A stretch of DNA of 52,228 nt from an uncultured bacterium (GTDB lineage: Bacteria; Bacillota; Clostridia; Oscillospirales; Oscillospiraceae). This document shows positions 1 through 52,228 of this stretch, piece after piece. Each line of letters opens with the position of its first letter. Position 1 is the first letter of the stretch. The position numbers and the translations under genes were made by a program. The DNA is taken from assembly GCA_946548895.1 (NCBI GenBank), contig CAMNQF010000020.1, forward strand, positions 1 to 52,228, written 5' to 3'. The notes under the pieces were generated by a model. That model worked only from the letters and a program-made list of their open reading frames with translations. It was not told the DNA's origin and searched no databases.

Positions 1-1703
1 TCATGGACTCCGGCGATCTGGAGCGGGAGCGGGGCATCACCATCCTGGCCAAGAATACCGCCGTCCACTACAAGGACGTGAAGATCAACATCGTGGACAC
101 CCCGGGCCACGCCGACTTCGGCGGCGAGGTGGAGCGCATCCTGAAGATGGTCAACGGCGTCATCCTGCTGGTGGACGCCGCCGAGGGCCCCATGCCCCAG
201 ACCCGTTTCGTGCTGTCCAAGGCCCTGGAGCTGGGCCACAAGGTCATCGTGGTGGTGAATAAAATCGACCGCCCCGACCAGCGCATCCACGAGGTGATGG
301 ACGAGGTGCTGGAACTGCTGCTGGACCTGAACGCCACCGACGAGCAGTTTGAGTCCCCCACCCTGTTCTGTTCCGGGCGGCAGGGCACCGCCAGCTATTC
401 CCCCGACGTGCCCGGCACCGACCTGGTCCCCCTGTTCGAGACCATTCTGGACTATATCCCCGCCCCGGACTGCGACCAGGACGCCCCCTTCCAGATGCTG
501 GTGTCCTCCATTGACTACAACGAGTTTGTGGGCCGCATCGCCGTGGGGCGCATCGAGCGGGGCACAGTGAAGCAGAACCAGGAGATCGTGGTTTGCAACT
601 ACCATAAGCAGGACGAGGCCCCCAAAAAGGCCAAAGCCACCGCCCTGTACACCTTCGACGGCCTGGCCCGCACCCCAGTCACAGAGGCCAAGGCGGGCGA
701 GATCATCGCCATGAGCGGCATCGGCGACATTACCATCGGCGACACGGTGTGCGCCCCCGACCGCCCGGAGCCCATTGAGTTTGTGAAAATCTCCGCGCCC
801 ACCTTGGAGATGACCTTCTCCGTCAACGATTCCCCCTTCGCCGGCAAAGAGGGCAAGTACGTCACCAGCCGCCAGCTCCGGGATCGGCTGTTCCGGGAGA
901 CCCTGAAGGACGTATCCCTCCGGGTCACGGAGGTGGAGGCTTCCACCGACGCCTTCAACGTGGCGGGCCGGGGGGAGATGTCCCTGTCCATCCTCATTGA
1001 GACCATGCGCCGGGAGGGCTATGAGTTCCAGGTGTCGCCCCCCCGCGTGGTCTACCAGGAGGTGGAGGGCAAAAAGTGCGAGCCCATCGAGCGGGTGGTC
1101 ATCGACGTGCCCGCCGACTGTGTGGGGGCGGTCATGGAGAAGCTGGGGGCCCGGAAGGGCGAGTTCCTGTCCATGGACCCCATCGGCAGCCGCACCAAGC
1201 TGGAGTTCCTGGTGCCCTCCCGGGGCCTGTTCGGCTACCGCAACGAGTTTTTGACCGACACCAAGGGCGAGGGCATCATGGCCTCCGTCTTTGAGAAGTA
1301 CGCCCCCTTCAAGGGGGACATCCAGCGCCGGAACACCGGCTCCCTGGTGGCCCACGAGCAGGGCGAGTCTGTGACCTACGGCCTGTTCGCCGCCCAGGAG
1401 CGGGGGGCGCTGTTCATCGGCGCGGGGGTACCCGTGTACGAGGGCATGGTGGTGGGCGTGTGCCCCAAGATGGAGGACATCTCCGTCAACGTGTGCAAGA
1501 AGAAACAGCTCACCAATATGCGGGCCAGCGGCAGCGACGAGGCCCTGCGGCTGGTGCCCCCCAAGTCCATGAGCCTGGAGCAGTGCCTGGAGTTCCTGGC
1601 GGACGACGAGCTGCTGGAGGTCACGCCGGAAAATCTGCGCCTGCGCAAGCGCATTTTGAACCACGAGAAGCGGATGAAGGCCCTCAAGGGCGGGAAAGCG
1701 TAA
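1..1703 (+). CDS. typA: TypA/BipA ribosome-associated GTPase, 5' end cut by the window
   Basis: Translational GTPase of the EF-G/LepA class that binds the ribosome and supports ribosome assembly and stress adaptation. Counting from the first Met at base 3, I see the switch I stretch RERGITI, the G3 motif DTPGH (residues 32-36) and the G4 motif NKID (86-89), then the EF-G-like domains and the TypA C-terminal domain to a natural TAA. The family is usually about 600-610 residues; 566 are visible, so roughly 40 N-terminal residues, including the GxxxxGKT P-loop, lie left of the window. Base 3 is therefore an internal Met, not the start. A strong terminator follows within 5 bp. Identification is secure. 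Confidence 0.96.
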   Translation, partial: MDSGDLERERGITILAKNTAVHYKDVKINIVDTPGHADFGGEVERILKMVNGVILLVDAAEGPMPQTRFVLSKALELGHKVIVVVNKIDRPDQRIHEVMDEVLELLLDLNATDEQFESPTLFCSGRQGTASYSPDVPGTDLVPLFETILDYIPAPDCDQDAPFQMLVSSIDYNEFVGRIAVGRIERGTVKQNQEIVVCNYHKQDEAPKKAKATALYTFDGLARTPVTEAKAGEIIAMSGIGDITIGDTVCAPDRPEPIEFVKISAPTLEMTFSVNDSPFAGKEGKYVTSRQLRDRLFRETLKDVSLRVTEVEASTDAFNVAGRGEMSLSILIETMRREGYEFQVSPPRVVYQEVEGKKCEPIERVVIDVPADCVGAVMEKLGARKGEFLSMDPIGSRTKLEFLVPSRGLFGYRNEFLTDTKGEGIMASVFEKYAPFKGDIQRRNTGSLVAHEQGESVTYGLFAAQERGALFIGAGVPVYEGMVVGVCPKMEDISVNVCKKKQLTNMRASGSDEALRLVPPKSMSLEQCLEFLADDELLEVTPENLRLRKRILNHEKRMKALKGGKA

Positions 1704-1706
1704 TCA

Positions 1707-1741
1707 AAATTCCCCTGGCCAACGGCCAGGGGAATTTTTTT
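1707..1741. terminator. Bidirectional intrinsic terminator between typA and the XpaC-like gene
   Basis: A perfect 14-bp stem (1707-1720 with 1724-1737) with a 3-nt loop is followed by a T run on the + strand. A shorter T stretch follows on the - strand. It sits exactly between two convergent stop codons, so it probably ends both transcripts. Confidence 0.9.
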
Positions 1742-3128
1742 ACAGTGTCATGGTGATGCCGCCCTCGTCGGACAGCCCGTCCTTCTTGAGCATATTCTCC
1801 AGCACCTCCACGTCCGACGTGATGTCCATGGCGTCGTCCTGGAACAGCTTGTCGAGCTGCTTCTCAAATCCGGACACCACCTGGTCCATCATGTCCTCGA
1901 TGCGCTTCTTGGCGGCGGAGATGTTCTCCCCCTCGATGCCCTGGGCGTCCAGCTGGGCGTAGGCCCGGAGGATCTTCAGGGTGGTGGGCAGGTAGTAGTT
2001 CAGGAAGGTGCGCAGCTGGCCCTCCTTGTTGGGGTGGGCCTTCTGGAAGTTCAGGATCTTCCGGGTGATCTCCTCAATGCGGTCAATTTTGGCGCTCATC
2101 ACCTCGTCGGGGATCTGGTCGTTCACCTGCCGGATTTCCCGGAGGATGTCGTCCTCCCGGGCGGCGGCCTCCTGGGCCGTTTCCTCCCGGACGGGGGGCT
2201 CCTCCCGCCGGGGCTGGGCGTGGTAGCCCATCTCGGTGAGGTACAGCTTGCCCTCCGCCAGGTCCAGGTAGCCGGTGGGCAGTACGCCCTTGGCCAGCAT
2301 CCGCCGCAGGTCCTTGCACAGCTTGTTCACCGGCATCCCAAAGCTGGCGGCCATGGGGGCCAGGTCTACCTCCCGGTTGGCGCCGATATAGGCCAGGTAG
2401 TTGAGGTAGCGCTCACTGCGGCGGTTTTTGCCGATGCCGGAGGCCAGCATACCGATGCCGCCACCCATGAACATCAGGCAGGCCAGAATGGGGATCAGGA
2501 TGGGGTATTCAAATTCACCCAAAAACACAGGGGTCATGCAGGCCAGGGCGCCCAGGCCAAAAATCCCCGCCAGGATGCTCCCGCCGATGACAAGCCCTGT
2601 GCCGCCGCCCTCCTTTTTGGCCTTTTTCCGCCTGTTCTGGGCAGGGCTGCGCACATTCCAGGCGTCAGGCTGGGCACTCTGCTCCCGCTCGGGCTGGCCG
2701 TACTGGTAGGAATAGGAACCGCCGGAGGAACCGGCGGACTCCTGGCTTTCCCGGCTTTCCCGCCGGCGGGCATCCCCCGCCTCCTGGGCATATGTGCCGG
2801 CCCGGCGGAAAAAGACTTGCGCGGTGTTTTTGGCGCGGTCGGCGGCCCTTTTGGCCTCCTGCTTGTAGCGGCGCTTGTCGCCGGCGGTCATCTTGCCCAG
2901 CTTGTTCAGCAGCCAGATCACGCCGATGACCTTGCAGAACCAGAACGGAAGGATAAACAGCAGAAAGCCGATGCCAATCCACTCCCCCCAGTCGTTGGGG
3001 GTCTTGGGAGGCCTGCTCCCGCCGCCGGCCCCCCGGCCGGAGCCATAGCTGTAGTTATAATGATAGGTGTTGTTCTGTTGTGAGCCCTCCCGCGGGTCGG
3101 GCCCGCCGGGGCCGTAGCTGTCCGCCAT
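1740..3128 (-). CDS. XpaC-like membrane protein (5-bromo-4-chloroindolyl phosphate hydrolysis family)
   Basis: A 462-residue protein. The N-terminus is rich in Gly, Pro, Tyr and Ser. It is followed by a hydrophobic hairpin (about residues 48-75), a charged Arg/Lys/Glu stretch, a second hydrophobic pair (about 175-230), then a DprA-like winged segment and a long helical C-terminus. The C-terminal helices (FLNYYLPTTLKIL, then an amphipathic coil) match the family named for Bacillus XpaC; its biochemical role is unclear and the hydrolysis label is historical. I chose the ATG at 3128 because GGAGAGG lies 7 bp upstream; the frame stays open further upstream but runs into the promoter. Monocistronic, with its own promoter and terminator. 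The family call is fairly secure, the function unknown. Confidence 0.75.
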   Translation of the reverse strand: MADSYGPGGPDPREGSQQNNTYHYNYSYGSGRGAGGGSRPPKTPNDWGEWIGIGFLLFILPFWFCKVIGVIWLLNKLGKMTAGDKRRYKQEAKRAADRAKNTAQVFFRRAGTYAQEAGDARRRESRESQESAGSSGGSYSYQYGQPEREQSAQPDAWNVRSPAQNRRKKAKKEGGGTGLVIGGSILAGIFGLGALACMTPVFLGEFEYPILIPILACLMFMGGGIGMLASGIGKNRRSERYLNYLAYIGANREVDLAPMAASFGMPVNKLCKDLRRMLAKGVLPTGYLDLAEGKLYLTEMGYHAQPRREEPPVREETAQEAAAREDDILREIRQVNDQIPDEVMSAKIDRIEEITRKILNFQKAHPNKEGQLRTFLNYYLPTTLKILRAYAQLDAQGIEGENISAAKKRIEDMMDQVVSGFEKQLDKLFQDDAMDITSDVEVLENMLKKDGLSDEGGITMTL

Positions 3129-3164
3129 GGTGATCCCCCTCTCCTGGTATGGTGAACGACAATC

Positions 3165-3193
3165 ATTATAACCTTTTTCCGCTGCGCTGTAAA
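3165..3193 (-). promoter_or_regulatory. Sigma-A promoter of the XpaC-like gene
   Basis: Read leftward: -35 TTTACA (3188-3193), 17-bp spacer, -10 TATAAT (3165-3170), about 30 bp before the ribosome binding site. Confidence 0.75.
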
Positions 3194-3241
3194 GGCGATA
3201 AAGATTTAATTTTTTATTTAGGGCTGCGGCCCAAAACGAGG

Positions 3242-3286
3242 TGAAACGCATACCTGCCGGACAAAACAGGTATGCGTTTCATTTTT
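3242..3286. terminator. Long hairpin downstream of the unknown gene at 3408
   Basis: A perfect 15-bp stem (3242-3256 with 3267-3281), 10-nt loop, with five T on the + strand side. The only transcript that should reach it is leftward, from 3408-4100. On that strand the T run is poor, so termination strength is uncertain. The stem includes an in-frame TGA (3279-3281) that closes the extended reading frame described under findings. Confidence 0.55.
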
Positions 3287-3407
3287 CCCGTGTTGGCCGC
3301 GCGCCGTACTCCCCATCCCAGAAGGCGAGGAGTTCCTCCGCGCTGACGGGGGACATCCCCCGCCGCCCCGGTTCAGTTTGCCGTACGGCGCCTTGCGGTG
3401 AAATCAA

Positions 3408-4100
3408 TCATGATGGGGCCCCTCTCCAATCCGCCGTATCAATGACTGCGGCGGTTTTCGCGGGACACACGGTCTTGCGCTGGCCATACCCAAAGGACAC
3501 GTCCCGCGCGCCGTCGTTGACAAGCAGAATTTTTTTGATGTCTTCCGAGACCTCATAGGGCTCCAGGCGGTTCGGATAGGGAAAATATCGAAAATCCAAC
3601 TGGCAGGGGCCATCCTCATCCTCAAAAAAGTCCCGGATCAGGACGGAATCCTGGAACATACCGAGGTGGGTGGCGGCCGGGACGCGCCGGACCTGGCCTT
3701 CCCGTCCGCACCACAGCGCCGAAAGGACGGCTGCCCCGGCAACGCGCAGGCGCAACGTCCCGGCGGAGGCGTGGAGGCCGAGCAGGGCGTCTTTCTCGGC
3801 CTTGGCCGCCCGCTCGCGGGCCAGGGCGCAGCGCTCCCAAATCTCCGGGGCCAGGCCCAACCGCTCCGGCGGCGGGAGCTCCGGCCGGCTTTCCCGCGCG
3901 CTGAATTCCTCCGCCCGAACATGGTATACGCTGCCGGATTGGGTCTTCAGCAGCAGGCCGTTCTCCTCTTCTTCCGCGCGGATGAGGGACGAAGTGTGAA
4001 CGGCTTCGCCCTCCGGCAGCTTGGGATGGCCCGACACGATGCCGTGAGCCAGAAAGACCGGGCCGTGGGCCTTTATATACCAGGAAAACAGTATGGGCAT
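3408..4100 (-). CDS. Unrecognised protein A of a divergent three-gene module
   Basis: 230 residues, no signal peptide or membrane segment, acidic patches (EEEEN near residue 50; FFEDEDGP near 168). I do not recognise a family. The last third reads YxxSEDIKKILLVNDG, then a Gly/Lys turn, and resembles in spacing a stretch in the two divergent genes (see 4593 and 5453): hydrophobic strand, N-x-G, strand, Gly turn, Ala/Gly, hydrophobic. This is an eye-level similarity only. The start at 4100 is set by GGAGGTGCG just upstream. An out-of-frame reading frame begins in the leader at 4230 and overlaps the start; it may be a leader peptide or chance. Codon use is less biased than in the neighbours, which could mean acquisition. 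Confidence 0.65.
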   Translation of the reverse strand: MPILFSWYIKAHGPVFLAHGIVSGHPKLPEGEAVHTSSLIRAEEEENGLLLKTQSGSVYHVRAEEFSARESRPELPPPERLGLAPEIWERCALARERAAKAEKDALLGLHASAGTLRLRVAGAAVLSALWCGREGQVRRVPAATHLGMFQDSVLIRDFFEDEDGPCQLDFRYFPYPNRLEPYEVSEDIKKILLVNDGARDVSFGYGQRKTVCPAKTAAVIDTADWRGAPS

Positions 4101-4270
4101 GGCGCACCTCCAAAGCGTTGTCAATTTTCACGGGGCCTTTTTCAGCGGTCAGGAGGATGTCAACAAAAAAAGCTACAAAGCCCGCAGGCGAAAGGGCCGC
4201 CCGCTCAGGATCTGTAACCGCGTAAAGCATGGTTCCGTATGTTGTTGCCGCCTTTCAATTTTGCGTTTTC

Positions 4271-4299
4271 AGCATAGCACACCCGAACTCCCCTGTCAA
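4271..4299 (-). promoter_or_regulatory. Promoter of the leftward unknown gene
   Basis: Leftward -35 TTGACA (4294-4299), 17-bp spacer, -10 TATGCT (4271-4276). It predicts a leader of about 160 nt before the start at 4100. It lies back to back with the rightward promoter at 4331; the two -35 boxes are 31 bp apart. Confidence 0.75.
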
Positions 4300-4330
4300 G
4301 GAGAGGACACAGAAATTTTTTAACTTCCTC

Positions 4331-4359
4331 TTGACATACGCCCCCGCGCCGTGTACAAT
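4331..4359 (+). promoter_or_regulatory. Promoter of the rightward unknown gene pair
   Basis: Consensus TTGACA (4331-4336), 17-bp spacer, TACAAT (4354-4359). The predicted transcript starts near 4366, about 227 nt before the first start codon, leaving a long leader. Confidence 0.85.
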
Positions 4360-4365
4360 ATGTTC

Positions 4366-4549
4366 AGGCGGGAGGGCCGCTCCGGCGGCCATGCCTTACG
4401 TTGAAAACTGCATATTGGTATTTGAGAGCGTCAGGCGTAAGCGGCGGTTTCAAATATGATCTCCTCTGTGGATCGTATTTGGGCTTTGCTGTTGCGTCTT
4501 TTTTTACGGTCTGCCTTTGGAGGTCACTCGGAGGGCAGGCCGTTTTTTT
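4366..4549 (+). ncRNA. Structured 5' leader with intrinsic terminator (candidate attenuator or small RNA)
   Basis: The 492-bp gap between the two divergent unknown genes holds two promoters and this leader. It has an 11-bp stem (4451-4461 with 4471-4481, one wobble) and a terminator (stem 4506-4515 with 4534-4543, one wobble, then six T). The 4451-4456 arm could instead pair with ATTTGA at about 4419-4424, so two exclusive folds are possible. Transcripts would stop near 4549, about 45 nt before the coding start, unless anti-termination occurs. A reading frame from 4401 crosses the leader and could encode a leader peptide. No known riboswitch class is recognised. Confidence 0.5.
4506..4549 (+). 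terminator. Leader terminator upstream of the unknown pair
   Basis: A 10-bp stem with one G-T wobble, 18-nt loop, then six T. It is promoter-proximal and lies before the coding region, which is the layout of transcription attenuation. Confidence 0.75.
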
Positions 4550-4592
4550 GCCCGGTAAACCCGCCGGCAACATGACAAACGAAAGGAATGTG

Positions 4593-5456
4593 ATGGACAT
4601 GGCAGACAACAGCCTTCAGATGAAGCCGGGCGATGTGTTTGTGACGCTGGACGACTCAGAGCTGGGCAAGGGAAAAACTCCCATGAAAAAGGAGCTGTAC
4701 CTGATGACCGAAGCGGGCCGCAAGGATCTGGAAGGCTCCGCCCTGCTTTACGCGAAAGGGCTGCGGCTTGGCGCCGTGCTGCCCAGGTGTGAGGATATTG
4801 AGCAGATATTCCAACCGCTGGAGCTGCGCGGCCATGAGCTGGCCGAATACCGTCAGGCCAGCTGCGTGTTCCGTAAGAACCCGGACCCGGACGATAATTT
4901 CTATCAGGTTGAGACTGGCGGGACAGGCACAGTCTGGATCAAAAATTCCGGCCAGCGATCCCTGCGGTTCCAGACGGCCGACGGCCTGCTGTACCGGGTC
5001 TGTGCCGGGAGCGTCCAGCCGCTGGCGCCCAACAACCGCCTGGCCCGGACCGAACCGCCCAGGGTCCTGCTGGACGTGGACCGGGACGGCGGACCGCTGG
5101 ATATCCGCATCCGCGCGGTCCACATCCTGGACGGCGGGAGCTGGCATAGGGGAGACGTCTACCTCTACTGCGGCGACTATACGGATTCCTACCATCTGCG
5201 GGTGCAGTATCAGGACGACTGTTTGGGCGTTTTTGAGGCTTACTCCAAATATTTTATGGGGCGCCCCGCCCTTGACGTACTGGACGTTGACAGCTATGGC
5301 CCCGCCCAGTGGTACGTTCGGAACCTGGACAGCGCGGCCCTGAAGATCCTTTGGGCCGGGAAAAATCCTTCCGAGGTGCCCGCGGACCAGCGGGTGTACC
5401 CGCTGGGCAATCTGGCCTACCCCACCTATCTTGAACAGGAGGTGCCCCTGCCTTGA
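4593..5456 (+). CDS. Unrecognised protein B of the divergent module (paralogue of the next gene)
   Basis: 287 residues, soluble, no signal peptide. I do not recognise a family. It aligns by eye with the next protein: a hydrophobic strand ending in K-N-x-G, an Ala/Gly-rich turn, then PPRVLLDVDRDGG and HILDGGSWHRGD, matching KKVLLTFSDD and LILEGERWRP. It looks all-beta, with many short Val/Leu/Tyr strands. Start chosen at 4593 because GAAAGGA precedes it by 5-6 bp; the frame is open back to 4401 but that part lies in the leader hairpins. Its stop overlaps the next start (TTGA). The sequence gives no catalytic signature, so I assign no function. Confidence 0.7.
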   Translation: MDMADNSLQMKPGDVFVTLDDSELGKGKTPMKKELYLMTEAGRKDLEGSALLYAKGLRLGAVLPRCEDIEQIFQPLELRGHELAEYRQASCVFRKNPDPDDNFYQVETGGTGTVWIKNSGQRSLRFQTADGLLYRVCAGSVQPLAPNNRLARTEPPRVLLDVDRDGGPLDIRIRAVHILDGGSWHRGDVYLYCGDYTDSYHLRVQYQDDCLGVFEAYSKYFMGRPALDVLDVDSYGPAQWYVRNLDSAALKILWAGKNPSEVPADQRVYPLGNLAYPTYLEQEVPLP

Positions 5457-6394
5457 GTACCTATTATGCACACTTCAGCGAAGAGCTTATGAGAGCCGGC
5501 ATCCAACCGGGCGAGCTCGCCATCTATACCGGGACCGTGCGCGACGGCATTCGCAGCGGTCCTTCCACAGGCGCCTCCAGCAATGCCTATGTCTATTGCT
5601 GGCAGGGGGAAGACGCCCAGGACCTGGGCGTATGCTTTCAGGACGGCATACTGGAGGTTTCCGCCCATGAGGACCATTATGTTTTCCTGAGAAACGGGTC
5701 CGGGAATTTCTTGCAGCAGGTTTCCGGGCCCGCCAAGCCGGTCGTGATTGGGAACATTGGCGCGGACGCCATCCGGGTGAACACCCCGCTGGGGAAGTTC
5801 CTGGTGCCGGCGGGCGCGATGCTCCGGCTGGACCGCGGCGCTCCGCTCCAGCGGGAGAAGAAAAAGGTCCTGCTGACCTTCTCAGATGATGCCGCGCGGG
5901 AAAGCGGCCTGAAATCCGCGCTGATCCTGGAGGGAGAGCGGTGGCGGCCGCTGAATATCTGCGCCAAGTACCAAATGGCGGTGGTGAAGGACGGCGCGTT
6001 TACCGTCCAAACTTTGGCCATGGAGGGCTCTGATGTCTATATGACGCTGAAAGACCCCCCCTGCGATTCGGATTATGAGGTCTACCTCCGCTGCACGGAC
6101 AACTGGTCCGTAGTGCATTTTGACGGCACCGGCATGATGGATGAAGGGCTGACCCGTGCCGAGTGGGACTTTACCCTGCAAAAGGACGTGATATACGATT
6201 TCCAGCGGCTGCGTCAGGCTCCCACCATCAGGCAGATGCGCCAATGCACCGCCCAGCTGCCCGGACTGGAGGAACTGGACGCCGGGCCCGGGGCCCTCTG
6301 TTCGGAGGAGGGACGGGCGGAAGGAACCCCGGACGAATCTTCCCGGTTCCGCCAGCTTCCTGACAGCGGCGCGGATCCATCGGATTTCAGATAG
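5453..6394 (+). CDS. Unrecognised protein C of the divergent module (paralogue of the previous gene)
   Basis: 313 residues from a TTG start; AGGAGGTG lies 8 bp upstream and the TTG overlaps the previous stop by 4 bp, which implies translational coupling. It shares the layout of the preceding protein: an N-terminal part with many aromatic residues (YVYCWQGED), a central repeat-like unit (VVIGNIG, then VNTPLGKFLVPAGAML), then KKVLLTFSDD, LILEGERWRP and a likely beta-rich C-terminal half. The last ~55 residues are charged and low in complexity (EEGRAEG, SGADPSD). No transmembrane segment. Function unknown. Stoichiometric co-expression with the previous protein suggests a complex; that is inference. 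Confidence 0.7.
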   Translation: MSTYYAHFSEELMRAGIQPGELAIYTGTVRDGIRSGPSTGASSNAYVYCWQGEDAQDLGVCFQDGILEVSAHEDHYVFLRNGSGNFLQQVSGPAKPVVIGNIGADAIRVNTPLGKFLVPAGAMLRLDRGAPLQREKKKVLLTFSDDAARESGLKSALILEGERWRPLNICAKYQMAVVKDGAFTVQTLAMEGSDVYMTLKDPPCDSDYEVYLRCTDNWSVVHFDGTGMMDEGLTRAEWDFTLQKDVIYDFQRLRQAPTIRQMRQCTAQLPGLEELDAGPGALCSEEGRAEGTPDESSRFRQLPDSGADPSDFR

Positions 6395-6467
6395 GCGGCC
6401 TCGAAATAGAGCGGAGAATCCGAAGCCGTAAGGGCTCCGCCGGAACGCCCCGCCTGATTATTCCGGT

Positions 6468-6494
6468 ATAACGGCCGGCCTTTACGCATACCAT
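6468..6494 (+). promoter_or_regulatory. Sigma-E-type (mother-cell) promoter of spoIIID
   Basis: ATA (6468-6470), 16 bp, CATACCAT (6487-6494). This fits the Bacillus sigma-E pattern ATA-N16-CATANNNT. It predicts a transcript start near 6501, about 30 bp before the coding start. In Bacillus spoIIID is transcribed by sigma-E, so sequence and known biology agree. Confidence 0.65.
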
Positions 6495-6529
6495 TTCCAT
6501 GCAGCAAGAAGCATGGGAGTGTTGTTTGT

Positions 6530-6778
6530 ATGAAAGGCAATATGGAAGAGCGCGCCCAGGAGCTGGCGCTGTACATCATTGAAAACAAGGCCACCGTCCG
6601 GGCCGCCGCCACCCGCTTCGGCATTAGCAAGTCCACCGTACATAAGGACCTGAGCGAGCGCCTGCCCACCATCAACCGGGGCCTGTACGGGCAGGTAAAG
6701 GCAATCCTCAACGAAAACAAAGCGGAACGGCACATCCGGGGCGGCATCGCCACCCGCAAAAAATACAAAGGGGAATAA
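6530..6778 (+). CDS. spoIIID: Sporulation regulator SpoIIID
   Basis: 82 residues, the usual SpoIIID size. It is a mother-cell DNA-binding protein that acts between sigma-E and sigma-K. The helix-turn-helix GISKSTVHKDLSERLP (about residues 31-46) and the basic C-terminal tail RHIRGGIATRKKYK are diagnostic. Start at 6530 follows GGGAGTG by about 8 bp; an in-frame ATG four codons later is a weaker alternative. The upstream region carries a sigma-E-type promoter. In Bacillus SpoIIID also activates sigK and the skin recombinase gene, which is relevant to the sigK fragment at 49 kb. Confidence 0.95.
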   Translation: MKGNMEERAQELALYIIENKATVRAAATRFGISKSTVHKDLSERLPTINRGLYGQVKAILNENKAERHIRGGIATRKKYKGE

Positions 6779-6807
6779 AAAAGGGCGGGCCCTAACAGGG
6801 TCCGCCC
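6777..6807 (-). terminator. Terminator for the Cys/His-repeat protein gene
   Basis: Stem 6783-6793 with 6797-6807 (11 bp, one wobble), 3-nt loop. Read leftward the stem is followed by six T. It probably also ends the convergent spoIIID message, though that side lacks a T run. Confidence 0.85.
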
Positions 6808-6823
6808 GGCTTGTATTCTCCCG

Positions 6824-7315
6824 TCAGCGGTGGCAGCCATGGCGGCCGCCGCAGGCCGCGCCGGAGTAGGAAAGACAGCTCCCGTCGCACCAGCCGCAGC
6901 TGTGGTCGCTGCCGCAATAGGCCACGCCGCCGTGCTCATGGCGGCCGGCGATCTCGCAGCCCTCCACCTCGCACAGGGGCAGGCAGGCCCCATCGCAGTA
7001 ACCGCAGTCGTGGTTGTTGCCGCAGTAGGTCACGCCGCCGTGCTCATGGCGGCCGGCGATCTCGCAGCCCTCCACCTCGCACAGGGAGACGCAGGAGCCG
7101 TCGCACAGGCCGTTGCCGCCGTGGGTGTGGCCGCAGTACAGGGTGCGGTCATGGTAGTGCCAGCCGGCGCGGGTGCAGTCCTCCACCGCGCAGGGCTGGG
7201 CGGCGCGGCGGACACCGCGGCCGTGACAGCCGCCGTGGGCAAAGGCGGCGGGGATCAGCAGAGAGGCTGCGCATACCGCCGCCAGGGAGGAAAGTAAGAG
7301 ACGCCTGACAAACAT
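6824..7315 (-). CDS. Secreted Cys/His-rich repeat protein
   Basis: 163 residues with a signal peptide (basic MFVRR, hydrophobic LLLSSLAAVCAASLLIPAAF, cleavage after AFA). The mature part contains three tandem ~36-residue units of pattern C-x4-C-x3-G-x-H-x-H-x4-YCG-x2-H-x4-CDG-x-C; units two and three are nearly identical in protein and DNA. The dense Cys/His spacing suggests metal binding or disulfide cross-linking outside the cell. Position beside spoIIID raises the possibility of an envelope or spore-surface role, but the visible promoter is sigma-A-like. Start at 7315 is set by GGAGGT 9-10 bp upstream. Family name not recognised. Confidence 0.75.
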   Translation of the reverse strand: MFVRRLLLSSLAAVCAASLLIPAAFAHGGCHGRGVRRAAQPCAVEDCTRAGWHYHDRTLYCGHTHGGNGLCDGSCVSLCEVEGCEIAGRHEHGGVTYCGNNHDCGYCDGACLPLCEVEGCEIAGRHEHGGVAYCGSDHSCGWCDGSCLSYSGAACGGRHGCHR

Positions 7316-7375
7316 TATTGTTTGACCTCCAATCAAGATGTCAATCAAATTCGCGGCATGACTACCGCTGTCGTC

Positions 7376-7404
7376 ATTGTAGCACGCCGCAGGACGGAAT
7401 GCAA
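7376..7404 (-). promoter_or_regulatory. Promoter of the Cys/His-repeat protein gene
   Basis: Leftward -35 TTGCAT (7399-7404), 17-bp spacer, -10 TACAAT (7376-7381); leader of about 55 nt. Confidence 0.7.
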
Positions 7405-7432
7405 TAGCGTTTTTAAATATTTTTCCAAGCGG

Positions 7433-8827
7433 TCACGGGGCCCCGCCCAGCTCGGCTACGGTGACGTCCCGGATCCACTTTCCGCTCTTGAACCGCCACA
7501 GGCCCAGCACGGCCTTTACCACGTTCTCGCTCATCATGCCCAGGTACACCCAGAAGATGCCCGCCTTGAGCACCAGGCCGGACACCGCCGCGATGGGCAG
7601 CGCCACCGCCCACAGTGGGGTGAGGTCGATGAGGGTGGCCATTTTCACGTCGCCCCCGCCCCGGAGCACCCCCACGATGTTGGTGCACTCCAGGGAGCGC
7701 AGGGGCATCATGAGGAACACCATAGTGAGCATCAGGGTGCAGATGTCCCCCGCCGGGGGGGTGAGCTTGAACAGGGGGTAGAGCACCGGGGACACGAAGA
7801 GGTAGAGCAGCCCCAGAAACAGCGCCCCAATGGCCGCCCCGAACAGGAAGGCCAGGGTGTTGAGCAGCGCGCCCAGGGAGTACACCCTGCCGGCGTTGCC
7901 CGAGCCGATCTCCTGGCCCACCAGGATGGCGGCGGTGCCGGCGATGGCAAATACGCCCACTGTGCACAGGTTGGTGATGTTGCCCGCGATGGCATAGGCG
8001 GCCAGGATCTCCTCGGAACCCTCCATGTGGCCCATGATGGTGGGAAAGATGGAGGTACCCAGCCCCCAGAAGGTCTCATTGCACATCACTGGAGTGGAGA
8101 AGCGGATAAACCGGCGGACCATCTCCGGGCCGGGGTGGAAGAGCAGGGATGGGTCCAGGCGGAAGCCCTTGTCCCGGACGGCCCAGACCACCGCGATGGC
8201 GCAGGACAGAATCCGGGCCAGCAGGGTGGCCAGGGCGGCGCCCTCCACCCCCAGCCGGGGCGCCCCCAGGTTGCCGAAGATGAACACCCAGTTGAGGAAG
8301 GTGTTGCACGCCATGGACACCCCCAGAATGTACAGGCCCCGGGTGGGGTTGCCCATGGCCCGGTGGACGCCGTTGTACACCTGGACGAAGCTGTCGAAGA
8401 AGTAGGACCAGCCCACGATCCGGGCATACCGGGCGGCGACGGCCACCACTTGGGGGTCGTCCCCAAAAAGGGACATGAACTGGCCGGGCAGAAAGCCCAT
8501 GATGAGGGCAAACGCCAGCCCGATGGCCCCGGCGGCGTACATCCCGATGCCCATGACCCGGTTGATGGCCCCCAGGTCCCCCTTGCCCCGGTACTGGCTG
8601 ATGAGGACGGAGGAGCCGCTCTGGATGCCGAACATCATCAGCTGGACCACGAACACGGGGATGTTGGCCAGGGTCACCCCGGCCAGGGGGAGCTGGCCCA
8701 TGGTGCCCACCATAAAGGTGTCCACCAGGCCCAGGGAGTTGGTGATGAGGTTTTGAAGCAGGATGGGCAGGGCCAGAGCCAGCAGCTTGCGGTAAAAGCC
8801 CTTTTCCCGCTGGAACAGCTTGAACAT
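7433..8827 (-). CDS. MATE family efflux transporter
   Basis: 464 residues with about 12 hydrophobic segments in two similar halves. The N-terminal stretch LALPILLQNLITNSLGLVDTFMVG is typical of the MATE family of Na+ or H+ coupled drug and metabolite exporters in the cytoplasmic membrane (here cited by its ends: LALPILLQ and DTFMVG). Start ATG at 8827, with AAAGGAG upstream. It lies 49 bp downstream of the cysteine desulfurase gene in the same direction and probably shares its transcript. Substrate cannot be read from the sequence. Confidence 0.9.
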   Translation of the reverse strand: MFKLFQREKGFYRKLLALALPILLQNLITNSLGLVDTFMVGTMGQLPLAGVTLANIPVFVVQLMMFGIQSGSSVLISQYRGKGDLGAINRVMGIGMYAAGAIGLAFALIMGFLPGQFMSLFGDDPQVVAVAARYARIVGWSYFFDSFVQVYNGVHRAMGNPTRGLYILGVSMACNTFLNWVFIFGNLGAPRLGVEGAALATLLARILSCAIAVVWAVRDKGFRLDPSLLFHPGPEMVRRFIRFSTPVMCNETFWGLGTSIFPTIMGHMEGSEEILAAYAIAGNITNLCTVGVFAIAGTAAILVGQEIGSGNAGRVYSLGALLNTLAFLFGAAIGALFLGLLYLFVSPVLYPLFKLTPPAGDICTLMLTMVFLMMPLRSLECTNIVGVLRGGGDVKMATLIDLTPLWAVALPIAAVSGLVLKAGIFWVYLGMMSENVVKAVLGLWRFKSGKWIRDVTVAELGGAP

Positions 8828-8876
8828 AGTATGCGGACGCTCCTTTGCGCCGCCGGCCCTCCCGGCCGGCGGAATG

Positions 8877-10016
8877 TCACGATAAGGTGGTAAACAGACT
8901 GCCCGCCGCGTCCTTCAGCGCGGACGCCAGGGCGTCCGCCTCCTCCCGGGTGGAGTCCGGCGAGAAGGACAGCCGCAGGGCGCCGTCCAACCAGGGCTTG
9001 GGCAGGCCCATGGCGGCGAACACATGGCTGGGCCTCCCCCTGTGGCAGGCGGAGCCGGAGGAGACGCACACGCCACGGTCCCCCAGCACCCGGACCACCA
9101 CCTCGCTCTTGTAGCCCGGCAGGGTGACGGCGCAGATGTGGGGGGCGTCCCCGGCGGAGATGACCTCCAGCTTGGGGACGGCCTCTCTCAATTGGGAGAG
9201 CGTGTATTCCTTGATGGCGGCGGTCCGCTCCAGGCGGCCCGGGTCCGCCGCGCAGGCCCGGGCCGCGGCGGCGAAGGCGGCGATCTGGGCCGTGGCCTCG
9301 GTGCCGGAGCGCAGCCCATCCTCCTGCCCGCCCCCGGTGAGCAGCGGGCGGAGCCGGACGCCCTTTTTGACATACAGCGCCCCGATGCCCTTGGGCGCCC
9401 CGATTTTGTGGCCGCTGACCGCCACCAGGTCCGCCCCCAGTTTTCCCAGGGGCTCGGGGGTTTTCAAAAAGCCCTGCACCCCGTCGCAGTGGAACAAAAT
9501 GGCCGGATCGTAGGCCTTGACCGCCTTCACGCAGTCCGCCACCGGCAGGACAGCCCCCGTCTCATTGTTCACCAGCATCATGGACACCAGGGCGGTGTCC
9601 GGCCGCAGGGCGGCGGCGAGCTGCCCCGCGGCGACCCGCCCCGCCCGGTCCGGCTTCAGGTACGTGACCTCATATCCCTGGCGCTCCAGGTCTTTGCAGG
9701 TCTCCAGCACGGCGGCGTGCTCGATGGCGGTGGTGACGATGTGCTTTCCCCGGCGGCGGTTCAGTTCCGCGCCGCGCCGGAGGGCCCAGTTGTCGCTCTC
9801 GGTGCCGCAGGAGGTAAAATACAGCTCCGCCGGGGCGCATCCAAAGGCCCCGGCAATGGCCTCCCGGTCCTCCTTCACCCGCTGGGCGGCCTGGCGGGCG
9901 TATTCATATCGGGAGGAGGGGTTGCCAAACCGCCCCAGGGCGTCCAGCAGGGCGTCCGCCGCCTCCCGGCGGACGGGGGTGGTGGCGGCGTAGTCAAAAT
10001 AGATGAGCTTGTCCAT
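8877..10016 (-). CDS. Cysteine desulfurase (NifS/IscS family)
   Basis: 379-residue PLP enzyme that removes sulfur from L-cysteine and passes it as persulfide to Fe-S, thiouridine or other acceptors. Visible residues: His100 (AIEHAAV), Asp178 and Gln181 (HCDGVQ), PLP lysine Lys204 in SGHKIGAPKG, and catalytic Cys325 in SSGSACHRG. The substrate-binding RLSFS motif is near residue 355. Start at 10016 follows GGAGAGGACTGTC. No iscU- or thiI-like gene is adjacent, so the acceptor is unknown; the downstream partner is a MATE transporter. Could be called IscS, NifS or CsdA-like; the exact subgroup is uncertain. Confidence 0.92.
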   Translation of the reverse strand: MDKLIYFDYAATTPVRREAADALLDALGRFGNPSSRYEYARQAAQRVKEDREAIAGAFGCAPAELYFTSCGTESDNWALRRGAELNRRRGKHIVTTAIEHAAVLETCKDLERQGYEVTYLKPDRAGRVAAGQLAAALRPDTALVSMMLVNNETGAVLPVADCVKAVKAYDPAILFHCDGVQGFLKTPEPLGKLGADLVAVSGHKIGAPKGIGALYVKKGVRLRPLLTGGGQEDGLRSGTEATAQIAAFAAAARACAADPGRLERTAAIKEYTLSQLREAVPKLEVISAGDAPHICAVTLPGYKSEVVVRVLGDRGVCVSSGSACHRGRPSHVFAAMGLPKPWLDGALRLSFSPDSTREEADALASALKDAAGSLFTTLS

Positions 10017-10058
10017 GACAGTCCTCTCCTCTCCGGGAATTGGGGTGGCAGTCCTTGT

Positions 10059-10087
10059 ATTGTACTGTTTCACGCTTAAAAAGTCAA
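10059..10087 (-). promoter_or_regulatory. Promoter of the cysteine desulfurase operon
   Basis: Leftward -35 TTGACT (10082-10087), 17-bp spacer, -10 TACAAT (10059-10064). Its -35 is only 7 bp from the -35 of the divergent promoter at 10095. Confidence 0.8.
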
Positions 10088-10094
10088 CGGGGGA

Positions 10095-10124
10095 TTGACA
10101 AGCGGCGGAAAGGAGGTATATGAT
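10095..10124 (+). promoter_or_regulatory. Promoter of the HD hydrolase-trmO operon
   Basis: TTGACA (10095-10100), 18-bp spacer, TATGAT (10119-10124). The -10 box overlaps the ATG at 10120, which rules out that ATG as the translation start. Confidence 0.75.
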
Positions 10125-10158
10125 TCCATACAATACTAAAATAAAGGAGCTGTTTGCC

Positions 10159-10716
10159 ATGATCCCCACCCCGCAGCAGGCCTGGGACCTGTTATGTGAA
10201 TTCAACGAGGGCGAGTTCCACCGCAGGCACGCCTGCACCGTGGGCGACGTACTGCGCTGGTTCGCCCAGGAGCTGGGCTATGGGGCCGGCGCCGACTTCT
10301 GGGAGGCGGTGGGCATCCTCCACGACCTGGACTTTGAGCGCTGGCCCGAGGAGCACTGCGTCAAGTGCCAGGAGCTCATGCGGGAGCGGGGCATCGACGA
10401 ATCGGTGGTCCGCGCCGCCGCCAGCCATGGCTACGGCCAGTGCGTGGACATCAAGCCGGAGCACCAGATGGAGAAGGTGCTCTTCGCCGTGGACGAGCTC
10501 ACCGGGCTCATCGGCGCGGCGGCCCTCATGCGGCCCTCCAAGAGCGTGGGCGACCTGGAGGTTAAATCAGTAAAGAAGAAGTACAAGGATAAGAAATTTG
10601 CCGCCGGGTGCTCCCGGGAGGTCATTGAGCAGGGGGCGGCCATGCTGGGCTGGGAGCTGGACGAGCTCATCGGCAAAACCATCCTGGCCATGCGGGCCAG
10701 CCCCAACGTGGACTGA
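10159..10716 (+). CDS. HD-domain metal-dependent phosphohydrolase-like protein
   Basis: 185 residues. Metal ligands of an HD fold are visible: His24 (RRHACTV), the HD pair His55-Asp56 (ILHDLDF) and His66 nearby, with ASHGYG further on supplying another histidine. Related small HD proteins are often annotated as hydrolases of unknown substrate. I place the start at 10159, preceded by AAAGGAG at 9 bp; the upstream in-frame ATG at 10120 lies inside the -10 box. The stop overlaps the trmO start (TGATG), so translation is coupled. Confidence 0.8.
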   Translation: MIPTPQQAWDLLCEFNEGEFHRRHACTVGDVLRWFAQELGYGAGADFWEAVGILHDLDFERWPEEHCVKCQELMRERGIDESVVRAAASHGYGQCVDIKPEHQMEKVLFAVDELTGLIGAAALMRPSKSVGDLEVKSVKKKYKDKKFAAGCSREVIEQGAAMLGWELDELIGKTILAMRASPNVD

Positions 10717-11393
10717 TGGAGCCGGTGGCAAGAATCCGCTCGGACTTTTCCAGCAAGTTCGGCGTGCCCCGGCAGGCGGGGCTGGTGGAGGAGCTGCGGG
10801 CCGCGGTGGTATTCGAGCCGCCCTTCCGGGCCCCGGAGGCCCTGCGGGGCATCGAGGGGTTTTCCCACCTGTGGCTGATCTGGGAGTTCTCCCAAAACAA
10901 AGACGCGGGCTGGTCGCCCACCGTGCGGCCTCCCCGGCTGGGCGGAAACCGGCGGGTGGGGGTGTTTGCCAGCCGCTCTCCCTTCCGGCCCAACCCCATC
11001 GGCCTGTCCTGCGTGAAGCTGGAGGGGGTGGAGCTGGACACGCCGGAGGGCCCGGTGCTCCACGTGTCCGGGGCGGACCTGGTGGACGGCACCCCGATTC
11101 TGGACATCAAGCCCTATGTTCCCTACGCCGACTGCCACCCGGAAGCGGCGGGGGGCTTCGCCCCAGACGCGCCGGAGGGGGCGCTGCCGGTGGACTGCCC
11201 GCAGCCGCTGCTGGAGCGGGTTCCCGCCGGCCGGCGGGCGGCGCTGATGGGGGTGCTGGCCCAGGACCCCCGGCCGCCCTACCAGGACGACCCGAACCGG
11301 GTATACGGCTTCGGGTTTGCCGGGCTGGAGGTGCGCTTCACTGTCCGGGACGGGTCGCTCACCGTGGTGGACATCACGGGGCCGGGATGTTGA
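10716..11393 (+). CDS. trmO: tRNA (N6-threonylcarbamoyladenosine-37)-N6 methyltransferase TrmO
   Basis: 225 residues of the TsaA/YaeB/VirR-like family, a beta-barrel SAM-dependent methylase that converts t6A37 to m6t6A in tRNA-Thr. Signature stretches: LWLIWEF, then RPPRLGGNRRVGVFASRSPF and RPNPIGLS, followed by DLVDGTPILDIKPYVPY. Length is at the usual size for enzymes with the C-terminal extension, seen here as YGFGFAGLEVRF. Second gene of a two-gene operon with the HD protein; one-base overlap of stop and start. Confidence 0.93.
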   Translation: MEPVARIRSDFSSKFGVPRQAGLVEELRAAVVFEPPFRAPEALRGIEGFSHLWLIWEFSQNKDAGWSPTVRPPRLGGNRRVGVFASRSPFRPNPIGLSCVKLEGVELDTPEGPVLHVSGADLVDGTPILDIKPYVPYADCHPEAAGGFAPDAPEGALPVDCPQPLLERVPAGRRAALMGVLAQDPRPPYQDDPNRVYGFGFAGLEVRFTVRDGSLTVVDITGPGC

Positions 11394-11417
11394 GGGTCTT
11401 CCCTTCCCCGCGGAACA

Positions 11418-11560
11418 AAATGAAAGCCCCCCGGCTCACGCCGGAGGGCTTCATTTTGAGAAAAGAGAGAGGGAGGAGATTGTCTGGTTTTGTACCTGAC
11501 ATGATGATAATACCAGACTTTCCAAGGAAAATGTTGGACGGTTTGAGAACCTTTTGTGAA
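11418..11560. repeat. Repeat A, copy 1 (hairpin plus 112-bp conserved block)
   Basis: A terminator-like hairpin (11425-11435 with 11440-11450, one mismatch) lies directly after trmO and is followed by a block (11449-11560) repeated almost identically at 11849-11962. The block contains an internal 7-bp inverted repeat, GTCTGGT and ACCAGAC. It has no convincing reading frame. Confidence 0.85.
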
Positions 11561-11579
11561 GATTGTGTGAACTTCGTCG

Positions 11580-11680
11580 GGGCAAGCTTCATATCCCTCG
11601 CGTCCGGCCCCTGCCGGACGCTCGCTCATTCCGCTGCCCCTCCTCTCCCCACAAAGCCGGAGGGCGGCTTTGCGGGGGCC
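11580..11680. repeat. Repeat B, copy 1 (101 bp)
   Basis: First of two nearly identical 101-bp units with period 107 bp; only two base differences noticed. Contains the inverted repeats TCCGGC/GCCGGA and CAAAGCC/GGCTTTG. Confidence 0.9.
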
Positions 11681-11686
11681 CCATTT

Positions 11687-11787
11687 GGGCAAGCTTCATA
11701 TCCCTCGCGTCCGGCCCCTGCCGGACGCTCGCTCATTCCGCCGCCCCTCCTCTCCCCACAAAGCCGGAGGACGGCTTTGCGGGGGCC
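11687..11787. repeat. Repeat B, copy 2 (101 bp)
   Basis: Second unit of the tandem pair. Together with the two A copies it fills the 622-bp gap between trmO and the carboxypeptidase gene in the order A-B-B-A. No gene is seen in the gap. Confidence 0.9.
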
Positions 11788-11819
11788 ACATCGGCGGTGC
11801 GCTCCCCCGCGGCGCAACA

Positions 11820-11962
11820 TGAAAACTCCCCGGCGCAAGCCGGGGAGCCTTCATTTTTTGAGAAAAGAGAGAGGGAGGAGATTGTCTGGTTTTGTACCTG
11901 ACACGATGATAATACCAGACTTTCCAAGGAAAATGTTGGACGGTTTGAGAACCTTTTGTGAA
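11820..11962. repeat. Repeat A, copy 2 (hairpin plus conserved block)
   Basis: Hairpin 11826-11834 with 11839-11847, a T run, then the block 11849-11962, which matches 11449-11560 apart from a 2-nt T-run difference and one T/C change. Same orientation as copy 1. Confidence 0.85.
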
Positions 11963-12015
11963 AAAACGATGAACGCTGTGAAGTTTCTGTGAACGGCCGG
12001 GAGAGACCGGCGAAA

Positions 12016-13383
12016 TCACCGGCGGCCCCGGTAGTTGGAGCCGGACCGCCGCCCGCCGCCCACGCGGCTGTACCGCCGCCGGGCCTTCCGCCGGGGCAGG
12101 AGCACAGTCACAAAGAGCACCAGCGCCAGGAGGAGCGCCGCCCCGGCGGCGGCCAGCGCCTTTACCCACCACTGGGACCAGTAGTACTCAATCTGCTGGA
12201 CCGTGTAGAGGAACTCCGACCGCTCCACGCTGTAGGCGGCCACCATCTCCAGGGTGCCGTAGGTCTCGCCCTGGTATTCCAGGGTGACGGTGCCCAGCTT
12301 CTGGCCCGCGGTGATCGGGGCCTCCAGGGAGTCGGGCAGGTCGAACAGCAGCTTGGCCTGGGCGGGGTCATAGTCCGACGGCATGGTGGCCTCAATGGAC
12401 CCCACCGGCTGGGCCAGCACATAATCCCCCTCGTCGGACAGGGTGACAGCCACCTCCCGGGTCACGTTTTCCGTGCCCTGGTCCAGCAGGGTGATGCGGT
12501 GGAAGTTGTTAAATGCCCACTCCAGCAGCCGCTTGGTCTCGGAGAAGGACCAGAAGTGGCGGCCGTTTTCGTCTGTGGTGTCCTCGGTGCCCAGCACCAC
12601 GCAGTAAAAAGTGCGGCCCAGCTCGTCCACCGCGGCGGAGGCCAGGCAGCGGCCCGCCTCGCCGGTATTGCCCGTCTTGATGCCGATGGCCTTGGAATAT
12701 GTATAACCGATGGCATAGAAGCTGCTCAACAGGCCGTTGGAGGAGTAGATGGTCCGGGCCTCCTGGAGGTTGGTGGCCGGGAGGTTGTAGGAGGGGCTGC
12801 GCACAATGGTGCGGAAGGTCTCGTTCTCCATGGCGGCGCTGGCCATGAGGTAGATGTCATAGGCGGTGGTATAGTGCTCCGGGTCGTGGAGGCCGTGGGG
12901 GTTCATGAAATGGGTGTCCTCCATGCCCAGCTCCGCCGCCTTGGCGTTCATCCGGGCCACAAACTCCGCCGAGGTGCCCGCCACCGCTTCGGACAGGATG
13001 TTGCACGCTTCGTTGCCCGAGGGCAGCAGGTCGCAGTACAGCAGGTCCAGCACCGACAGGGTCTCCCCGGCTTTGATGCCCGCGGTGGAGCTGTCCCAGG
13101 GCAGGTCCACCGCCTGGGCGGAGGCGGTGACCTGAGTGTCCAGGGAGAGCTCCCCCGCCGCCACCGCGTCCAGCACCACTAGGGAGGTCATGATCTTGGT
13201 GATAGAGGCGGGATACATCCGCTGATAGCCGTTAAATTCGTACAAAACCTCCCGGTTGTCGCCGTCCACGATGATGGCGGCCCGGCAGTTGGGCGCGGGG
13301 TCCTCCAGGGCCCGTGCGGAGCAGGTCAGGGACAGCGCCAGCACCCCCGCCAAAAGCAGGGAAAGAATTCGATATTTTTTCAT
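12016..13383 (-). CDS. D-alanyl-D-alanine carboxypeptidase (peptidase S11, DacF type)
   Basis: 455 residues. Removes the terminal D-Ala from peptidoglycan stem peptides outside the membrane. Signal peptide MKKYRILSLLLAGVLALSL; the three penicillin-binding motifs are present: S60-I-T-K63, S122-G-N124 and K236-T-G238. A C-terminal PBP5-associated beta domain follows, then a transmembrane anchor (about residues 410-432) and a basic tail of Arg/Gly. DacF-type enzymes often act in spore cortex, but the vegetative-type promoter argues for general cell-wall work here. Start at 13383. Its promoter faces that of the divergent operon. Confidence 0.93.
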   Translation of the reverse strand: MKKYRILSLLLAGVLALSLTCSARALEDPAPNCRAAIIVDGDNREVLYEFNGYQRMYPASITKIMTSLVVLDAVAAGELSLDTQVTASAQAVDLPWDSSTAGIKAGETLSVLDLLYCDLLPSGNEACNILSEAVAGTSAEFVARMNAKAAELGMEDTHFMNPHGLHDPEHYTTAYDIYLMASAAMENETFRTIVRSPSYNLPATNLQEARTIYSSNGLLSSFYAIGYTYSKAIGIKTGNTGEAGRCLASAAVDELGRTFYCVVLGTEDTTDENGRHFWSFSETKRLLEWAFNNFHRITLLDQGTENVTREVAVTLSDEGDYVLAQPVGSIEATMPSDYDPAQAKLLFDLPDSLEAPITAGQKLGTVTLEYQGETYGTLEMVAAYSVERSEFLYTVQQIEYYWSQWWVKALAAAGAALLLALVLFVTVLLPRRKARRRYSRVGGGRRSGSNYRGRR

Positions 13384-13402
13384 AGGAATCTCCCGTCACT
13401 TG

Positions 13403-13411
13403 TGGTATAAT
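13403..13411 (+). promoter_or_regulatory. Extended -10 promoter of the HhH-response regulator operon
   Basis: TGGTATAAT (13403-13411), an extended -10 with no good -35. The predicted start near 13418 lies inside the leader of the opposing carboxypeptidase message. Confidence 0.55.
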
Positions 13412-13465
13412 GTCTGTACGCGCCCCGGCGGACCCGCCGGGGCGCCGGAAAAGCGGCATATATCA

Positions 13466-13494
13466 ATTATAGCAGAAAGTGCTTCCCGGCGCAA
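13466..13494 (-). promoter_or_regulatory. Promoter of the D,D-carboxypeptidase gene
   Basis: Leftward -35 TTGCGC (13489-13494), 17-bp spacer, -10 TATAAT (13466-13471). The leader of about 75 nt contains a perfect 11-bp hairpin (13420-13430 with 13435-13445). Confidence 0.75.
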
Positions 13495-13534
13495 CTGGGG
13501 AAAACAGCCTTTTGGCGGATGGAGGGCGGACAAT

Positions 13535-13912
13535 ATGGGGCTGGGCCGGACGGATAAGGGGCTGTTGGCGCTGGTCCTGGCGGCGGGAGCCGTCATGCTC
13601 CTGCGCTTCGCGCTGATCTGCGGGGCCCCGGCCCCATTGGACCCGCTGCCCCGGACCGTCCCCGCCGCCGCTCCGGCGGGCCAAGGGGAGCTGGTGGATG
13701 TCAACACCGCCGGGCTGGAGGAGCTCATGTCCCTGCCCGGCATCGGGGAGGCCCGGGCCCAGGCCATCCTGGACGACCGGGCGGAAAACGGCCCCTACCG
13801 CTACCCCGAGGACCTGATCCGGGTGCGGGGGATCGGCGAGGGGATTTTACAGGACATTTTGGACCGAATCACCACAGGAGGGGATGGCTATGCCCAAAAT
13901 ATTAGTGGTTGA
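13535..13912 (+). CDS. ComEA-like helix-hairpin-helix protein with N-terminal membrane anchor
   Basis: 125 residues: one N-terminal transmembrane helix (about 10-32), a short Pro/Ala linker, then a ComEA-type DNA-binding domain with two hairpins, VDVNTAGLEELMSLPGIGEA and LIRVRGIGEGI. ComEA binds transforming DNA at the cell surface, but no other competence gene is adjacent, so a role in DNA uptake is only possible. Start at 13535 follows GGAGGG by about 9 bp. Its end overlaps the response regulator gene by 23 bp, so the two are co-translated. Confidence 0.85.
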   Translation: MGLGRTDKGLLALVLAAGAVMLLRFALICGAPAPLDPLPRTVPAAAPAGQGELVDVNTAGLEELMSLPGIGEARAQAILDDRAENGPYRYPEDLIRVRGIGEGILQDILDRITTGGDGYAQNISG

Positions 13913-14594
13913 CGACGAGCGCGTCATGGTAAAGGGAATTAAATTCAATCTGGAAAACGAGGGCTACCAGGTGGAGACCGGCTCGGACGGCGAGGAGGCG
14001 GTGGACAAGGCCCGCACCGGCCAGTTCGACCTCATCATTCTGGACCTGATGATGCCCAAGATCGACGGGCTCCAGGCGTGCATGAAAATCCGGGAGTTCT
14101 CCAACGTGCCCGTCATCATGCTGACCGCCAAGGGCGAGGACGCGGACAAAATCATCGGCTTCGAGTGCGGGGCGGACGACTACATCACCAAGCCCTTCAA
14201 TATTCTGGAGCTGAAGGCCCGCATCCGGGCCCTGCTGCGCCGGGCGGGAGCCGCCGCCCAGCAGCAGCGGGAGGCCGACCGGCTCACCCAGGGGGCCATC
14301 ACCCTGGACCTGGCGGAGCGGGCCGCCTGGCGGGACGGGGAGGCGGTGGAGCTCACCGCCAAGGAGTTCGACCTGATGGTGCTGCTGATGCAGAACCCGG
14401 GCCGGGTGTACAGCCGGGAGAACCTGCTGAACCTGGTGTGGGGCTACGAGTACATCGGGGAGTTCCGCACGGTAGACGTGCACATCCGCCGCCTGCGGGA
14501 GAAGCTGGAGCCCGACCCCGCCAATCCGGAGCACATTCTGACCAAGTGGGGCGTGGGGTACTATCTGGCGAATAGCGGGACGATAGGCGCATAG
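13890..14594 (+). CDS. OmpR/PhoB-family response regulator
   Basis: 234 residues. Receiver domain with the acidic pair Asp8-Asp9, phosphorylation site Asp52 (IILDLMMP), Thr79 and Lys101; a C-terminal winged helix (about 135-232) with the OmpR-type ELTAKEFDLMVLL and VDVHIRRLREK. The kinase follows 191 bp downstream. I use the ATG at 13890 because GGAGGGG is 8 bp upstream; the ATG at 13884 is too close to it. Target genes are unknown; linkage to a GerMN lipoprotein suggests envelope control. Confidence 0.93.
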   Translation: MPKILVVDDERVMVKGIKFNLENEGYQVETGSDGEEAVDKARTGQFDLIILDLMMPKIDGLQACMKIREFSNVPVIMLTAKGEDADKIIGFECGADDYITKPFNILELKARIRALLRRAGAAAQQQREADRLTQGAITLDLAERAAWRDGEAVELTAKEFDLMVLLMQNPGRVYSRENLLNLVWGYEYIGEFRTVDVHIRRLREKLEPDPANPEHILTKWGVGYYLANSGTIGA

Positions 14595-14785
14595 GGATGG
14601 ATGGACCGAAGCGAGGGCAAAAGCCCAGGGGCCGCCGGGCGGGCCCTGGCTTTGTCCGAGTCGGAGGGAAGCCATCCCGTAATGCGCCAAATCGGAGCGT
14701 GAATACGCCGCGGGAGAGCATGGACAGGCTTTTCCCGGAGGGAAAGCGGGTGAGCGCAGCTTGGCCTGTGCCGAGGAGAGGAGGG
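14595..14785 (+). other. Unusual 191-bp gap between response regulator and kinase, rich in hairpins
   Basis: Holds a large imperfect hairpin (about 14625-14655, AAAGCCC-AGG pairing with CCTGGCTTT) and a second (about 14728-14750, GCTTTTCCC with GGGAAAGC). No promoter-like sequence and no convincing protein, although the kinase frame stays open through it back to 14597. Confidence 0.5.
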
Positions 14786-16243
14786 ATGCCGGTGGAAACG
14801 TCAAAACAGCGGGAACGGGAGAGCCGGGTTCCCTTTTTCCGCAGCATTCAGGCCAAATACGCCCTGACCTACCTGCTGGTGGTGGCGGCCATCCTCATCG
14901 TGATGAACACCTACCCCGTGCTCATGGCGGAGAACATGGTGTTCACCTCCAAGCAGAACACCCTCACCCGGCAGGCCCTGGTGATCGGGTCCACCCTGGC
15001 GGTGTCCGAGACGCTCACCCGGGAGGGGGTGGAGCAGACCATGGCCCTGCTGGAGGAGGCCCAGGGCACCCGGGTGCTGGTCACGGACGCCTCCGCCCGC
15101 ATTTTATACGACAGCTCCACCCTGGACAACCGGCTGGGGGACTACGCCCTCATGGGGGAGGTGGCCGCCGCCCTCCGGGGGAAGGACGCCTCCCGCTCCG
15201 AGTACCGGGAGGGAGCCATCCGAACCCGGGCTGCGGTACCCATCCTGTACCACGGCACCACCCTGGGGGCGGTATACCTCTACGAATATGACGCCGAGCA
15301 GGCCCGGGTTCTCCTGTCCATCCTGTCCAACCTGCGCTACATCTCCATTGTGGTGTGCGTGGTGGCCCTGGTGCTGGTGGTGCTGCTGTCCAAGACGCTG
15401 ACCCGGAACACCGTGCGGCTGCTGTCCGCCATCCGCCACGTGCGGGAGGGCGAATACAGCCACCGGGTGGAGTCCCTGGGCCGGGACGAAATGGCCCAGC
15501 TGGCCGACGAGTTCAACCAGCTCACCGACCGGCTCCAGACCACCGAGGAGGCCCGGCGCCGCTTCGTGTCCGACGCCTCCCACGAACTCAAAACCCCCCT
15601 GGCCTCCATCCGCCTGCTCACCGACTCCATTTTGCAGAACGACCCGGTGGACATGGCCACGGTGCGGGAGTTTGTGTCCGACATCGGGGAGGAGGCCGAC
15701 CGCCTCACCCGCATCAGCGAGCACCTGCTGGCCCTCACCCGGCTGGACGCCGGGGAGGAGCGCTCCCCCGAGCCGGTGGAGCTGGGGCGGGTGGCCGAAA
15801 AGGTGGCCCACCTGCTCTCCCCCGTGGCCCGCCGGGCCCAGGTGGAGCTGAAGTGCACCCTGGAGCCCGCCTGCGCCCTGCTGGCCACCGAGGACGACAT
15901 CTACCAGGTGGCCTTCAACCTCATGGAGAACGCCATCAAATACAACCTGCCCGGGGGCCGGGTGGACATCGGGGTGTGCCGCCGGGGGGACAAGGTGGTC
16001 CTCACCGTCACCGACACCGGCCTGGGCATTCCGGCGGACGACCTGCCCCGCATCTTCGACCGGTTCTACCGGGTGGACAAGGCCCGGTCCCGGGCGGCGG
16101 GGGGCACCGGCCTGGGGCTGTCCATCGCCCGGGACACCGCCCGCCTCCACGGCGGGGACGTGACGGCGGGGCCCAACCCCGCCGGCCGGGGCACCCGGTT
16201 CGAGGCGGAGTTCCCCGCCTTGCGGGAGGGGGTGCCGCCATGA
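14786..16243 (+). CDS. Sensor histidine kinase partner of the PhoB-type regulator
   Basis: 485 residues. Two transmembrane helices (about 27-48 and 182-204) bracket an extracytoplasmic sensor domain; then a HAMP linker, a HisKA domain with phospho-acceptor His266 in SHELKTPLAS, and an HATPase domain with N box NLMENAIKYN, G1 DTGLGIP, F box RFYRVDK and G2 GGTGLGLS. Start at 14786 follows a purine-rich GAGGAGAGGAGGG; the frame is open further upstream but that segment looks non-coding. Its stop overlaps the next start by 4 bp (ATGA). Confidence 0.92.
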   Translation: MPVETSKQRERESRVPFFRSIQAKYALTYLLVVAAILIVMNTYPVLMAENMVFTSKQNTLTRQALVIGSTLAVSETLTREGVEQTMALLEEAQGTRVLVTDASARILYDSSTLDNRLGDYALMGEVAAALRGKDASRSEYREGAIRTRAAVPILYHGTTLGAVYLYEYDAEQARVLLSILSNLRYISIVVCVVALVLVVLLSKTLTRNTVRLLSAIRHVREGEYSHRVESLGRDEMAQLADEFNQLTDRLQTTEEARRRFVSDASHELKTPLASIRLLTDSILQNDPVDMATVREFVSDIGEEADRLTRISEHLLALTRLDAGEERSPEPVELGRVAEKVAHLLSPVARRAQVELKCTLEPACALLATEDDIYQVAFNLMENAIKYNLPGGRVDIGVCRRGDKVVLTVTDTGLGIPADDLPRIFDRFYRVDKARSRAAGGTGLGLSIARDTARLHGGDVTAGPNPAGRGTRFEAEFPALREGVPP

Positions 16244-17121
16244 AAAAAACGCTGATCCGCCTGCTGTCCGCGGCGCTGCTGCTGGCGCTGGCCACCGGCT
16301 GCGCCGGCGCTTCCCGGGAGGAAGAGGAGGGCCTGCGGCTGTGGTTCCCGGTGAACTCCTCCCTGGACGACCTGTCCGCCGCCCTGGGTTCCTGCCCCTA
16401 CCAGGGAGAGGAGCGGTCCATCCCCGCCCTGCTGGCCGCCCTGGCCGCCGGCCCGCCGGTGGAAGAGCAGGAACTGGCCGCCGTCCTCCCCGCCGGAGCC
16501 CGGGTCATCAGCTGGTCGCTGGAGAACCGGGTGGTCAATGTGGAGCTGTCCGCGGCGTACGCCGGGCTGGTGGGGGTGGAGCTCACCCTGGCCGACTACT
16601 GCATCACCCTCACCCTGGCCCAGCTGCCGGGGGTGGATGGGGCCCGCATCACCGCCAGCGGCGGCGGGCAGTCCTACCGGGACCGGCAGGCCCTCTATCC
16701 GGAGGACGTGCTGTTTTCCGGCGCGGAGGAGACGCCGGTGGAAGTGACAGCCGCCCTCTATTTCCGCCGGGAGGGCGGAAACACCCTGGGCTATGAGCTG
16801 CGCAAATTCCGTCTGACGGAGGACAGCGTCCCCGCCAAAGCGGTGCTGTCCGCCCTCATCGCCGGGCCGGAGGATGAGGGGCTGCTCCCCCTGCTGCCCC
16901 AGGACCTGATTGTACGCTCCGCCTGGGTGGAGGGCGGGACCTGCACCGCCGACCTGTCCGGCCACCTGCTGGACCTGCCGCCGGAGCAGCGGGAGCTGGC
17001 CCTGAAGTCCATTGTGGACACCCTGTGCAGCCTGGACACGGTGGAGCAGGTCCAAATCCTCATCGACGGGGAGCCCGCCGGAGAATTCGGCGGCCTCGGC
17101 TTGTCCGGACCCCTGCCGTAA
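16240..17121 (+). CDS. GerMN-domain lipoprotein
   Basis: 293 residues. Lipoprotein signal with lipobox LATGC (lipid-anchored Cys21). The rest is two GerMN domains in tandem: the first around ISWSLENRVVNVELSAAYAG, the second around RSAWVEGGTCTADLSGHLL. Such domains occur in the spore germination protein GerM and in LpqB-type lipoproteins working with two-component systems. It is translationally coupled to the kinase, so it may modulate the sensor or be a co-expressed envelope factor. The start at 16240 overlaps the kinase stop. Confidence 0.88.
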   Translation: MKKTLIRLLSAALLLALATGCAGASREEEEGLRLWFPVNSSLDDLSAALGSCPYQGEERSIPALLAALAAGPPVEEQELAAVLPAGARVISWSLENRVVNVELSAAYAGLVGVELTLADYCITLTLAQLPGVDGARITASGGGQSYRDRQALYPEDVLFSGAEETPVEVTAALYFRREGGNTLGYELRKFRLTEDSVPAKAVLSALIAGPEDEGLLPLLPQDLIVRSAWVEGGTCTADLSGHLLDLPPEQRELALKSIVDTLCSLDTVEQVQILIDGEPAGEFGGLGLSGPLP

Positions 17122-17187
17122 GTGAAAGACGATTTCCCACACTGTATCCCGGCGGTTGACGCGCCGGCAACAAAGGAGAGATAAACC

Positions 17188-18462
17188 ATGAATTTTGACA
17201 CCAGCTGCCTCCACGCGGGCTACCGCCCCGGCAACGGGGAGCCCCGGAACATTCCCATCATCCAGTCCACCACCTTCCGCTACGAGACCAGCGAGGACAT
17301 GGGCAAGCTGTTCGACCTGGAGGCCGAGGGCTACTTTTACACCCGGCTGCAAAACCCCACCAGCGACGCGGTGGCCGCCCGGCTGTGCGCCCTGGAGGGG
17401 GGCAGCGCCGCCATGCTGCTGTCCTCGGGGCAGGCGGCCAACTTCTTCGCCGTGTTCAACATCGCCTCCGCCGGGGACCACATCGTGGCCTCCTCCGCCA
17501 TCTACGGCGGCACCTATAACCTGTTCGCCGTCACCATGAAGCGGATGGGGATTGCGTTCACCTTTGTGGACCCGGACTGCACCGTGGACGAGCTGAACGC
17601 CGCCTTCCGGCCCAACACCAAGGCCCTCTTCGGCGAGACCATCGCCAACCCCGCCCTCACCGTGCTGGACATCGAGAAGTTCGCCAAAGCCGCCCACGCC
17701 CACGGCGTGCCCCTCATCGTGGACAACACCTTCGCCACCCCGGCCCTGTGCCGGCCCTTCCAGTGGGGGGCGGACATCGTCACCCACTCCACCACGAAAT
17801 ACCTGGACGGCCACGCCGCCGCCGTGGGCGGCGCCATTGTGGACTCCGGCCGGTTTGACTGGACCGCCCACAAGGACAAGTTCCCCGGCCTCACCACCCC
17901 CGACGACAGCTACCACGGCGTGACCTACACGGAGCGCTTCGGCCTGGGCGGGGCCTATATCACCAAGGCGGTGGTGCAGCTCATGCGGGACTTCGGCGCC
18001 ACTCCCGCCCCCATGAACGCCTGGCTGCTGGGCATGGGCATGGAGACCCTCCCCCTGCGCATGGCGAAACACTGCTCCAACGCCCAGGGAGTGGCGGAGT
18101 GGCTGCAAAAGCACGAAAAGGTGGCCTGGGTGCGGTACGCCGGCCTGCCCGGAGACAAATACTATGAGCTGGCGCAAAAGTACCTGCCCCAGGGCTGCTG
18201 CGGGGTGGTGTCCTTCGGGGTGAAGGGGGGCCGGGCCGCCGCGGAGCGGTTCATGGCGGGCCTGAAGCTGGCCTCCATCGCCACCCACGTGGCCGACGCC
18301 AAAACCTGTGTGCTCCACCCCGCCTCCGCCACCCACCGGCAGATGAACGACGCCGAGCTGGCCGCCGCCGGGGTGTCCCCCGACCTGGTGCGGCTGTCGG
18401 TGGGCATCGAGGACCTGGACGACCTCATCGCGGATCTGGGCCAGGCGTTGGAGCGGGTGTAA
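17188..18462 (+). CDS. metY: O-acetylhomoserine sulfhydrylase (MetY type)
   Basis: 424-residue PLP enzyme of the Cys/Met metabolism family; it makes homocysteine (or a related product) from O-acetylhomoserine and sulfide in the cytosol. Motifs: YTRLQNPT near residue 51, Asp179 (IVDNTFATP), PLP lysine Lys204 in HSTTKYLDGHA, and SVGIEDLDDLI at the C-terminus. Length and the internal insertion fit MetY rather than the shorter MetB/MetC, though related lyases cannot be fully excluded. AAAGGAGAG precedes the start. No SAM or T-box leader is seen in the 66-bp upstream gap. Confidence 0.88.
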   Translation: MNFDTSCLHAGYRPGNGEPRNIPIIQSTTFRYETSEDMGKLFDLEAEGYFYTRLQNPTSDAVAARLCALEGGSAAMLLSSGQAANFFAVFNIASAGDHIVASSAIYGGTYNLFAVTMKRMGIAFTFVDPDCTVDELNAAFRPNTKALFGETIANPALTVLDIEKFAKAAHAHGVPLIVDNTFATPALCRPFQWGADIVTHSTTKYLDGHAAAVGGAIVDSGRFDWTAHKDKFPGLTTPDDSYHGVTYTERFGLGGAYITKAVVQLMRDFGATPAPMNAWLLGMGMETLPLRMAKHCSNAQGVAEWLQKHEKVAWVRYAGLPGDKYYELAQKYLPQGCCGVVSFGVKGGRAAAERFMAGLKLASIATHVADAKTCVLHPASATHRQMNDAELAAAGVSPDLVRLSVGIEDLDDLIADLGQALERV

Positions 18463-18617
18463 GGACCTACTTTTTCTTTCTGAAGAGAGAAAAAGTAGCA
18501 AAAAGAAAGACTTTTAGGCTGTTTCTAAAGAAATGATCCTTGCTTTTCGATAGAGACAGTCTAAAAGTTTCTTTTTTCGCTTCCTTTTTTCTTTTCAAAG
18601 AAAAAAAGAAGGTCCTT
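18461..18617. repeat. 157-bp inverted-repeat element at the end of metY (MITE-like)
   Basis: Termini are perfect 8-bp inverted repeats (AAGGACCT at 18461-18468, AGGTCCTT at 18610-18617) that extend imperfectly to about 24 bp. Inside are two further stems: CTACTTTTTC with GAAAAAGTAG at the left, and an AAGACTTTTAG arm pairing with CTAAAAGTTT in the middle. It is much richer in A+T than the flanks and begins within the metY stop codon. No reading frame of note. It could act as a terminator for metY as well as being a non-autonomous mobile repeat. Confidence 0.7.
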
Positions 18618-18649
18618 GACCTGGAATGCGAAAAATTTTTAAAACCCCC

Positions 18650-18678
18650 TTGACTTTCCACCTTGTGGAAGGTATACC
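18650..18678 (+). promoter_or_regulatory. MerR-type promoter/operator upstream of the MerR-like gene
   Basis: -35 TTGACT (18650-18655) and -10 TATACC (18673-18678) or the overlapping TACCAT two bases later (spacer 17 or 19 bp). The spacer holds the perfect dyad TTCCAC-CTT-GTGGAA (18656-18670), the position used by MerR-family activators. Suggests autoregulation. Confidence 0.7.
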
Positions 18679-18704
18679 ATTTGCCCAGAGAGGGAGGGAA
18701 GGCA

Positions 18705-19355
18705 ATGAAAATCAATCAGGTGGAGCAGCTGGTGGGCATCACCAAAGGGAATATCCGCTTCTATGAAAAGGAGGGGCTGCTCACCCCCGGGCGCAACAAC
18801 GAAAACGGCTACCGGGACTACAGCGACGCCGACGTGGCGTGGCTGAAAAAAATCAAGCTGCTGCGGATGCTGGACGTGCCCATTGAGGAGATCCTGCGGC
18901 TGAAGTCCGGGGCGCTCACCTTGGAGGACGCCATGGGGCGGCACATCATCCAGCTGGAGCGCAGGCAGGCCAACCTGGAGGCGGCCCGGGGCGTGTGCGC
19001 CCAGATCCGGGACAGCCGCAGCCAGCTGGACGGGCTGGACGCCGACGGGGTGCTGGCATCCATGGAGCGGCAGGAACAGGAGGGGACCAAGTTTATGAAC
19101 GTGGGAAAGCAGGATAAGCTGACCCGGTACGTCAGCCCCGTGGGGGCGGCGGTGGTGGTGCTGGTGATGATGGCGGCGGTGATTGCCCTTATCGTGTGGG
19201 GCTTCACCGTCTCGCCGGAGGACGCGCCCCCCATCGGCGTCATCATCGGCCTGGCGGCCATTCCGGTGATTGTCATCATCGGGGTGCTGGCGGCGCTCTA
19301 CCAGCGCATCAAGCAGATCAGAGGAGGGGAAGAGGATGCTGCTGCTCAATATTGA
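18705..19355 (+). CDS. MerR-family regulator with two C-terminal transmembrane helices
   Basis: 216 residues. An N-terminal MerR winged helix (residues 1-70; GITKGNIRFYEKEGLL and NGYRDYSDADV are typical), a coiled-coil linker (about 75-125), then two hydrophobic helices (about 146-168 and 177-199) and an acidic tail. Classical MerR proteins end after the coiled coil with an effector-binding part; here it is replaced by a membrane hairpin, so the regulator is probably membrane-tethered. Start at 18705 follows GGAGGGAAGG. The end overlaps the ybjQ-like gene by 20 bp. Confidence 0.85.
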   Translation: MKINQVEQLVGITKGNIRFYEKEGLLTPGRNNENGYRDYSDADVAWLKKIKLLRMLDVPIEEILRLKSGALTLEDAMGRHIIQLERRQANLEAARGVCAQIRDSRSQLDGLDADGVLASMERQEQEGTKFMNVGKQDKLTRYVSPVGAAVVVLVMMAAVIALIVWGFTVSPEDAPPIGVIIGLAAIPVIVIIGVLAALYQRIKQIRGGEEDAAAQY

Positions 19356-19647
19356 CCACATCCCCGGCCGGGAGATCGAGGCCCTGTCCCTGGTAAAGGG
19401 TTCGGTGGTCCAGTGCAAGAGCTTTGGCAAGGACTTCATGGCCGGGATGAAGACCTTTGTGGGCGGCGAGATCGAGAGCTACACCGCCATGCTCAACGAG
19501 GCCCGGCAGCTGGCCACCAAGCGGATGGTGGACGAGGCGGAAAAGCTGGGGGCGGACGCGGTGGTGAACATCCGCTACGCCTCCGCGTCCATCATGCAGG
19601 GGGCGGCGGAGATCACCGTATACGGCACAGCGGTGAAGTACAAGTAA
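19336..19647 (+). CDS. YbjQ/UPF0145 family protein
   Basis: 103 residues of the YbjQ family, small proteins that form pentameric rings and have been called heavy-metal binding on structural grounds; the function is not established. Motifs: NIDHIPGREIEALSLVKGSV at the N-terminus, MVDEAEKLGADAVVNIRY in the middle, and a final beta strand with ITVYGTAV. Start at 19336 follows AGGAGGGGAAG. Overlap with the membrane MerR-like gene indicates co-expression and probably a shared pathway. Confidence 0.85.
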   Translation: MLLLNIDHIPGREIEALSLVKGSVVQCKSFGKDFMAGMKTFVGGEIESYTAMLNEARQLATKRMVDEAEKLGADAVVNIRYASASIMQGAAEITVYGTAVKYK

Positions 19648-19704
19648 CCTTTGACCCGCTGTAACCTTTTACAGCCAACAGAATCTGTCAAGATATTAAA
19701 TGTG

Positions 19705-19759
19705 CTTGACATGAAATGTCAAGTGTGCTATACTCTCGATGTAAAGCGAACTTTACATC
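19705..19759 (+). promoter_or_regulatory. ABC-exporter promoter with two operator-like dyads
   Basis: TTGACA (19706-19711), 17-bp spacer, TATACT (19729-19734). The -35 box lies in a 7-bp dyad, CTTGACA-N5-TGTCAAG (19705-19723). Just after the -10 box is a perfect 9-bp dyad, GATGTAAAG-N4-CTTTACATC (19738-19759). Two dyads at these places are expected of repressor control. Confidence 0.8.
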
Positions 19760-19783
19760 AATTTTGTCAAGGAGAGACCGGCT

Positions 19784-20497
19784 ATGCTTCGCATTGAACA
19801 CTATTCCAAGACCTACCCCGGCGGGAAAAAGGCCGTGGACGGCCTGACCCTCCATGTGCGCCCCGGCGAGATCTACGGCTTCATCGGCCACAACGGGGCG
19901 GGCAAGACCACCACCCTGCGGGCCTGCGCCGGGGTGATGGACTTCACCGAGGGGACCATCATCATCGACGGCCACGACGTGAAAAAGGACCCGGTGGGGG
20001 CCAAGCGGGTCACCGCCTTCCTGCCCGACAACCCGGACCTGTACGAGTTCATGAAGGGCATCGACTACCTGAACTTCATCGCCGACCTGTACGACATCCC
20101 GGCGGACCAGCGGACCCGCGACATCGGCAGATTTGGGGACGCCTTTGAGCTGACGGGGAACCTGGGCTCCCCCATCGGCAGCTATTCCCACGGTATGCGG
20201 CAGAAGCTGGCCCTGATCTCGGCCTTTATCCGCCGCCCCAGGCTGCTGATCCTGGACGAGCCCTTCGTGGGGCTGGACCCCTCCGCCTCCCACATCATGA
20301 AGGGGTACTTAGCGGAACTGTGCCAGAACGGCTCCGCGGTGTTCTTCTCCACCCACGTGCTGGAGGTGGCGGAGAAGCTGTGCCACCAGATCGCCATCAT
20401 CAAGGACGGGCGGCTGGTGAAGTGCGGCCCCACCGAACAGCTGGTGGGCGACTCCTCCCTGGAGGACGTGTTCCTGGAGCTGGAGGGAGACAAATGA
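19784..20497 (+). CDS. ABC transporter ATP-binding protein
   Basis: 237 residues. Walker A GHNGAGKTTT (about 35-44), signature YSHGMRQKL (about 138-146), Walker B LLILDEPFVGLD (about 155-166) and the switch histidine in FFSTHVLEVAE. It resembles ATPases of ABC-2/exporter systems. Its stop overlaps the permease start by 4 bp. The regulator of its operator-like dyads is not encoded next to it. Confidence 0.92.
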   Translation: MLRIEHYSKTYPGGKKAVDGLTLHVRPGEIYGFIGHNGAGKTTTLRACAGVMDFTEGTIIIDGHDVKKDPVGAKRVTAFLPDNPDLYEFMKGIDYLNFIADLYDIPADQRTRDIGRFGDAFELTGNLGSPIGSYSHGMRQKLALISAFIRRPRLLILDEPFVGLDPSASHIMKGYLAELCQNGSAVFFSTHVLEVAEKLCHQIAIIKDGRLVKCGPTEQLVGDSSLEDVFLELEGDK

Positions 20498-22083
20498 AGA
20501 AGTTCTTCGCGCTGCTGAAGGTGAGCGTCAAATCCATGCTGCTGTCCTCCACCAACGCCCGGGGCAGCAGCCGCAAAAAGGCCGCCACCGGCGTGGGGGC
20601 CATGCTGCTCATCGCCTTTCTGGGCCTCTATTTGTCCGGGCTGTACAGCTCCCTGCTGATGCAGGTGCTCTCACCCATCCATATGGAGGTGCTGGTGTTC
20701 ATCTTCATGGGCATGGGGGCGCTGGTGGGGGGGCTGCTGTTCACCACCTTTGCCATAAAGGGCGTAGTGTTCGGCGGGAAGGACAACGACCTGCTGCTGT
20801 CCATGCCTGTGTCCTCCACCATGCTGATGGCCAGCCGGGTGACGGCCATCTACCTGGAAAACCTGCTGTTTTCCTTCTTCGTTCTGGCCCCCGCCGGGGC
20901 GGTGTGCGCCTTTATGACCCAGAGCGGGGTGGGGCACAGCCTGCTGTTCTGGGTGCGGCTCATCATCGCGGTGTTCGCCCTGCCCCTGCTGGACACTGCC
21001 CTGTCCGTGCTGTTTGGGGCGCTGGTGGCGTTCCTGTCGGCCAAGGTGTCCAAGGGCGCCCTGGGGCAAAACATCGTCATGGCGCTGTACCTGGTGGCGG
21101 TGATGTGGTTCTGCTTCAACCTCAACGGCATGATCGAGGGGCTGGCCGCCAACGCCGCCGGGGTCAAGGAATCCCTGAGCTGGGCAGCCCCCATGCTGTG
21201 GATGGCGGACGGCGTCATGGGGGACTGGGGAAAGCTGCTGGCCTTCGCCGCCTGCTGCATCGTCCCCTTCGCCCTGGTGGTGTACGGCCTGGGCCGGGTG
21301 TACCGGCAGGCGGTCACCGCTTTCCAGGCCAGGGCCGCCCGGAATGACTACAAGCTGTCCGCCCAGGCCGCCTCCGGGCAGAAAAAGGCCCTGCTGGCTA
21401 AGGAGGCCAGGCGCTTCTTCGGCACTCCCATGTACTTCTGGAACTCCGGCATCGGCCTGATGATGCTGGTGGCCCTGGGGGTGGCGGCGCTGGTGATGCG
21501 GGACGACCTGCGGATATACCTGGGCCTGCTGGAGGGCCTTCCCCTGATGCCCATGGCGGCGCTGGTGATGGGCTTCTGCCTGTCCATGTGCGTCATCGCC
21601 GCGCCGTCCATCAGCCTGGAGGGCAAATACCTGTGGATTCTGCGGGAGGCCCCGGTGGGAGAGAGCGCCCTGCTGTGGATCAAGACCGGCTTCCAGCTGC
21701 TGCTCAGCGTGCCCTGCACGGTGATCGCCGGGGTGTGCCTGGCCGCCGCCCTGGAGCTGTCCCCCCTGGAGGGAGGGCTTTTGCTCGCGCTGACCGGGCT
21801 GTTCGACCTGGCCCACGCCGCCTTCGGGATGCTGGTGGGGCTGGCCTTCCCCAAGCTGGACGCGGTGAACGAGACGGTGGTGGTCAAGCAGTCCCTGGCC
21901 GTCTGCCTGGGAATGTTTGTACCCATGGCGGTACTGGGGCTGTGCGCCCTGCTGTACTGGCTGGGCGGCATGGCGTCGGCGGCGCTGGCGCTGGCCCTGC
22001 CCGCGGCCCTGCTGGCGGTGTGGGCGGCGGTGTGCGCCACCCTCCTGGCCAAGCGGGGCCCGGCTATGCTGCGGGCGCTGTGA
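20494..22083 (+). CDS. ABC transporter permease (large exporter-type membrane protein)
   Basis: 529 residues with about 12 hydrophobic segments. An N-terminal basic region (NARGSSRKKAATG) precedes the first helix. Architecture and pairing with a single ATPase fit the putative exporter permease family found in Firmicutes; no substrate is evident. A conserved-looking cytoplasmic segment, LAKEARRFFGTPMYF, sits before the second half. ATGA overlap with the ATPase indicates translational coupling. Confidence 0.85.
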   Translation: MKKFFALLKVSVKSMLLSSTNARGSSRKKAATGVGAMLLIAFLGLYLSGLYSSLLMQVLSPIHMEVLVFIFMGMGALVGGLLFTTFAIKGVVFGGKDNDLLLSMPVSSTMLMASRVTAIYLENLLFSFFVLAPAGAVCAFMTQSGVGHSLLFWVRLIIAVFALPLLDTALSVLFGALVAFLSAKVSKGALGQNIVMALYLVAVMWFCFNLNGMIEGLAANAAGVKESLSWAAPMLWMADGVMGDWGKLLAFAACCIVPFALVVYGLGRVYRQAVTAFQARAARNDYKLSAQAASGQKKALLAKEARRFFGTPMYFWNSGIGLMMLVALGVAALVMRDDLRIYLGLLEGLPLMPMAALVMGFCLSMCVIAAPSISLEGKYLWILREAPVGESALLWIKTGFQLLLSVPCTVIAGVCLAAALELSPLEGGLLLALTGLFDLAHAAFGMLVGLAFPKLDAVNETVVVKQSLAVCLGMFVPMAVLGLCALLYWLGGMASAALALALPAALLAVWAAVCATLLAKRGPAMLRAL

Positions 22084-22154
22084 GAGCGCGAAAGCCCCGC
22101 CAACCTCTCTGTTCCCCCTTACGGGGGCGGAGATAAACCTACCCCAGTTATTTC

Positions 22155-22186
22155 GGAGCGGACGGCGGAAGCCGTCCGCTCCTTTT
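22155..22186 (+). terminator. Terminator of the ABC exporter operon
   Basis: A 12-bp perfect stem (22155-22166 with 22171-22182), GGAA tetraloop, then TTTT. The 379-bp gap to fruK otherwise holds a small CCCCC/GGGGG hairpin near 22110 and the PTS promoter. Confidence 0.9.
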
Positions 22187-22274
22187 CTGCTTTTGCGCCA
22201 GCATTCCTGCCGGGTTTGTCTATTATTACTAAATCGAGGCATAATTTTTTGTGAGCGAATTTAATTGAAAATGA

Positions 22275-22303
22275 TTGACATTAACTGATTATGGGTGTAG
22301 TAT
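22275..22303 (+). promoter_or_regulatory. Promoter of the hexitol PTS operon
   Basis: TTGACA (22275-22280), 17-bp spacer, TAGTAT (22298-22303). The leader is about 150 nt. A TGATTGA element overlaps the -35 box. Confidence 0.8.
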
Positions 22304-22310
22304 GTAAATA

Positions 22311-22336
22311 AATCAAAAACAATCATAATAAATCAA
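22311..22336 (+). promoter_or_regulatory. Candidate DeoR-family operator downstream of the PTS promoter
   Basis: AATCAA, AATCAT and AATCAA at 22311, 22321 and 22331: direct repeats exactly 10 bp apart, one helical turn, as in operators of DeoR/FruR-type repressors. Placed just after the start site, fitting repression. Confidence 0.55.
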
Positions 22337-22462
22337 GTTTAACCATCGTATCCACCGCTTTTCGCCAATTGCCCCTAGCCCCATCCCGGTATGTTCCAGG
22401 GCGGCGCGGCCGCCATACGCAAATCACCGCTCGCACACTATTTCATTTGAGGAGGTCCCGCT

Positions 22463-23365
22463 ATGGTTTACACTGTCACATTCAATCCCGCCCTGGACTA
22501 CGTGGTCCGCATGGATGGTTTCCGGGCCGGGGACATCAACCGCACCCAGAGCGAAGAGGTGCAGTTCGGCGGCAAGGGCATCAATGTCTCCACTGTCCTG
22601 CGCAATCTGGGCATATCCAATGTGGCCCTGGGCTTTCTGGCCGGGTTCACGGGCCAGGCGCTGGAGCGCGGCCTGCGGGAGAGCGGCATCCAGACCAACT
22701 TCATCTGGCTGACGGAGGGGCTGACCCGCATCAACGTCAAGATCAAAGCCGGGGAGGAGACGGAGATCAACGGCCGGGGCCCGGCCATCCCCGCCGCCGC
22801 GCTGGAGGAGCTGTTCCGTAAGCTGGACCGCCTCCAAAACGGGGACATCCTGGACCTGTCCGGCTCCATTCCCGCCTCCCTGCCCGACGATGTATACCAG
22901 AAAATCCTGGCCAAACTGGAGGGCCGGGGCATCCTCAGCGTGGTGGACGCCACCCGGGACCTGCTGTGCGCCGTCCTCCCCTACAAGCCCTTCCTCATCA
23001 AGCCCAACAACCACGAGCTGGGCGAGATCTTCGGCAAAACGCTGGCATCCGACCGGGAAATCGTGGACTGCGCCCGGCAGCTCCAGGAGAAGGGCGCCCG
23101 CAATGTGCTGGTGTCCATGGCCGGGGACGGCTCCCTGCTGCTGGACGAGGCTGGGAACTGCCACCGGCTGGGCGTCCCCAAGGGCAAGGTGCTCAACTCC
23201 GTGGGGGCGGGCGACTCCATGGTGGCGGGCTTCCTGGCGGGCTGGCTGAAAACCGGGGACTACGCCGCCGCCCACCGCATGGGCGCCGCCGCCGGGTCCG
23301 CCACCGCCTTCTCCGACGGGCTGGCCACCGAGTCCCAGGTGCTGGCCCTGCTGGATACCTTTTAA
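22463..23365 (+). CDS. fruK: 1-phosphofructokinase (FruK, PfkB family)
   Basis: 300 residues. Phosphorylates fructose 1-phosphate to fructose 1,6-bisphosphate. Family features: N-terminal MVYTVTFNPALDYVV, the Gly-rich FGGKGINVSTVLRNLG near residue 35, KPNNHELGE in the middle, and the anion-hole/catalytic NSVGAGDSMVAGF near residue 250. Tagatose-6-phosphate kinases are close relatives, but the sequence reads as FruK. GAGGAGGT precedes the start. It is the first gene of an operon with HPr, Enzyme I, a mannitol-type IICBA and a dehydrogenase, which suggests the pathway runs through fructose 1-phosphate. Confidence 0.9.
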   Translation: MVYTVTFNPALDYVVRMDGFRAGDINRTQSEEVQFGGKGINVSTVLRNLGISNVALGFLAGFTGQALERGLRESGIQTNFIWLTEGLTRINVKIKAGEETEINGRGPAIPAAALEELFRKLDRLQNGDILDLSGSIPASLPDDVYQKILAKLEGRGILSVVDATRDLLCAVLPYKPFLIKPNNHELGEIFGKTLASDREIVDCARQLQEKGARNVLVSMAGDGSLLLDEAGNCHRLGVPKGKVLNSVGAGDSMVAGFLAGWLKTGDYAAAHRMGAAAGSATAFSDGLATESQVLALLDTF

Positions 23366-23409
23366 TCCCCCGTGACTCACGGTCCGGACGGGCCGAACAA
23401 CAATAAAAA

Positions 23410-23427
23410 TCAATCACATTCAATCAC
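23410..23427 (+). promoter_or_regulatory. Second candidate DeoR operator, upstream of HPr
   Basis: TCAATCAC at 23410-23417 and again at 23420-23427, 10 bp apart. Resembles the repeats at the operon promoter. No clear promoter is visible here, so it may be an internal control site or a roadblock. Confidence 0.45.
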
Positions 23428-23443
23428 GAAAGGAAGTATCATT

Positions 23444-23710
23444 ATGGTAACCGCAAAAACGAAGGTCATCAATCCCCAGGGAATGCATATGCGTCCCGCC
23501 CAGGTGTTTGTCAACGAGATGGGCAAGTTTAAGAGCGATGTCAACATCCTCTTCAACGGCAAGACCATCAACGCCAAGTCCATCATGAACCTGATGGCCG
23601 CCTGCATCAAGCAGGGCTGTGAGATTGAGATTCAGTGCTCCGGCGAGCAGGAGGCCGAGGCGCTGGCCCGCGCCGTGGAGCTGGTGGATTCCGGCCTGGG
23701 CGACCTCTGA
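23444..23710 (+). CDS. ptsH: HPr phosphocarrier protein
   Basis: 88 residues. Carries phosphate from Enzyme I to the IIA domain. His15 lies in GMHMRPAQVF, a variant of the usual GLHARPA; Arg17 is kept. Ser46 (NAKSIMNLM) is present, so it can be a target of HPr kinase/phosphorylase, encoded at 46.6 kb. The variant active-site loop and its place in a sugar operon suggest a dedicated HPr rather than, or as well as, the general one. AAAGGAAG precedes the start. Confidence 0.93.
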   Translation: MVTAKTKVINPQGMHMRPAQVFVNEMGKFKSDVNILFNGKTINAKSIMNLMAACIKQGCEIEIQCSGEQEAEALARAVELVDSGLGDL

Positions 23711-23768
23711 TGCTTCGGCAGAGGGGTACCGCCCCCGCGGCATCAAAAACCGACAGGAGGGATATCAG

Positions 23769-25481
23769 ATGATTTTACAGGGCATTGCCGCTTCCGGCGG
23801 CGTGGGCCTGGGCCGCGCCGTGTGCGTGCGTGAGGAAAAGCTGGACTACTCCGAGGTCCGTTATTCCGGCAAGGAGTCGGAAAAGGAGCGCCTCCAGGCC
23901 GCTTTGGAGGAATTTGAGGACCGCACCGACGCCATGGCCCAGCGCATCCGGGCCCAGGTGGGGGAGAAGGAGGCCGAGATCCTCATCGGCCAGATCACCA
24001 TGCTGGCCGACCCCTTCATGCACACTCAGATGGAGGAGGCCATTGACGGCGGCTCCTGCGCCGAGGCCGCGGTGGACGCCATCTGCACCATGTACGCGGA
24101 TATGTTCGCCGGGGTGGAGGATGAACTCATGCGCCAGCGCGCCACCGACGTGCGGGACATCCGGGACCGCCTGCTGGCCATCCTGCTGGGGGTGACGGGG
24201 GTGGACCTGTCCCGGCTCCCCGCCGGCAGCGTGCTGGTGGCCCGGGACCTGACCCCCTCCATGACCGTGGGGCTGAACCGGGAGAACATCGCGGGCATCC
24301 TCACCGAGGTGGGCGGCAAGACCAGCCACTCCGCCATCCTGGCCCGGGCGCTGGAGCTGCCCGCGGTGCTCAGCGTCCCCAAGGCGCTGGAGCTCATTGA
24401 GGACGGCGACGGCCTCATTGTGGACGGCAGCGGGGGCAAGGCCATCCTCAACCCGGACGAGAGCACCCGCAGCGAGTACCTCAAGCGCCAGCAAGAGTTT
24501 TTGGCCAAGCGGGCGGCGCTGGAGGTCTACCGAAACCAGGCCACCGTGGACGCCGACGGCAAGGCGTACCACCTCTACGCCAACATCGGCTCCGCGGCCG
24601 AGGCGGAGGCCGCCGCCCAGTCCGGCGCGGAGGGCATCGGGCTGTTCCGCACCGAGTTTTTGTTCATGAACCGCGCCAGCCTCCCCGATGAGACGGTGCA
24701 GTACGAGGCCTATCAGGCCGTCTCCAAAATCATGGCGGGTAAGGAGGTCATCATCCGTACCCTGGACGTGGGCGGCGACAAGGCCATCGAATACCTGGGT
24801 ATGGACAAGGAGGACAATCCCTTCCTGGGCCACCGGGCCATCCGCTACTGCCTGGACCGGCCCGAGCTGTACAAGGTCCAGCTGCGGGCCCTGCTCCGGG
24901 CGGGAGCCGAGGAGAAAAACATCAAAATCATGCTCCCCCTGGTGACCTGCGTGGAGGAGGTCCGGGCCGCCCGGGAGCTGCTGGACCAGTGCAAGGACGA
25001 GCTGGACGCCCAGGGCCTGCCCTACGATCAGGAGATCAAGGTTGGCATCATGGTGGAGACCCCCTCCGCCGCCCTCATCGCCGACCTGCTGGCCCGGGAG
25101 AGCGACTTCTTCTCCATCGGCACCAACGACCTGACCCAGTACACCATGGCCGTGGACCGGGGAAACGCCAAAGTGGAGCGGCTGTACAAGGCTTTCCAGC
25201 CCTCCGTGCTGCGCTCCATTCGGAACGTCATCACCGCCGCCAAGGAGGCGGGCATCCCGGTGGGTATGTGCGGCGAGGCCGCGGCCGACCCCTGCCTGGC
25301 CCCCCTGCTCATGGCCTGGGGGCTGGACGAGTTCTCCGTCAGCATCTCCTCCGTGCTGGACACCCGGGCCAACATCCGCCGCTGGCGGGGAGAGAAGGCC
25401 AAACGGGTGGCCCAGGAGGCCATGCTGCTGTCCACCGCCGCCGGGGTGGAGGGCTATCTGAGCGCCGCCGCCTCCGGCTGA
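23769..25481 (+). CDS. ptsI: PTS Enzyme I (phosphoenolpyruvate-protein phosphotransferase)
   Basis: 570 residues, full length. Uses PEP to autophosphorylate His187 (GGKTSHSAILAR) and then HPr. The N-terminal HPr-binding helical part, the swivelling His domain, and the C-terminal PEP-binding TIM barrel (GLFRTEFLFM, FSIGTNDLTQY, PVGMCGEAAADP with the catalytic Cys) are all present. ACAGGAGGG lies upstream of the ATG at 23769. Having Enzyme I and HPr in the sugar operon makes this a self-contained PTS. Confidence 0.96.
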   Translation: MILQGIAASGGVGLGRAVCVREEKLDYSEVRYSGKESEKERLQAALEEFEDRTDAMAQRIRAQVGEKEAEILIGQITMLADPFMHTQMEEAIDGGSCAEAAVDAICTMYADMFAGVEDELMRQRATDVRDIRDRLLAILLGVTGVDLSRLPAGSVLVARDLTPSMTVGLNRENIAGILTEVGGKTSHSAILARALELPAVLSVPKALELIEDGDGLIVDGSGGKAILNPDESTRSEYLKRQQEFLAKRAALEVYRNQATVDADGKAYHLYANIGSAAEAEAAAQSGAEGIGLFRTEFLFMNRASLPDETVQYEAYQAVSKIMAGKEVIIRTLDVGGDKAIEYLGMDKEDNPFLGHRAIRYCLDRPELYKVQLRALLRAGAEEKNIKIMLPLVTCVEEVRAARELLDQCKDELDAQGLPYDQEIKVGIMVETPSAALIADLLARESDFFSIGTNDLTQYTMAVDRGNAKVERLYKAFQPSVLRSIRNVITAAKEAGIPVGMCGEAAADPCLAPLLMAWGLDEFSVSISSVLDTRANIRRWRGEKAKRVAQEAMLLSTAAGVEGYLSAAASG

Positions 25482-25512
25482 CCGGCGCACCCACCAGGAA
25501 AGGACGTTTTCT

Positions 25513-27402
25513 ATGAAAGAACGGGTACAAAAATTCGGGCGCTTCCTCAGCGGGATGGTCATGCCCAACATCGGCGCCTTTATCGCCTGGGGCCTGATCG
25601 CGGCCCTGTTCATCAAGGACGGCTGGCTGCCCAACGAAACCATCGCCGGCATGGTCACCCCCATGCTGTCCTACCTGCTGCCCATCCTCATCGGCTACAC
25701 CGGCGGCAAGGTGGTGGGCGGGCAGAAGGGGGCCGTCACCGGCGCGCTGGCCACCCTGGGCGCCATCGCCTCCACCGAGAGCACCATGTTCATCGGCGCC
25801 ATGATCTGCGGCCCCCTGGGCGGCTGGTGCGTCAAGAAGTTCGACGAGAAAATGGAGGGCCATATCCCCGCCGGGTTTGAGATGGTGGTCAACAACTTCT
25901 CCGTGGGCATCATTGGCGCGCTGCTGGCCATCCTGTCCATCTTCGTCATCGGCCCCGTGTGCGTGGGCCTGACCGCCCTGCTGGGCGCGGGCGTCAACGC
26001 CCTGGTGAACCTGGGCGTGCTGCCCCTCACCGCCGTTCTGGTGGAGCCCGCCAAGGTGCTGTTCCTGAACAACGCCATCAACCATGGCATCTTCACCCCC
26101 ATCGGCACGGAACAGGCCCTGGAGATGGGCAAGTCCATCCTGTTCATGATTGAGTCCAACCCCGGCCCCGGCCTGGGCCTGCTGCTGGCCTACTGCGTGG
26201 CCGGCAAGGGGGAGACCCGCTCCTCCGCCGGCGCCGCCGCCGTCATCCACTTCGTGGGCGGCATCCACGAGATCTACTTCCCCTATGTGCTGATGAACCC
26301 CATCGTCATCCTGGGCCCCATGGCGGGCAACATGGTGGGTATCTTCCTTTTGAACCTGCTGGGCGGCGGCCTGAAGGGCCCCGCCTCCCCTGGCAGCGTC
26401 ATCGCCGAGCTGATGCTCACCCCCAAGGACTGTTACTTTGCCAACATTTTGGGCATCGGCGCCGCCGCCGCGGTCAGCTTCGCCGTATCCGTACTCCTGC
26501 TGAAGTTCTTCGGCAAGGACGCCAGCCTGGCCGACGCCCAGGCCCAGGTGGCCGCCAGCAAGGCCGCCTCCAAGGGTCAGGCCGCGGAGGCCAGCACCGG
26601 CGCCGAGGTGGATATCAAGTCCGTGAAGAAGATCGTCTTTGCCTGCGACGCGGGGATGGGCTCCTCCGCCATGGGCGCGACGATGCTGCGCAACAAGCTG
26701 AAAGACGCGGGCGTCGCCGGCATTGAGGTGGTCCACCACCCCGTATCCGAGATCCCCGGCGACTGCCAGATCGTGGTCACCCACCACGAGCTGTCCGGCC
26801 GGGCCGCCCAGCGGGCCCCTCAGGCCCGGATCATCCCCATCCAGAACTTCATGGGCGCGCCGGAGTACGGCGCCCTGGTGGACGAGCTGCTCCAGGCCCA
26901 GAAGGGCGGCTCCGCTCCCGCCCCCACCGCCGGGGAAGTCAAGGAAGAACCCGCCCCCGCCGCCGGGGAAAAGCCCGTCCTGCTGGAGCGCAAAAATATC
27001 GTGCTGGGCTGCGCCCCCGTCACCCCCGAGGAGGCCATCCGGGCCTGCGGGCGGCTGATGGTGGACAGCGGCTATGTGGACGAGAGCTACATCCAGGGGA
27101 TGCTGGACCGGGAGGCCAGCTTCTCCGTGGCCATCGGCAGCCATGTGGCTATCCCCCACGGCACCAACGACGTGAAGCCCCTCATTAAAAAGACCGGCGT
27201 GGTGGTCATGACCTACCCCGACGGCATTGACTGGAACGGCGACAAGGTGAAGCTGGTGGTGGGCATCGCCGCCAAGGGCGAAGAACACCTGGAAGTGCTG
27301 GGCCGCATCGTGGCCATTGCCTCCACCGACGGGGACACCGACGCGCTGGTGGCCGGAGCCGACGCGGAAAACCTGTACCAAAAACTGAATGGCTTGGCCT
27401 GA
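25513..27402 (+). CDS. mtlA: Mannitol-type PTS transporter, fused IICBA
   Basis: 629 residues in the E. coli MtlA order. The IIC membrane domain (1-335) begins KFGRFLSGMVMPNIGAFIAW and holds GGIHEIYFPYVLMNP (249-263). An Ala-rich linker (about 336-365) leads to IIB, with phospho-acceptor Cys378 in FACDAGMGSSAMGA. A second Ala/Pro linker (about 462-487) leads to IIA, with His549 in AIPHGTND. It takes up and phosphorylates a hexitol, most probably D-mannitol, giving mannitol 1-phosphate. No separate mannitol-1-phosphate dehydrogenase of the MtlD family is present; a zinc dehydrogenase follows. Confidence 0.93.
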   Translation: MKERVQKFGRFLSGMVMPNIGAFIAWGLIAALFIKDGWLPNETIAGMVTPMLSYLLPILIGYTGGKVVGGQKGAVTGALATLGAIASTESTMFIGAMICGPLGGWCVKKFDEKMEGHIPAGFEMVVNNFSVGIIGALLAILSIFVIGPVCVGLTALLGAGVNALVNLGVLPLTAVLVEPAKVLFLNNAINHGIFTPIGTEQALEMGKSILFMIESNPGPGLGLLLAYCVAGKGETRSSAGAAAVIHFVGGIHEIYFPYVLMNPIVILGPMAGNMVGIFLLNLLGGGLKGPASPGSVIAELMLTPKDCYFANILGIGAAAAVSFAVSVLLLKFFGKDASLADAQAQVAASKAASKGQAAEASTGAEVDIKSVKKIVFACDAGMGSSAMGATMLRNKLKDAGVAGIEVVHHPVSEIPGDCQIVVTHHELSGRAAQRAPQARIIPIQNFMGAPEYGALVDELLQAQKGGSAPAPTAGEVKEEPAPAAGEKPVLLERKNIVLGCAPVTPEEAIRACGRLMVDSGYVDESYIQGMLDREASFSVAIGSHVAIPHGTNDVKPLIKKTGVVVMTYPDGIDWNGDKVKLVVGIAAKGEEHLEVLGRIVAIASTDGDTDALVAGADAENLYQKLNGLA

Positions 27403-27424
27403 CGGCCGGAAAGGAAGAATATCT

Positions 27425-28687
27425 ATGAAAACAAAAGCGGTTCGCCTGTACGGCGCCAACGACCTGCGGCTGGAGGAGTTCGAGCTGCCCGAAATCAAGG
27501 ACGACGAGATTCTGGTCCGGGTCATGAGCGACAGCATCTGTATGTCCACCTACAAGCTGCTCATCCAGGGCAAAGCCCACAAGCGCTGCCCCCAGGACGT
27601 GGACGTGAACCCGGTCATCATCGGCCATGAGTTCGCCGGCGACATCGTGAAGGTGGGCAAGAAGTGGCAGCACGAGTTCAAGCCCGGCGAGAAGTTCGCC
27701 CAGCAGCCCGCCATCAACTATAAGGGGAAGCTGGACTCCCCCGGCTACTCCTACCGCTATTGCGGCGGCGCGGCCACCTACTGCATCATGCCCAACGAGG
27801 TGATGGAGATGAACTGCCTGCTCCATTACGACGGCGAGAGCTACTTCGAGGCCAGCCTGGGAGAGCCCATGAGCTGCATCGTGGGCGGCTACTACGGCAA
27901 CTACCACACCAACAAGATCAACCACGACCACACCATCGGCGTCAAAGAGGGGGGCAGCGTGCTCATCATGGGCGGCTGCGGCCCCATGGGTCTGGGCGCC
28001 ATCGAGTACCCCATGACCCTGGAGCGCAAGCCCGCCATGGTGGTGGTCACCGACGTCTCCAATGAGCGCATCGCTCGCGCCCGCCAGGTCATCCCCGAGT
28101 CGCTGGCCGCCCGGCACGGCATCAAGCTGGTGTATGTCAACCCCAACGAGTGCCAGGACCAGATGGCCGCCCTGCTGGAACTCACCGGCGGCAAAGGCTA
28201 TGACGACATCTTCGTGTACGCCCCCATCCGCCCCCTGGCGGAAATGGCCGACAAGCTGCTGGGCTTTGACGGCTGCATGAACTTCTTCGCCGGCCCCACC
28301 GACAAGCAATTCTCCGCCGAGATCAACCTGTACAACTGCCACTACACCTCCACCCACATCATGGGCACCACCGGCGGCAACACCGACGACTTGAAGGAGT
28401 CCATCCGCCTGGCCGCGGAGGGGAAGATCCGCCCCGCCGTCATGGTCACTCACATCGGCGGCATCGACTCCATCGCCCAGGCCACCGCCAACCTGCCCAA
28501 GATTCCCGGCGGCAAGAAGCTGACCTATACCCAGTTCGATATGCCCCTCACCGCCATTGAGGACTTCCGGGAGAAGGGCAAAACCGACCCGCTGTTCGCC
28601 AAGCTGGCCGACTCCTGCGACGCCCACGACGGACTGTGGAACGCCGAGGCGGAGAAAATCCTCTTCCAGCACTTTGGCGTGAAATAG
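27425..28687 (+). CDS. SorE-like zinc-dependent polyol/ketose-phosphate dehydrogenase
   Basis: 420 residues of the medium-chain Zn alcohol dehydrogenase superfamily. Catalytic-zinc ligands are plausible at Cys39 (DSICMSTYK) and His68-Glu69 (IIGHEFAG); the nucleotide fold is at GGCGPMGLGA near residue 185. End-to-end it reads like L-sorbose 1-phosphate reductases (starting KTKAVRLYG; also NFFAGPTDKQFSAE). In this operon it probably oxidises the hexitol phosphate made by the PTS. The product, fructose 1- or 6-phosphate, is not decided by sequence, but the linked fruK favours the former. GGAAAGGAAG precedes the start. Confidence 0.85.
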   Translation: MKTKAVRLYGANDLRLEEFELPEIKDDEILVRVMSDSICMSTYKLLIQGKAHKRCPQDVDVNPVIIGHEFAGDIVKVGKKWQHEFKPGEKFAQQPAINYKGKLDSPGYSYRYCGGAATYCIMPNEVMEMNCLLHYDGESYFEASLGEPMSCIVGGYYGNYHTNKINHDHTIGVKEGGSVLIMGGCGPMGLGAIEYPMTLERKPAMVVVTDVSNERIARARQVIPESLAARHGIKLVYVNPNECQDQMAALLELTGGKGYDDIFVYAPIRPLAEMADKLLGFDGCMNFFAGPTDKQFSAEINLYNCHYTSTHIMGTTGGNTDDLKESIRLAAEGKIRPAVMVTHIGGIDSIAQATANLPKIPGGKKLTYTQFDMPLTAIEDFREKGKTDPLFAKLADSCDAHDGLWNAEAEKILFQHFGVK

Positions 28688-28694
28688 TGGAACG

Positions 28695-28733
28695 CGGGCC
28701 CCGTTTCCAGCTGTGGGAAATGGGGCCCGTTTT
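28695..28733 (+). terminator. Terminator of the hexitol PTS operon
   Basis: A stem of about 14 bp with one G-T pair (28695-28708 with 28715-28729), then TTTT. It separates the operon from the regulator gene, which has its own promoter. Confidence 0.85.
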
Positions 28734-28757
28734 GTGGCAGAAATTGAACAAATCCGC

Positions 28758-28786
28758 TTGACCGTGCACGTTTTTGATGATATGAT
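28758..28786 (+). promoter_or_regulatory. Promoter of the DeoR regulator gene
   Basis: TTGACC (28758-28763), 17-bp spacer, TATGAT (28781-28786). No 10-bp-spaced TCAATCA repeats are seen here, so autoregulation is not evident. Confidence 0.75.
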
Positions 28787-28819
28787 GGAGTCATCTTCAC
28801 ACAGGGAGGAGTCTTTGAT

Positions 28820-29563
28820 ATGTTGGCGGAGCTGCGGATGGAGGCCATTTTGGCGGAACTGGAGAAGGAGCAGGCGGTGAGCGTGGCCCAGCTGTGCCAG
28901 ATCACCGGGGCCTCGGAGGCCACCATCCGCCGGGACCTGAACGAGCTGGCCCGGCGGGGCAAGCTGAACAAGGTCCACGGCGGCGCCCTGCCCATCCGGG
29001 AGGAATTCCGGGGGGAGGAGCCCAACATGGACGTAAAACGCCAGCTCCACACCCCGGAGAAAATGCGCATCGCCCGCTACGCCGCCGGTCTCATCACCAG
29101 TGACGACGTGGTCTATCTGGACGCTGGCTCCACCATCATGCACATGGTGGACTATATCCAGGCTCCCGGCGCCACTTTTGTCACCAACAGCGTGGAGTGC
29201 GCCCAGCGCCTGCCTCAGCGGGGACTGCGGGCCTATGTGCTGGGCGGCGTCATCAAACCGGGCACCTTGGCCATCATTGGCTGTGAAGCCATGGAAGGCT
29301 TGAAAAAATACCATTTTACAAAAACATTTTTGGGCACAAATGGGATTGCCGTGAACGCGGGCTTTACCACCCCGGACCCGGAGGAGGCAATGGTGAAGGC
29401 CGCCGCCGCCGCCCAGGCGCGGGAAACCTGGGTGCTGGCCGACTCCAGCAAATTCGGCACCATCACCGCCGCTTCGGTGCTCTGCCTGAATCAGGCTGGG
29501 ATTGTTACGGACCGGCTGGACGACCGCAGGTATTTGGAATATACGGACATTCAAGTGGTTTGA
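28820..29563 (+). CDS. DeoR/FruR-family repressor of the hexitol PTS operon
   Basis: 247 residues. N-terminal DeoR winged helix with ISxVAQLCQITGASEATIRRDL-type sequence (visible as QLCQITGASEATIRRDL) and a C-terminal DeoRC sugar-phosphate sensor domain (DAGSTIMHMVDYI, TNSVECAQRL, VLGGVIKPGTLAIIG, VLADSSKFG). This family senses phosphorylated sugars; FruR-type members respond to fructose 1-phosphate. Position directly after the operon and the 10-bp direct repeats at the operon promoter support a local role. GGGAGGAG precedes the start. Confidence 0.9.
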   Translation: MLAELRMEAILAELEKEQAVSVAQLCQITGASEATIRRDLNELARRGKLNKVHGGALPIREEFRGEEPNMDVKRQLHTPEKMRIARYAAGLITSDDVVYLDAGSTIMHMVDYIQAPGATFVTNSVECAQRLPQRGLRAYVLGGVIKPGTLAIIGCEAMEGLKKYHFTKTFLGTNGIAVNAGFTTPDPEEAMVKAAAAAQARETWVLADSSKFGTITAASVLCLNQAGIVTDRLDDRRYLEYTDIQVV

Positions 29564-29604
29564 CTCGCCAGTGCTCTTTATATTCGCCCGGGTTGGTTAC
29601 AAAG

Positions 29605-29640
29605 GCGGGGAGGCGCTTCATGATGGAAGCGCCTCCCCGC
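29605..29640. terminator. Convergent hairpin between the DeoR gene and spoIIE
   Basis: A perfect 15-bp stem (29605-29619 with 29626-29640), 6-nt loop. T runs are weak on both sides, but it is the only structure between two convergent genes. Confidence 0.7.
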
Positions 29641-29695
29641 AAATCTTCTCTGATCTGAATTGCGCCAGGGACCAGAATGGGTTACGCCCGCCGCG

Positions 29696-32017
29696 TTACT
29701 GTCGCACATCCAGCTTGACGGCAATTACCGTGCGGTCGTCCCCGCTGCCGGAGCGCAGGCCGCTCTCCTTCAGGATGTCCGCCGCCAGGGCCTGGGGGGA
29801 GATGCCGTCGAAGTCCGCCAGCAGCTGGCGCAGCCACCGGTCCTCCCGGCCGGTTGTCACCCCGTCGCTCACCAGCACCACGCAGTCCCCCGCGTCCAGG
29901 GCCAAGGTAAAGGCATCCGGCGCCGCCTCCGCGCCGGTTGCCGCCGCCCCCGCCGGCAGGGACTCGCCGCACAGCCGCTCTACCCCGCCCCCCCGGCGCA
30001 GGTAAGTGGGAGCCGCTCCCAGTTTGTACACCGCGCTGGCCCCGCTGAACAGGTCAACCTGGAGTAAATCCACCGTGGTGAACCCTCCCTCCTCCTCGCC
30101 CCGGAGGGCCAGGGCCTCCCCCACGGTGTTCAAGGCCTCCTCTGGGGGGAGCCCCGCCCGGAGAAATTTTTCCAGCAGGCGCAGGGCGCTCTCGCTGTCC
30201 TCCCGGGCGGCGGACCCGCTGCCCATGCCGTCGCACATCAGAAAGTTCAGCCGGCCCGCCCCGTCCTTGAACCACATCCCCGCGTCCCCGCTGATGGGCT
30301 GGCCCTGGCGGTCCGCCCCGGCCACCCCGGCAATGGCCATCAGGGGCTCCTTTTGGCTGAGGCGGGCGCGGCCCCGCTGGCTGTCCGCGTCCCGCAGGGG
30401 ACAGCCCAGAATGGCGGACAGCCGCCCGATTTCTCCCTCCCGGCTCAGTTGCTCCGCCCCGGGGCCGTCCACCGCCAATTGCAGGTGGCCGTACTGGTCG
30501 GACCACACGGCGCACCGGCCCTCCAGCCCCAGGGCGGTCATGCGCTGCTTCACCAGCCGCTGGCGGCGCACATCGACGGCGGGCTCCTGGGCCAGCTCCG
30601 CCGCCGCCCGGTCCAGCACCGCCGCCATGTGGCCGTACTGGGCGCACACCGCCGCCCGGCTCTCCCGCACCCGGCTGTCGTACCGCCGCCGGTGGAGCAG
30701 GGCGGACAGCTCCCCGTTGGCGGCCACTAAAAATGTCTCAAAGCGAATGCACCGGCTGGAGAAGTGGGGCGGAAAGTCCTCCATGGCCCCCGCCCCCCGG
30801 TCCAGCATAGGGGGGAGGGCGTCGGCCAGGGCGGTCTTGGTGGCCTGGTATTCCCGCTGCCAGCACCGCTCCTTCTGCTTGCATTTGACGCACACCCGGT
30901 CCGCCGCCCGGTCGAAAATGCGGGCGGCATCCCCGTCGTTGGGGGTCACAGGGGTCTGGAACGCCGCCCGCAGCCCTCCAGACACCGCCCGGAAGGCCTC
31001 CGCCGTCTGCCGGAGGCGGCCGGCGGCGAACTGGCGGGCGTGCACGCTCTCGTCCTCCGGCTCCTCCTGCCGGGCCAGGGCGGACAGCCGCCGCAGGAGC
31101 TTGTCCGGCAGGAGGAGGAACACCGCCGCCCCCGCCGCCAGTTCCCAGGCAGGGCCCTGGCCCGGACCCAGCTCCCAGGTCCACAGAATTACCGCCGCGC
31201 CGCTGAGGACATAGGCCGCGGCGCACATCAGCCGGTTCTGCTTGACAAAGACGCCCGCCACCAGCCCCGGCAGGGCATAGGCCAGGGTGTACCAGGCGGG
31301 CAGGCCGGAAGAGAAGCCCATGGCCAGCCCCGCCGCCACCCCGGCGGCGGCTCCCATGCCCACGCCGCCCTTCCAGGCGGCGGCCAGCACAATGGGCACG
31401 CACAGCACCCGGCCCAGGGACCACTCCCCCGCCACGGTCACGCGGGTGAGGGTCATAACCAGCGTGGCCGCCAGGGCGGCCGCACCCGCCAGCTGGCGGG
31501 GACTCACCTCGCCGCCGGGGCGGCGGGCCTCCCACAGGTCGAAGGCGGCGCGGTACAGGCATACCATTCCGGCGGTGAGCACCACCTCGGTGACATAACC
31601 CACCGCCGCCCCCCGGTCCCACCCGGCGGCGGACTGGTAGACGAAACCCACCATCCCGTTGATGGCCGCCGCCGCCGCGGGCATGAACCAGGGGCGGTGG
31701 TACAGCTCAAACTCCCCCATGGCCAGGGTTATGGCGTATACCATCATGGAGGCGGCGATGTACCGCAGGCCCTCCACCACCCCCCGGAAGGAGAGATAGC
31801 CCAGCGCCGCCCCGAACAGCGCCGCCAGGCCCTCCGCCCCGGGCCGGCACACCGCCACCAGCGACAGGGCGAACAGGGAATGCCCCCCCATCAGCTCCGC
31901 CCCCGCCAGCACCGCCGCCAGCAGAAACCGCACCGCGCAGTCGCTCAACCGCATCATCATGGGGACAGACAGTCCCCGCCCCTGTTTTTCCCGCCTGGTC
32001 CCCTCATTTGCCGTCAT
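29696..32017 (-). CDS. spoIIE: Stage II sporulation protein E (SpoIIE phosphatase)
   Basis: 773 residues. Dephosphorylates the anti-anti-sigma factor SpoIIAA and so activates sigma-F in the forespore; also works at the polar septum. About ten transmembrane segments (residues about 25-310), a central regulatory region with a Cys cluster (CVKCKQKERC near 385-395), and a C-terminal PP2C domain with metal-site sequences SGDAGMWF, LMCDGMGSG and LVSDGVTTG. Start at 32017 follows GGAGGGATGCG; an upstream in-frame ATG at 32038 has no ribosome site. It is monocistronic. Confidence 0.95.
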   Translation of the reverse strand: MTANEGTRREKQGRGLSVPMMMRLSDCAVRFLLAAVLAGAELMGGHSLFALSLVAVCRPGAEGLAALFGAALGYLSFRGVVEGLRYIAASMMVYAITLAMGEFELYHRPWFMPAAAAAINGMVGFVYQSAAGWDRGAAVGYVTEVVLTAGMVCLYRAAFDLWEARRPGGEVSPRQLAGAAALAATLVMTLTRVTVAGEWSLGRVLCVPIVLAAAWKGGVGMGAAAGVAAGLAMGFSSGLPAWYTLAYALPGLVAGVFVKQNRLMCAAAYVLSGAAVILWTWELGPGQGPAWELAAGAAVFLLLPDKLLRRLSALARQEEPEDESVHARQFAAGRLRQTAEAFRAVSGGLRAAFQTPVTPNDGDAARIFDRAADRVCVKCKQKERCWQREYQATKTALADALPPMLDRGAGAMEDFPPHFSSRCIRFETFLVAANGELSALLHRRRYDSRVRESRAAVCAQYGHMAAVLDRAAAELAQEPAVDVRRQRLVKQRMTALGLEGRCAVWSDQYGHLQLAVDGPGAEQLSREGEIGRLSAILGCPLRDADSQRGRARLSQKEPLMAIAGVAGADRQGQPISGDAGMWFKDGAGRLNFLMCDGMGSGSAAREDSESALRLLEKFLRAGLPPEEALNTVGEALALRGEEEGGFTTVDLLQVDLFSGASAVYKLGAAPTYLRRGGGVERLCGESLPAGAAATGAEAAPDAFTLALDAGDCVVLVSDGVTTGREDRWLRQLLADFDGISPQALAADILKESGLRSGSGDDRTVIAVKLDVRQ

Positions 32018-32045
32018 GGCGCATCCCTCCGTGGTCATAGCTGTA

Positions 32046-32075
32046 AGTATAAAACTCCATATTATGGTAACTCAA
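32046..32075 (-). promoter_or_regulatory. Promoter of spoIIE
   Basis: Leftward -35 TTGAGT (32070-32075), 18-bp spacer, -10 TATACT (32046-32051). In Bacillus spoIIE uses sigma-A with Spo0A-P; I do not see a clear TGTCGAA 0A box here. Confidence 0.6.
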
Positions 32076-32118
32076 TTATTATAGAACAGGCCGCCGGAAA
32101 AGGCCGTCGCAACCTGTC

Positions 32119-32147
32119 TTGCCTTTTTAGGCGTTATTTGGTATGAT
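32119..32147 (+). promoter_or_regulatory. Promoter of the dusB operon
   Basis: TTGCCT (32119-32124), 17-bp spacer, TATGAT (32142-32147), 34 bp before the start. Confidence 0.7.
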
Positions 32148-32180
32148 ATAGGGTAAATCTGCGAAGTGGGAGCGTATTCC

Positions 32181-33173
32181 ATGAAAATCGGCAATGTGGA
32201 ACTGGGCACCCGGCTGGCCCTGGGCCCCATGGCGGGGGTGACAGACCTGGCTTTCCGCGCGGTCTGCCGGGAGCTGTCCGGGTGCTACACCGTCACCGAG
32301 ATGGTGAGCGCCAAGGCCCTGTGCTACGGGGACAAAAAGACCCCCGCCCTGCTGCGGCTGGGGGAGGGGGAGCACCCCGCCGCCGTTCAGATCTTCGGCT
32401 GCGACGAGCCCTTTATGGAGAAGGGGGCGGCCCTGGCCCTGGAGAGGTCCGGCGCGGATATCATCGACATCAACATGGGCTGCCCCGTGCCCAAGGTGGC
32501 CAACTCCGGGGACGGCTCCGCCCTCATGCGGGACCCGGACAAGGCCGCCGCGGTGGCCCGGGCGGTGGTCCGGGGGGCGGGGGGAAAGCCCGTCACCGTC
32601 AAGTTCCGCCTGGGCTGGGACAAGGGCTCCATCAACTGCGTGGAGTTTGCCAGGCGGATGGAGGACGCCGGCGTGTCCGCCGTGGCGGTCCACGGCCGCA
32701 CCAAAACCCAGATGTACTCCGGCGCCGCCAACTGGGACTATATCCGGGAGGTCAAACAGGCGGTGTCCATCCCGGTGATCGCCAACGGGGACGTGTTTTC
32801 CGCCAGGGACGCGGTGCGGATCCTGAGCTATACCGGGGCGGACATGGCCATGGTGGGCCGGGGGGCCTTCGGCAATCCCTGGCTGCTGGAGCAGTGCGCC
32901 GCCGCCCTGGAGGGGAGGGAGGTCCCGCCGCTGCCGCCGCTGGCCCGGCGGATGGATACGGCGGTCCGGCAGTTCGGCCTGGCCCTGGACCAAAAGGGGG
33001 AGAAGATCGCCTGCCTGGAGATGCGCAAGCACCTGGCCTGGTATCTGAAGGGGGTGCCCTACGCCTCCTACTGGAAGGAGCGGGCCTGTAAGATTTCCAC
33101 GGCGGAGGAATTTCACCGGGTGGTGTCCGGCATCAAGCGGGACCTGTCCGGCCCGGAGGACGGCGGTGAATAG
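32181..33173 (+). CDS. dusB: tRNA-dihydrouridine synthase (Dus family)
   Basis: 330 residues. FMN enzyme reducing uridines in the tRNA D-loop. Motifs: LGPMAGVTDLAFR near the N-terminus, catalytic Cys101 in DINMGCPVPKV, KFRLGWD, VHGRTKTQMYSG, and the FMN phosphate site GADMAMVGRGAFGNPWL. Start at 32181 after GGGAG. The last 8 bp overlap the next gene. DusB is the usual Firmicute label; the target uridine cannot be read from sequence. Confidence 0.93.
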   Translation: MKIGNVELGTRLALGPMAGVTDLAFRAVCRELSGCYTVTEMVSAKALCYGDKKTPALLRLGEGEHPAAVQIFGCDEPFMEKGAALALERSGADIIDINMGCPVPKVANSGDGSALMRDPDKAAAVARAVVRGAGGKPVTVKFRLGWDKGSINCVEFARRMEDAGVSAVAVHGRTKTQMYSGAANWDYIREVKQAVSIPVIANGDVFSARDAVRILSYTGADMAMVGRGAFGNPWLLEQCAAALEGREVPPLPPLARRMDTAVRQFGLALDQKGEKIACLEMRKHLAWYLKGVPYASYWKERACKISTAEEFHRVVSGIKRDLSGPEDGGE

Positions 33174-33822
33174 GCGGCCCGCCCGCGGCCAAAGCCTCGC
33201 CAGCACCTTTTTGGCCGTGGAGGGGGTGCTGTACGCCGCCTTTTTGATCCTTGACCTGACGGGGCGGGGAGAGCAGACCACCTCCATCAAATACGCGGGC
33301 GTCCTGCTGTGCCTGGCCTTCGCACTGGCCGGCGGGGACCGCCTGGTTTCCCTCGCGCTGGCCCTCACCGCCGGGGCGGACTGGTTCCTGCTGGTGCGCG
33401 GCAGTCATTACGCCGTCGGAATCGCCCTGTTTTTGTGCGTTCAGGCCGTCTATTACCTCCGCCTGCGGCGGGCGGGGGCGGGGAATGGGTGGCTGTTCCG
33501 GTCCGGGCTGGCCCTGGCGCTGGGGGCCGGGGTGTGCGCCCTGGACATGGCCGCGCCGCTGAACCTGCTGGCGGCGCTGTACTTCTCCCAGCTGGCGTCC
33601 AACGCCCTGCTGGCCTGGACGCTGAACGGGGCGCGGCAGCGCGCCTTCGCCCTGGGCCTCACCCTGTTCGTGGGCTGCGACGTGTGCGTGGGGCTGTTCA
33701 ACGTCCTGCCCGCCGGGTCGCCGCTGTACTTCCCGGCGTCTGTGGGGATGTGGCTGTTCTACCTGCCCTCCCAAGTGTTCATCGCCCTGTCCGCCCTGCC
33801 CGAAAAGGAGGAAGCCAAATGA
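33166..33822 (+). CDS. YhhN-like membrane protein (lysoplasmalogenase family)
   Basis: 218 residues with about eight hydrophobic helices and short loops, in the manner of the YhhN/TMEM86 family (alkenyl-ether lipid hydrolases in animals; bacterial role mostly unknown). ADWFLL and VGCDVCVGLFNVL resemble the family's intramembrane acidic sites. Start is GTG at 33166, overlapping the dusB stop by 8 bp, with GGAGGACG upstream. The stop overlaps the next start (ATGA). Confidence 0.65.
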   Translation: MNRRPARGQSLASTFLAVEGVLYAAFLILDLTGRGEQTTSIKYAGVLLCLAFALAGGDRLVSLALALTAGADWFLLVRGSHYAVGIALFLCVQAVYYLRLRRAGAGNGWLFRSGLALALGAGVCALDMAAPLNLLAALYFSQLASNALLAWTLNGARQRAFALGLTLFVGCDVCVGLFNVLPAGSPLYFPASVGMWLFYLPSQVFIALSALPEKEEAK

Positions 33823-34502
33823 AAACCAGCAAGCCCCTGGCCGTTGTTCTGGCCGCTGCCGCCGCCCTTGCCCTGTTCACCGGGGCCGTGGCGGCACCCA
33901 TCCTGTGCCGCCCCTTCTACTACGCCCACATCGGCCCTCTCCGGCTGGTGGAGCGGACGGGGTACACGGAGGAAGAGATTCGTACCGCCTTTGACGAGAT
34001 GTTGGACTACTGCCTGGGCGGGGAGGAGTTCTCCACCGGCGCCCTCAAATGGTCGGAGAGCGGCAAGAGCCATTTTACCGACGTGCGGTTCCTCTTTCTG
34101 CTGGACCTCCAGGTGCTGGCCTGTTCCCTGGGGCTGCTGGCGGCGTCCGCCGTCCTGGCCCGGCGGGGACGGCAGCGGCCCGCCCGGCTGCTGGGGCGCG
34201 GCCCCGCCTTTTGGGCGGGAGCGGGGCTGGGTGCGGCGTGCTTGATTGTGGCCGTGCTGGCCGCCCTGGACTTTGACCGGGCCTTCCGGGTGTTCCACGC
34301 CCTGTTCTTCCCCGGCAAGGACAACTGGCTCTTCGACCCCGCCCGGGACCAGATCATCACCATCCTGCCCCAGGCGTATTTCCGCGACTGCGCCATCCTG
34401 ATCCTGGCCATTCTGGCGCTGGGCTGCGCCGCCCTCATCGCCTTCGACCTTGTCCAAAAGCCCGGGCCCCGGGAGCTCCACTCAAAGCTGCAAAAAATTT
34501 AG
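33819..34502 (+). CDS. DUF1461 (TIGR01906) integral membrane protein
   Basis: 227 residues: N-terminal membrane helix (about 7-30), an extracytoplasmic loop with YTEEEIRTAFDEMLDYC, then three helices and FHALFFPGKDNWLFDPARDQI before the last helix. That FPGxDNWLFDP stretch is the hallmark of the family, which has no assigned function. Third gene of the dusB transcript by overlap; lexA follows with its own promoter. Confidence 0.85.
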   Translation: MKTSKPLAVVLAAAAALALFTGAVAAPILCRPFYYAHIGPLRLVERTGYTEEEIRTAFDEMLDYCLGGEEFSTGALKWSESGKSHFTDVRFLFLLDLQVLACSLGLLAASAVLARRGRQRPARLLGRGPAFWAGAGLGAACLIVAVLAALDFDRAFRVFHALFFPGKDNWLFDPARDQIITILPQAYFRDCAILILAILALGCAALIAFDLVQKPGPRELHSKLQKI

Positions 34503-34511
34503 AACGACTGT

Positions 34512-34540
34512 TTGACAATTCGAACGGTGTATGTTATAAT
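34512..34540 (+). promoter_or_regulatory. Promoter of lexA
   Basis: TTGACA (34512-34517), 17-bp spacer, TATAAT (34535-34540). The spacer contains a single CGAAC half-site; the full Firmicute LexA box (CGAAC-N4-GTTCG) is not complete here. Confidence 0.8.
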
Positions 34541-34607
34541 ATTGGCAGGAAGCCGGAAACGTTCAGCGTCCCGACGCCAGGGGACGACTTTGGAAGGAGC
34601 TTGCGCC

Positions 34608-35210
34608 ATGGCTAAACTCACACCCAAGCAGCAGCAGATTTACGACTATATCCTTGCCTTTGCCGGGGAGCACGGCTATCCCCCCTCCGTGCGGGAGATC
34701 GCCGAGGCCGTGGGGCTGAAGTCTCCCGCCACCGTCCACTTCCATCTGAAGGGCCTGCGCGAGGCGGGCTGCATCACCCAGGCCGAGGGCAAGACCCGGG
34801 CCATCACCATCACCGACCCCACCCACGGCCGCAAGGACCAGGTGCCCCTGGTGGGCTATGTGGCGGCGGGCGCGCCCATTCTGGCCCAGGAGAATATTGA
34901 GGAGTACCTCACCTTTGACACCGGCGGCCTCACCGGGGAGCACTTTGCCCTCAAGGTGCGGGGGGAGTCCATGCTGGAGGCGGGCATCCTGCCCGGCGAC
35001 CTGGTGGTGGTCCACCAGCAGCCCCTGGCCCGCAACGGGGATATCGTGGTGGCGCTGTTTGAGGACGAGGCCACCGTCAAAACCTTCCGCCGGGAGAGCG
35101 ACGGGCATATCTGGCTCTACCCGGAGAACTCCAGCCCGGAGTACCAGCCCATCGACGGCGAGGGCTGCTCCATTCTGGGCCGGGTGGTGGCGGTGATCCG
35201 CCGCTATTGA
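34608..35210 (+). CDS. lexA: LexA SOS repressor
   Basis: 200 residues. Represses DNA-damage genes and cleaves itself when stimulated by RecA. N-terminal winged helix with PPSVREIAEAVGLKSPATVH; cleavage site Ala87-Gly88 (YVAAGAP); catalytic Ser121 (RGESMLEAGI) and Lys158 (EATVKTF). Start at 34608 after GGAAGGAG. No sulA-like or lexA-neighbour SOS gene is visible. Confidence 0.96.
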   Translation: MAKLTPKQQQIYDYILAFAGEHGYPPSVREIAEAVGLKSPATVHFHLKGLREAGCITQAEGKTRAITITDPTHGRKDQVPLVGYVAAGAPILAQENIEEYLTFDTGGLTGEHFALKVRGESMLEAGILPGDLVVVHQQPLARNGDIVVALFEDEATVKTFRRESDGHIWLYPENSSPEYQPIDGEGCSILGRVVAVIRRY

Positions 35211-35244
35211 CCGGCCTATTGGCAAATACATCCGTCAGTCTGAG

Positions 35245-35277
35245 CGCCTGGGCCTTTTGCGGGGCCCGGGCGTTTTT
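35245..35277 (+). terminator. Terminator of lexA
   Basis: A 10-bp stem with one wobble (35245-35254 with 35263-35272), 8-nt loop, then five T. Confidence 0.88.
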
Positions 35278-35365
35278 GCGCGTCTGGTTATTGGAAGGTT
35301 TGCACAAAAAGGAGACCCTGTTTTTTTGCGTTCTACCAAAGTTGTGCGGAACGGCAAATTTCCCC

Positions 35366-35394
35366 TTGCAATTAAGACAGTATGTTGGTATGAT
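35366..35394 (+). promoter_or_regulatory. Promoter of the alpha-glucan ABC operon
   Basis: TTGCAA (35366-35371), 17-bp spacer, TATGAT (35389-35394), followed directly by two operator palindromes. Confidence 0.75.
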
Positions 35395-35407
35395 GATACT
35401 GCAAGGT

Positions 35408-35447
35408 CTGGAAACGTTTCCGATAACGCTACCAGAAACGTTTCCAG
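35408..35447 (+). promoter_or_regulatory. Tandem LacI-type operators
   Basis: GGAAACGTTTCC (35410-35421) and AGAAACGTTTCC (35434-35445): CG-centred palindromes typical of LacI/GalR regulators, centres 24 bp apart, located between promoter and start codon. Likely bound by the LacI-family protein encoded at 39058; a CcpA (cre) reading is also possible. Confidence 0.75.
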
Positions 35448-35478
35448 GCAATAGTAAATTCATAGGAGGAAATGAAAA

Positions 35479-36840
35479 ATGAGTAAGAAGCTCTTCGCGC
35501 TGATTCTGTCTCTCAGCATGGTCATGACCATGCTGCTTGCTGGATGCTCCAGCAAGCCCAATGCCGAGAACAGCAACCCTCCCGCTGAAAACTCCCAGTC
35601 CGGCGGCGCCGAGGCCAGCCAGCCCGCCGGCGGCGGCGATGCCGCCAAGGGCCGCGTGTACTGGCTCAACTTCAAGCCCGAGTCCGACGGCGCCTTGCTG
35701 CAGGTTGCCCAGATGTACACCGAGGAGACCGGCGTGCCGGTGAAGATCGTCACCGCCGCCTCCGGCACCTACAGCCAGCAGCTCAACGCCGAGATGGGCA
35801 AGTCCGAGGCCCCCACCATTTTCGTGGTGGGCAACTCCGCCGGCGTGCGCGACTGGACCGACTACGCCCTGGACCTGACCGGCACCCCCATCGCCAACGA
35901 GCTGAACACCGACGCCTACAACCTCTACGATGAGAACGGCAAGCTGGTATCCATCGGCTACTGCTATGAGTGCTACGGCATCATCGTCAACCCCGACCTG
36001 GTTCAGAAGGCGGGCCACACCATGGACGAGATCAAGAATTTTGACGGCCTGAAGACCGTGGTGGAGGACATCCACAGCCGTGCCGCCGAGCTGGGCTTCG
36101 ACGCCTTCACCTCCTGCGACATGGACAGCTCTTCCAACTGGCGTTTTGTGGGCCACATGGCCAACCTGGAGTACTACTATGAGCAAGAGGGCAACACCTG
36201 GACCGAGTGCCCCCCCACCATCTCCGGCAAGTATATGGACAACTTCAAGAACCTGTATGACCTGTGCATCAACAACAGCCTGACCGATCCCAAGGACCTG
36301 TCCGTGGGCGGCCATGACGCCGCCGAGGAGTTCAAGGCCGGCAAGGCCGCGTTCCAGGTCCAGGGCTCCTGGGAGTACGCCAACTACAAGGATTCCGTGC
36401 CCAATGCCACGATGATCCCCTACTACTGCGGCGTGGCCGGCGAGGAGAAGGCCGGCCTGAACTGCGGCACCGAGAACTGCTGGGCTATCAACTCCAAGGC
36501 GTCCGCCGAAGACCAGCAGGCCACCATGGACTTCATGGTGTGGTGCGTCACCGACCCCGAGGCCAGCCGCATCCTGGTGGACAGCTTCGGCGTCATGCCC
36601 TACAAGAGCGCCGCCGAGTCCACCAACGGCTTCCTGGCCGACGCCGCCGAGTACACCGCCAACGGCTGCTACGTCATGAACTGGGCCACCAACTACCAGC
36701 CCAACGTGGACGCCTACCGCGCCGCCCTGACCTCCGCCCTGAACGCCTACAACGCCGACCAGTCCGACGCCAACTGGGAGAGCGTCCGCGTGGCCTTCGT
36801 GGACGGCTGGGCCGCCCAGTACCAGGCCGTCAACGGCTGA
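35479..36840 (+). CDS. Sugar ABC transporter substrate-binding lipoprotein
   Basis: 453 residues. Lipobox LLAGC (Cys23), a Ser/Asn/Gly linker (about 25-55), then a type I solute-binding fold of the maltose-binding class (about 60-450). The link to MalQ suggests malto-oligosaccharides as ligand; the closest family cannot be fixed by eye. GGAGGAAATG precedes the start. Highest-expression features (very biased codons) and stem-loops right after the gene fit a binding protein made in excess. Confidence 0.9.
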   Translation: MSKKLFALILSLSMVMTMLLAGCSSKPNAENSNPPAENSQSGGAEASQPAGGGDAAKGRVYWLNFKPESDGALLQVAQMYTEETGVPVKIVTAASGTYSQQLNAEMGKSEAPTIFVVGNSAGVRDWTDYALDLTGTPIANELNTDAYNLYDENGKLVSIGYCYECYGIIVNPDLVQKAGHTMDEIKNFDGLKTVVEDIHSRAAELGFDAFTSCDMDSSSNWRFVGHMANLEYYYEQEGNTWTECPPTISGKYMDNFKNLYDLCINNSLTDPKDLSVGGHDAAEEFKAGKAAFQVQGSWEYANYKDSVPNATMIPYYCGVAGEEKAGLNCGTENCWAINSKASAEDQQATMDFMVWCVTDPEASRILVDSFGVMPYKSAAESTNGFLADAAEYTANGCYVMNWATNYQPNVDAYRAALTSALNAYNADQSDANWESVRVAFVDGWAAQYQAVNG

Positions 36841-36865
36841 TCCAGCGACACGCTTTGACCTTGAG

Positions 36866-36955
36866 CCGGGGCGGGCGGAACGCCCGCCCCGGTCCGCCTT
36901 TGCGGGGGCGGATATCATCCGCCCGCGGCGCGTGGCGGGCGCATCATATGCGCCC
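36866..36955 (+). repeat. Three consecutive stem-loops between binding protein and permease (REP-like)
   Basis: Stems: 36866-36877 with 36881-36892 (12 bp); 36906-36913 with 36917-36924 (8 bp, centred on ATC); 36937-36944 with 36948-36955 (8 bp, centred on CAT). All have 3-nt loops and no T run. Likely mRNA stabilisers that let the binding-protein message exceed the permease message; they also look like repetitive extragenic palindromes. Confidence 0.8.
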
Positions 36956-36995
36956 CCGCAAATCCTGCCCGAGAAATTTGAGAGGAGCTGATACC

Positions 36996-37901
36996 TTGAA
37001 ACACAAGAAACCCGCCCGCGGAAACACCATCTGCCGGTCTACCCGGAAATGGTTCCCACTGTTCCTGGGCCCGGTGGTGGCCGCCTTTATCATCGGCTTT
37101 GTCTGGCCCTTCCTTCAGGGCATCTACCTGTCTTTCTGCCAGTTCAAGCTCATTGCCGACGCCAAGCCCATCGGCATCGGCAACTACGTGCGGGCCTTCC
37201 AGGACGCGTCCTTCACCCACGCCTTCTGGTACACGGCGCTGTTCACGGTGGTGTCCATGGTGCTCATCAACGTGCTGGCTTTCACCGTGGCCTACGTCCT
37301 CACCCAAAATATCAAGGGCAGCAACCTCTTCCGCACCGTGTTCTTCATGCCCAACCTGATCGGCGGCATCGTGCTGGGCCACATCTGGTCCATGATTTTC
37401 GACGGCATCCTCGGCAAGTTCGGCACCTCCATCGTCATGGATTCCAAGTACGGCTTCTGGGGCCTGATTATCCTCATGTGCTGGCAGCAGATCGGCTACA
37501 TGATGATTATCTACATCGCCGGGCTCCAGGCGGTGCCCGAGGATATGCTGGAGGCCGCCCGCATCGACGGCGCCACCAAGTCCCAGGCCCTGTTTAAGGT
37601 GACCATCCCCAACGTGATGCCCTCCATCACCATCTGTATGTTCCTGTCCCTGACCAACGGCTTCAAGCTGTTCGACCAGAACCTGGCCCTGACCAACGGC
37701 TATCCCATCATCACCCAGCCCGGCGGCGTGGCCATCAAGACCACCGAGATGCTGGCTTTGAACATCTACACGACCTACAACAACACCAGCCTGAACGCCC
37801 ACGGCACGGCCCAGGCAAAGGCGGTCATCTTCTTCATCCTGGTGGCTGGCCTCGGCCTGGCCCAGCTGGCATACACCCGCAAAAAGGAGGTGCAGCAGTA
37901 A
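36996..37901 (+). CDS. Sugar ABC transporter permease (MalF type)
   Basis: 301 residues from a TTG start at 36996, with GAGAGGAG 6-7 bp upstream; no ATG lies near the true N-terminus. Six transmembrane helices and the EAA loop EAARIDGATKSQALFKVTIP that contacts the ATPase. It pairs with the next permease. No ATPase gene is present in the locus, so a shared MsmK-type ATPase encoded elsewhere is implied. The stop overlaps the next start by one base (TAATG). Confidence 0.9.
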   Translation: MKHKKPARGNTICRSTRKWFPLFLGPVVAAFIIGFVWPFLQGIYLSFCQFKLIADAKPIGIGNYVRAFQDASFTHAFWYTALFTVVSMVLINVLAFTVAYVLTQNIKGSNLFRTVFFMPNLIGGIVLGHIWSMIFDGILGKFGTSIVMDSKYGFWGLIILMCWQQIGYMMIIYIAGLQAVPEDMLEAARIDGATKSQALFKVTIPNVMPSITICMFLSLTNGFKLFDQNLALTNGYPIITQPGGVAIKTTEMLALNIYTTYNNTSLNAHGTAQAKAVIFFILVAGLGLAQLAYTRKKEVQQ

Positions 37902-38755
37902 TGAACGGTTCTCTGGCTGCCGAACGCAGGAATAAGGCCATTCTGTCCGTCATTCTCGGCGTAATCTGCGTCATCTACGTGCTGCCCGTGCTGGCGGTGC
38001 TCATCAACTCCTTTAAGCTGAACACCTTCGTCAAGACCGACACCTTCGCCCTGCCCACCGGCGAGATGTGGGCTGGGATGGATAACTTTATCAAGGGCAT
38101 GACCTTCGGCAACTACCCCTTCTGGGACAGCGTGAAGTACAGCGTGGTCATCACCGTGCTGTCCACCGCTCTCATCCTCGTCGGCACCTCCATGGCCGCC
38201 TGGTATATCGCCCGGGTGGACTCCCTGTTCTGCCGGATCCTGTACTTTTTGTGCGTATTCTCCATGGTGGTCCCCTTCCAGATGGTGATGTTCACCCTGT
38301 CCAACACGGCGGACCAGCTCCATCTGAACACCCCCTGGACCATCCCCGTGGTGTACCTGGGCTTCGGCGCGGGCCTGGCCATCTTCATGTTCGTGGGCTT
38401 TGTCAAGTCCATTCCCCTGGAAATTGAGGAGGCCGCCGCCATCGACGGCTGCGGCCCGGTGCGCACCTTCTTCATGGTGGTGGTGCCCATGCTGAAGCCC
38501 ACCATGATCTCCGTGGGCATTCTGGAGATCATGTGGGTGTGGAACGACTACCTGCTCCCCTCCCTGGTGCTGGACCTGGAGAAGTACCGCACCATCACCA
38601 TCCACATCCAGTACCTGAAGGGCAGCTACGGCACCGTGGATCTGGGCGCCACCATGGCCCTGATCCTGCTGGCCATCATCCCCGTCATCGTATTCTATCT
38701 CACCTGCCAGAAGCACATCATCAAGGGTGTGGCCGCAGGCGCGGTGAAGGGATAA
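37901..38755 (+). CDS. Sugar ABC transporter permease (MalG type)
   Basis: 284 residues, six helices, EAA loop EIEEAAAIDGCGPVRTFFMV. Its last codons (from 38731) form the first unit of a tandem repeat that continues after the stop codon, so the present C-terminus (GVAAGAVKG) has been duplicated downstream. Function as the second subunit of the sugar importer is standard for the family. Confidence 0.9.
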   Translation: MNGSLAAERRNKAILSVILGVICVIYVLPVLAVLINSFKLNTFVKTDTFALPTGEMWAGMDNFIKGMTFGNYPFWDSVKYSVVITVLSTALILVGTSMAAWYIARVDSLFCRILYFLCVFSMVVPFQMVMFTLSNTADQLHLNTPWTIPVVYLGFGAGLAIFMFVGFVKSIPLEIEEAAAIDGCGPVRTFFMVVVPMLKPTMISVGILEIMWVWNDYLLPSLVLDLEKYRTITIHIQYLKGSYGTVDLGATMALILLAIIPVIVFYLTCQKHIIKGVAAGAVKG

Positions 38756-38952
38756 CCCCGGCAGTCCCCGCCCGGTGGGCGGGGCTGCGGAAAGCCCGCG
38801 TGCCAGCGCGCGGCCGCAGGCACGGTAAAGGGATAGCCCCCGCAATCCCCGCCCGGTGGGCGGGGGCTGCGGAAAGCCCGTGTGCCAGTGCGCGGCCGCA
38901 GGCGCGGTAATGGGATAGCCCCCGCAATCCCCGTCCGGTGGGCGGGGATTGT
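38731..38952 (+). repeat. Tandem repeat (about 2.7 x 81 bp) copying the permease 3' end
   Basis: Units begin with GGCCGCAGG at 38731, 38812 and 38894 (periods 81 and 82 bp); the third is partial. Each holds a hairpin of type CCCCGCC-CGGT-GGCGGGG. The first unit includes the final codons and stop of the permease gene; later units have base changes. The 302-bp gap to the LacI gene contains this array and then the LacI promoter. Confidence 0.9.
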
Positions 38953-39004
38953 GGAAAATTGATCCACAAGCGCCGGAAAAATTGCTCTTTTTTTCAATCA
39001 GGGG

Positions 39005-39033
39005 TTGCGTGGAGGGCGAAAAAGAGGTAAAAT
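39005..39033 (+). promoter_or_regulatory. Promoter of the LacI-malQ genes
   Basis: TTGCGT (39005-39010), 17-bp spacer, TAAAAT (39028-39033); 25 bp before the start. Confidence 0.65.
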
Positions 39034-39057
39034 TATCGGCTGAAAAGGAGGGACGCC

Positions 39058-40074
39058 ATGACCATCAAGGATATTGCCCGTATGTCCGGGGTGGGCGTGG
39101 CCACCGTGTCCCGGGTGCTGAACAACCACCCCGACGTGTCCGAGGACACCCGCCGGAGGGTAATGGCGGTGGTGGAGGAGCAGGGCTTCCAGCCCAACAC
39201 CAACGCCCGCCACCTGAAGCAGCAGACCAGCGCCTCCATCGCCATCATCGTCAAGGGCACCATGAATATGCTGTTTGCCGACCTGGTGGAGCGGTGCCAG
39301 CAGCTCCTCCAGGACGCCGGGCGGGACGCCGCCGTGTACTACCTGGACGAGGACGCCAACGAAGTGGCCTATGCCGTCCAGCTGTGCCGGGAGCGCAAGC
39401 CCCTGGGCATCCTCTTCCTGGGGGGGGACCTGGAGTTTTTCCAGGCGGCCTTTGCCCAGATCACCGTGCCCTGCGTCCTGCTGACCAACTCGGCGGAGGA
39501 GCTGGCCTTTCCCAACCTGTCCTCCCTCACCACCGACGACGAGGAGGCGGCCTGCCGGGTGGTGCGCTACCTGGCGGACCAGGGGCACAGGAACATCGGC
39601 GTGCTGGGGGGCAACTGGTCGTGCACCCAGATCAGCTACCGGCGGGTCCAGGGTTGCCAGCGGGCCTTTGACGAGCTGGGCCTGCCCTTTGACGCCCGGC
39701 GGAGTGAGCCCTGCCGCTACTCCTTCTCCGACGCTTACGACACCACCAAGCGCCTTTTGAGCCGGTGCCCGGAGCTCACCGCCCTGTTCTGCATCAGCGA
39801 CGTAATGGCCATGGGGGCCATCCGGGCCATCCGGGACCTGGGGCGGCGGGTGCCCGAGGACATCTCTGTGGTGGGGTACGACGGCATCCCCCTGGCGCAG
39901 TTCTCCGTCCCCCGGCTGACCACCGTCCGGCAGGACACCCAGCAGCTGGCCCAGCAGGGAGTGGACGTCCTGCTGCGCAGTATTCAGCGGCCCCGCCCGC
40001 CGGTCCACGGCGTGGTGCCCTTTCAGCTTATCCGTGGGGAGAGCGTGGCTCCGCCCCGCGCCCTGACACATTGA
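39058..40074 (+). CDS. LacI-family transcriptional regulator of the alpha-glucan locus
   Basis: 338 residues. N-terminal LacI helix-turn-helix and hinge: TIKDIARMSGVGVATVSRVL, then NNHPDVSEDTRRRVMAVVEE; the hinge helix region precedes a periplasmic-binding-type sensor (about 60-330). Most likely binds the two CG-centred palindromes upstream of the binding-protein gene. Ligand is probably a maltodextrin or related sugar, by context. AAAAGGAGGG precedes the ATG. Confidence 0.92.
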   Translation: MTIKDIARMSGVGVATVSRVLNNHPDVSEDTRRRVMAVVEEQGFQPNTNARHLKQQTSASIAIIVKGTMNMLFADLVERCQQLLQDAGRDAAVYYLDEDANEVAYAVQLCRERKPLGILFLGGDLEFFQAAFAQITVPCVLLTNSAEELAFPNLSSLTTDDEEAACRVVRYLADQGHRNIGVLGGNWSCTQISYRRVQGCQRAFDELGLPFDARRSEPCRYSFSDAYDTTKRLLSRCPELTALFCISDVMAMGAIRAIRDLGRRVPEDISVVGYDGIPLAQFSVPRLTTVRQDTQQLAQQGVDVLLRSIQRPRPPVHGVVPFQLIRGESVAPPRALTH

Positions 40075-40133
40075 CGGCGGGCCGCTGTCCCGTACCCGGG
40101 GCAGCGGCTCCCAATAGAAAGGTGGGACTTTTT

Positions 40134-41642
40134 ATGAGATGCTCCGGCATCCTGATGCCCATATCCTCGCTGCCCTCCCCCTACGGCATCGGCACGTTGG
40201 GCGCCGCCGCCCGGCAGTTTGCGGATTTCCTGGCGGCCGGCGGGCAGACCTACTGGCAGATTCTGCCCATCTGCCCCACCAGCTACGGCGACTCCCCCTA
40301 CCAGTCCTTCTCTTCCTACGCGGGGAACCCCTATTTCATCGACCTGGACGACCTGGCGGCGGAGGGCCTTCTGGAGCCGGGAGAGTACCAGGGCGCCGAT
40401 TGGGGGGACGACCCCCAGTATGTGGACTACGGCCTAATGTACAAGACCCGCTACCCGGTGCTGCGCAAGGCGGCAAACCGGCTGCTGGCCAATCCGCCCG
40501 CCGAATTTGAAGCGTTCTGCGCGGAGTCCCAGTGGCTGGAGGACTACGCCCTGTTCATGGCCCTGAAGGACAAGCAGGGCGGCGCCCCCTGGTCTGCCTG
40601 GCCGGAGGATATCCGGCTCCGCCGCGCCGCCGCGCTGTCCGCCGCCCGGGCGGAGCTGGCGGACCAGGTCGACTTCTGGAAGGCGGTCCAGTTCCTGTTT
40701 TTCCGGCAGTGGAGCGCCCTCAAGTCCTATGCCAACGGCAAGGGCGTGTATATCATCGGGGACCTGCCCATTTACGTGTCCGGTGACAGCGCCGACGTGT
40801 GGGCCAGCCCGGACCAGTTCCAGCTGGACGAGAAGGGCCTGCCCACCGAGGTGGCGGGCTGCCCCCCCGACGGCTTCTCCGCCGACGGCCAGCTGTGGGG
40901 CAACCCCCTGTTCGACTGGGAGCGGATGAAGGAGGACGGCTACCGCTGGTGGCTGAGGCGCATTGCCTTCCAGTTCACCATCTACGATATGCTGCGCATC
41001 GACCATTTCCGGGGCTTCGACGCCTACTACGCCATCCCCTACGGGGATGCCACCGCCCGGAACGGCCGCTGGCGCCCCGGGCCCGGCCTGGACTTTTTCA
41101 AGGCCGTCAACAAGGAGCTGGGCAGGCAGGCCATCATCGCCGAGGACTTGGGCTTCCTCACCGACTCGGTGCGGGAACTGCTGCGCAAGACGGGGTATCC
41201 CGGCATGAAAATCCTGGAGTTTGCCTTCGACAGCCGGGACAACGGCAGCGACTACCTGCCCCACCGCTACCCGGCCCACTGCGTGGTGTACACCGGCACC
41301 CACGACAACGACACCATCCTGGGCTGGATGGCCACGGCGCCGAAAAAGGATGTGTCCTTTGCCAAGGCGTACCTGCGGCTGAACAGCCGGGAGGGCTACC
41401 ACTGGGGGATGATGCGGGCGGCCTGGGCGTCCCCCGCCGACCTGGCGGTGATGCAGGCTCAGGACCTGCTGGGCCTGGGCAGCGAGGCCCGGATGAACAT
41501 CCCCTCCACCCTGGGGGAGAACTGGAAGTGGCGGGCCCTGCCCGGCGTGTTCACCCCCGCCCTGGCCGCGCGGCTGAAAAAGGAGGCCAAGGTGTACCAG
41601 CGCCTGCCAAAGAAAAAGAGCCCCGCTCAGAAAAAGACATGA
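40134..41642 (+). CDS. malQ: 4-alpha-glucanotransferase (amylomaltase, GH77)
   Basis: 502 residues, normal length for GH77. Transfers alpha-1,4-glucan segments between malto-oligosaccharides in the cytosol. N-terminal RCSGILMPISSLPSPYGIG, catalytic nucleophile Asp290 in LRIDHFRGFD, acid/base Glu337 in IIAEDLGF, and the third acidic site in TGTHDNDT. GAAAGG lies upstream of the ATG at 40134. Together with the importer it makes a malto-oligosaccharide uptake and processing locus. Confidence 0.95.
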   Translation: MRCSGILMPISSLPSPYGIGTLGAAARQFADFLAAGGQTYWQILPICPTSYGDSPYQSFSSYAGNPYFIDLDDLAAEGLLEPGEYQGADWGDDPQYVDYGLMYKTRYPVLRKAANRLLANPPAEFEAFCAESQWLEDYALFMALKDKQGGAPWSAWPEDIRLRRAAALSAARAELADQVDFWKAVQFLFFRQWSALKSYANGKGVYIIGDLPIYVSGDSADVWASPDQFQLDEKGLPTEVAGCPPDGFSADGQLWGNPLFDWERMKEDGYRWWLRRIAFQFTIYDMLRIDHFRGFDAYYAIPYGDATARNGRWRPGPGLDFFKAVNKELGRQAIIAEDLGFLTDSVRELLRKTGYPGMKILEFAFDSRDNGSDYLPHRYPAHCVVYTGTHDNDTILGWMATAPKKDVSFAKAYLRLNSREGYHWGMMRAAWASPADLAVMQAQDLLGLGSEARMNIPSTLGENWKWRALPGVFTPALAARLKKEAKVYQRLPKKKSPAQKKT

Positions 41643-41644
41643 CA

Positions 41645-41674
41645 AACGCGGCACGCCGTCTGGCGTGCCGCGTT
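41645..41674 (+). terminator. Hairpin after malQ
   Basis: A perfect 13-bp stem (41645-41657 with 41662-41674), GTCT loop, but no T run; it may be a weak or factor-assisted terminator. Confidence 0.55.
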
Positions 41675-41762
41675 CGGATTTCGGGAACCCCTTCGGCGGA
41701 GGGATCGGTTTTCTCCCAAAAATGCAATATGGTTTTGTTGGAATTGCAAAAATAGAGGATAT

Positions 41763-41804
41763 TTGCAGAATATGCTTGCAATTCTGCAAGGCGGAGCATA
41801 TAAT
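41763..41804 (+). promoter_or_regulatory. Promoter and dyad operator of the aminotransferase gene
   Basis: TTGCAA (41776-41781), 17-bp spacer, TATAAT (41799-41804). A 9-bp inverted repeat, TTGCAGAAT (41763-41771) and ATTCTGCAA (41781-41789), flanks and overlaps the -35, so a regulator should bind there. Confidence 0.75.
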
Positions 41805-41834
41805 GTGCGGGAAGCAACGATTGGAGGGATCACC

Positions 41835-43025
41835 TTGAAGGAACTTGCTCAAATCGCGTCGGCGGTGCAGGTATCCAGCACCATGGCCATGGACGCCCTG
41901 GCCAAGCAGATGGCGGCGGACGGCGTGGATGTGGTGGGCTTTGGCGCCGGCGAGCCGGATTTCAACACGCCCGACCATATTAAGGCGGCGGCCGTCCGGG
42001 CCATTGCCGAAAACATAACCCGCTATACCCCCGCCTCGGGCACGGCGGCCTTGAAGCAGGCTGTGTGCCGCCGCGTGAAGGAGGACTTCGGCCTGGACTA
42101 CCAGCCCTCCCAGGTGGTTGCCACCAGCGGCGCGAAGCACTGCGTCTATATCGCCCTGCGGGCGCTGGTGAACCCCGGAGACGAGGTCATCCTGCCCGCG
42201 CCCTTCTGGGTGAGTTACCTGGAGCTCATCAAAATGGCGGGGGGCACGCCCGTGGTGGTTTCCGCCCCGGAGTCCGCCAGGTTTAAAATCACCGCCGGAC
42301 AGCTGGCCGCCGCCGTCACCCCCAGGACCAAGGCCCTCGTGCTCAATAACCCCTGCAACCCCACCGGCACGGTGTACACCAAGGAGGAGCTGGCCGCCCT
42401 CGCCAAAGTGTGCGTGGAAAAGGATATCTATGTGATTTCCGATGAAATCTATTGCGGTCTGCTGTACGGCGGGGTGAAGACCGCCTCCTTCGCCTCCCTG
42501 GGGGAGGACATAAAGGAGCGCGCCATTCTCATCAACGGCGTGTCCAAATCCTATGCCATGACCGGCTGGCGTATTGGATACCTGCTGTCCAGCGAGAAAA
42601 TCGCCAAGGTCATGGCCAACTACCTCAGCCACTCCACCGGCTCTCCCGGTTCCGTGTCCCAGGCGGCCTCCGTGGCCGCGCTGATCGGTCCCCAGGACTG
42701 CGTGGAGGCCATGCGCCGCGCCTTTGAGGAGCGCAGAAACTACATCGTGAGCCGGGTAAACACCATGGACGGCGTCAGCTGCGTCAAGCCGGATGGAGCG
42801 TTCTATATCATGATGAACGTGGAGAAGCAGCTGGGCCGCACCCTCCATGGGGAGCTGATCCAAAGCAGCGACGACTTTTCCGCCGCCCTGTTGAAGCACG
42901 GCCTGGTGGCCACGGTGCCGGGCAGCGGCATGGGCGCGCCCAGCTTTGTCCGCTGGTCCTACGCCACCAGTATGGACAACATCAAAAAGGGCATGGACCG
43001 GCTGGAGGCGTTTCTGAGGGGATGA
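41835..43025 (+). CDS. Pyridoxal-phosphate aminotransferase, class I (aspartate type)
   Basis: 396 residues from a TTG start at 41835, with GGAGGG 7-8 bp upstream; the in-frame ATG at 41763 lies upstream of the promoter and cannot be used. PLP features: GAGEPDFNTP, NNPCNPTGTVY (Asn171-type), Asp203 (ISDEIY), PLP lysine Lys238 in NGVSKSYAMTGWRIGY, and a C-terminal Arg in FVRWSYATS. Reads as an AspC/AspAT-I-gamma type enzyme; the amino donor is not certain. Confidence 0.9.
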   Translation: MKELAQIASAVQVSSTMAMDALAKQMAADGVDVVGFGAGEPDFNTPDHIKAAAVRAIAENITRYTPASGTAALKQAVCRRVKEDFGLDYQPSQVVATSGAKHCVYIALRALVNPGDEVILPAPFWVSYLELIKMAGGTPVVVSAPESARFKITAGQLAAAVTPRTKALVLNNPCNPTGTVYTKEELAALAKVCVEKDIYVISDEIYCGLLYGGVKTASFASLGEDIKERAILINGVSKSYAMTGWRIGYLLSSEKIAKVMANYLSHSTGSPGSVSQAASVAALIGPQDCVEAMRRAFEERRNYIVSRVNTMDGVSCVKPDGAFYIMMNVEKQLGRTLHGELIQSSDDFSAALLKHGLVATVPGSGMGAPSFVRWSYATSMDNIKKGMDRLEAFLRG

Positions 43026-43111
43026 GCGCGGCCGCCGCGCCGCAAAGCGGCCAGGACGTCCGGCCGCTCTTCCGCGCTTTTAAAAAAACCACAGAATCTT
43101 GCGGAAAATAT

Positions 43112-43140
43112 TTGACATTTCCGGCCAGGTCTAGTATAAT
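43112..43140 (+). promoter_or_regulatory. Promoter of the DUF177-rpmF operon
   Basis: TTGACA (43112-43117), 17-bp spacer, TATAAT (43135-43140); perfect consensus. Confidence 0.9.
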
Positions 43141-43169
43141 ACCAGTCGTGCCATTATGCGAGGTGTGCC

Positions 43170-43682
43170 ATGAAACTGGATTTGAAGCCCTTAGCCCAAC
43201 AGCCCGGCGGGGTGCTCCCCTTTGCCCTCCAGGCTGATTTGTCCGGCGTGGAGTGGAACGGGACGCGGCCCTTTGAGCAGCCTGTCCGTGTGGAGGGGCA
43301 GGTGTGCAACCGGGCGGGCGCTTTGGAGCTGACGGCCCGGCTGGACACGGTCCTGTCGCTGGTCTGCGACCGGTGCGCCAAGCCCTTCCGGCGGGAAAAA
43401 GCGGTGGAATATGTCACCCTGCTGGCCTTTGAGCTGGCCAACGGAGAGAGTGACGATATCGTTTTGCTGAACCAGAACGGAGAGCTGGAGCTGGATGACC
43501 TCATGCGGGAGGTATTCCTCCTGGAAATGGACACGAAAAACCTCTGCTCTGAGGACTGCAAGGGGCTCTGCCCCGGCTGCGGCGCGGACCTGAATGTGGA
43601 GCCCTGCCGCTGCAAAAAAGAAATCGACCCCCGCTGGGCCAAGCTGGCCCAGCTGCTGGAGCCGGAGGAGACAGATCAGTAG
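43170..43682 (+). CDS. DUF177 (YceD) family protein
   Basis: 170 residues of the YceD/DUF177 family, which nearly always precedes rpmF; in some bacteria and plants it has been tied to 23S rRNA accumulation. Cys pairs CDRCAKPF and CSEDCKGLCPGCGADL suggest metal binding. The start at 43170 is preceded by GCGAGGTG. Co-transcribed with rpmF 44 bp downstream. Confidence 0.9.
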   Translation: MKLDLKPLAQQPGGVLPFALQADLSGVEWNGTRPFEQPVRVEGQVCNRAGALELTARLDTVLSLVCDRCAKPFRREKAVEYVTLLAFELANGESDDIVLLNQNGELELDDLMREVFLLEMDTKNLCSEDCKGLCPGCGADLNVEPCRCKKEIDPRWAKLAQLLEPEETDQ

Positions 43683-43726
43683 GCTGTATGTCCCAGCGGA
43701 CATTGACCAATTAAGGAGGTGTCAAA

Positions 43727-43909
43727 ATGGCCGTCCCGAAGAGTAAAGTATCCAAGCAGCGCAGAGACAAGCGCCGCAGCTCCGTGTGGAAGCTGGAAAC
43801 TCCCGGTATCAACACCTGCCCCAAGTGCGGTACCGTCACCCTGCCCCACCGCGTCTGCAAGAACTGCATGACCTATAATGGCCGTGAGGTCGCCCCCGCC
43901 GAGAAATAA
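43727..43909 (+). CDS. rpmF: 50S ribosomal protein L32
   Basis: 60 residues. N-terminal AVPKSKVSKQRRDKRRS and the zinc ribbon CPKCGTVTLPHRVCKNC (C+ form with four Cys). AAGGAGGTG precedes the ATG. Last gene of its operon. Confidence 0.97.
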   Translation: MAVPKSKVSKQRRDKRRSSVWKLETPGINTCPKCGTVTLPHRVCKNCMTYNGREVAPAEK

Positions 43910-43918
43910 CCGAGAAGA

Positions 43919-43946
43919 AAGCTGCCGCGCCTGCGGCAGCTTTTTT
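43919..43946 (+). terminator. Terminator of the DUF177-rpmF operon
   Basis: A perfect 10-bp stem (43919-43928 with 43933-43942), GCCT loop, followed by T residues. Confidence 0.92.
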
Positions 43947-43991
43947 GTCGCTTTCCACCTGAAAAAATTCCCGTTTCCCCCTATCTTTTTT

Positions 43992-44020
43992 TTGACAGAT
44001 TTGGTATACTAGTTTATAAT
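43992..44020 (+). promoter_or_regulatory. Promoter of der-plsY
   Basis: TTGACA (43992-43997), 17-bp spacer, TATAAT (44015-44020). Confidence 0.9.
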
Positions 44021-44084
44021 TGTGTAGAGTATCGCCCGCCGCCGGCGCGGGTATCCCCTGGGGGGACGATAGGAGGGATGATCC

Positions 44085-45413
44085 ATGGCAAAGCCCCTGG
44101 TGGCCATTGTGGGCCGCCCCAATGTGGGCAAGTCCATGCTGTTCAACAAACTGACGGGCAAACGGCTGTCCATCGTGGAGGACACCCCCGGCGTCACCCG
44201 GGACCGGCTGTACGCCCAGGCGGAGTGGCGGGGGCGCACCTTCGACCTGGTGGACACCGGCGGCATCGAGCCGGGCGCCGACGACCAGATCCTGTCCTTT
44301 ATGCGGGAGCAGGCGGAGATCGCCATCGCCGCCGCCACCGTCATCGTCTTTGTGTGCGACATCCGCACCGGCATGACCGCCGCCGACCAGGAGGTGGCCG
44401 GAATGCTCCAGCGGTCCCGGAAGCCGGTGGTGCTGGCGGTGAACAAGATGGACTCCACCGGCCACAACGACCCGGATATGTACGAGTTCTACAACCTGGG
44501 CCTGGGGGACCCCTACCCGGTTTCCGCCGTCCACGGCCACGGCACCGGCGACCTGCTGGACGCCTGCTTCGCCTACTTCCCCCCCGAGGACCAGGAGGAG
44601 GAAGCGGACGACGTGGTAAAGGTGGCCATCATCGGCAAGCCAAACGTGGGCAAGTCCTCCCTGGTGAACCGCGTTTTGGGCCAGGAGCGGGTGATTGTGT
44701 CCGACGTGGCAGGCACCACCCGGGACGCCGTGGACAGCTACCTGGAGCGGAACGGCCAGAAATACCTCATCATCGACACGGCGGGTATGCGGAAAAAGTC
44801 CAAGGTGGACGACCGGGTGGAGAAGTTTTCCGTCCTCCGGGCCGCCATGGCCATTGAGCGCAGCGACGTGTGCGTGATGATGCTCGACGCCCGGGAGGGC
44901 GTCACCGAGCAGGACACCAAGGTGGCCGGACTGGCCCACGAGGCGGGCAAGGCCTGCGTCATCGCGGTGAACAAGTGGGACGCCGTGGAGAAGGACGGCA
45001 AAACCATGCAGCGCATGGAGGAGGAGGTCCGCCGGGGCCTGAGCTATATGACCTACGCCCCGGTGTTGTTCCTCTCGGCGCTGACGGGCCAGCGGGTGGA
45101 CAAACTGTTCGGCCTGATAGACAGCGTGGTGAGCCAGGCCGCCCTGCGCATCCCCACCGGGATGCTCAACCAGGTGCTCAACGACGCCCAGGCCCGGGTT
45201 CAGCCCCCCACCGACAGGGGCAAGCGGCTGAAGATCTACTATATGACCCAGATCGGGGTGAAGCCGCCCCACTTCGTCATCTTCTGCAACGACGCGAAAC
45301 TGTTCCACTTTTCCTACCAGCGCTATCTGGAAAACCAGATCCGGGGCACCTTCGGCCTGACGGGGACCCCGGTGCGCATCACCATCCGACAAAAGGGAGA
45401 CAAGGAGGAATGA
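44085..45413 (+). CDS. der: Ribosome biogenesis GTPase Der (EngA)
   Basis: 442 residues with two GTPase domains in tandem, the mark of Der. P-loops GRPNVGKS (about 8-15) and GKPNVGKS (about 184-191); G3 DTGG and DTAG; G4 NKMD and NKWD; a C-terminal KH-like domain with RLKIYYMTQ and FCNDAKLFHFSYQRYLENQI-type ending. Needed for 50S assembly. Start at 44085 after TAGGAGGG. plsY overlaps its end. Confidence 0.97.
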   Translation: MAKPLVAIVGRPNVGKSMLFNKLTGKRLSIVEDTPGVTRDRLYAQAEWRGRTFDLVDTGGIEPGADDQILSFMREQAEIAIAAATVIVFVCDIRTGMTAADQEVAGMLQRSRKPVVLAVNKMDSTGHNDPDMYEFYNLGLGDPYPVSAVHGHGTGDLLDACFAYFPPEDQEEEADDVVKVAIIGKPNVGKSSLVNRVLGQERVIVSDVAGTTRDAVDSYLERNGQKYLIIDTAGMRKKSKVDDRVEKFSVLRAAMAIERSDVCVMMLDAREGVTEQDTKVAGLAHEAGKACVIAVNKWDAVEKDGKTMQRMEEEVRRGLSYMTYAPVLFLSALTGQRVDKLFGLIDSVVSQAALRIPTGMLNQVLNDAQARVQPPTDRGKRLKIYYMTQIGVKPPHFVIFCNDAKLFHFSYQRYLENQIRGTFGLTGTPVRITIRQKGDKEE

Positions 45414-45415
45414 CC

Positions 45416-46192
45416 ATGCTGCATTCTCGTATGCTGGAGGCGGCCGGCGTCAGCCCCGGCTGGCTGGCGGTGGCGGCCGCGGGCGTGGCCGTGGTGGCCT
45501 ATTTCCTGGGCTGCTTTAACGGCGCCGTGGTGGTGTCCCGCTACATCCTGCGGGACGATATCCGGGACCACGGCAGCGGCAACGCCGGGCTGACCAATTT
45601 CTACCGGGTATTCGGCGGCCCGCTGACGGCGGTGGTGATCCTCAGCGACGCGGTGAAGGCGGTGCTGGCGGTGCTGTTCGCCATGTTCATCGCCGGCCGC
45701 CTGTCCCCGGAGCTGATGACCCTGGCCCAATACTGGGCGGGGACCTTCTGCATGATCGGCCATATGTACCCCTGCACTTTCCAGTTCCGGGGGGGCAAAG
45801 GGGTGCTGTCCGGCAGCGCCGTGGCCATCATGATCGGCATCGGCGGCGGCGGGGTGCTGCCCAGCTGGACCATCCCGGTGGTCCTTTGGGGGGGCTTCCT
45901 CATCCTGGCGGTGGCGACGAAGTATATCTCCCTGGGGTCCTGCTGGGGGGGCGCGTCCTTTATCGTAATGTCCTGGCTGGTGTACCGGGACCCGCTGATT
46001 CTGGCGCTGTCCGCCGTGATGGGCGGGCTGCTGCTGTGGAAGCACCGGGGGAATATGGTGCGCATCGTAAAGGGTACCGAATCCAAATTTGCCTTCCACA
46101 AGGGGAGCCAGTCCAAGAAGGGCGGGGCGGAAACGCCCCCGCCGGAGGCGGACCCCCCCCAGGAGGCCGGGTCAGAGGGCGAAAAGCCATAA
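45416..46192 (+). CDS. plsY: Glycerol-3-phosphate acyltransferase PlsY
   Basis: 258 residues. Membrane enzyme that acylates glycerol 3-phosphate from acyl-phosphate, first step of phospholipid synthesis. Motifs: HGSGNAGLTNFYRVFGG, HMYPCTFQFRGGKGVLSG and the C-terminal HRGNMVRIVKGTESKF. It carries a longer than usual C-terminal tail rich in Pro and Glu (about 230-258). Two possible ATGs: 45410 (too close to AGGAGG) and 45416 (7 bp), so I use the latter. Order der-plsY is a common Firmicute pairing. Confidence 0.93.
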   Translation: MLHSRMLEAAGVSPGWLAVAAAGVAVVAYFLGCFNGAVVVSRYILRDDIRDHGSGNAGLTNFYRVFGGPLTAVVILSDAVKAVLAVLFAMFIAGRLSPELMTLAQYWAGTFCMIGHMYPCTFQFRGGKGVLSGSAVAIMIGIGGGGVLPSWTIPVVLWGGFLILAVATKYISLGSCWGGASFIVMSWLVYRDPLILALSAVMGGLLLWKHRGNMVRIVKGTESKFAFHKGSQSKKGGAETPPPEADPPQEAGSEGEKP

Positions 46193-46228
46193 AAAAACTG
46201 GACCCTGTGCCGCGGGCACAGGGTCCAG
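46191..46228 (-). terminator. Terminator of rpmB
   Basis: A perfect 14-bp stem (46198-46211 with 46215-46228), GCG loop; read leftward it is followed by seven T. It also lies 6 bp after the plsY stop and may end that message. Confidence 0.9.
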
Positions 46229-46256
46229 CTGTCTGCGGAAAACCTTTTTCAACGAT

Positions 46257-46445
46257 TTACACGGCGCGGGTGACCTTGCCGGAGCGGAGGCAGCGGGTGC
46301 ACACATAGACGTGCTTGGGCGTGCCGTCCACCACAGCCTTGACGCGCTTGACGTTGGGCTTCCAGGGGCGGTTGGAGCGGCGGTGGGAGTGGGACACCTG
46401 GATGCCGAAGTTTACGCCTTTGCCGCAAAACTCGCATTTGGCCAT
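46257..46445 (-). CDS. rpmB: 50S ribosomal protein L28
   Basis: 62 residues. MAKCEFCGKGVNFGIQVSHS and the basic WKPNVKRVKA are typical; two Cys pairs (CEFC and CTRC) make this the zinc-binding C+ form. Start at 46445 with GGGGGTTAG upstream; the frame extends upstream but without a ribosome site. Single gene with its own promoter and terminator. Confidence 0.97.
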   Translation of the reverse strand: MAKCEFCGKGVNFGIQVSHSHRRSNRPWKPNVKRVKAVVDGTPKHVYVCTRCLRSGKVTRAV

Positions 46446-46495
46446 ATTGACTAACCCCCTTGCTGGTTGGAATTCGTTCAAACGATAACTACATT

Positions 46496-46524
46496 ATGCT
46501 ACCATAGCGGGCGGGAAAAATCAA
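46496..46524 (-). promoter_or_regulatory. Promoter of rpmB
   Basis: Leftward -35 TTGATT (46519-46524), 17-bp spacer, -10 TAGCAT (46496-46501). Confidence 0.65.
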
Positions 46525-46567
46525 GAGTGAATTTGATGGATTTGCTATTTTTTTCGGGGACGGGATA

Positions 46568-46576
46568 TGCTAGAAT
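46568..46576 (+). promoter_or_regulatory. Extended -10 promoter of hprK
   Basis: TGCTAGAAT (46568-46576) with a T-rich stretch upstream instead of a clear -35; start codon follows 34 bp later. Confidence 0.5.
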
Positions 46577-46610
46577 AGAGGCAGATTAAATAAAAAGGAG
46601 CGTGACCGCG

Positions 46611-47564
46611 GTGGCGAGCAAAACCGGCATTAAGCTGGGCATTATCATCGACAACTTCCACCTGGATGTGCTGTACGGCCCGGAGGGCTACCGGGAGAAG
46701 CTGATTACCATCGACGATGTAAACCGGCCCGGCCTTCAGCTCACCGGCTTTTTCGACTACTTCGACCGGGAGCGGATGCAGCTGCTGGGCCTGGTGGAGA
46801 TCTCCTACCTGGAGGGGATCTCGGCGGAGAAACGGGCGGCGGTGTTCGACACTCTGTTCTCCTACCACACGCCGGCGGTGATCTTTGCCCGGGGGCTGAA
46901 GCCCTACCCGGAGTGCATGGAGATGGCGAAAAAGCACAACCAGGCCATTCTCGGTACGCGGGAAAACACCTCCAGCATTATGAGCACCATGATCGCGTAC
47001 CTGCGCACGGCGCTGTCCCCCACCATCACCCGCCACGGCGTGCTGGTGGAGGTGTACGGCGAGGGAGTCATGCTGGCGGGGGAGTCGGGCATCGGCAAGA
47101 GCGAGACGGCCATTGAGCTGGTGAAGCGGGGCCACCGCCTGATCGCGGACGACGCCATTGAGATCCGCCGCAACCCCAGCGGGGGGCTCATCGGCACCGC
47201 GCCGGAGCTGATCCGCTATTATATTGAGCTGCGGGGCATCGGCGTGGTGGACGTGCGGCGGCTGTTTGGTATGTCCGCCGTCAAGTTCGACAGCGCCATT
47301 GACCTGGTGATTGAGATGGAGACCTGGAAGGATGGCAAGCTGTACGACCGCCTGGGCGCGGAGGAGCATTTCACCACCCTGCTGGATGTGCGCGTTCCCA
47401 CCATCACCATCCCGGTGCGGCCGGGGCGGAATCTGGCCGTGGTCATCGAGGTGGCGGCGATGAACAACCGAAACAAAAAGATGGGCTGCAACGACGCGTT
47501 GGAGCTGGCCATGCAGGTGGACAGCCACATCGACCAGAAGTATCTGGAAACGAATCCCCAGTGA
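46611..47564 (+). CDS. hprK: HPr kinase/phosphorylase
   Basis: 317 residues. Phosphorylates and dephosphorylates Ser46 of HPr and so links glycolytic state to catabolite repression by CcpA. N-terminal domain with LARG-like ARGLKPYPE, His142 (TRHGVLVEVYG), P-loop GESGIGKS (157-164), and the family signature near EIRGIGV-type ELRGIGVVDVRRLFG. GTG start at 46611 with AAGGAG 9-10 bp upstream; the GTG at 46602 is too close to it. Its target HPr is encoded at 23.4 kb in this window. Confidence 0.96.
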   Translation: MASKTGIKLGIIIDNFHLDVLYGPEGYREKLITIDDVNRPGLQLTGFFDYFDRERMQLLGLVEISYLEGISAEKRAAVFDTLFSYHTPAVIFARGLKPYPECMEMAKKHNQAILGTRENTSSIMSTMIAYLRTALSPTITRHGVLVEVYGEGVMLAGESGIGKSETAIELVKRGHRLIADDAIEIRRNPSGGLIGTAPELIRYYIELRGIGVVDVRRLFGMSAVKFDSAIDLVIEMETWKDGKLYDRLGAEEHFTTLLDVRVPTITIPVRPGRNLAVVIEVAAMNNRNKKMGCNDALELAMQVDSHIDQKYLETNPQ

Positions 47565-47585
47565 GGCCGGCGCAGCATTGACAGA

Positions 47586-47617
47586 GGCCCCGTCCAGCGG
47601 TTGGACGGGGCCCTTTT
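47586..47617 (+). terminator. Terminator of hprK
   Basis: An 11-bp stem (47586-47596 with 47602-47612), 5-nt loop, then C and five T. Confidence 0.9.
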
Positions 47618-47678
47618 TGCCCGTATGCCGGAAGCATATTTTTGAAAGAAATGGCCAAGCTGTCCACGAGGTGATGGC

Positions 47679-48977
47679 ATGAGCTCAATATGGGCACAAG
47701 GGGTAGAACTGCCCCGGTTCGGCCCGCCCGAGGGGGACTTGAGAGCTGACGTGTTGGTGATTGGCGGCGGGCTGGCGGGGATACTGTGCGCCTGGCGGCT
47801 GGCGCAAGACGGGGTGGACTGCGTTCTGGTGGAGGCGGACCGCCTGTGCGGCGGGGTCACGCAAAACACCACCGCCAAGATCACGGCCCAGCACGGGCTG
47901 GTCTACCACAAGCTGACGGAGAAGCTGGGGCCGGAGCGGGCCCGCCTCTATCTGGAGGCCAACCTGGCGGCGTTGGAGGAGTACCGCGGGCTGTGCCGGG
48001 AGGTAGATTGTGATTTCGAGGAGAAGGATAGCTTTGTTTACGCCGTAAACGGCCTGCGGCAGATCGACCGGGAGCTGGCGGCGCTGGACCGGCTGGGCTT
48101 TCCGGCGGAGTTTGCGGCGGAGCTGCCGCTGCCAATTCCAACGGCGGGAGCGGTGCGGTTCCCCAATCAGGCCCAGTTCCACCCGCTGAAATTTGCCGCC
48201 GCCCTGGTCCGGGATCTGCGGATTTTTGAGGGCGCAAGGGTGCTGGAGCTGAAGCCCGGCACAGCGGTTACAGGCCATGGCAAGATACGGGCGGAGAAAA
48301 CCGTCATTGCCACCCACTTTCCGATGCTCAATAAGCATGGGAGTTATTTTCTCAAGCTGTACCAGAGCCGGTCCTACGTACTGGCGCTGGACAATGCCCC
48401 GGACGTGGGCGGGATGTATGTGGACGAGGACGAGAAAGGGTTGTCCTTTCGCAATGCCGGGGGGCGTTTGCTGCTGGGCGGCGGCGGACACCGCACCGGA
48501 AAGCGCGGGGACGGGTGGAAAGGGCTGGAATCAATTGCCCGGACGCACTGGCCGGAGGCCCGGCCGGCCGCCCGGTGGGCCGCCCAGGACTGCGTGAGCC
48601 TGGACGGAGCGCCTTACGTGGGCCGGTACTCCAAGAGGACACATGGCCTGTACGTGGTCACTGGCTTCAACAAGTGGGGGATGACCTCCGCCATGGCGGC
48701 GTCGGCGGTGCTGGCGGACCTGGTGCAGGGCCGGGAAAATCCCTATGCCGCGGCATTTGACCCCTCGCGGACGGTTCTCCGGCCCCAGCTGGCGGTGAAC
48801 GGCTGGGAGGCCGCCCTGGGGCTGCTGACCCCTGCCGTCCCCCGGTGCCCCCACATGGGCTGCGCCCTGAAATATAATGCCCAGGAGCACTCCTGGGACT
48901 GTTCGTGCCATGGGTCCCGTTTTGGGGAGAATGGGCGGCTGCTGGACAACCCCGCCAACGGGGACCTGCGAACGTGA
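47679..48977 (+). CDS. FAD-dependent oxidoreductase with C-terminal Rieske domain
   Basis: 432 residues. N-terminal DAO-type FAD fold with dinucleotide motif DVLVIGGGLAGILCAW (about 24-39) and TQNTTAKITAQHG; C-terminal Rieske [2Fe-2S] ligands Cys390 and His392 (CPHMGC) and Cys408 and His411 (CSCHGS). FAD plus Rieske fusions of this size occur in Firmicutes as putative iron-sulfur oxidoreductases of unknown substrate. ATG at 47679 after GAGGTGATGG. Monocistronic and convergent with the sigK fragment. Confidence 0.9.
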   Translation: MSSIWAQGVELPRFGPPEGDLRADVLVIGGGLAGILCAWRLAQDGVDCVLVEADRLCGGVTQNTTAKITAQHGLVYHKLTEKLGPERARLYLEANLAALEEYRGLCREVDCDFEEKDSFVYAVNGLRQIDRELAALDRLGFPAEFAAELPLPIPTAGAVRFPNQAQFHPLKFAAALVRDLRIFEGARVLELKPGTAVTGHGKIRAEKTVIATHFPMLNKHGSYFLKLYQSRSYVLALDNAPDVGGMYVDEDEKGLSFRNAGGRLLLGGGGHRTGKRGDGWKGLESIARTHWPEARPAARWAAQDCVSLDGAPYVGRYSKRTHGLYVVTGFNKWGMTSAMAASAVLADLVQGRENPYAAAFDPSRTVLRPQLAVNGWEAALGLLTPAVPRCPHMGCALKYNAQEHSWDCSCHGSRFGENGRLLDNPANGDLRT

Positions 48978-48978
48978 G

Positions 48979-49004
48979 CGTGCGGAGGCATACGCCTCCG
49001 CACG
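48979..49004. terminator. Hairpin between the oxidoreductase gene and the sigK fragment
   Basis: A perfect 11-bp stem (48979-48989 with 48994-49004), ATAC loop, no T run; lies between two convergent stop codons. Confidence 0.6.
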
Positions 49005-49014
49005 GGTATCTGGG

Positions 49015-49080
49015 TCAGCGCCGCTCGTATTCTAACCGCAGCTTTTCCAGGGCCTTTTTCTCAATGCGGGATACATAGCA
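49015..49080 (-). pseudogene. sigK: 3' end of a SigK-type sporulation sigma factor gene, separated from its 5' part
   Basis: Read leftward, the last 20 codons before TGA (49015-49017) encode YVSRIEKKALEKLRLEYERR. YVSRIEKKAL is the end of the region 4.2 recognition helix of sigma-K (ISRSYVSRIEKxAL in Bacillus SigK); SigE, SigF and SigG read differently at these positions. Upstream of TAT the frame continues as LQYQGC, which does not match a sigma factor (ISRS expected), so homology stops abruptly at about 49078. A recombinase gene begins to read 45 bp further. In Bacillus and C. difficile sigK is split by the skin element in a comparable way, with the 3' piece called spoIIIC in Bacillus. The 5' part is not in the window. 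Too short for certainty on its own; context raises confidence. Confidence 0.75.
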
Positions 49081-49124
49081 CCCCTGGTATTGTAAACGAT
49101 GCGGTTTGTGATTTTGTGTCGGAT
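49075..49124. other. Predicted attachment-site junction of the sigK-inserted element
   Basis: The boundary between sigK-like sequence and unrelated DNA falls near 49078, inside codons for the recognition helix. The recombinase stop codon is at 49125-49127. Large serine recombinases are usually encoded next to their own attachment site, so the crossover core should lie in this interval. The exact core needs the other end. Confidence 0.55.
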
Positions 49125-50699
49125 TTACTCGTTTTCCAGCCGCTTAAAGTGGAATTTGATGATGATTTGTTTGTCTGCGGTCAGTTCCACCCGCTCAATG
49201 AGACTGACCAGCAGTTCACGATTGGTGGACGCGGTTTCCAGAAACCGCTCCACCAGTTTTTTTGCCAGTTCAGTTTGTTCAGCGGGGGAGTAATCCGGGC
49301 GGCCCAACTGACTGAGTCTCTGCTCCAAGGCGGCGCGGTCGGCCTTGACCTTGGCGTAGATGCGCTGGAAGTCGGCCCCGTCCAAGATGCCGCTGAGCTT
49401 ATCCATGTAGACCTTGTCCAGATGGGTCGTCAGGCTGTCGATCTTGGCCTTGAGAGAGTTGACCTCCTTCTCGTTGTCCGCCTCCGCGACAGCCTTGGCC
49501 ACCGCTCTCTGTGCCTGGGGCAGAAGCCGGTCCGCTTGCAGATAGGCCCCGCAGACCTCCCGCACCTTTTCCACCACCGCCTGGGTGACAGTCTCTTCCT
49601 TGATGGTGTGGCTGGCGCAGACCCCCGCCTTAGTGAAGCGCTGATAGGTTCGGCAGACGAAAAACAAACGGTCTTCGCCAGCGGCGGTTTTGCGGTTGAT
49701 GACTGCCAGCGGGTAGCCGCACTCGTGGCAGAAAATCAGTCCCTTGAGCAGAAAGTCATAGGTTCTGCTGCGGGTGTGTCTGCGGCTGTTGACCAATGCC
49801 CGGACCTTGTCGAAAGTCTCCCGGTCAATGATGGGCTCGTGGGTGCCCTCTACCACCACCCAGTCCCGGCGGTCCTGTTTGATGCGCTTCTTGGACTTGT
49901 AGTTGATTTTTCGGGTGCGGCCCTGAACCATGCTTCCGATATAGGTCTCGTTTTGCAGCATATCGGAAATGCGCTCACTGCTCCACAGGCCGGTATAGGG
50001 GCCGGGGTTGGCAACCGGTAGTCCGGCGTAGGCGGCAGGGGTGGGGACGCCCTCAGCGTTCAGTTGGGCGGCAATCTGGCGGCAGCTCACGCCATCCAGG
50101 GCCATGCCGAAGATCCTCCGCACCATAGGGGCCGCGTCCTCGTCAATGACAATCTTGTTCTTCTCCATTGGGTGCATCTTGTAGCCGTAGACCGGCTTGC
50201 CGCCGATGAACAGGCCCTTGCGCTGCTTGTCATGTTTGACGCTGGAAATCTTCTTGGAGATGTCCTTGGCATACATATCGTTCATGATGGCGCGGAAGGG
50301 TGTGATGTCATTGGCAGTGGAATCCACCCCGGTGTCGATGCCGTCCAGCAGGGAGATGTAGCGTACCCGGTGCTCCGGGAAGTACCGCTCCATGTAGTGG
50401 CCAGTCAGGATGTAGTCCCGGCCCAGACGGCTCAGGTCTTTGGTGATGACCATGTTAACCTTTTTGGCCTCAATGTCGGCGATCATGCGCTGGAAGTTCG
50501 GGCGGTCAAAATTTGTGCCGCTCCAGCCGTCGTCAATATAGGTGTCGAAAACGGTCAGACGGTGCTGCTGGACAAACTCATTGAGCAGGGACTGCTGGTT
50601 GTTGACGCTCTCGGACGGGCCTTCGCTCTCATCCTCCTTTGACAGTCTGATGTATAATGCCGCATGGTAGTCCATAAGGTTGCTTATCTCTAAGTACAT
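49125..50699 (-). CDS. Large serine recombinase of the sigK-inserted element
   Basis: 524 residues. Catalytic Ser20 in ALYIRLSKEDESEG, resolvase domain to about residue 150 with KDLSRLGRDYILTGHYMERY; then a recombinase domain (RRIFGMALDGVSCRQIAAQLN), a zinc ribbon (about 340-385; ICHECG-type FCHECGYPLAV and a second Cys pair), a coiled coil (about 400-470) and the C-terminal DUF4368-like end. It reads like Clostridia transposon/ICE recombinases (TnpX group) rather than a close SpoIVCA copy. ATG at 50699 follows AGGAGG by 6 bp; a 9-bp inverted repeat flanks this start. It reads in the same direction as sigK. Confidence 0.92.
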   Translation of the reverse strand: MYLEISNLMDYHAALYIRLSKEDESEGPSESVNNQQSLLNEFVQQHRLTVFDTYIDDGWSGTNFDRPNFQRMIADIEAKKVNMVITKDLSRLGRDYILTGHYMERYFPEHRVRYISLLDGIDTGVDSTANDITPFRAIMNDMYAKDISKKISSVKHDKQRKGLFIGGKPVYGYKMHPMEKNKIVIDEDAAPMVRRIFGMALDGVSCRQIAAQLNAEGVPTPAAYAGLPVANPGPYTGLWSSERISDMLQNETYIGSMVQGRTRKINYKSKKRIKQDRRDWVVVEGTHEPIIDRETFDKVRALVNSRRHTRSRTYDFLLKGLIFCHECGYPLAVINRKTAAGEDRLFFVCRTYQRFTKAGVCASHTIKEETVTQAVVEKVREVCGAYLQADRLLPQAQRAVAKAVAEADNEKEVNSLKAKIDSLTTHLDKVYMDKLSGILDGADFQRIYAKVKADRAALEQRLSQLGRPDYSPAEQTELAKKLVERFLETASTNRELLVSLIERVELTADKQIIIKFHFKRLENE

Positions 50700-50720
50700 A
50701 CAATGCCTCCTGAGATAAGC
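50682..50720 (-). promoter_or_regulatory. Inverted repeat enclosing the recombinase ribosome site and start codon
   Basis: GCTTATCTC (50682-50690) and GAGATAAGC (50712-50720), 21-bp spacer holding AGGAGG and the ATG. In RNA the stem would place both in its loop; in DNA it could be an operator. Confidence 0.65.
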
Positions 50721-50737
50721 GGCCATTCATCATCTGT

Positions 50738-50767
50738 ATTATACAATAGGATTCTGGTATTTTGTAA
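50738..50767 (-). promoter_or_regulatory. Promoter of the recombinase gene
   Basis: Leftward -35 TTACAA (50762-50767), 18-bp spacer, -10 TATAAT (50738-50743). It looks like sigma-A, not like a sigma-E promoter. The rest of the stretch from 50770 to 51095 is A+T-rich and I see no gene in it. Confidence 0.65.
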
Positions 50768-51095
50768 CATTTTGGAGCTCTTTTCTGAGAAAAGTATCAA
50801 AGGAGCTTTGAATGAGCTGGGCAATGCTCCGTTCATTTGTAAAATAGCGGCACAGCAATACCAATTTCTGCGTTTCCAATGGGACACCCCCTGTTTTAGG
50901 ATGATAAAACATATGCAGACTGCGGCGGATGATTGCTGGCTGGGCAAAAGAAAGGCGATGAACTGGATACCCATCGCTTGCTTATAGTTACAAATTATTC
51001 AAATATTTGCCGTGTTTTACATAAACTACTGATAGTTGCTTATGATGTCTTTGCTCTGATCCGTAGAGTCGTTTCCAGAAGTTGGTTCCGCATTT

Positions 51096-51245
51096 TTACC
51101 AATTCCTTTTTCTTTGACTATAAAGCGAACCGAAATTCTTTAACAACCCCACCTTAGAAATGCTGTCCGCCAGCTTTTGCACAGCTTTCGGGTCGGTCTC
51201 CCGCCGCCCAGCGTTGACGTTAATCTGATAAATAGGAATTTGCAT
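51096..51245 (-). pseudogene. Truncated ParB-like N-terminal domain gene
   Basis: Starts well, with GGAGGTGAGAAT before the ATG, and encodes MQIPIYQINVNAGRRETDP and then QKLADSISKVGLL, the opening of ParB/Spo0J-type nuclease domains found in integrative elements. After GLL the similarity ends (expected continuation NPITV) and the frame closes 12 codons later. Only 49 residues remain of a domain of about 90. Probably deleted or rearranged. Confidence 0.7.
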
Positions 51246-51306
51246 ATTCTCACCTCCCCAGCCCTGGACCGTTTTGCCATTTATTTTTGCCGGATAAAAC
51301 ACCCAA

Positions 51307-51350
51307 CACCGCAGGAAAGTCTTGCGGTGCCGGGTCTTGCATCCCGCAAG
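51307..51350 (-). promoter_or_regulatory. Mutually exclusive hairpins upstream of the ParB fragment
   Basis: CTTGCGG (51321-51327) lies in the CACCGCA/TGCGGTG hairpin (51307-51313 with 51323-51329) and can instead pair with CCGCAAG (51344-51350). On the leftward strand the first hairpin is followed by TTGGGTGTTTTA, a weak terminator-like end. Looks like an attenuator of the element. The rest of 51350-51800 holds no gene I can support; it resembles non-coding DNA beside mobilisation genes. Confidence 0.4.
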
Positions 51351-51800
51351 TGGGGGAGAGGGCCGCGCCGGTCCTGTTTGTGCCCTCATACTGTGAAGAA
51401 ATTGACCGGCGCGGGTGTCCCTCCCATACCCTATATGCGAATGTGTGCCGTATTATCGGGCGGCATGACCGCCCTGCTGCTCACCCCCGGCACGGGAATA
51501 TGTAAGCCCGCCTTTGGCGTGGCGGCGCGATACCGACAGACGGTGGCGGCAGTTGACTAAGCTGCCCAGGCCGTTCCCACAGTACGTCCCTTTTACCCTG
51601 CGATACGGGTCTTTGCGGTGTGTCCCACATCTGGCGGCGGTGCCAGCGCCGTCCGGCCCTCCAGGTGTCGCTCGTGCCTTTGATGTGATCGCTTTGACGG
51701 GCAGGGAGCGGAAGGCTTCACCTCCTTTCCTCCGGCCCTGGCCCGCAGGCAGTCTTGGCGATTGGGTGGTCTGTGTGGGACGCACACTTACATATTGACT

Positions 51801-52100
51801 AGCGGCCCGTTTCGGCACCGTTTCCATCCCTGGCGGGTAAAACGTGCTGTCAAACCCATCCGGGGTTGGAATCGGTCGATCATACGGATGATAGTGCAAT
51901 AATAATGTAAGCGTCACCTCCGGGTGACGCTTTTTAGCTGCCTTGACGGTCTTGGCCGCCATTGAATCAAACTATCTGTAGCTTCCTACGACAAAATCAG
52001 TTACGCCAAATTCTGTGATATGATGCTCTACCGCAGCAGACAGTTGAGGCAACAGGCTATCCAATGCCTCATGATGCCCGATGAAGAAACAGGTTGGCAT
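51801..52100 (-). pseudogene. SLOG/DUF1273-type gene broken by an amber codon and a 3' truncation
   Basis: ATG at 52100 after TAGGAGGG. It encodes MPTCFFIGHHEALDSLLPQL, then EHHITEFGVTDFVVGSYR, then TAG (51972-51974), then in the same frame FDSMAAKTVKAAKKRHPEV, LLLHYHPYDRPIPTP and FYPPGMETVPKR. These are the successive blocks of a SLOG-superfamily Rossmann protein (GHR and GxxGxFDxMAA type motifs), common in mobile elements. Similarity stops near 51801, where unrelated sequence begins. The stop and the missing C-terminal half mean it is not functional. Confidence 0.7.
51909..51935 (+). terminator. Rightward terminator-like hairpin inside the broken SLOG-type gene
   Basis: A perfect 10-bp stem (51909-51918 with 51923-51932), TCCG loop, then T residues on the + strand. 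It may arise by chance from coding sequence or stop antisense transcription. Confidence 0.5.
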
Positions 52101-52228
52101 GGTATCCCTCCTAAGCAGAAAAGGAGTTTCCTCACGCTTCATCCTGCCATTATATTAAGTAATTATTATAAATAAATGTGGTTATCCCTTTAGTTCAGCC
52201 AGAGGAAAAGGCCGGAATAAGGGACAGA
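52101..52228. other. Upstream region of the broken SLOG-type gene
   Basis: A+T-rich; read leftward it contains TATAAT near 52149-52154 that could be the gene's -10 box. No gene is seen before the window ends. Confidence 0.35.

Follow-up and report, generated by a model that had tools for sequence, protein, structure and literature searches.

The sigma factor gene sigK is split near its 3' end in the Oscillospiraceae genome studied here, most probably by a skin-like integrative element; the split itself was confirmed and lies far beyond chance. The window, meaning the whole stretch of DNA that was analysed (52,228 nucleotides), is the entire contig C20 of a draft assembly of 116 contigs with 4% contamination, and it carries the sigK 3' end next to the gene of a large serine recombinase (LSR); the 5' part of sigK is found on contig C57. 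We consider it probable that an element integrated at codon 226 of sigK and would excise to restore the gene, with timing in the mother cell proposed by analogy. The most likely reading overall is likewise one of skin-like elements whose excision is needed to rebuild sigK, and, with less assurance, we lean towards regarding sigK in gut Oscillospirales as a combinatorial split gene, from which sigma-K could be made only after every element present (one to three, a number of them conjugative) has been removed.

Two parts of sigK share an attachment site

The sigK 3' end, comprising the last 19 codons (226-244, from the crossover codon) and the stop, occupies positions 49015-49074 on the minus strand, and the translation of 49015-49101 on that strand reads HRLQYQGCYVSRIEKKALEKLRLEYERR followed by a stop. 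The preliminary description had recognized the end of SigK in this leftward frame of about 20 codons, a reading that holds: similarity to sister genes begins at an att core, TATGTATC (49070-49077, minus), which is also found on the sigK 5' part on C57 and whose symmetry centre, GT in codon 226, would fit the expectation for a serine integrase. The tail DNA is 94, 91, and 87% identical to the one-piece sigK of the sister genomes G028, G022, and G038, and similarity to sister genes starts inside the core in four of six sisters and 4 bases before it in two. Next to the core, the element arm of the right att site (CATCGTTTACAATACCAGGGGTGC; 49078-49101, minus) has an inverted partner on C57, the arms matching as inverted repeats at 17 of 24 positions, a score reached by 0 of 100,000 shuffles.

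The sigK 5' part that had been predicted, ending in ISRS(Y) beside a matching junction, is present on C57 (483-1094, minus), where the frame ends in LCGISRSYVSRSA and a stop, and similarity to sister genes ceases 3 to 8 bases beyond the core. C57 and C20 have GCTATGTATC in common (10-bp core), and joining them there gives an open frame of 244 codons with the split at codon 226, as near to the 3' end as had been proposed. NF004471 identifies the joined protein as SigK (261.5 bits; cut-off, 252), and the protein stays below the TIGR02846 cut-off of 298.65 (255.1 bits), as does the one-piece sister gene of G022 (258.0 bits). Across the window genome, TIGR02846 matched a gene at C5:62400 (252.8 bits), the C57 part (234.7 bits, model positions 10-213 of 227), and weaker paralogues, all below the cut-off. 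By TIGR02835, the gene at C5:62400 is SigE (353.5 bits; cut-off, 348.6); a SigG-like gene comes next, and both are complete. A degenerate search of the genome with the tail codons hit C20 with one mismatch and three places with two mismatches, and a control pattern hit three. Neither this search nor the TIGR02846 profile search found an intact sigK in the window genome. Both halves, their common core, and the in-frame rejoining thus support the sigK-interrupting element that the preliminary description had put forward.

The recombinase gene and its element

The large serine recombinase reported beside the tail in the same orientation was borne out: the gene (49125-50699, minus) lies 5' of the sigK tail with its stop about 50 bp from the att core, and the ORF 49125-50726 carries the Pfam domains Resolvase (PF00239), Recombinase (PF07508), and a Zn-ribbon (PF13408) and matches phrog_95 (integrase). 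This LSR belongs to the class that we call C. Although its frame is open from 50726, the ATG at 50699 is preferred as the start, as first described, because AGGAGG stands directly 5' of it. A sigma-A-like promoter (TTACAA, 18 bp, TATAAT) precedes the gene at 50738-50767 (minus). Sigma-A-like scores were 8.32 versus 7.09 in shuffles (sd 0.11), sigma-E-like scores 7.81 versus 7.43 (sd 0.13) near the LSR and 8.62 versus 8.50 (sd 0.15) further up, and a rough sigma-G/K-type motif further up 9.35 versus 8.92 (sd 0.10), all deviations being overstated because the loci are related. The sigma-E-like scores are at best slightly above shuffles and suggest no clear sigma-E control. The spoIIID gene noted earlier in the window is confirmed (frame extent 6458-6775, plus; TIGR02844, 115 bits; cut-off, 111.5), and the genome has genes for SpoIVA, SigE, and SpoIIID.

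A 46-codon ORF (50739-50879, minus) stands 5' of the LSR, and an ORF of 40-50 codons directly 5' of the recombinase recurred in 37 of 37 class-C loci, using a profile that was seeded with 15 of these 37 and iterated on them. It had no significant Pfam or PHROG match and is a candidate recombination directionality factor. The rest of the visible element extends over 50880-52177, up to the end of a multi-copy repeat (52178-52228, plus) that interrupts the assembly within the element. In this part, a short frame at 51096-51389 (minus) resembles, by eye, the start of a ParB-type protein, cut short. The end of C20 and the start of C57 are identical sequence that occurs at 14 places in the genome, each within 26 bases of a contig end, seven of them exact and seven with 2 mismatches, in two end variants (2 mismatches in 28); this is probably an insertion sequence. 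Because the repeat breaks the assembly inside the element, the direct orientation of the att sites in the window genome is inferred, and with the element incomplete on C20, statements on content come from the elements of relatives.

In our proposed mechanism, an integrative element would have entered codon 226 by serine recombinase-mediated attP x attB recombination, between ISRSY and VSRIEKK in the helix of sigma region 4, with the LSR gene at one end of the element and its 3' end facing the sigK tail. If the two att sites recombined, the element would be released and the sigK reading frame made whole again. The precedents of Bacillus and Clostridioides difficile suggest that this would take place in the mother cell, so only the terminal cell would lose the element. 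The LSR would probably be expressed constitutively from its sigma-A-type promoter, with direction and timing of recombination set by another factor, for which the conserved 46-codon ORF is the candidate. By its architecture, the supported reading of the window element is that it is skin-like, and its excision would follow from that likeness.

Eight site-C elements of relatives are complete on one contig. Measured between sigK and the stop of the recombinase, their lengths range from 2.3 kb (G370) to 15.8 kb (G450), and they have little in common besides the recombinase. The smallest of these (G370:C13:62976-65983; L237) is very small for such an element. The 54.8-kb site-A span of G019, in which nested elements are possible, encodes a coupling protein, a TraG-like ATPase, and a MobA relaxase together with an integrase; the site-C span of G279 encodes a coupling protein, and the site-A span of G257 a relaxase and sugar-transport genes. 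None of 30 long proteins from five spans of relatives matched a phage structural family. Named phages and plasmids yielded no close recombinase, as every record (776 from phages, 469 from plasmids) fell below 60% identity; among the matches listed, the best had 36.7% identity over 71% of the query, and another 36.1%. IMG/VR contigs carry recombinase copies that are 92 and 90% identical (11 loci), and these two contigs end 6 and 62 bases past the recombinase stop. Serine recombinases made up most of the 10 proteins that were scanned on two IMG/VR contigs, the one with the 92% copy and another with a 67% copy, and no phage structural family was among them. Further LSR genes were seen beside the class-C relative on IMG/VR contigs, four in L306 and three in L309.

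Three integration sites and multi-piece genes

Related species have sigK in one piece, as the comparison suggested at the outset had anticipated, and others have it split at one or more of three joins: A near K81-K82, B near E125-N126, and C at V226 (about codons 81, 126, and 226). Joins A and B were placed from register plots, some of which are out of register by an indel. Each site has its own LSR class, defined by an N-terminal motif, with 20-29% identity between classes and 48-92% (A, 14 proteins), 41-74% (B, 8), and 53-98% (C, 35) within them; five of 62 LSRs were left unclassed, and none of the 57 classed ones scored best outside its own class. All 14 class-A LSRs have their 3' end at a sigK junction, eight at the 5' part and six at the 3' side.

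Among 42 genomes of the window's genus, which includes Candidatus Enterenecus, 18 have sigK in one piece, 17 have it split, three are ambiguous at contig edges (G009, G013, G023), and four yielded no sigK, as read from a table of matches in which the one-piece G028 and G038 have one stop flagged in the aligned stretch. Site A alone is occupied in 10 of the split genomes (only the N piece was seen in G018, G034, and G041), one of which, G040, also loses similarity at codon 226 and probably has a second break there. Sites A and B are both occupied in four (G016 without the middle piece, G037 without the last part), and site C in three, namely the window genome, G014 (5' part and arm), and G036 (recombinase and tail only). 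The control paralogue sigE gave a single row in 40 of the 42 genomes, 38 of which reach at least query position 240. In one genome from each of 49 other genera of the family, sigK is in one piece in 28 (G044 with a flagged stop), split in 13 (G075 and G079 counted with only one piece seen), and not detectable in eight, that is, split in 13 of the 41 sampled genera with a detectable sigK. Nine of 58 genomes sampled across the order had no match; 46 of the 49 matching genomes reach at least position 237, and the matches in G118, G136, and G142 stop at 228-229, with a class-C recombinase in G118 and G142.

A strong class-C recombinase match was found in 52 of 400 family genomes, and a sigK tail lies within 220 bases 3' of it in 31 of the 36 that were checkable. 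The recombinase is reversed and adjoins the sigK 5' part in G270 and G358, the 5' part lies 7.6 kb (G186) and 1.7 kb (G245) from it in two more, and the locus of G064 runs into a contig end. The element in these four genomes other than G064 may sit in the opposite orientation or be inverted. Fifteen further genomes from other families of the order gave 11 loci with the tail, one reversed, two with a sigK piece in the locus, and one at a contig end. Flavonifractor plautii ATCC 29863 has its sigK divided between two contigs, one with the 5' part and the other with the recombinase, after which come VSRIEKKALKKLEAAMGAQE and a stop.

Several genomes carry more than one element. G176, a single contig of 4,308,696 bases, carries three sigK pieces, all on the same strand; 10.9 kb separate them at B and about 21.7 kb at C, and the rejoined frame is open. 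Three pieces were likewise found in G279 and G333 (A and C), G379, G065, and G305 (B and C), and G210 and G015 (A and B). In G189, sigK apparently comes in four pieces, three of them together on one contig and the tail, with its recombinase, on a second. Altogether, 21 genomes were rejoined in register with no stop within the translated coding part. In this set, G420 and G279 were flagged for stops upstream of the start, G176 and G379 were initially two to three codons short and then corrected, and five site-A-only genomes were translated for just 133 codons beyond the join, with ends seen for G001, G019, and G027 and G040 broken there.

Mobility, selection, and alternative explanations

Elements at site C move between hosts, since their recombinases are often far more alike than the SigK of those hosts. 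The class-C recombinases of G279 and G254 are 97% identical, versus 62% for SigK, and synonymous distances at site C are dS 0.22 for the recombinase versus 1.24 for SigK. Recombinase and SigK distances in 32 genomes (two of 34 were dropped for missing data) gave a Mantel r of 0.26, with 29 of 5000 permutations as high. The low correlation and the mismatch in dS rule out one ancient, vertically kept site-C element. Given that site-C elements are young and mobile, an intact tail says little about its use in the window genome. In G015 and G017, the site-A LSR (dS 0.79) is about as old as SigK (dS 0.82), and the three-piece SigK has a dN/dS of 0.065, which is the best evidence for continued use of a split sigK; if the split gene is still used, excision would be required. 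Ages are unequal in the site-A pair G001-G019 (LSR dS 1.85 versus SigK 0.53; SigK dN/dS 0.053), and for eight site-C pairs, dN/dS of the SigK 5' parts lay in the range 0.09-0.23.

These data bear on the main alternative, that sigK is merely a landing site for selfish elements, the split disabling late sporulation and excision being just part of transfer. The near-identity of site-C recombinases in divergent hosts is what it would lead one to expect, as are the genes for conjugation in two spans (site A of G019 and site C of G279), the many relatives with sigK in one piece, and the eight of 49 genera in which sigK was not detectable. We nevertheless consider it unlikely, in view of the purifying selection on a three-piece SigK whose site-A recombinase is equally old, the open frames of the rejoined genes, and the retention of SigE, SpoIIID, and SpoIVA. 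The preliminary description had posed a developmental switch and a selfish element as alternatives; the two are compatible, as site-C elements move horizontally and the three-piece pair is under purifying selection.

Against an element that would excise to restore sigK, one could also argue that C20 and C57 come from different organisms or that their junctions are chimeric, given a contaminated draft assembly in which both contigs end in a multi-copy repeat. Such an artefact is very improbable, as the two contigs have the same core and matching arms and the same sister species is most similar on both sides; eight other genomes and the finished G176 each show this arrangement on one contig, a recurrence in relatives that rules out an artefact as a general explanation. 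That the 19 codons end another sigma factor gene, as the helix motif common to sporulation sigma factors might allow, can be dismissed, because C5 carries both SigE and the SigG-like gene of the window genome in full, the tail agrees with the sigK DNA of sister genomes, and the sigK 5' part of relatives lies at the opposite end of the same element.

Comparison with known systems and implications

As described, the C. difficile skin element, with its CD1231 recombinase and CD1234 directionality factor, resembles the arrangement found here in being an LSR element inside sigK with the recombinase directly upstream of the sigK 3' part, a sigma-A-type recombinase promoter, and inverted repeats around a short core (PMC5025042). 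The site studied here differs in lying near the 3' end, in codon 226, with up to three elements per gene in relatives, and, compared by description, the small ORF has 46 codons rather than 72 and is a candidate for the directionality role. In Bacillus subtilis, sigK is likewise rebuilt by an element-encoded LSR (SpoIVCA); that skin element is reported as prophage-like, with 48 kb and a recombinase under sigma-E and SpoIIID (PMC5025042, PMC13141910), whereas the LSR promoter here is sigma-A-like. The gin element in gerE of Bacillus cereus, as described, is also a non-phage element within a sporulation gene and carries several serine recombinase genes, comparable to the two IMG/VR contigs with a class-C recombinase, but it has another target gene and is a single insertion (PMC5595907).

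sigK has further been reported as a serine integrase attachment site for Alicyclobacillus phage MMB025 (PMC13141910), Clostridium perfringens phiS63 (named in PMC13141910), and a Clostridium tetani prophage (PMC5553647). These are described as phages, in contrast to the spans of relatives, in which the 30 long proteins scanned had no phage structural match. Published sigK insertions, as described, are single in B. subtilis, C. difficile, and C. tetani, and a skin element has been described as exceptional among clostridia (PMC5025042). We found no report of several elements in one sigK in the open-licence literature. New here are the site near the sigK 3' end, the non-phage content in relatives, and above all the repeated, multiple splitting.

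A split sigK would look missing or truncated, which bears on calling spore formers from genomes. The recurrent splitting bears on why mobile elements choose sigK repeatedly and on whether development depends on element excision. If sigK is a combinatorial split gene, as many as three independent mobile elements would have to act together for spores to mature, and these elements would find a safe harbour in a gene that only the dying mother cell needs. F. plautii is listed among endospore-forming taxa in treated infant faeces (PMC10655253), and F. plautii ATCC 29863, a culturable named strain with a site-C split, makes the question directly testable. Counting against our preferred explanation, a related species of one genus, Flavonifractor porci, is described as non-spore-forming (PMC12050419).

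Gene order around sigK

At the sequence level, the sister sigK genes can be taken as the empty site; this does not extend to gene order. In G004 and G030 (L276, L275), der and hprK lie 5' of sigK on the sigK strand, whereas in the window (44085-47564) they are 3' of the sigK tail on the other strand, hinting at a possible inversion in the window genome. The neighbourhoods of G163 and G379, which have the same genus label, have only sigK in common. Between the sigK middle piece and tail of G379 (C69, 102362-131295; L218, L262), we noticed a class II (D, K, N type) tRNA synthetase, a DNA topoisomerase, and a TrkH transporter; either this reflects a rearrangement, or excision would strip these core genes from the mother cell. 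On a finished contig of G619 (C1:3055498-3195197), two sigK pieces lie 140 kb apart, and the sampled part of the interval holds a RecD2-like helicase, a DNA polymerase IV-like gene, and another serine recombinase.
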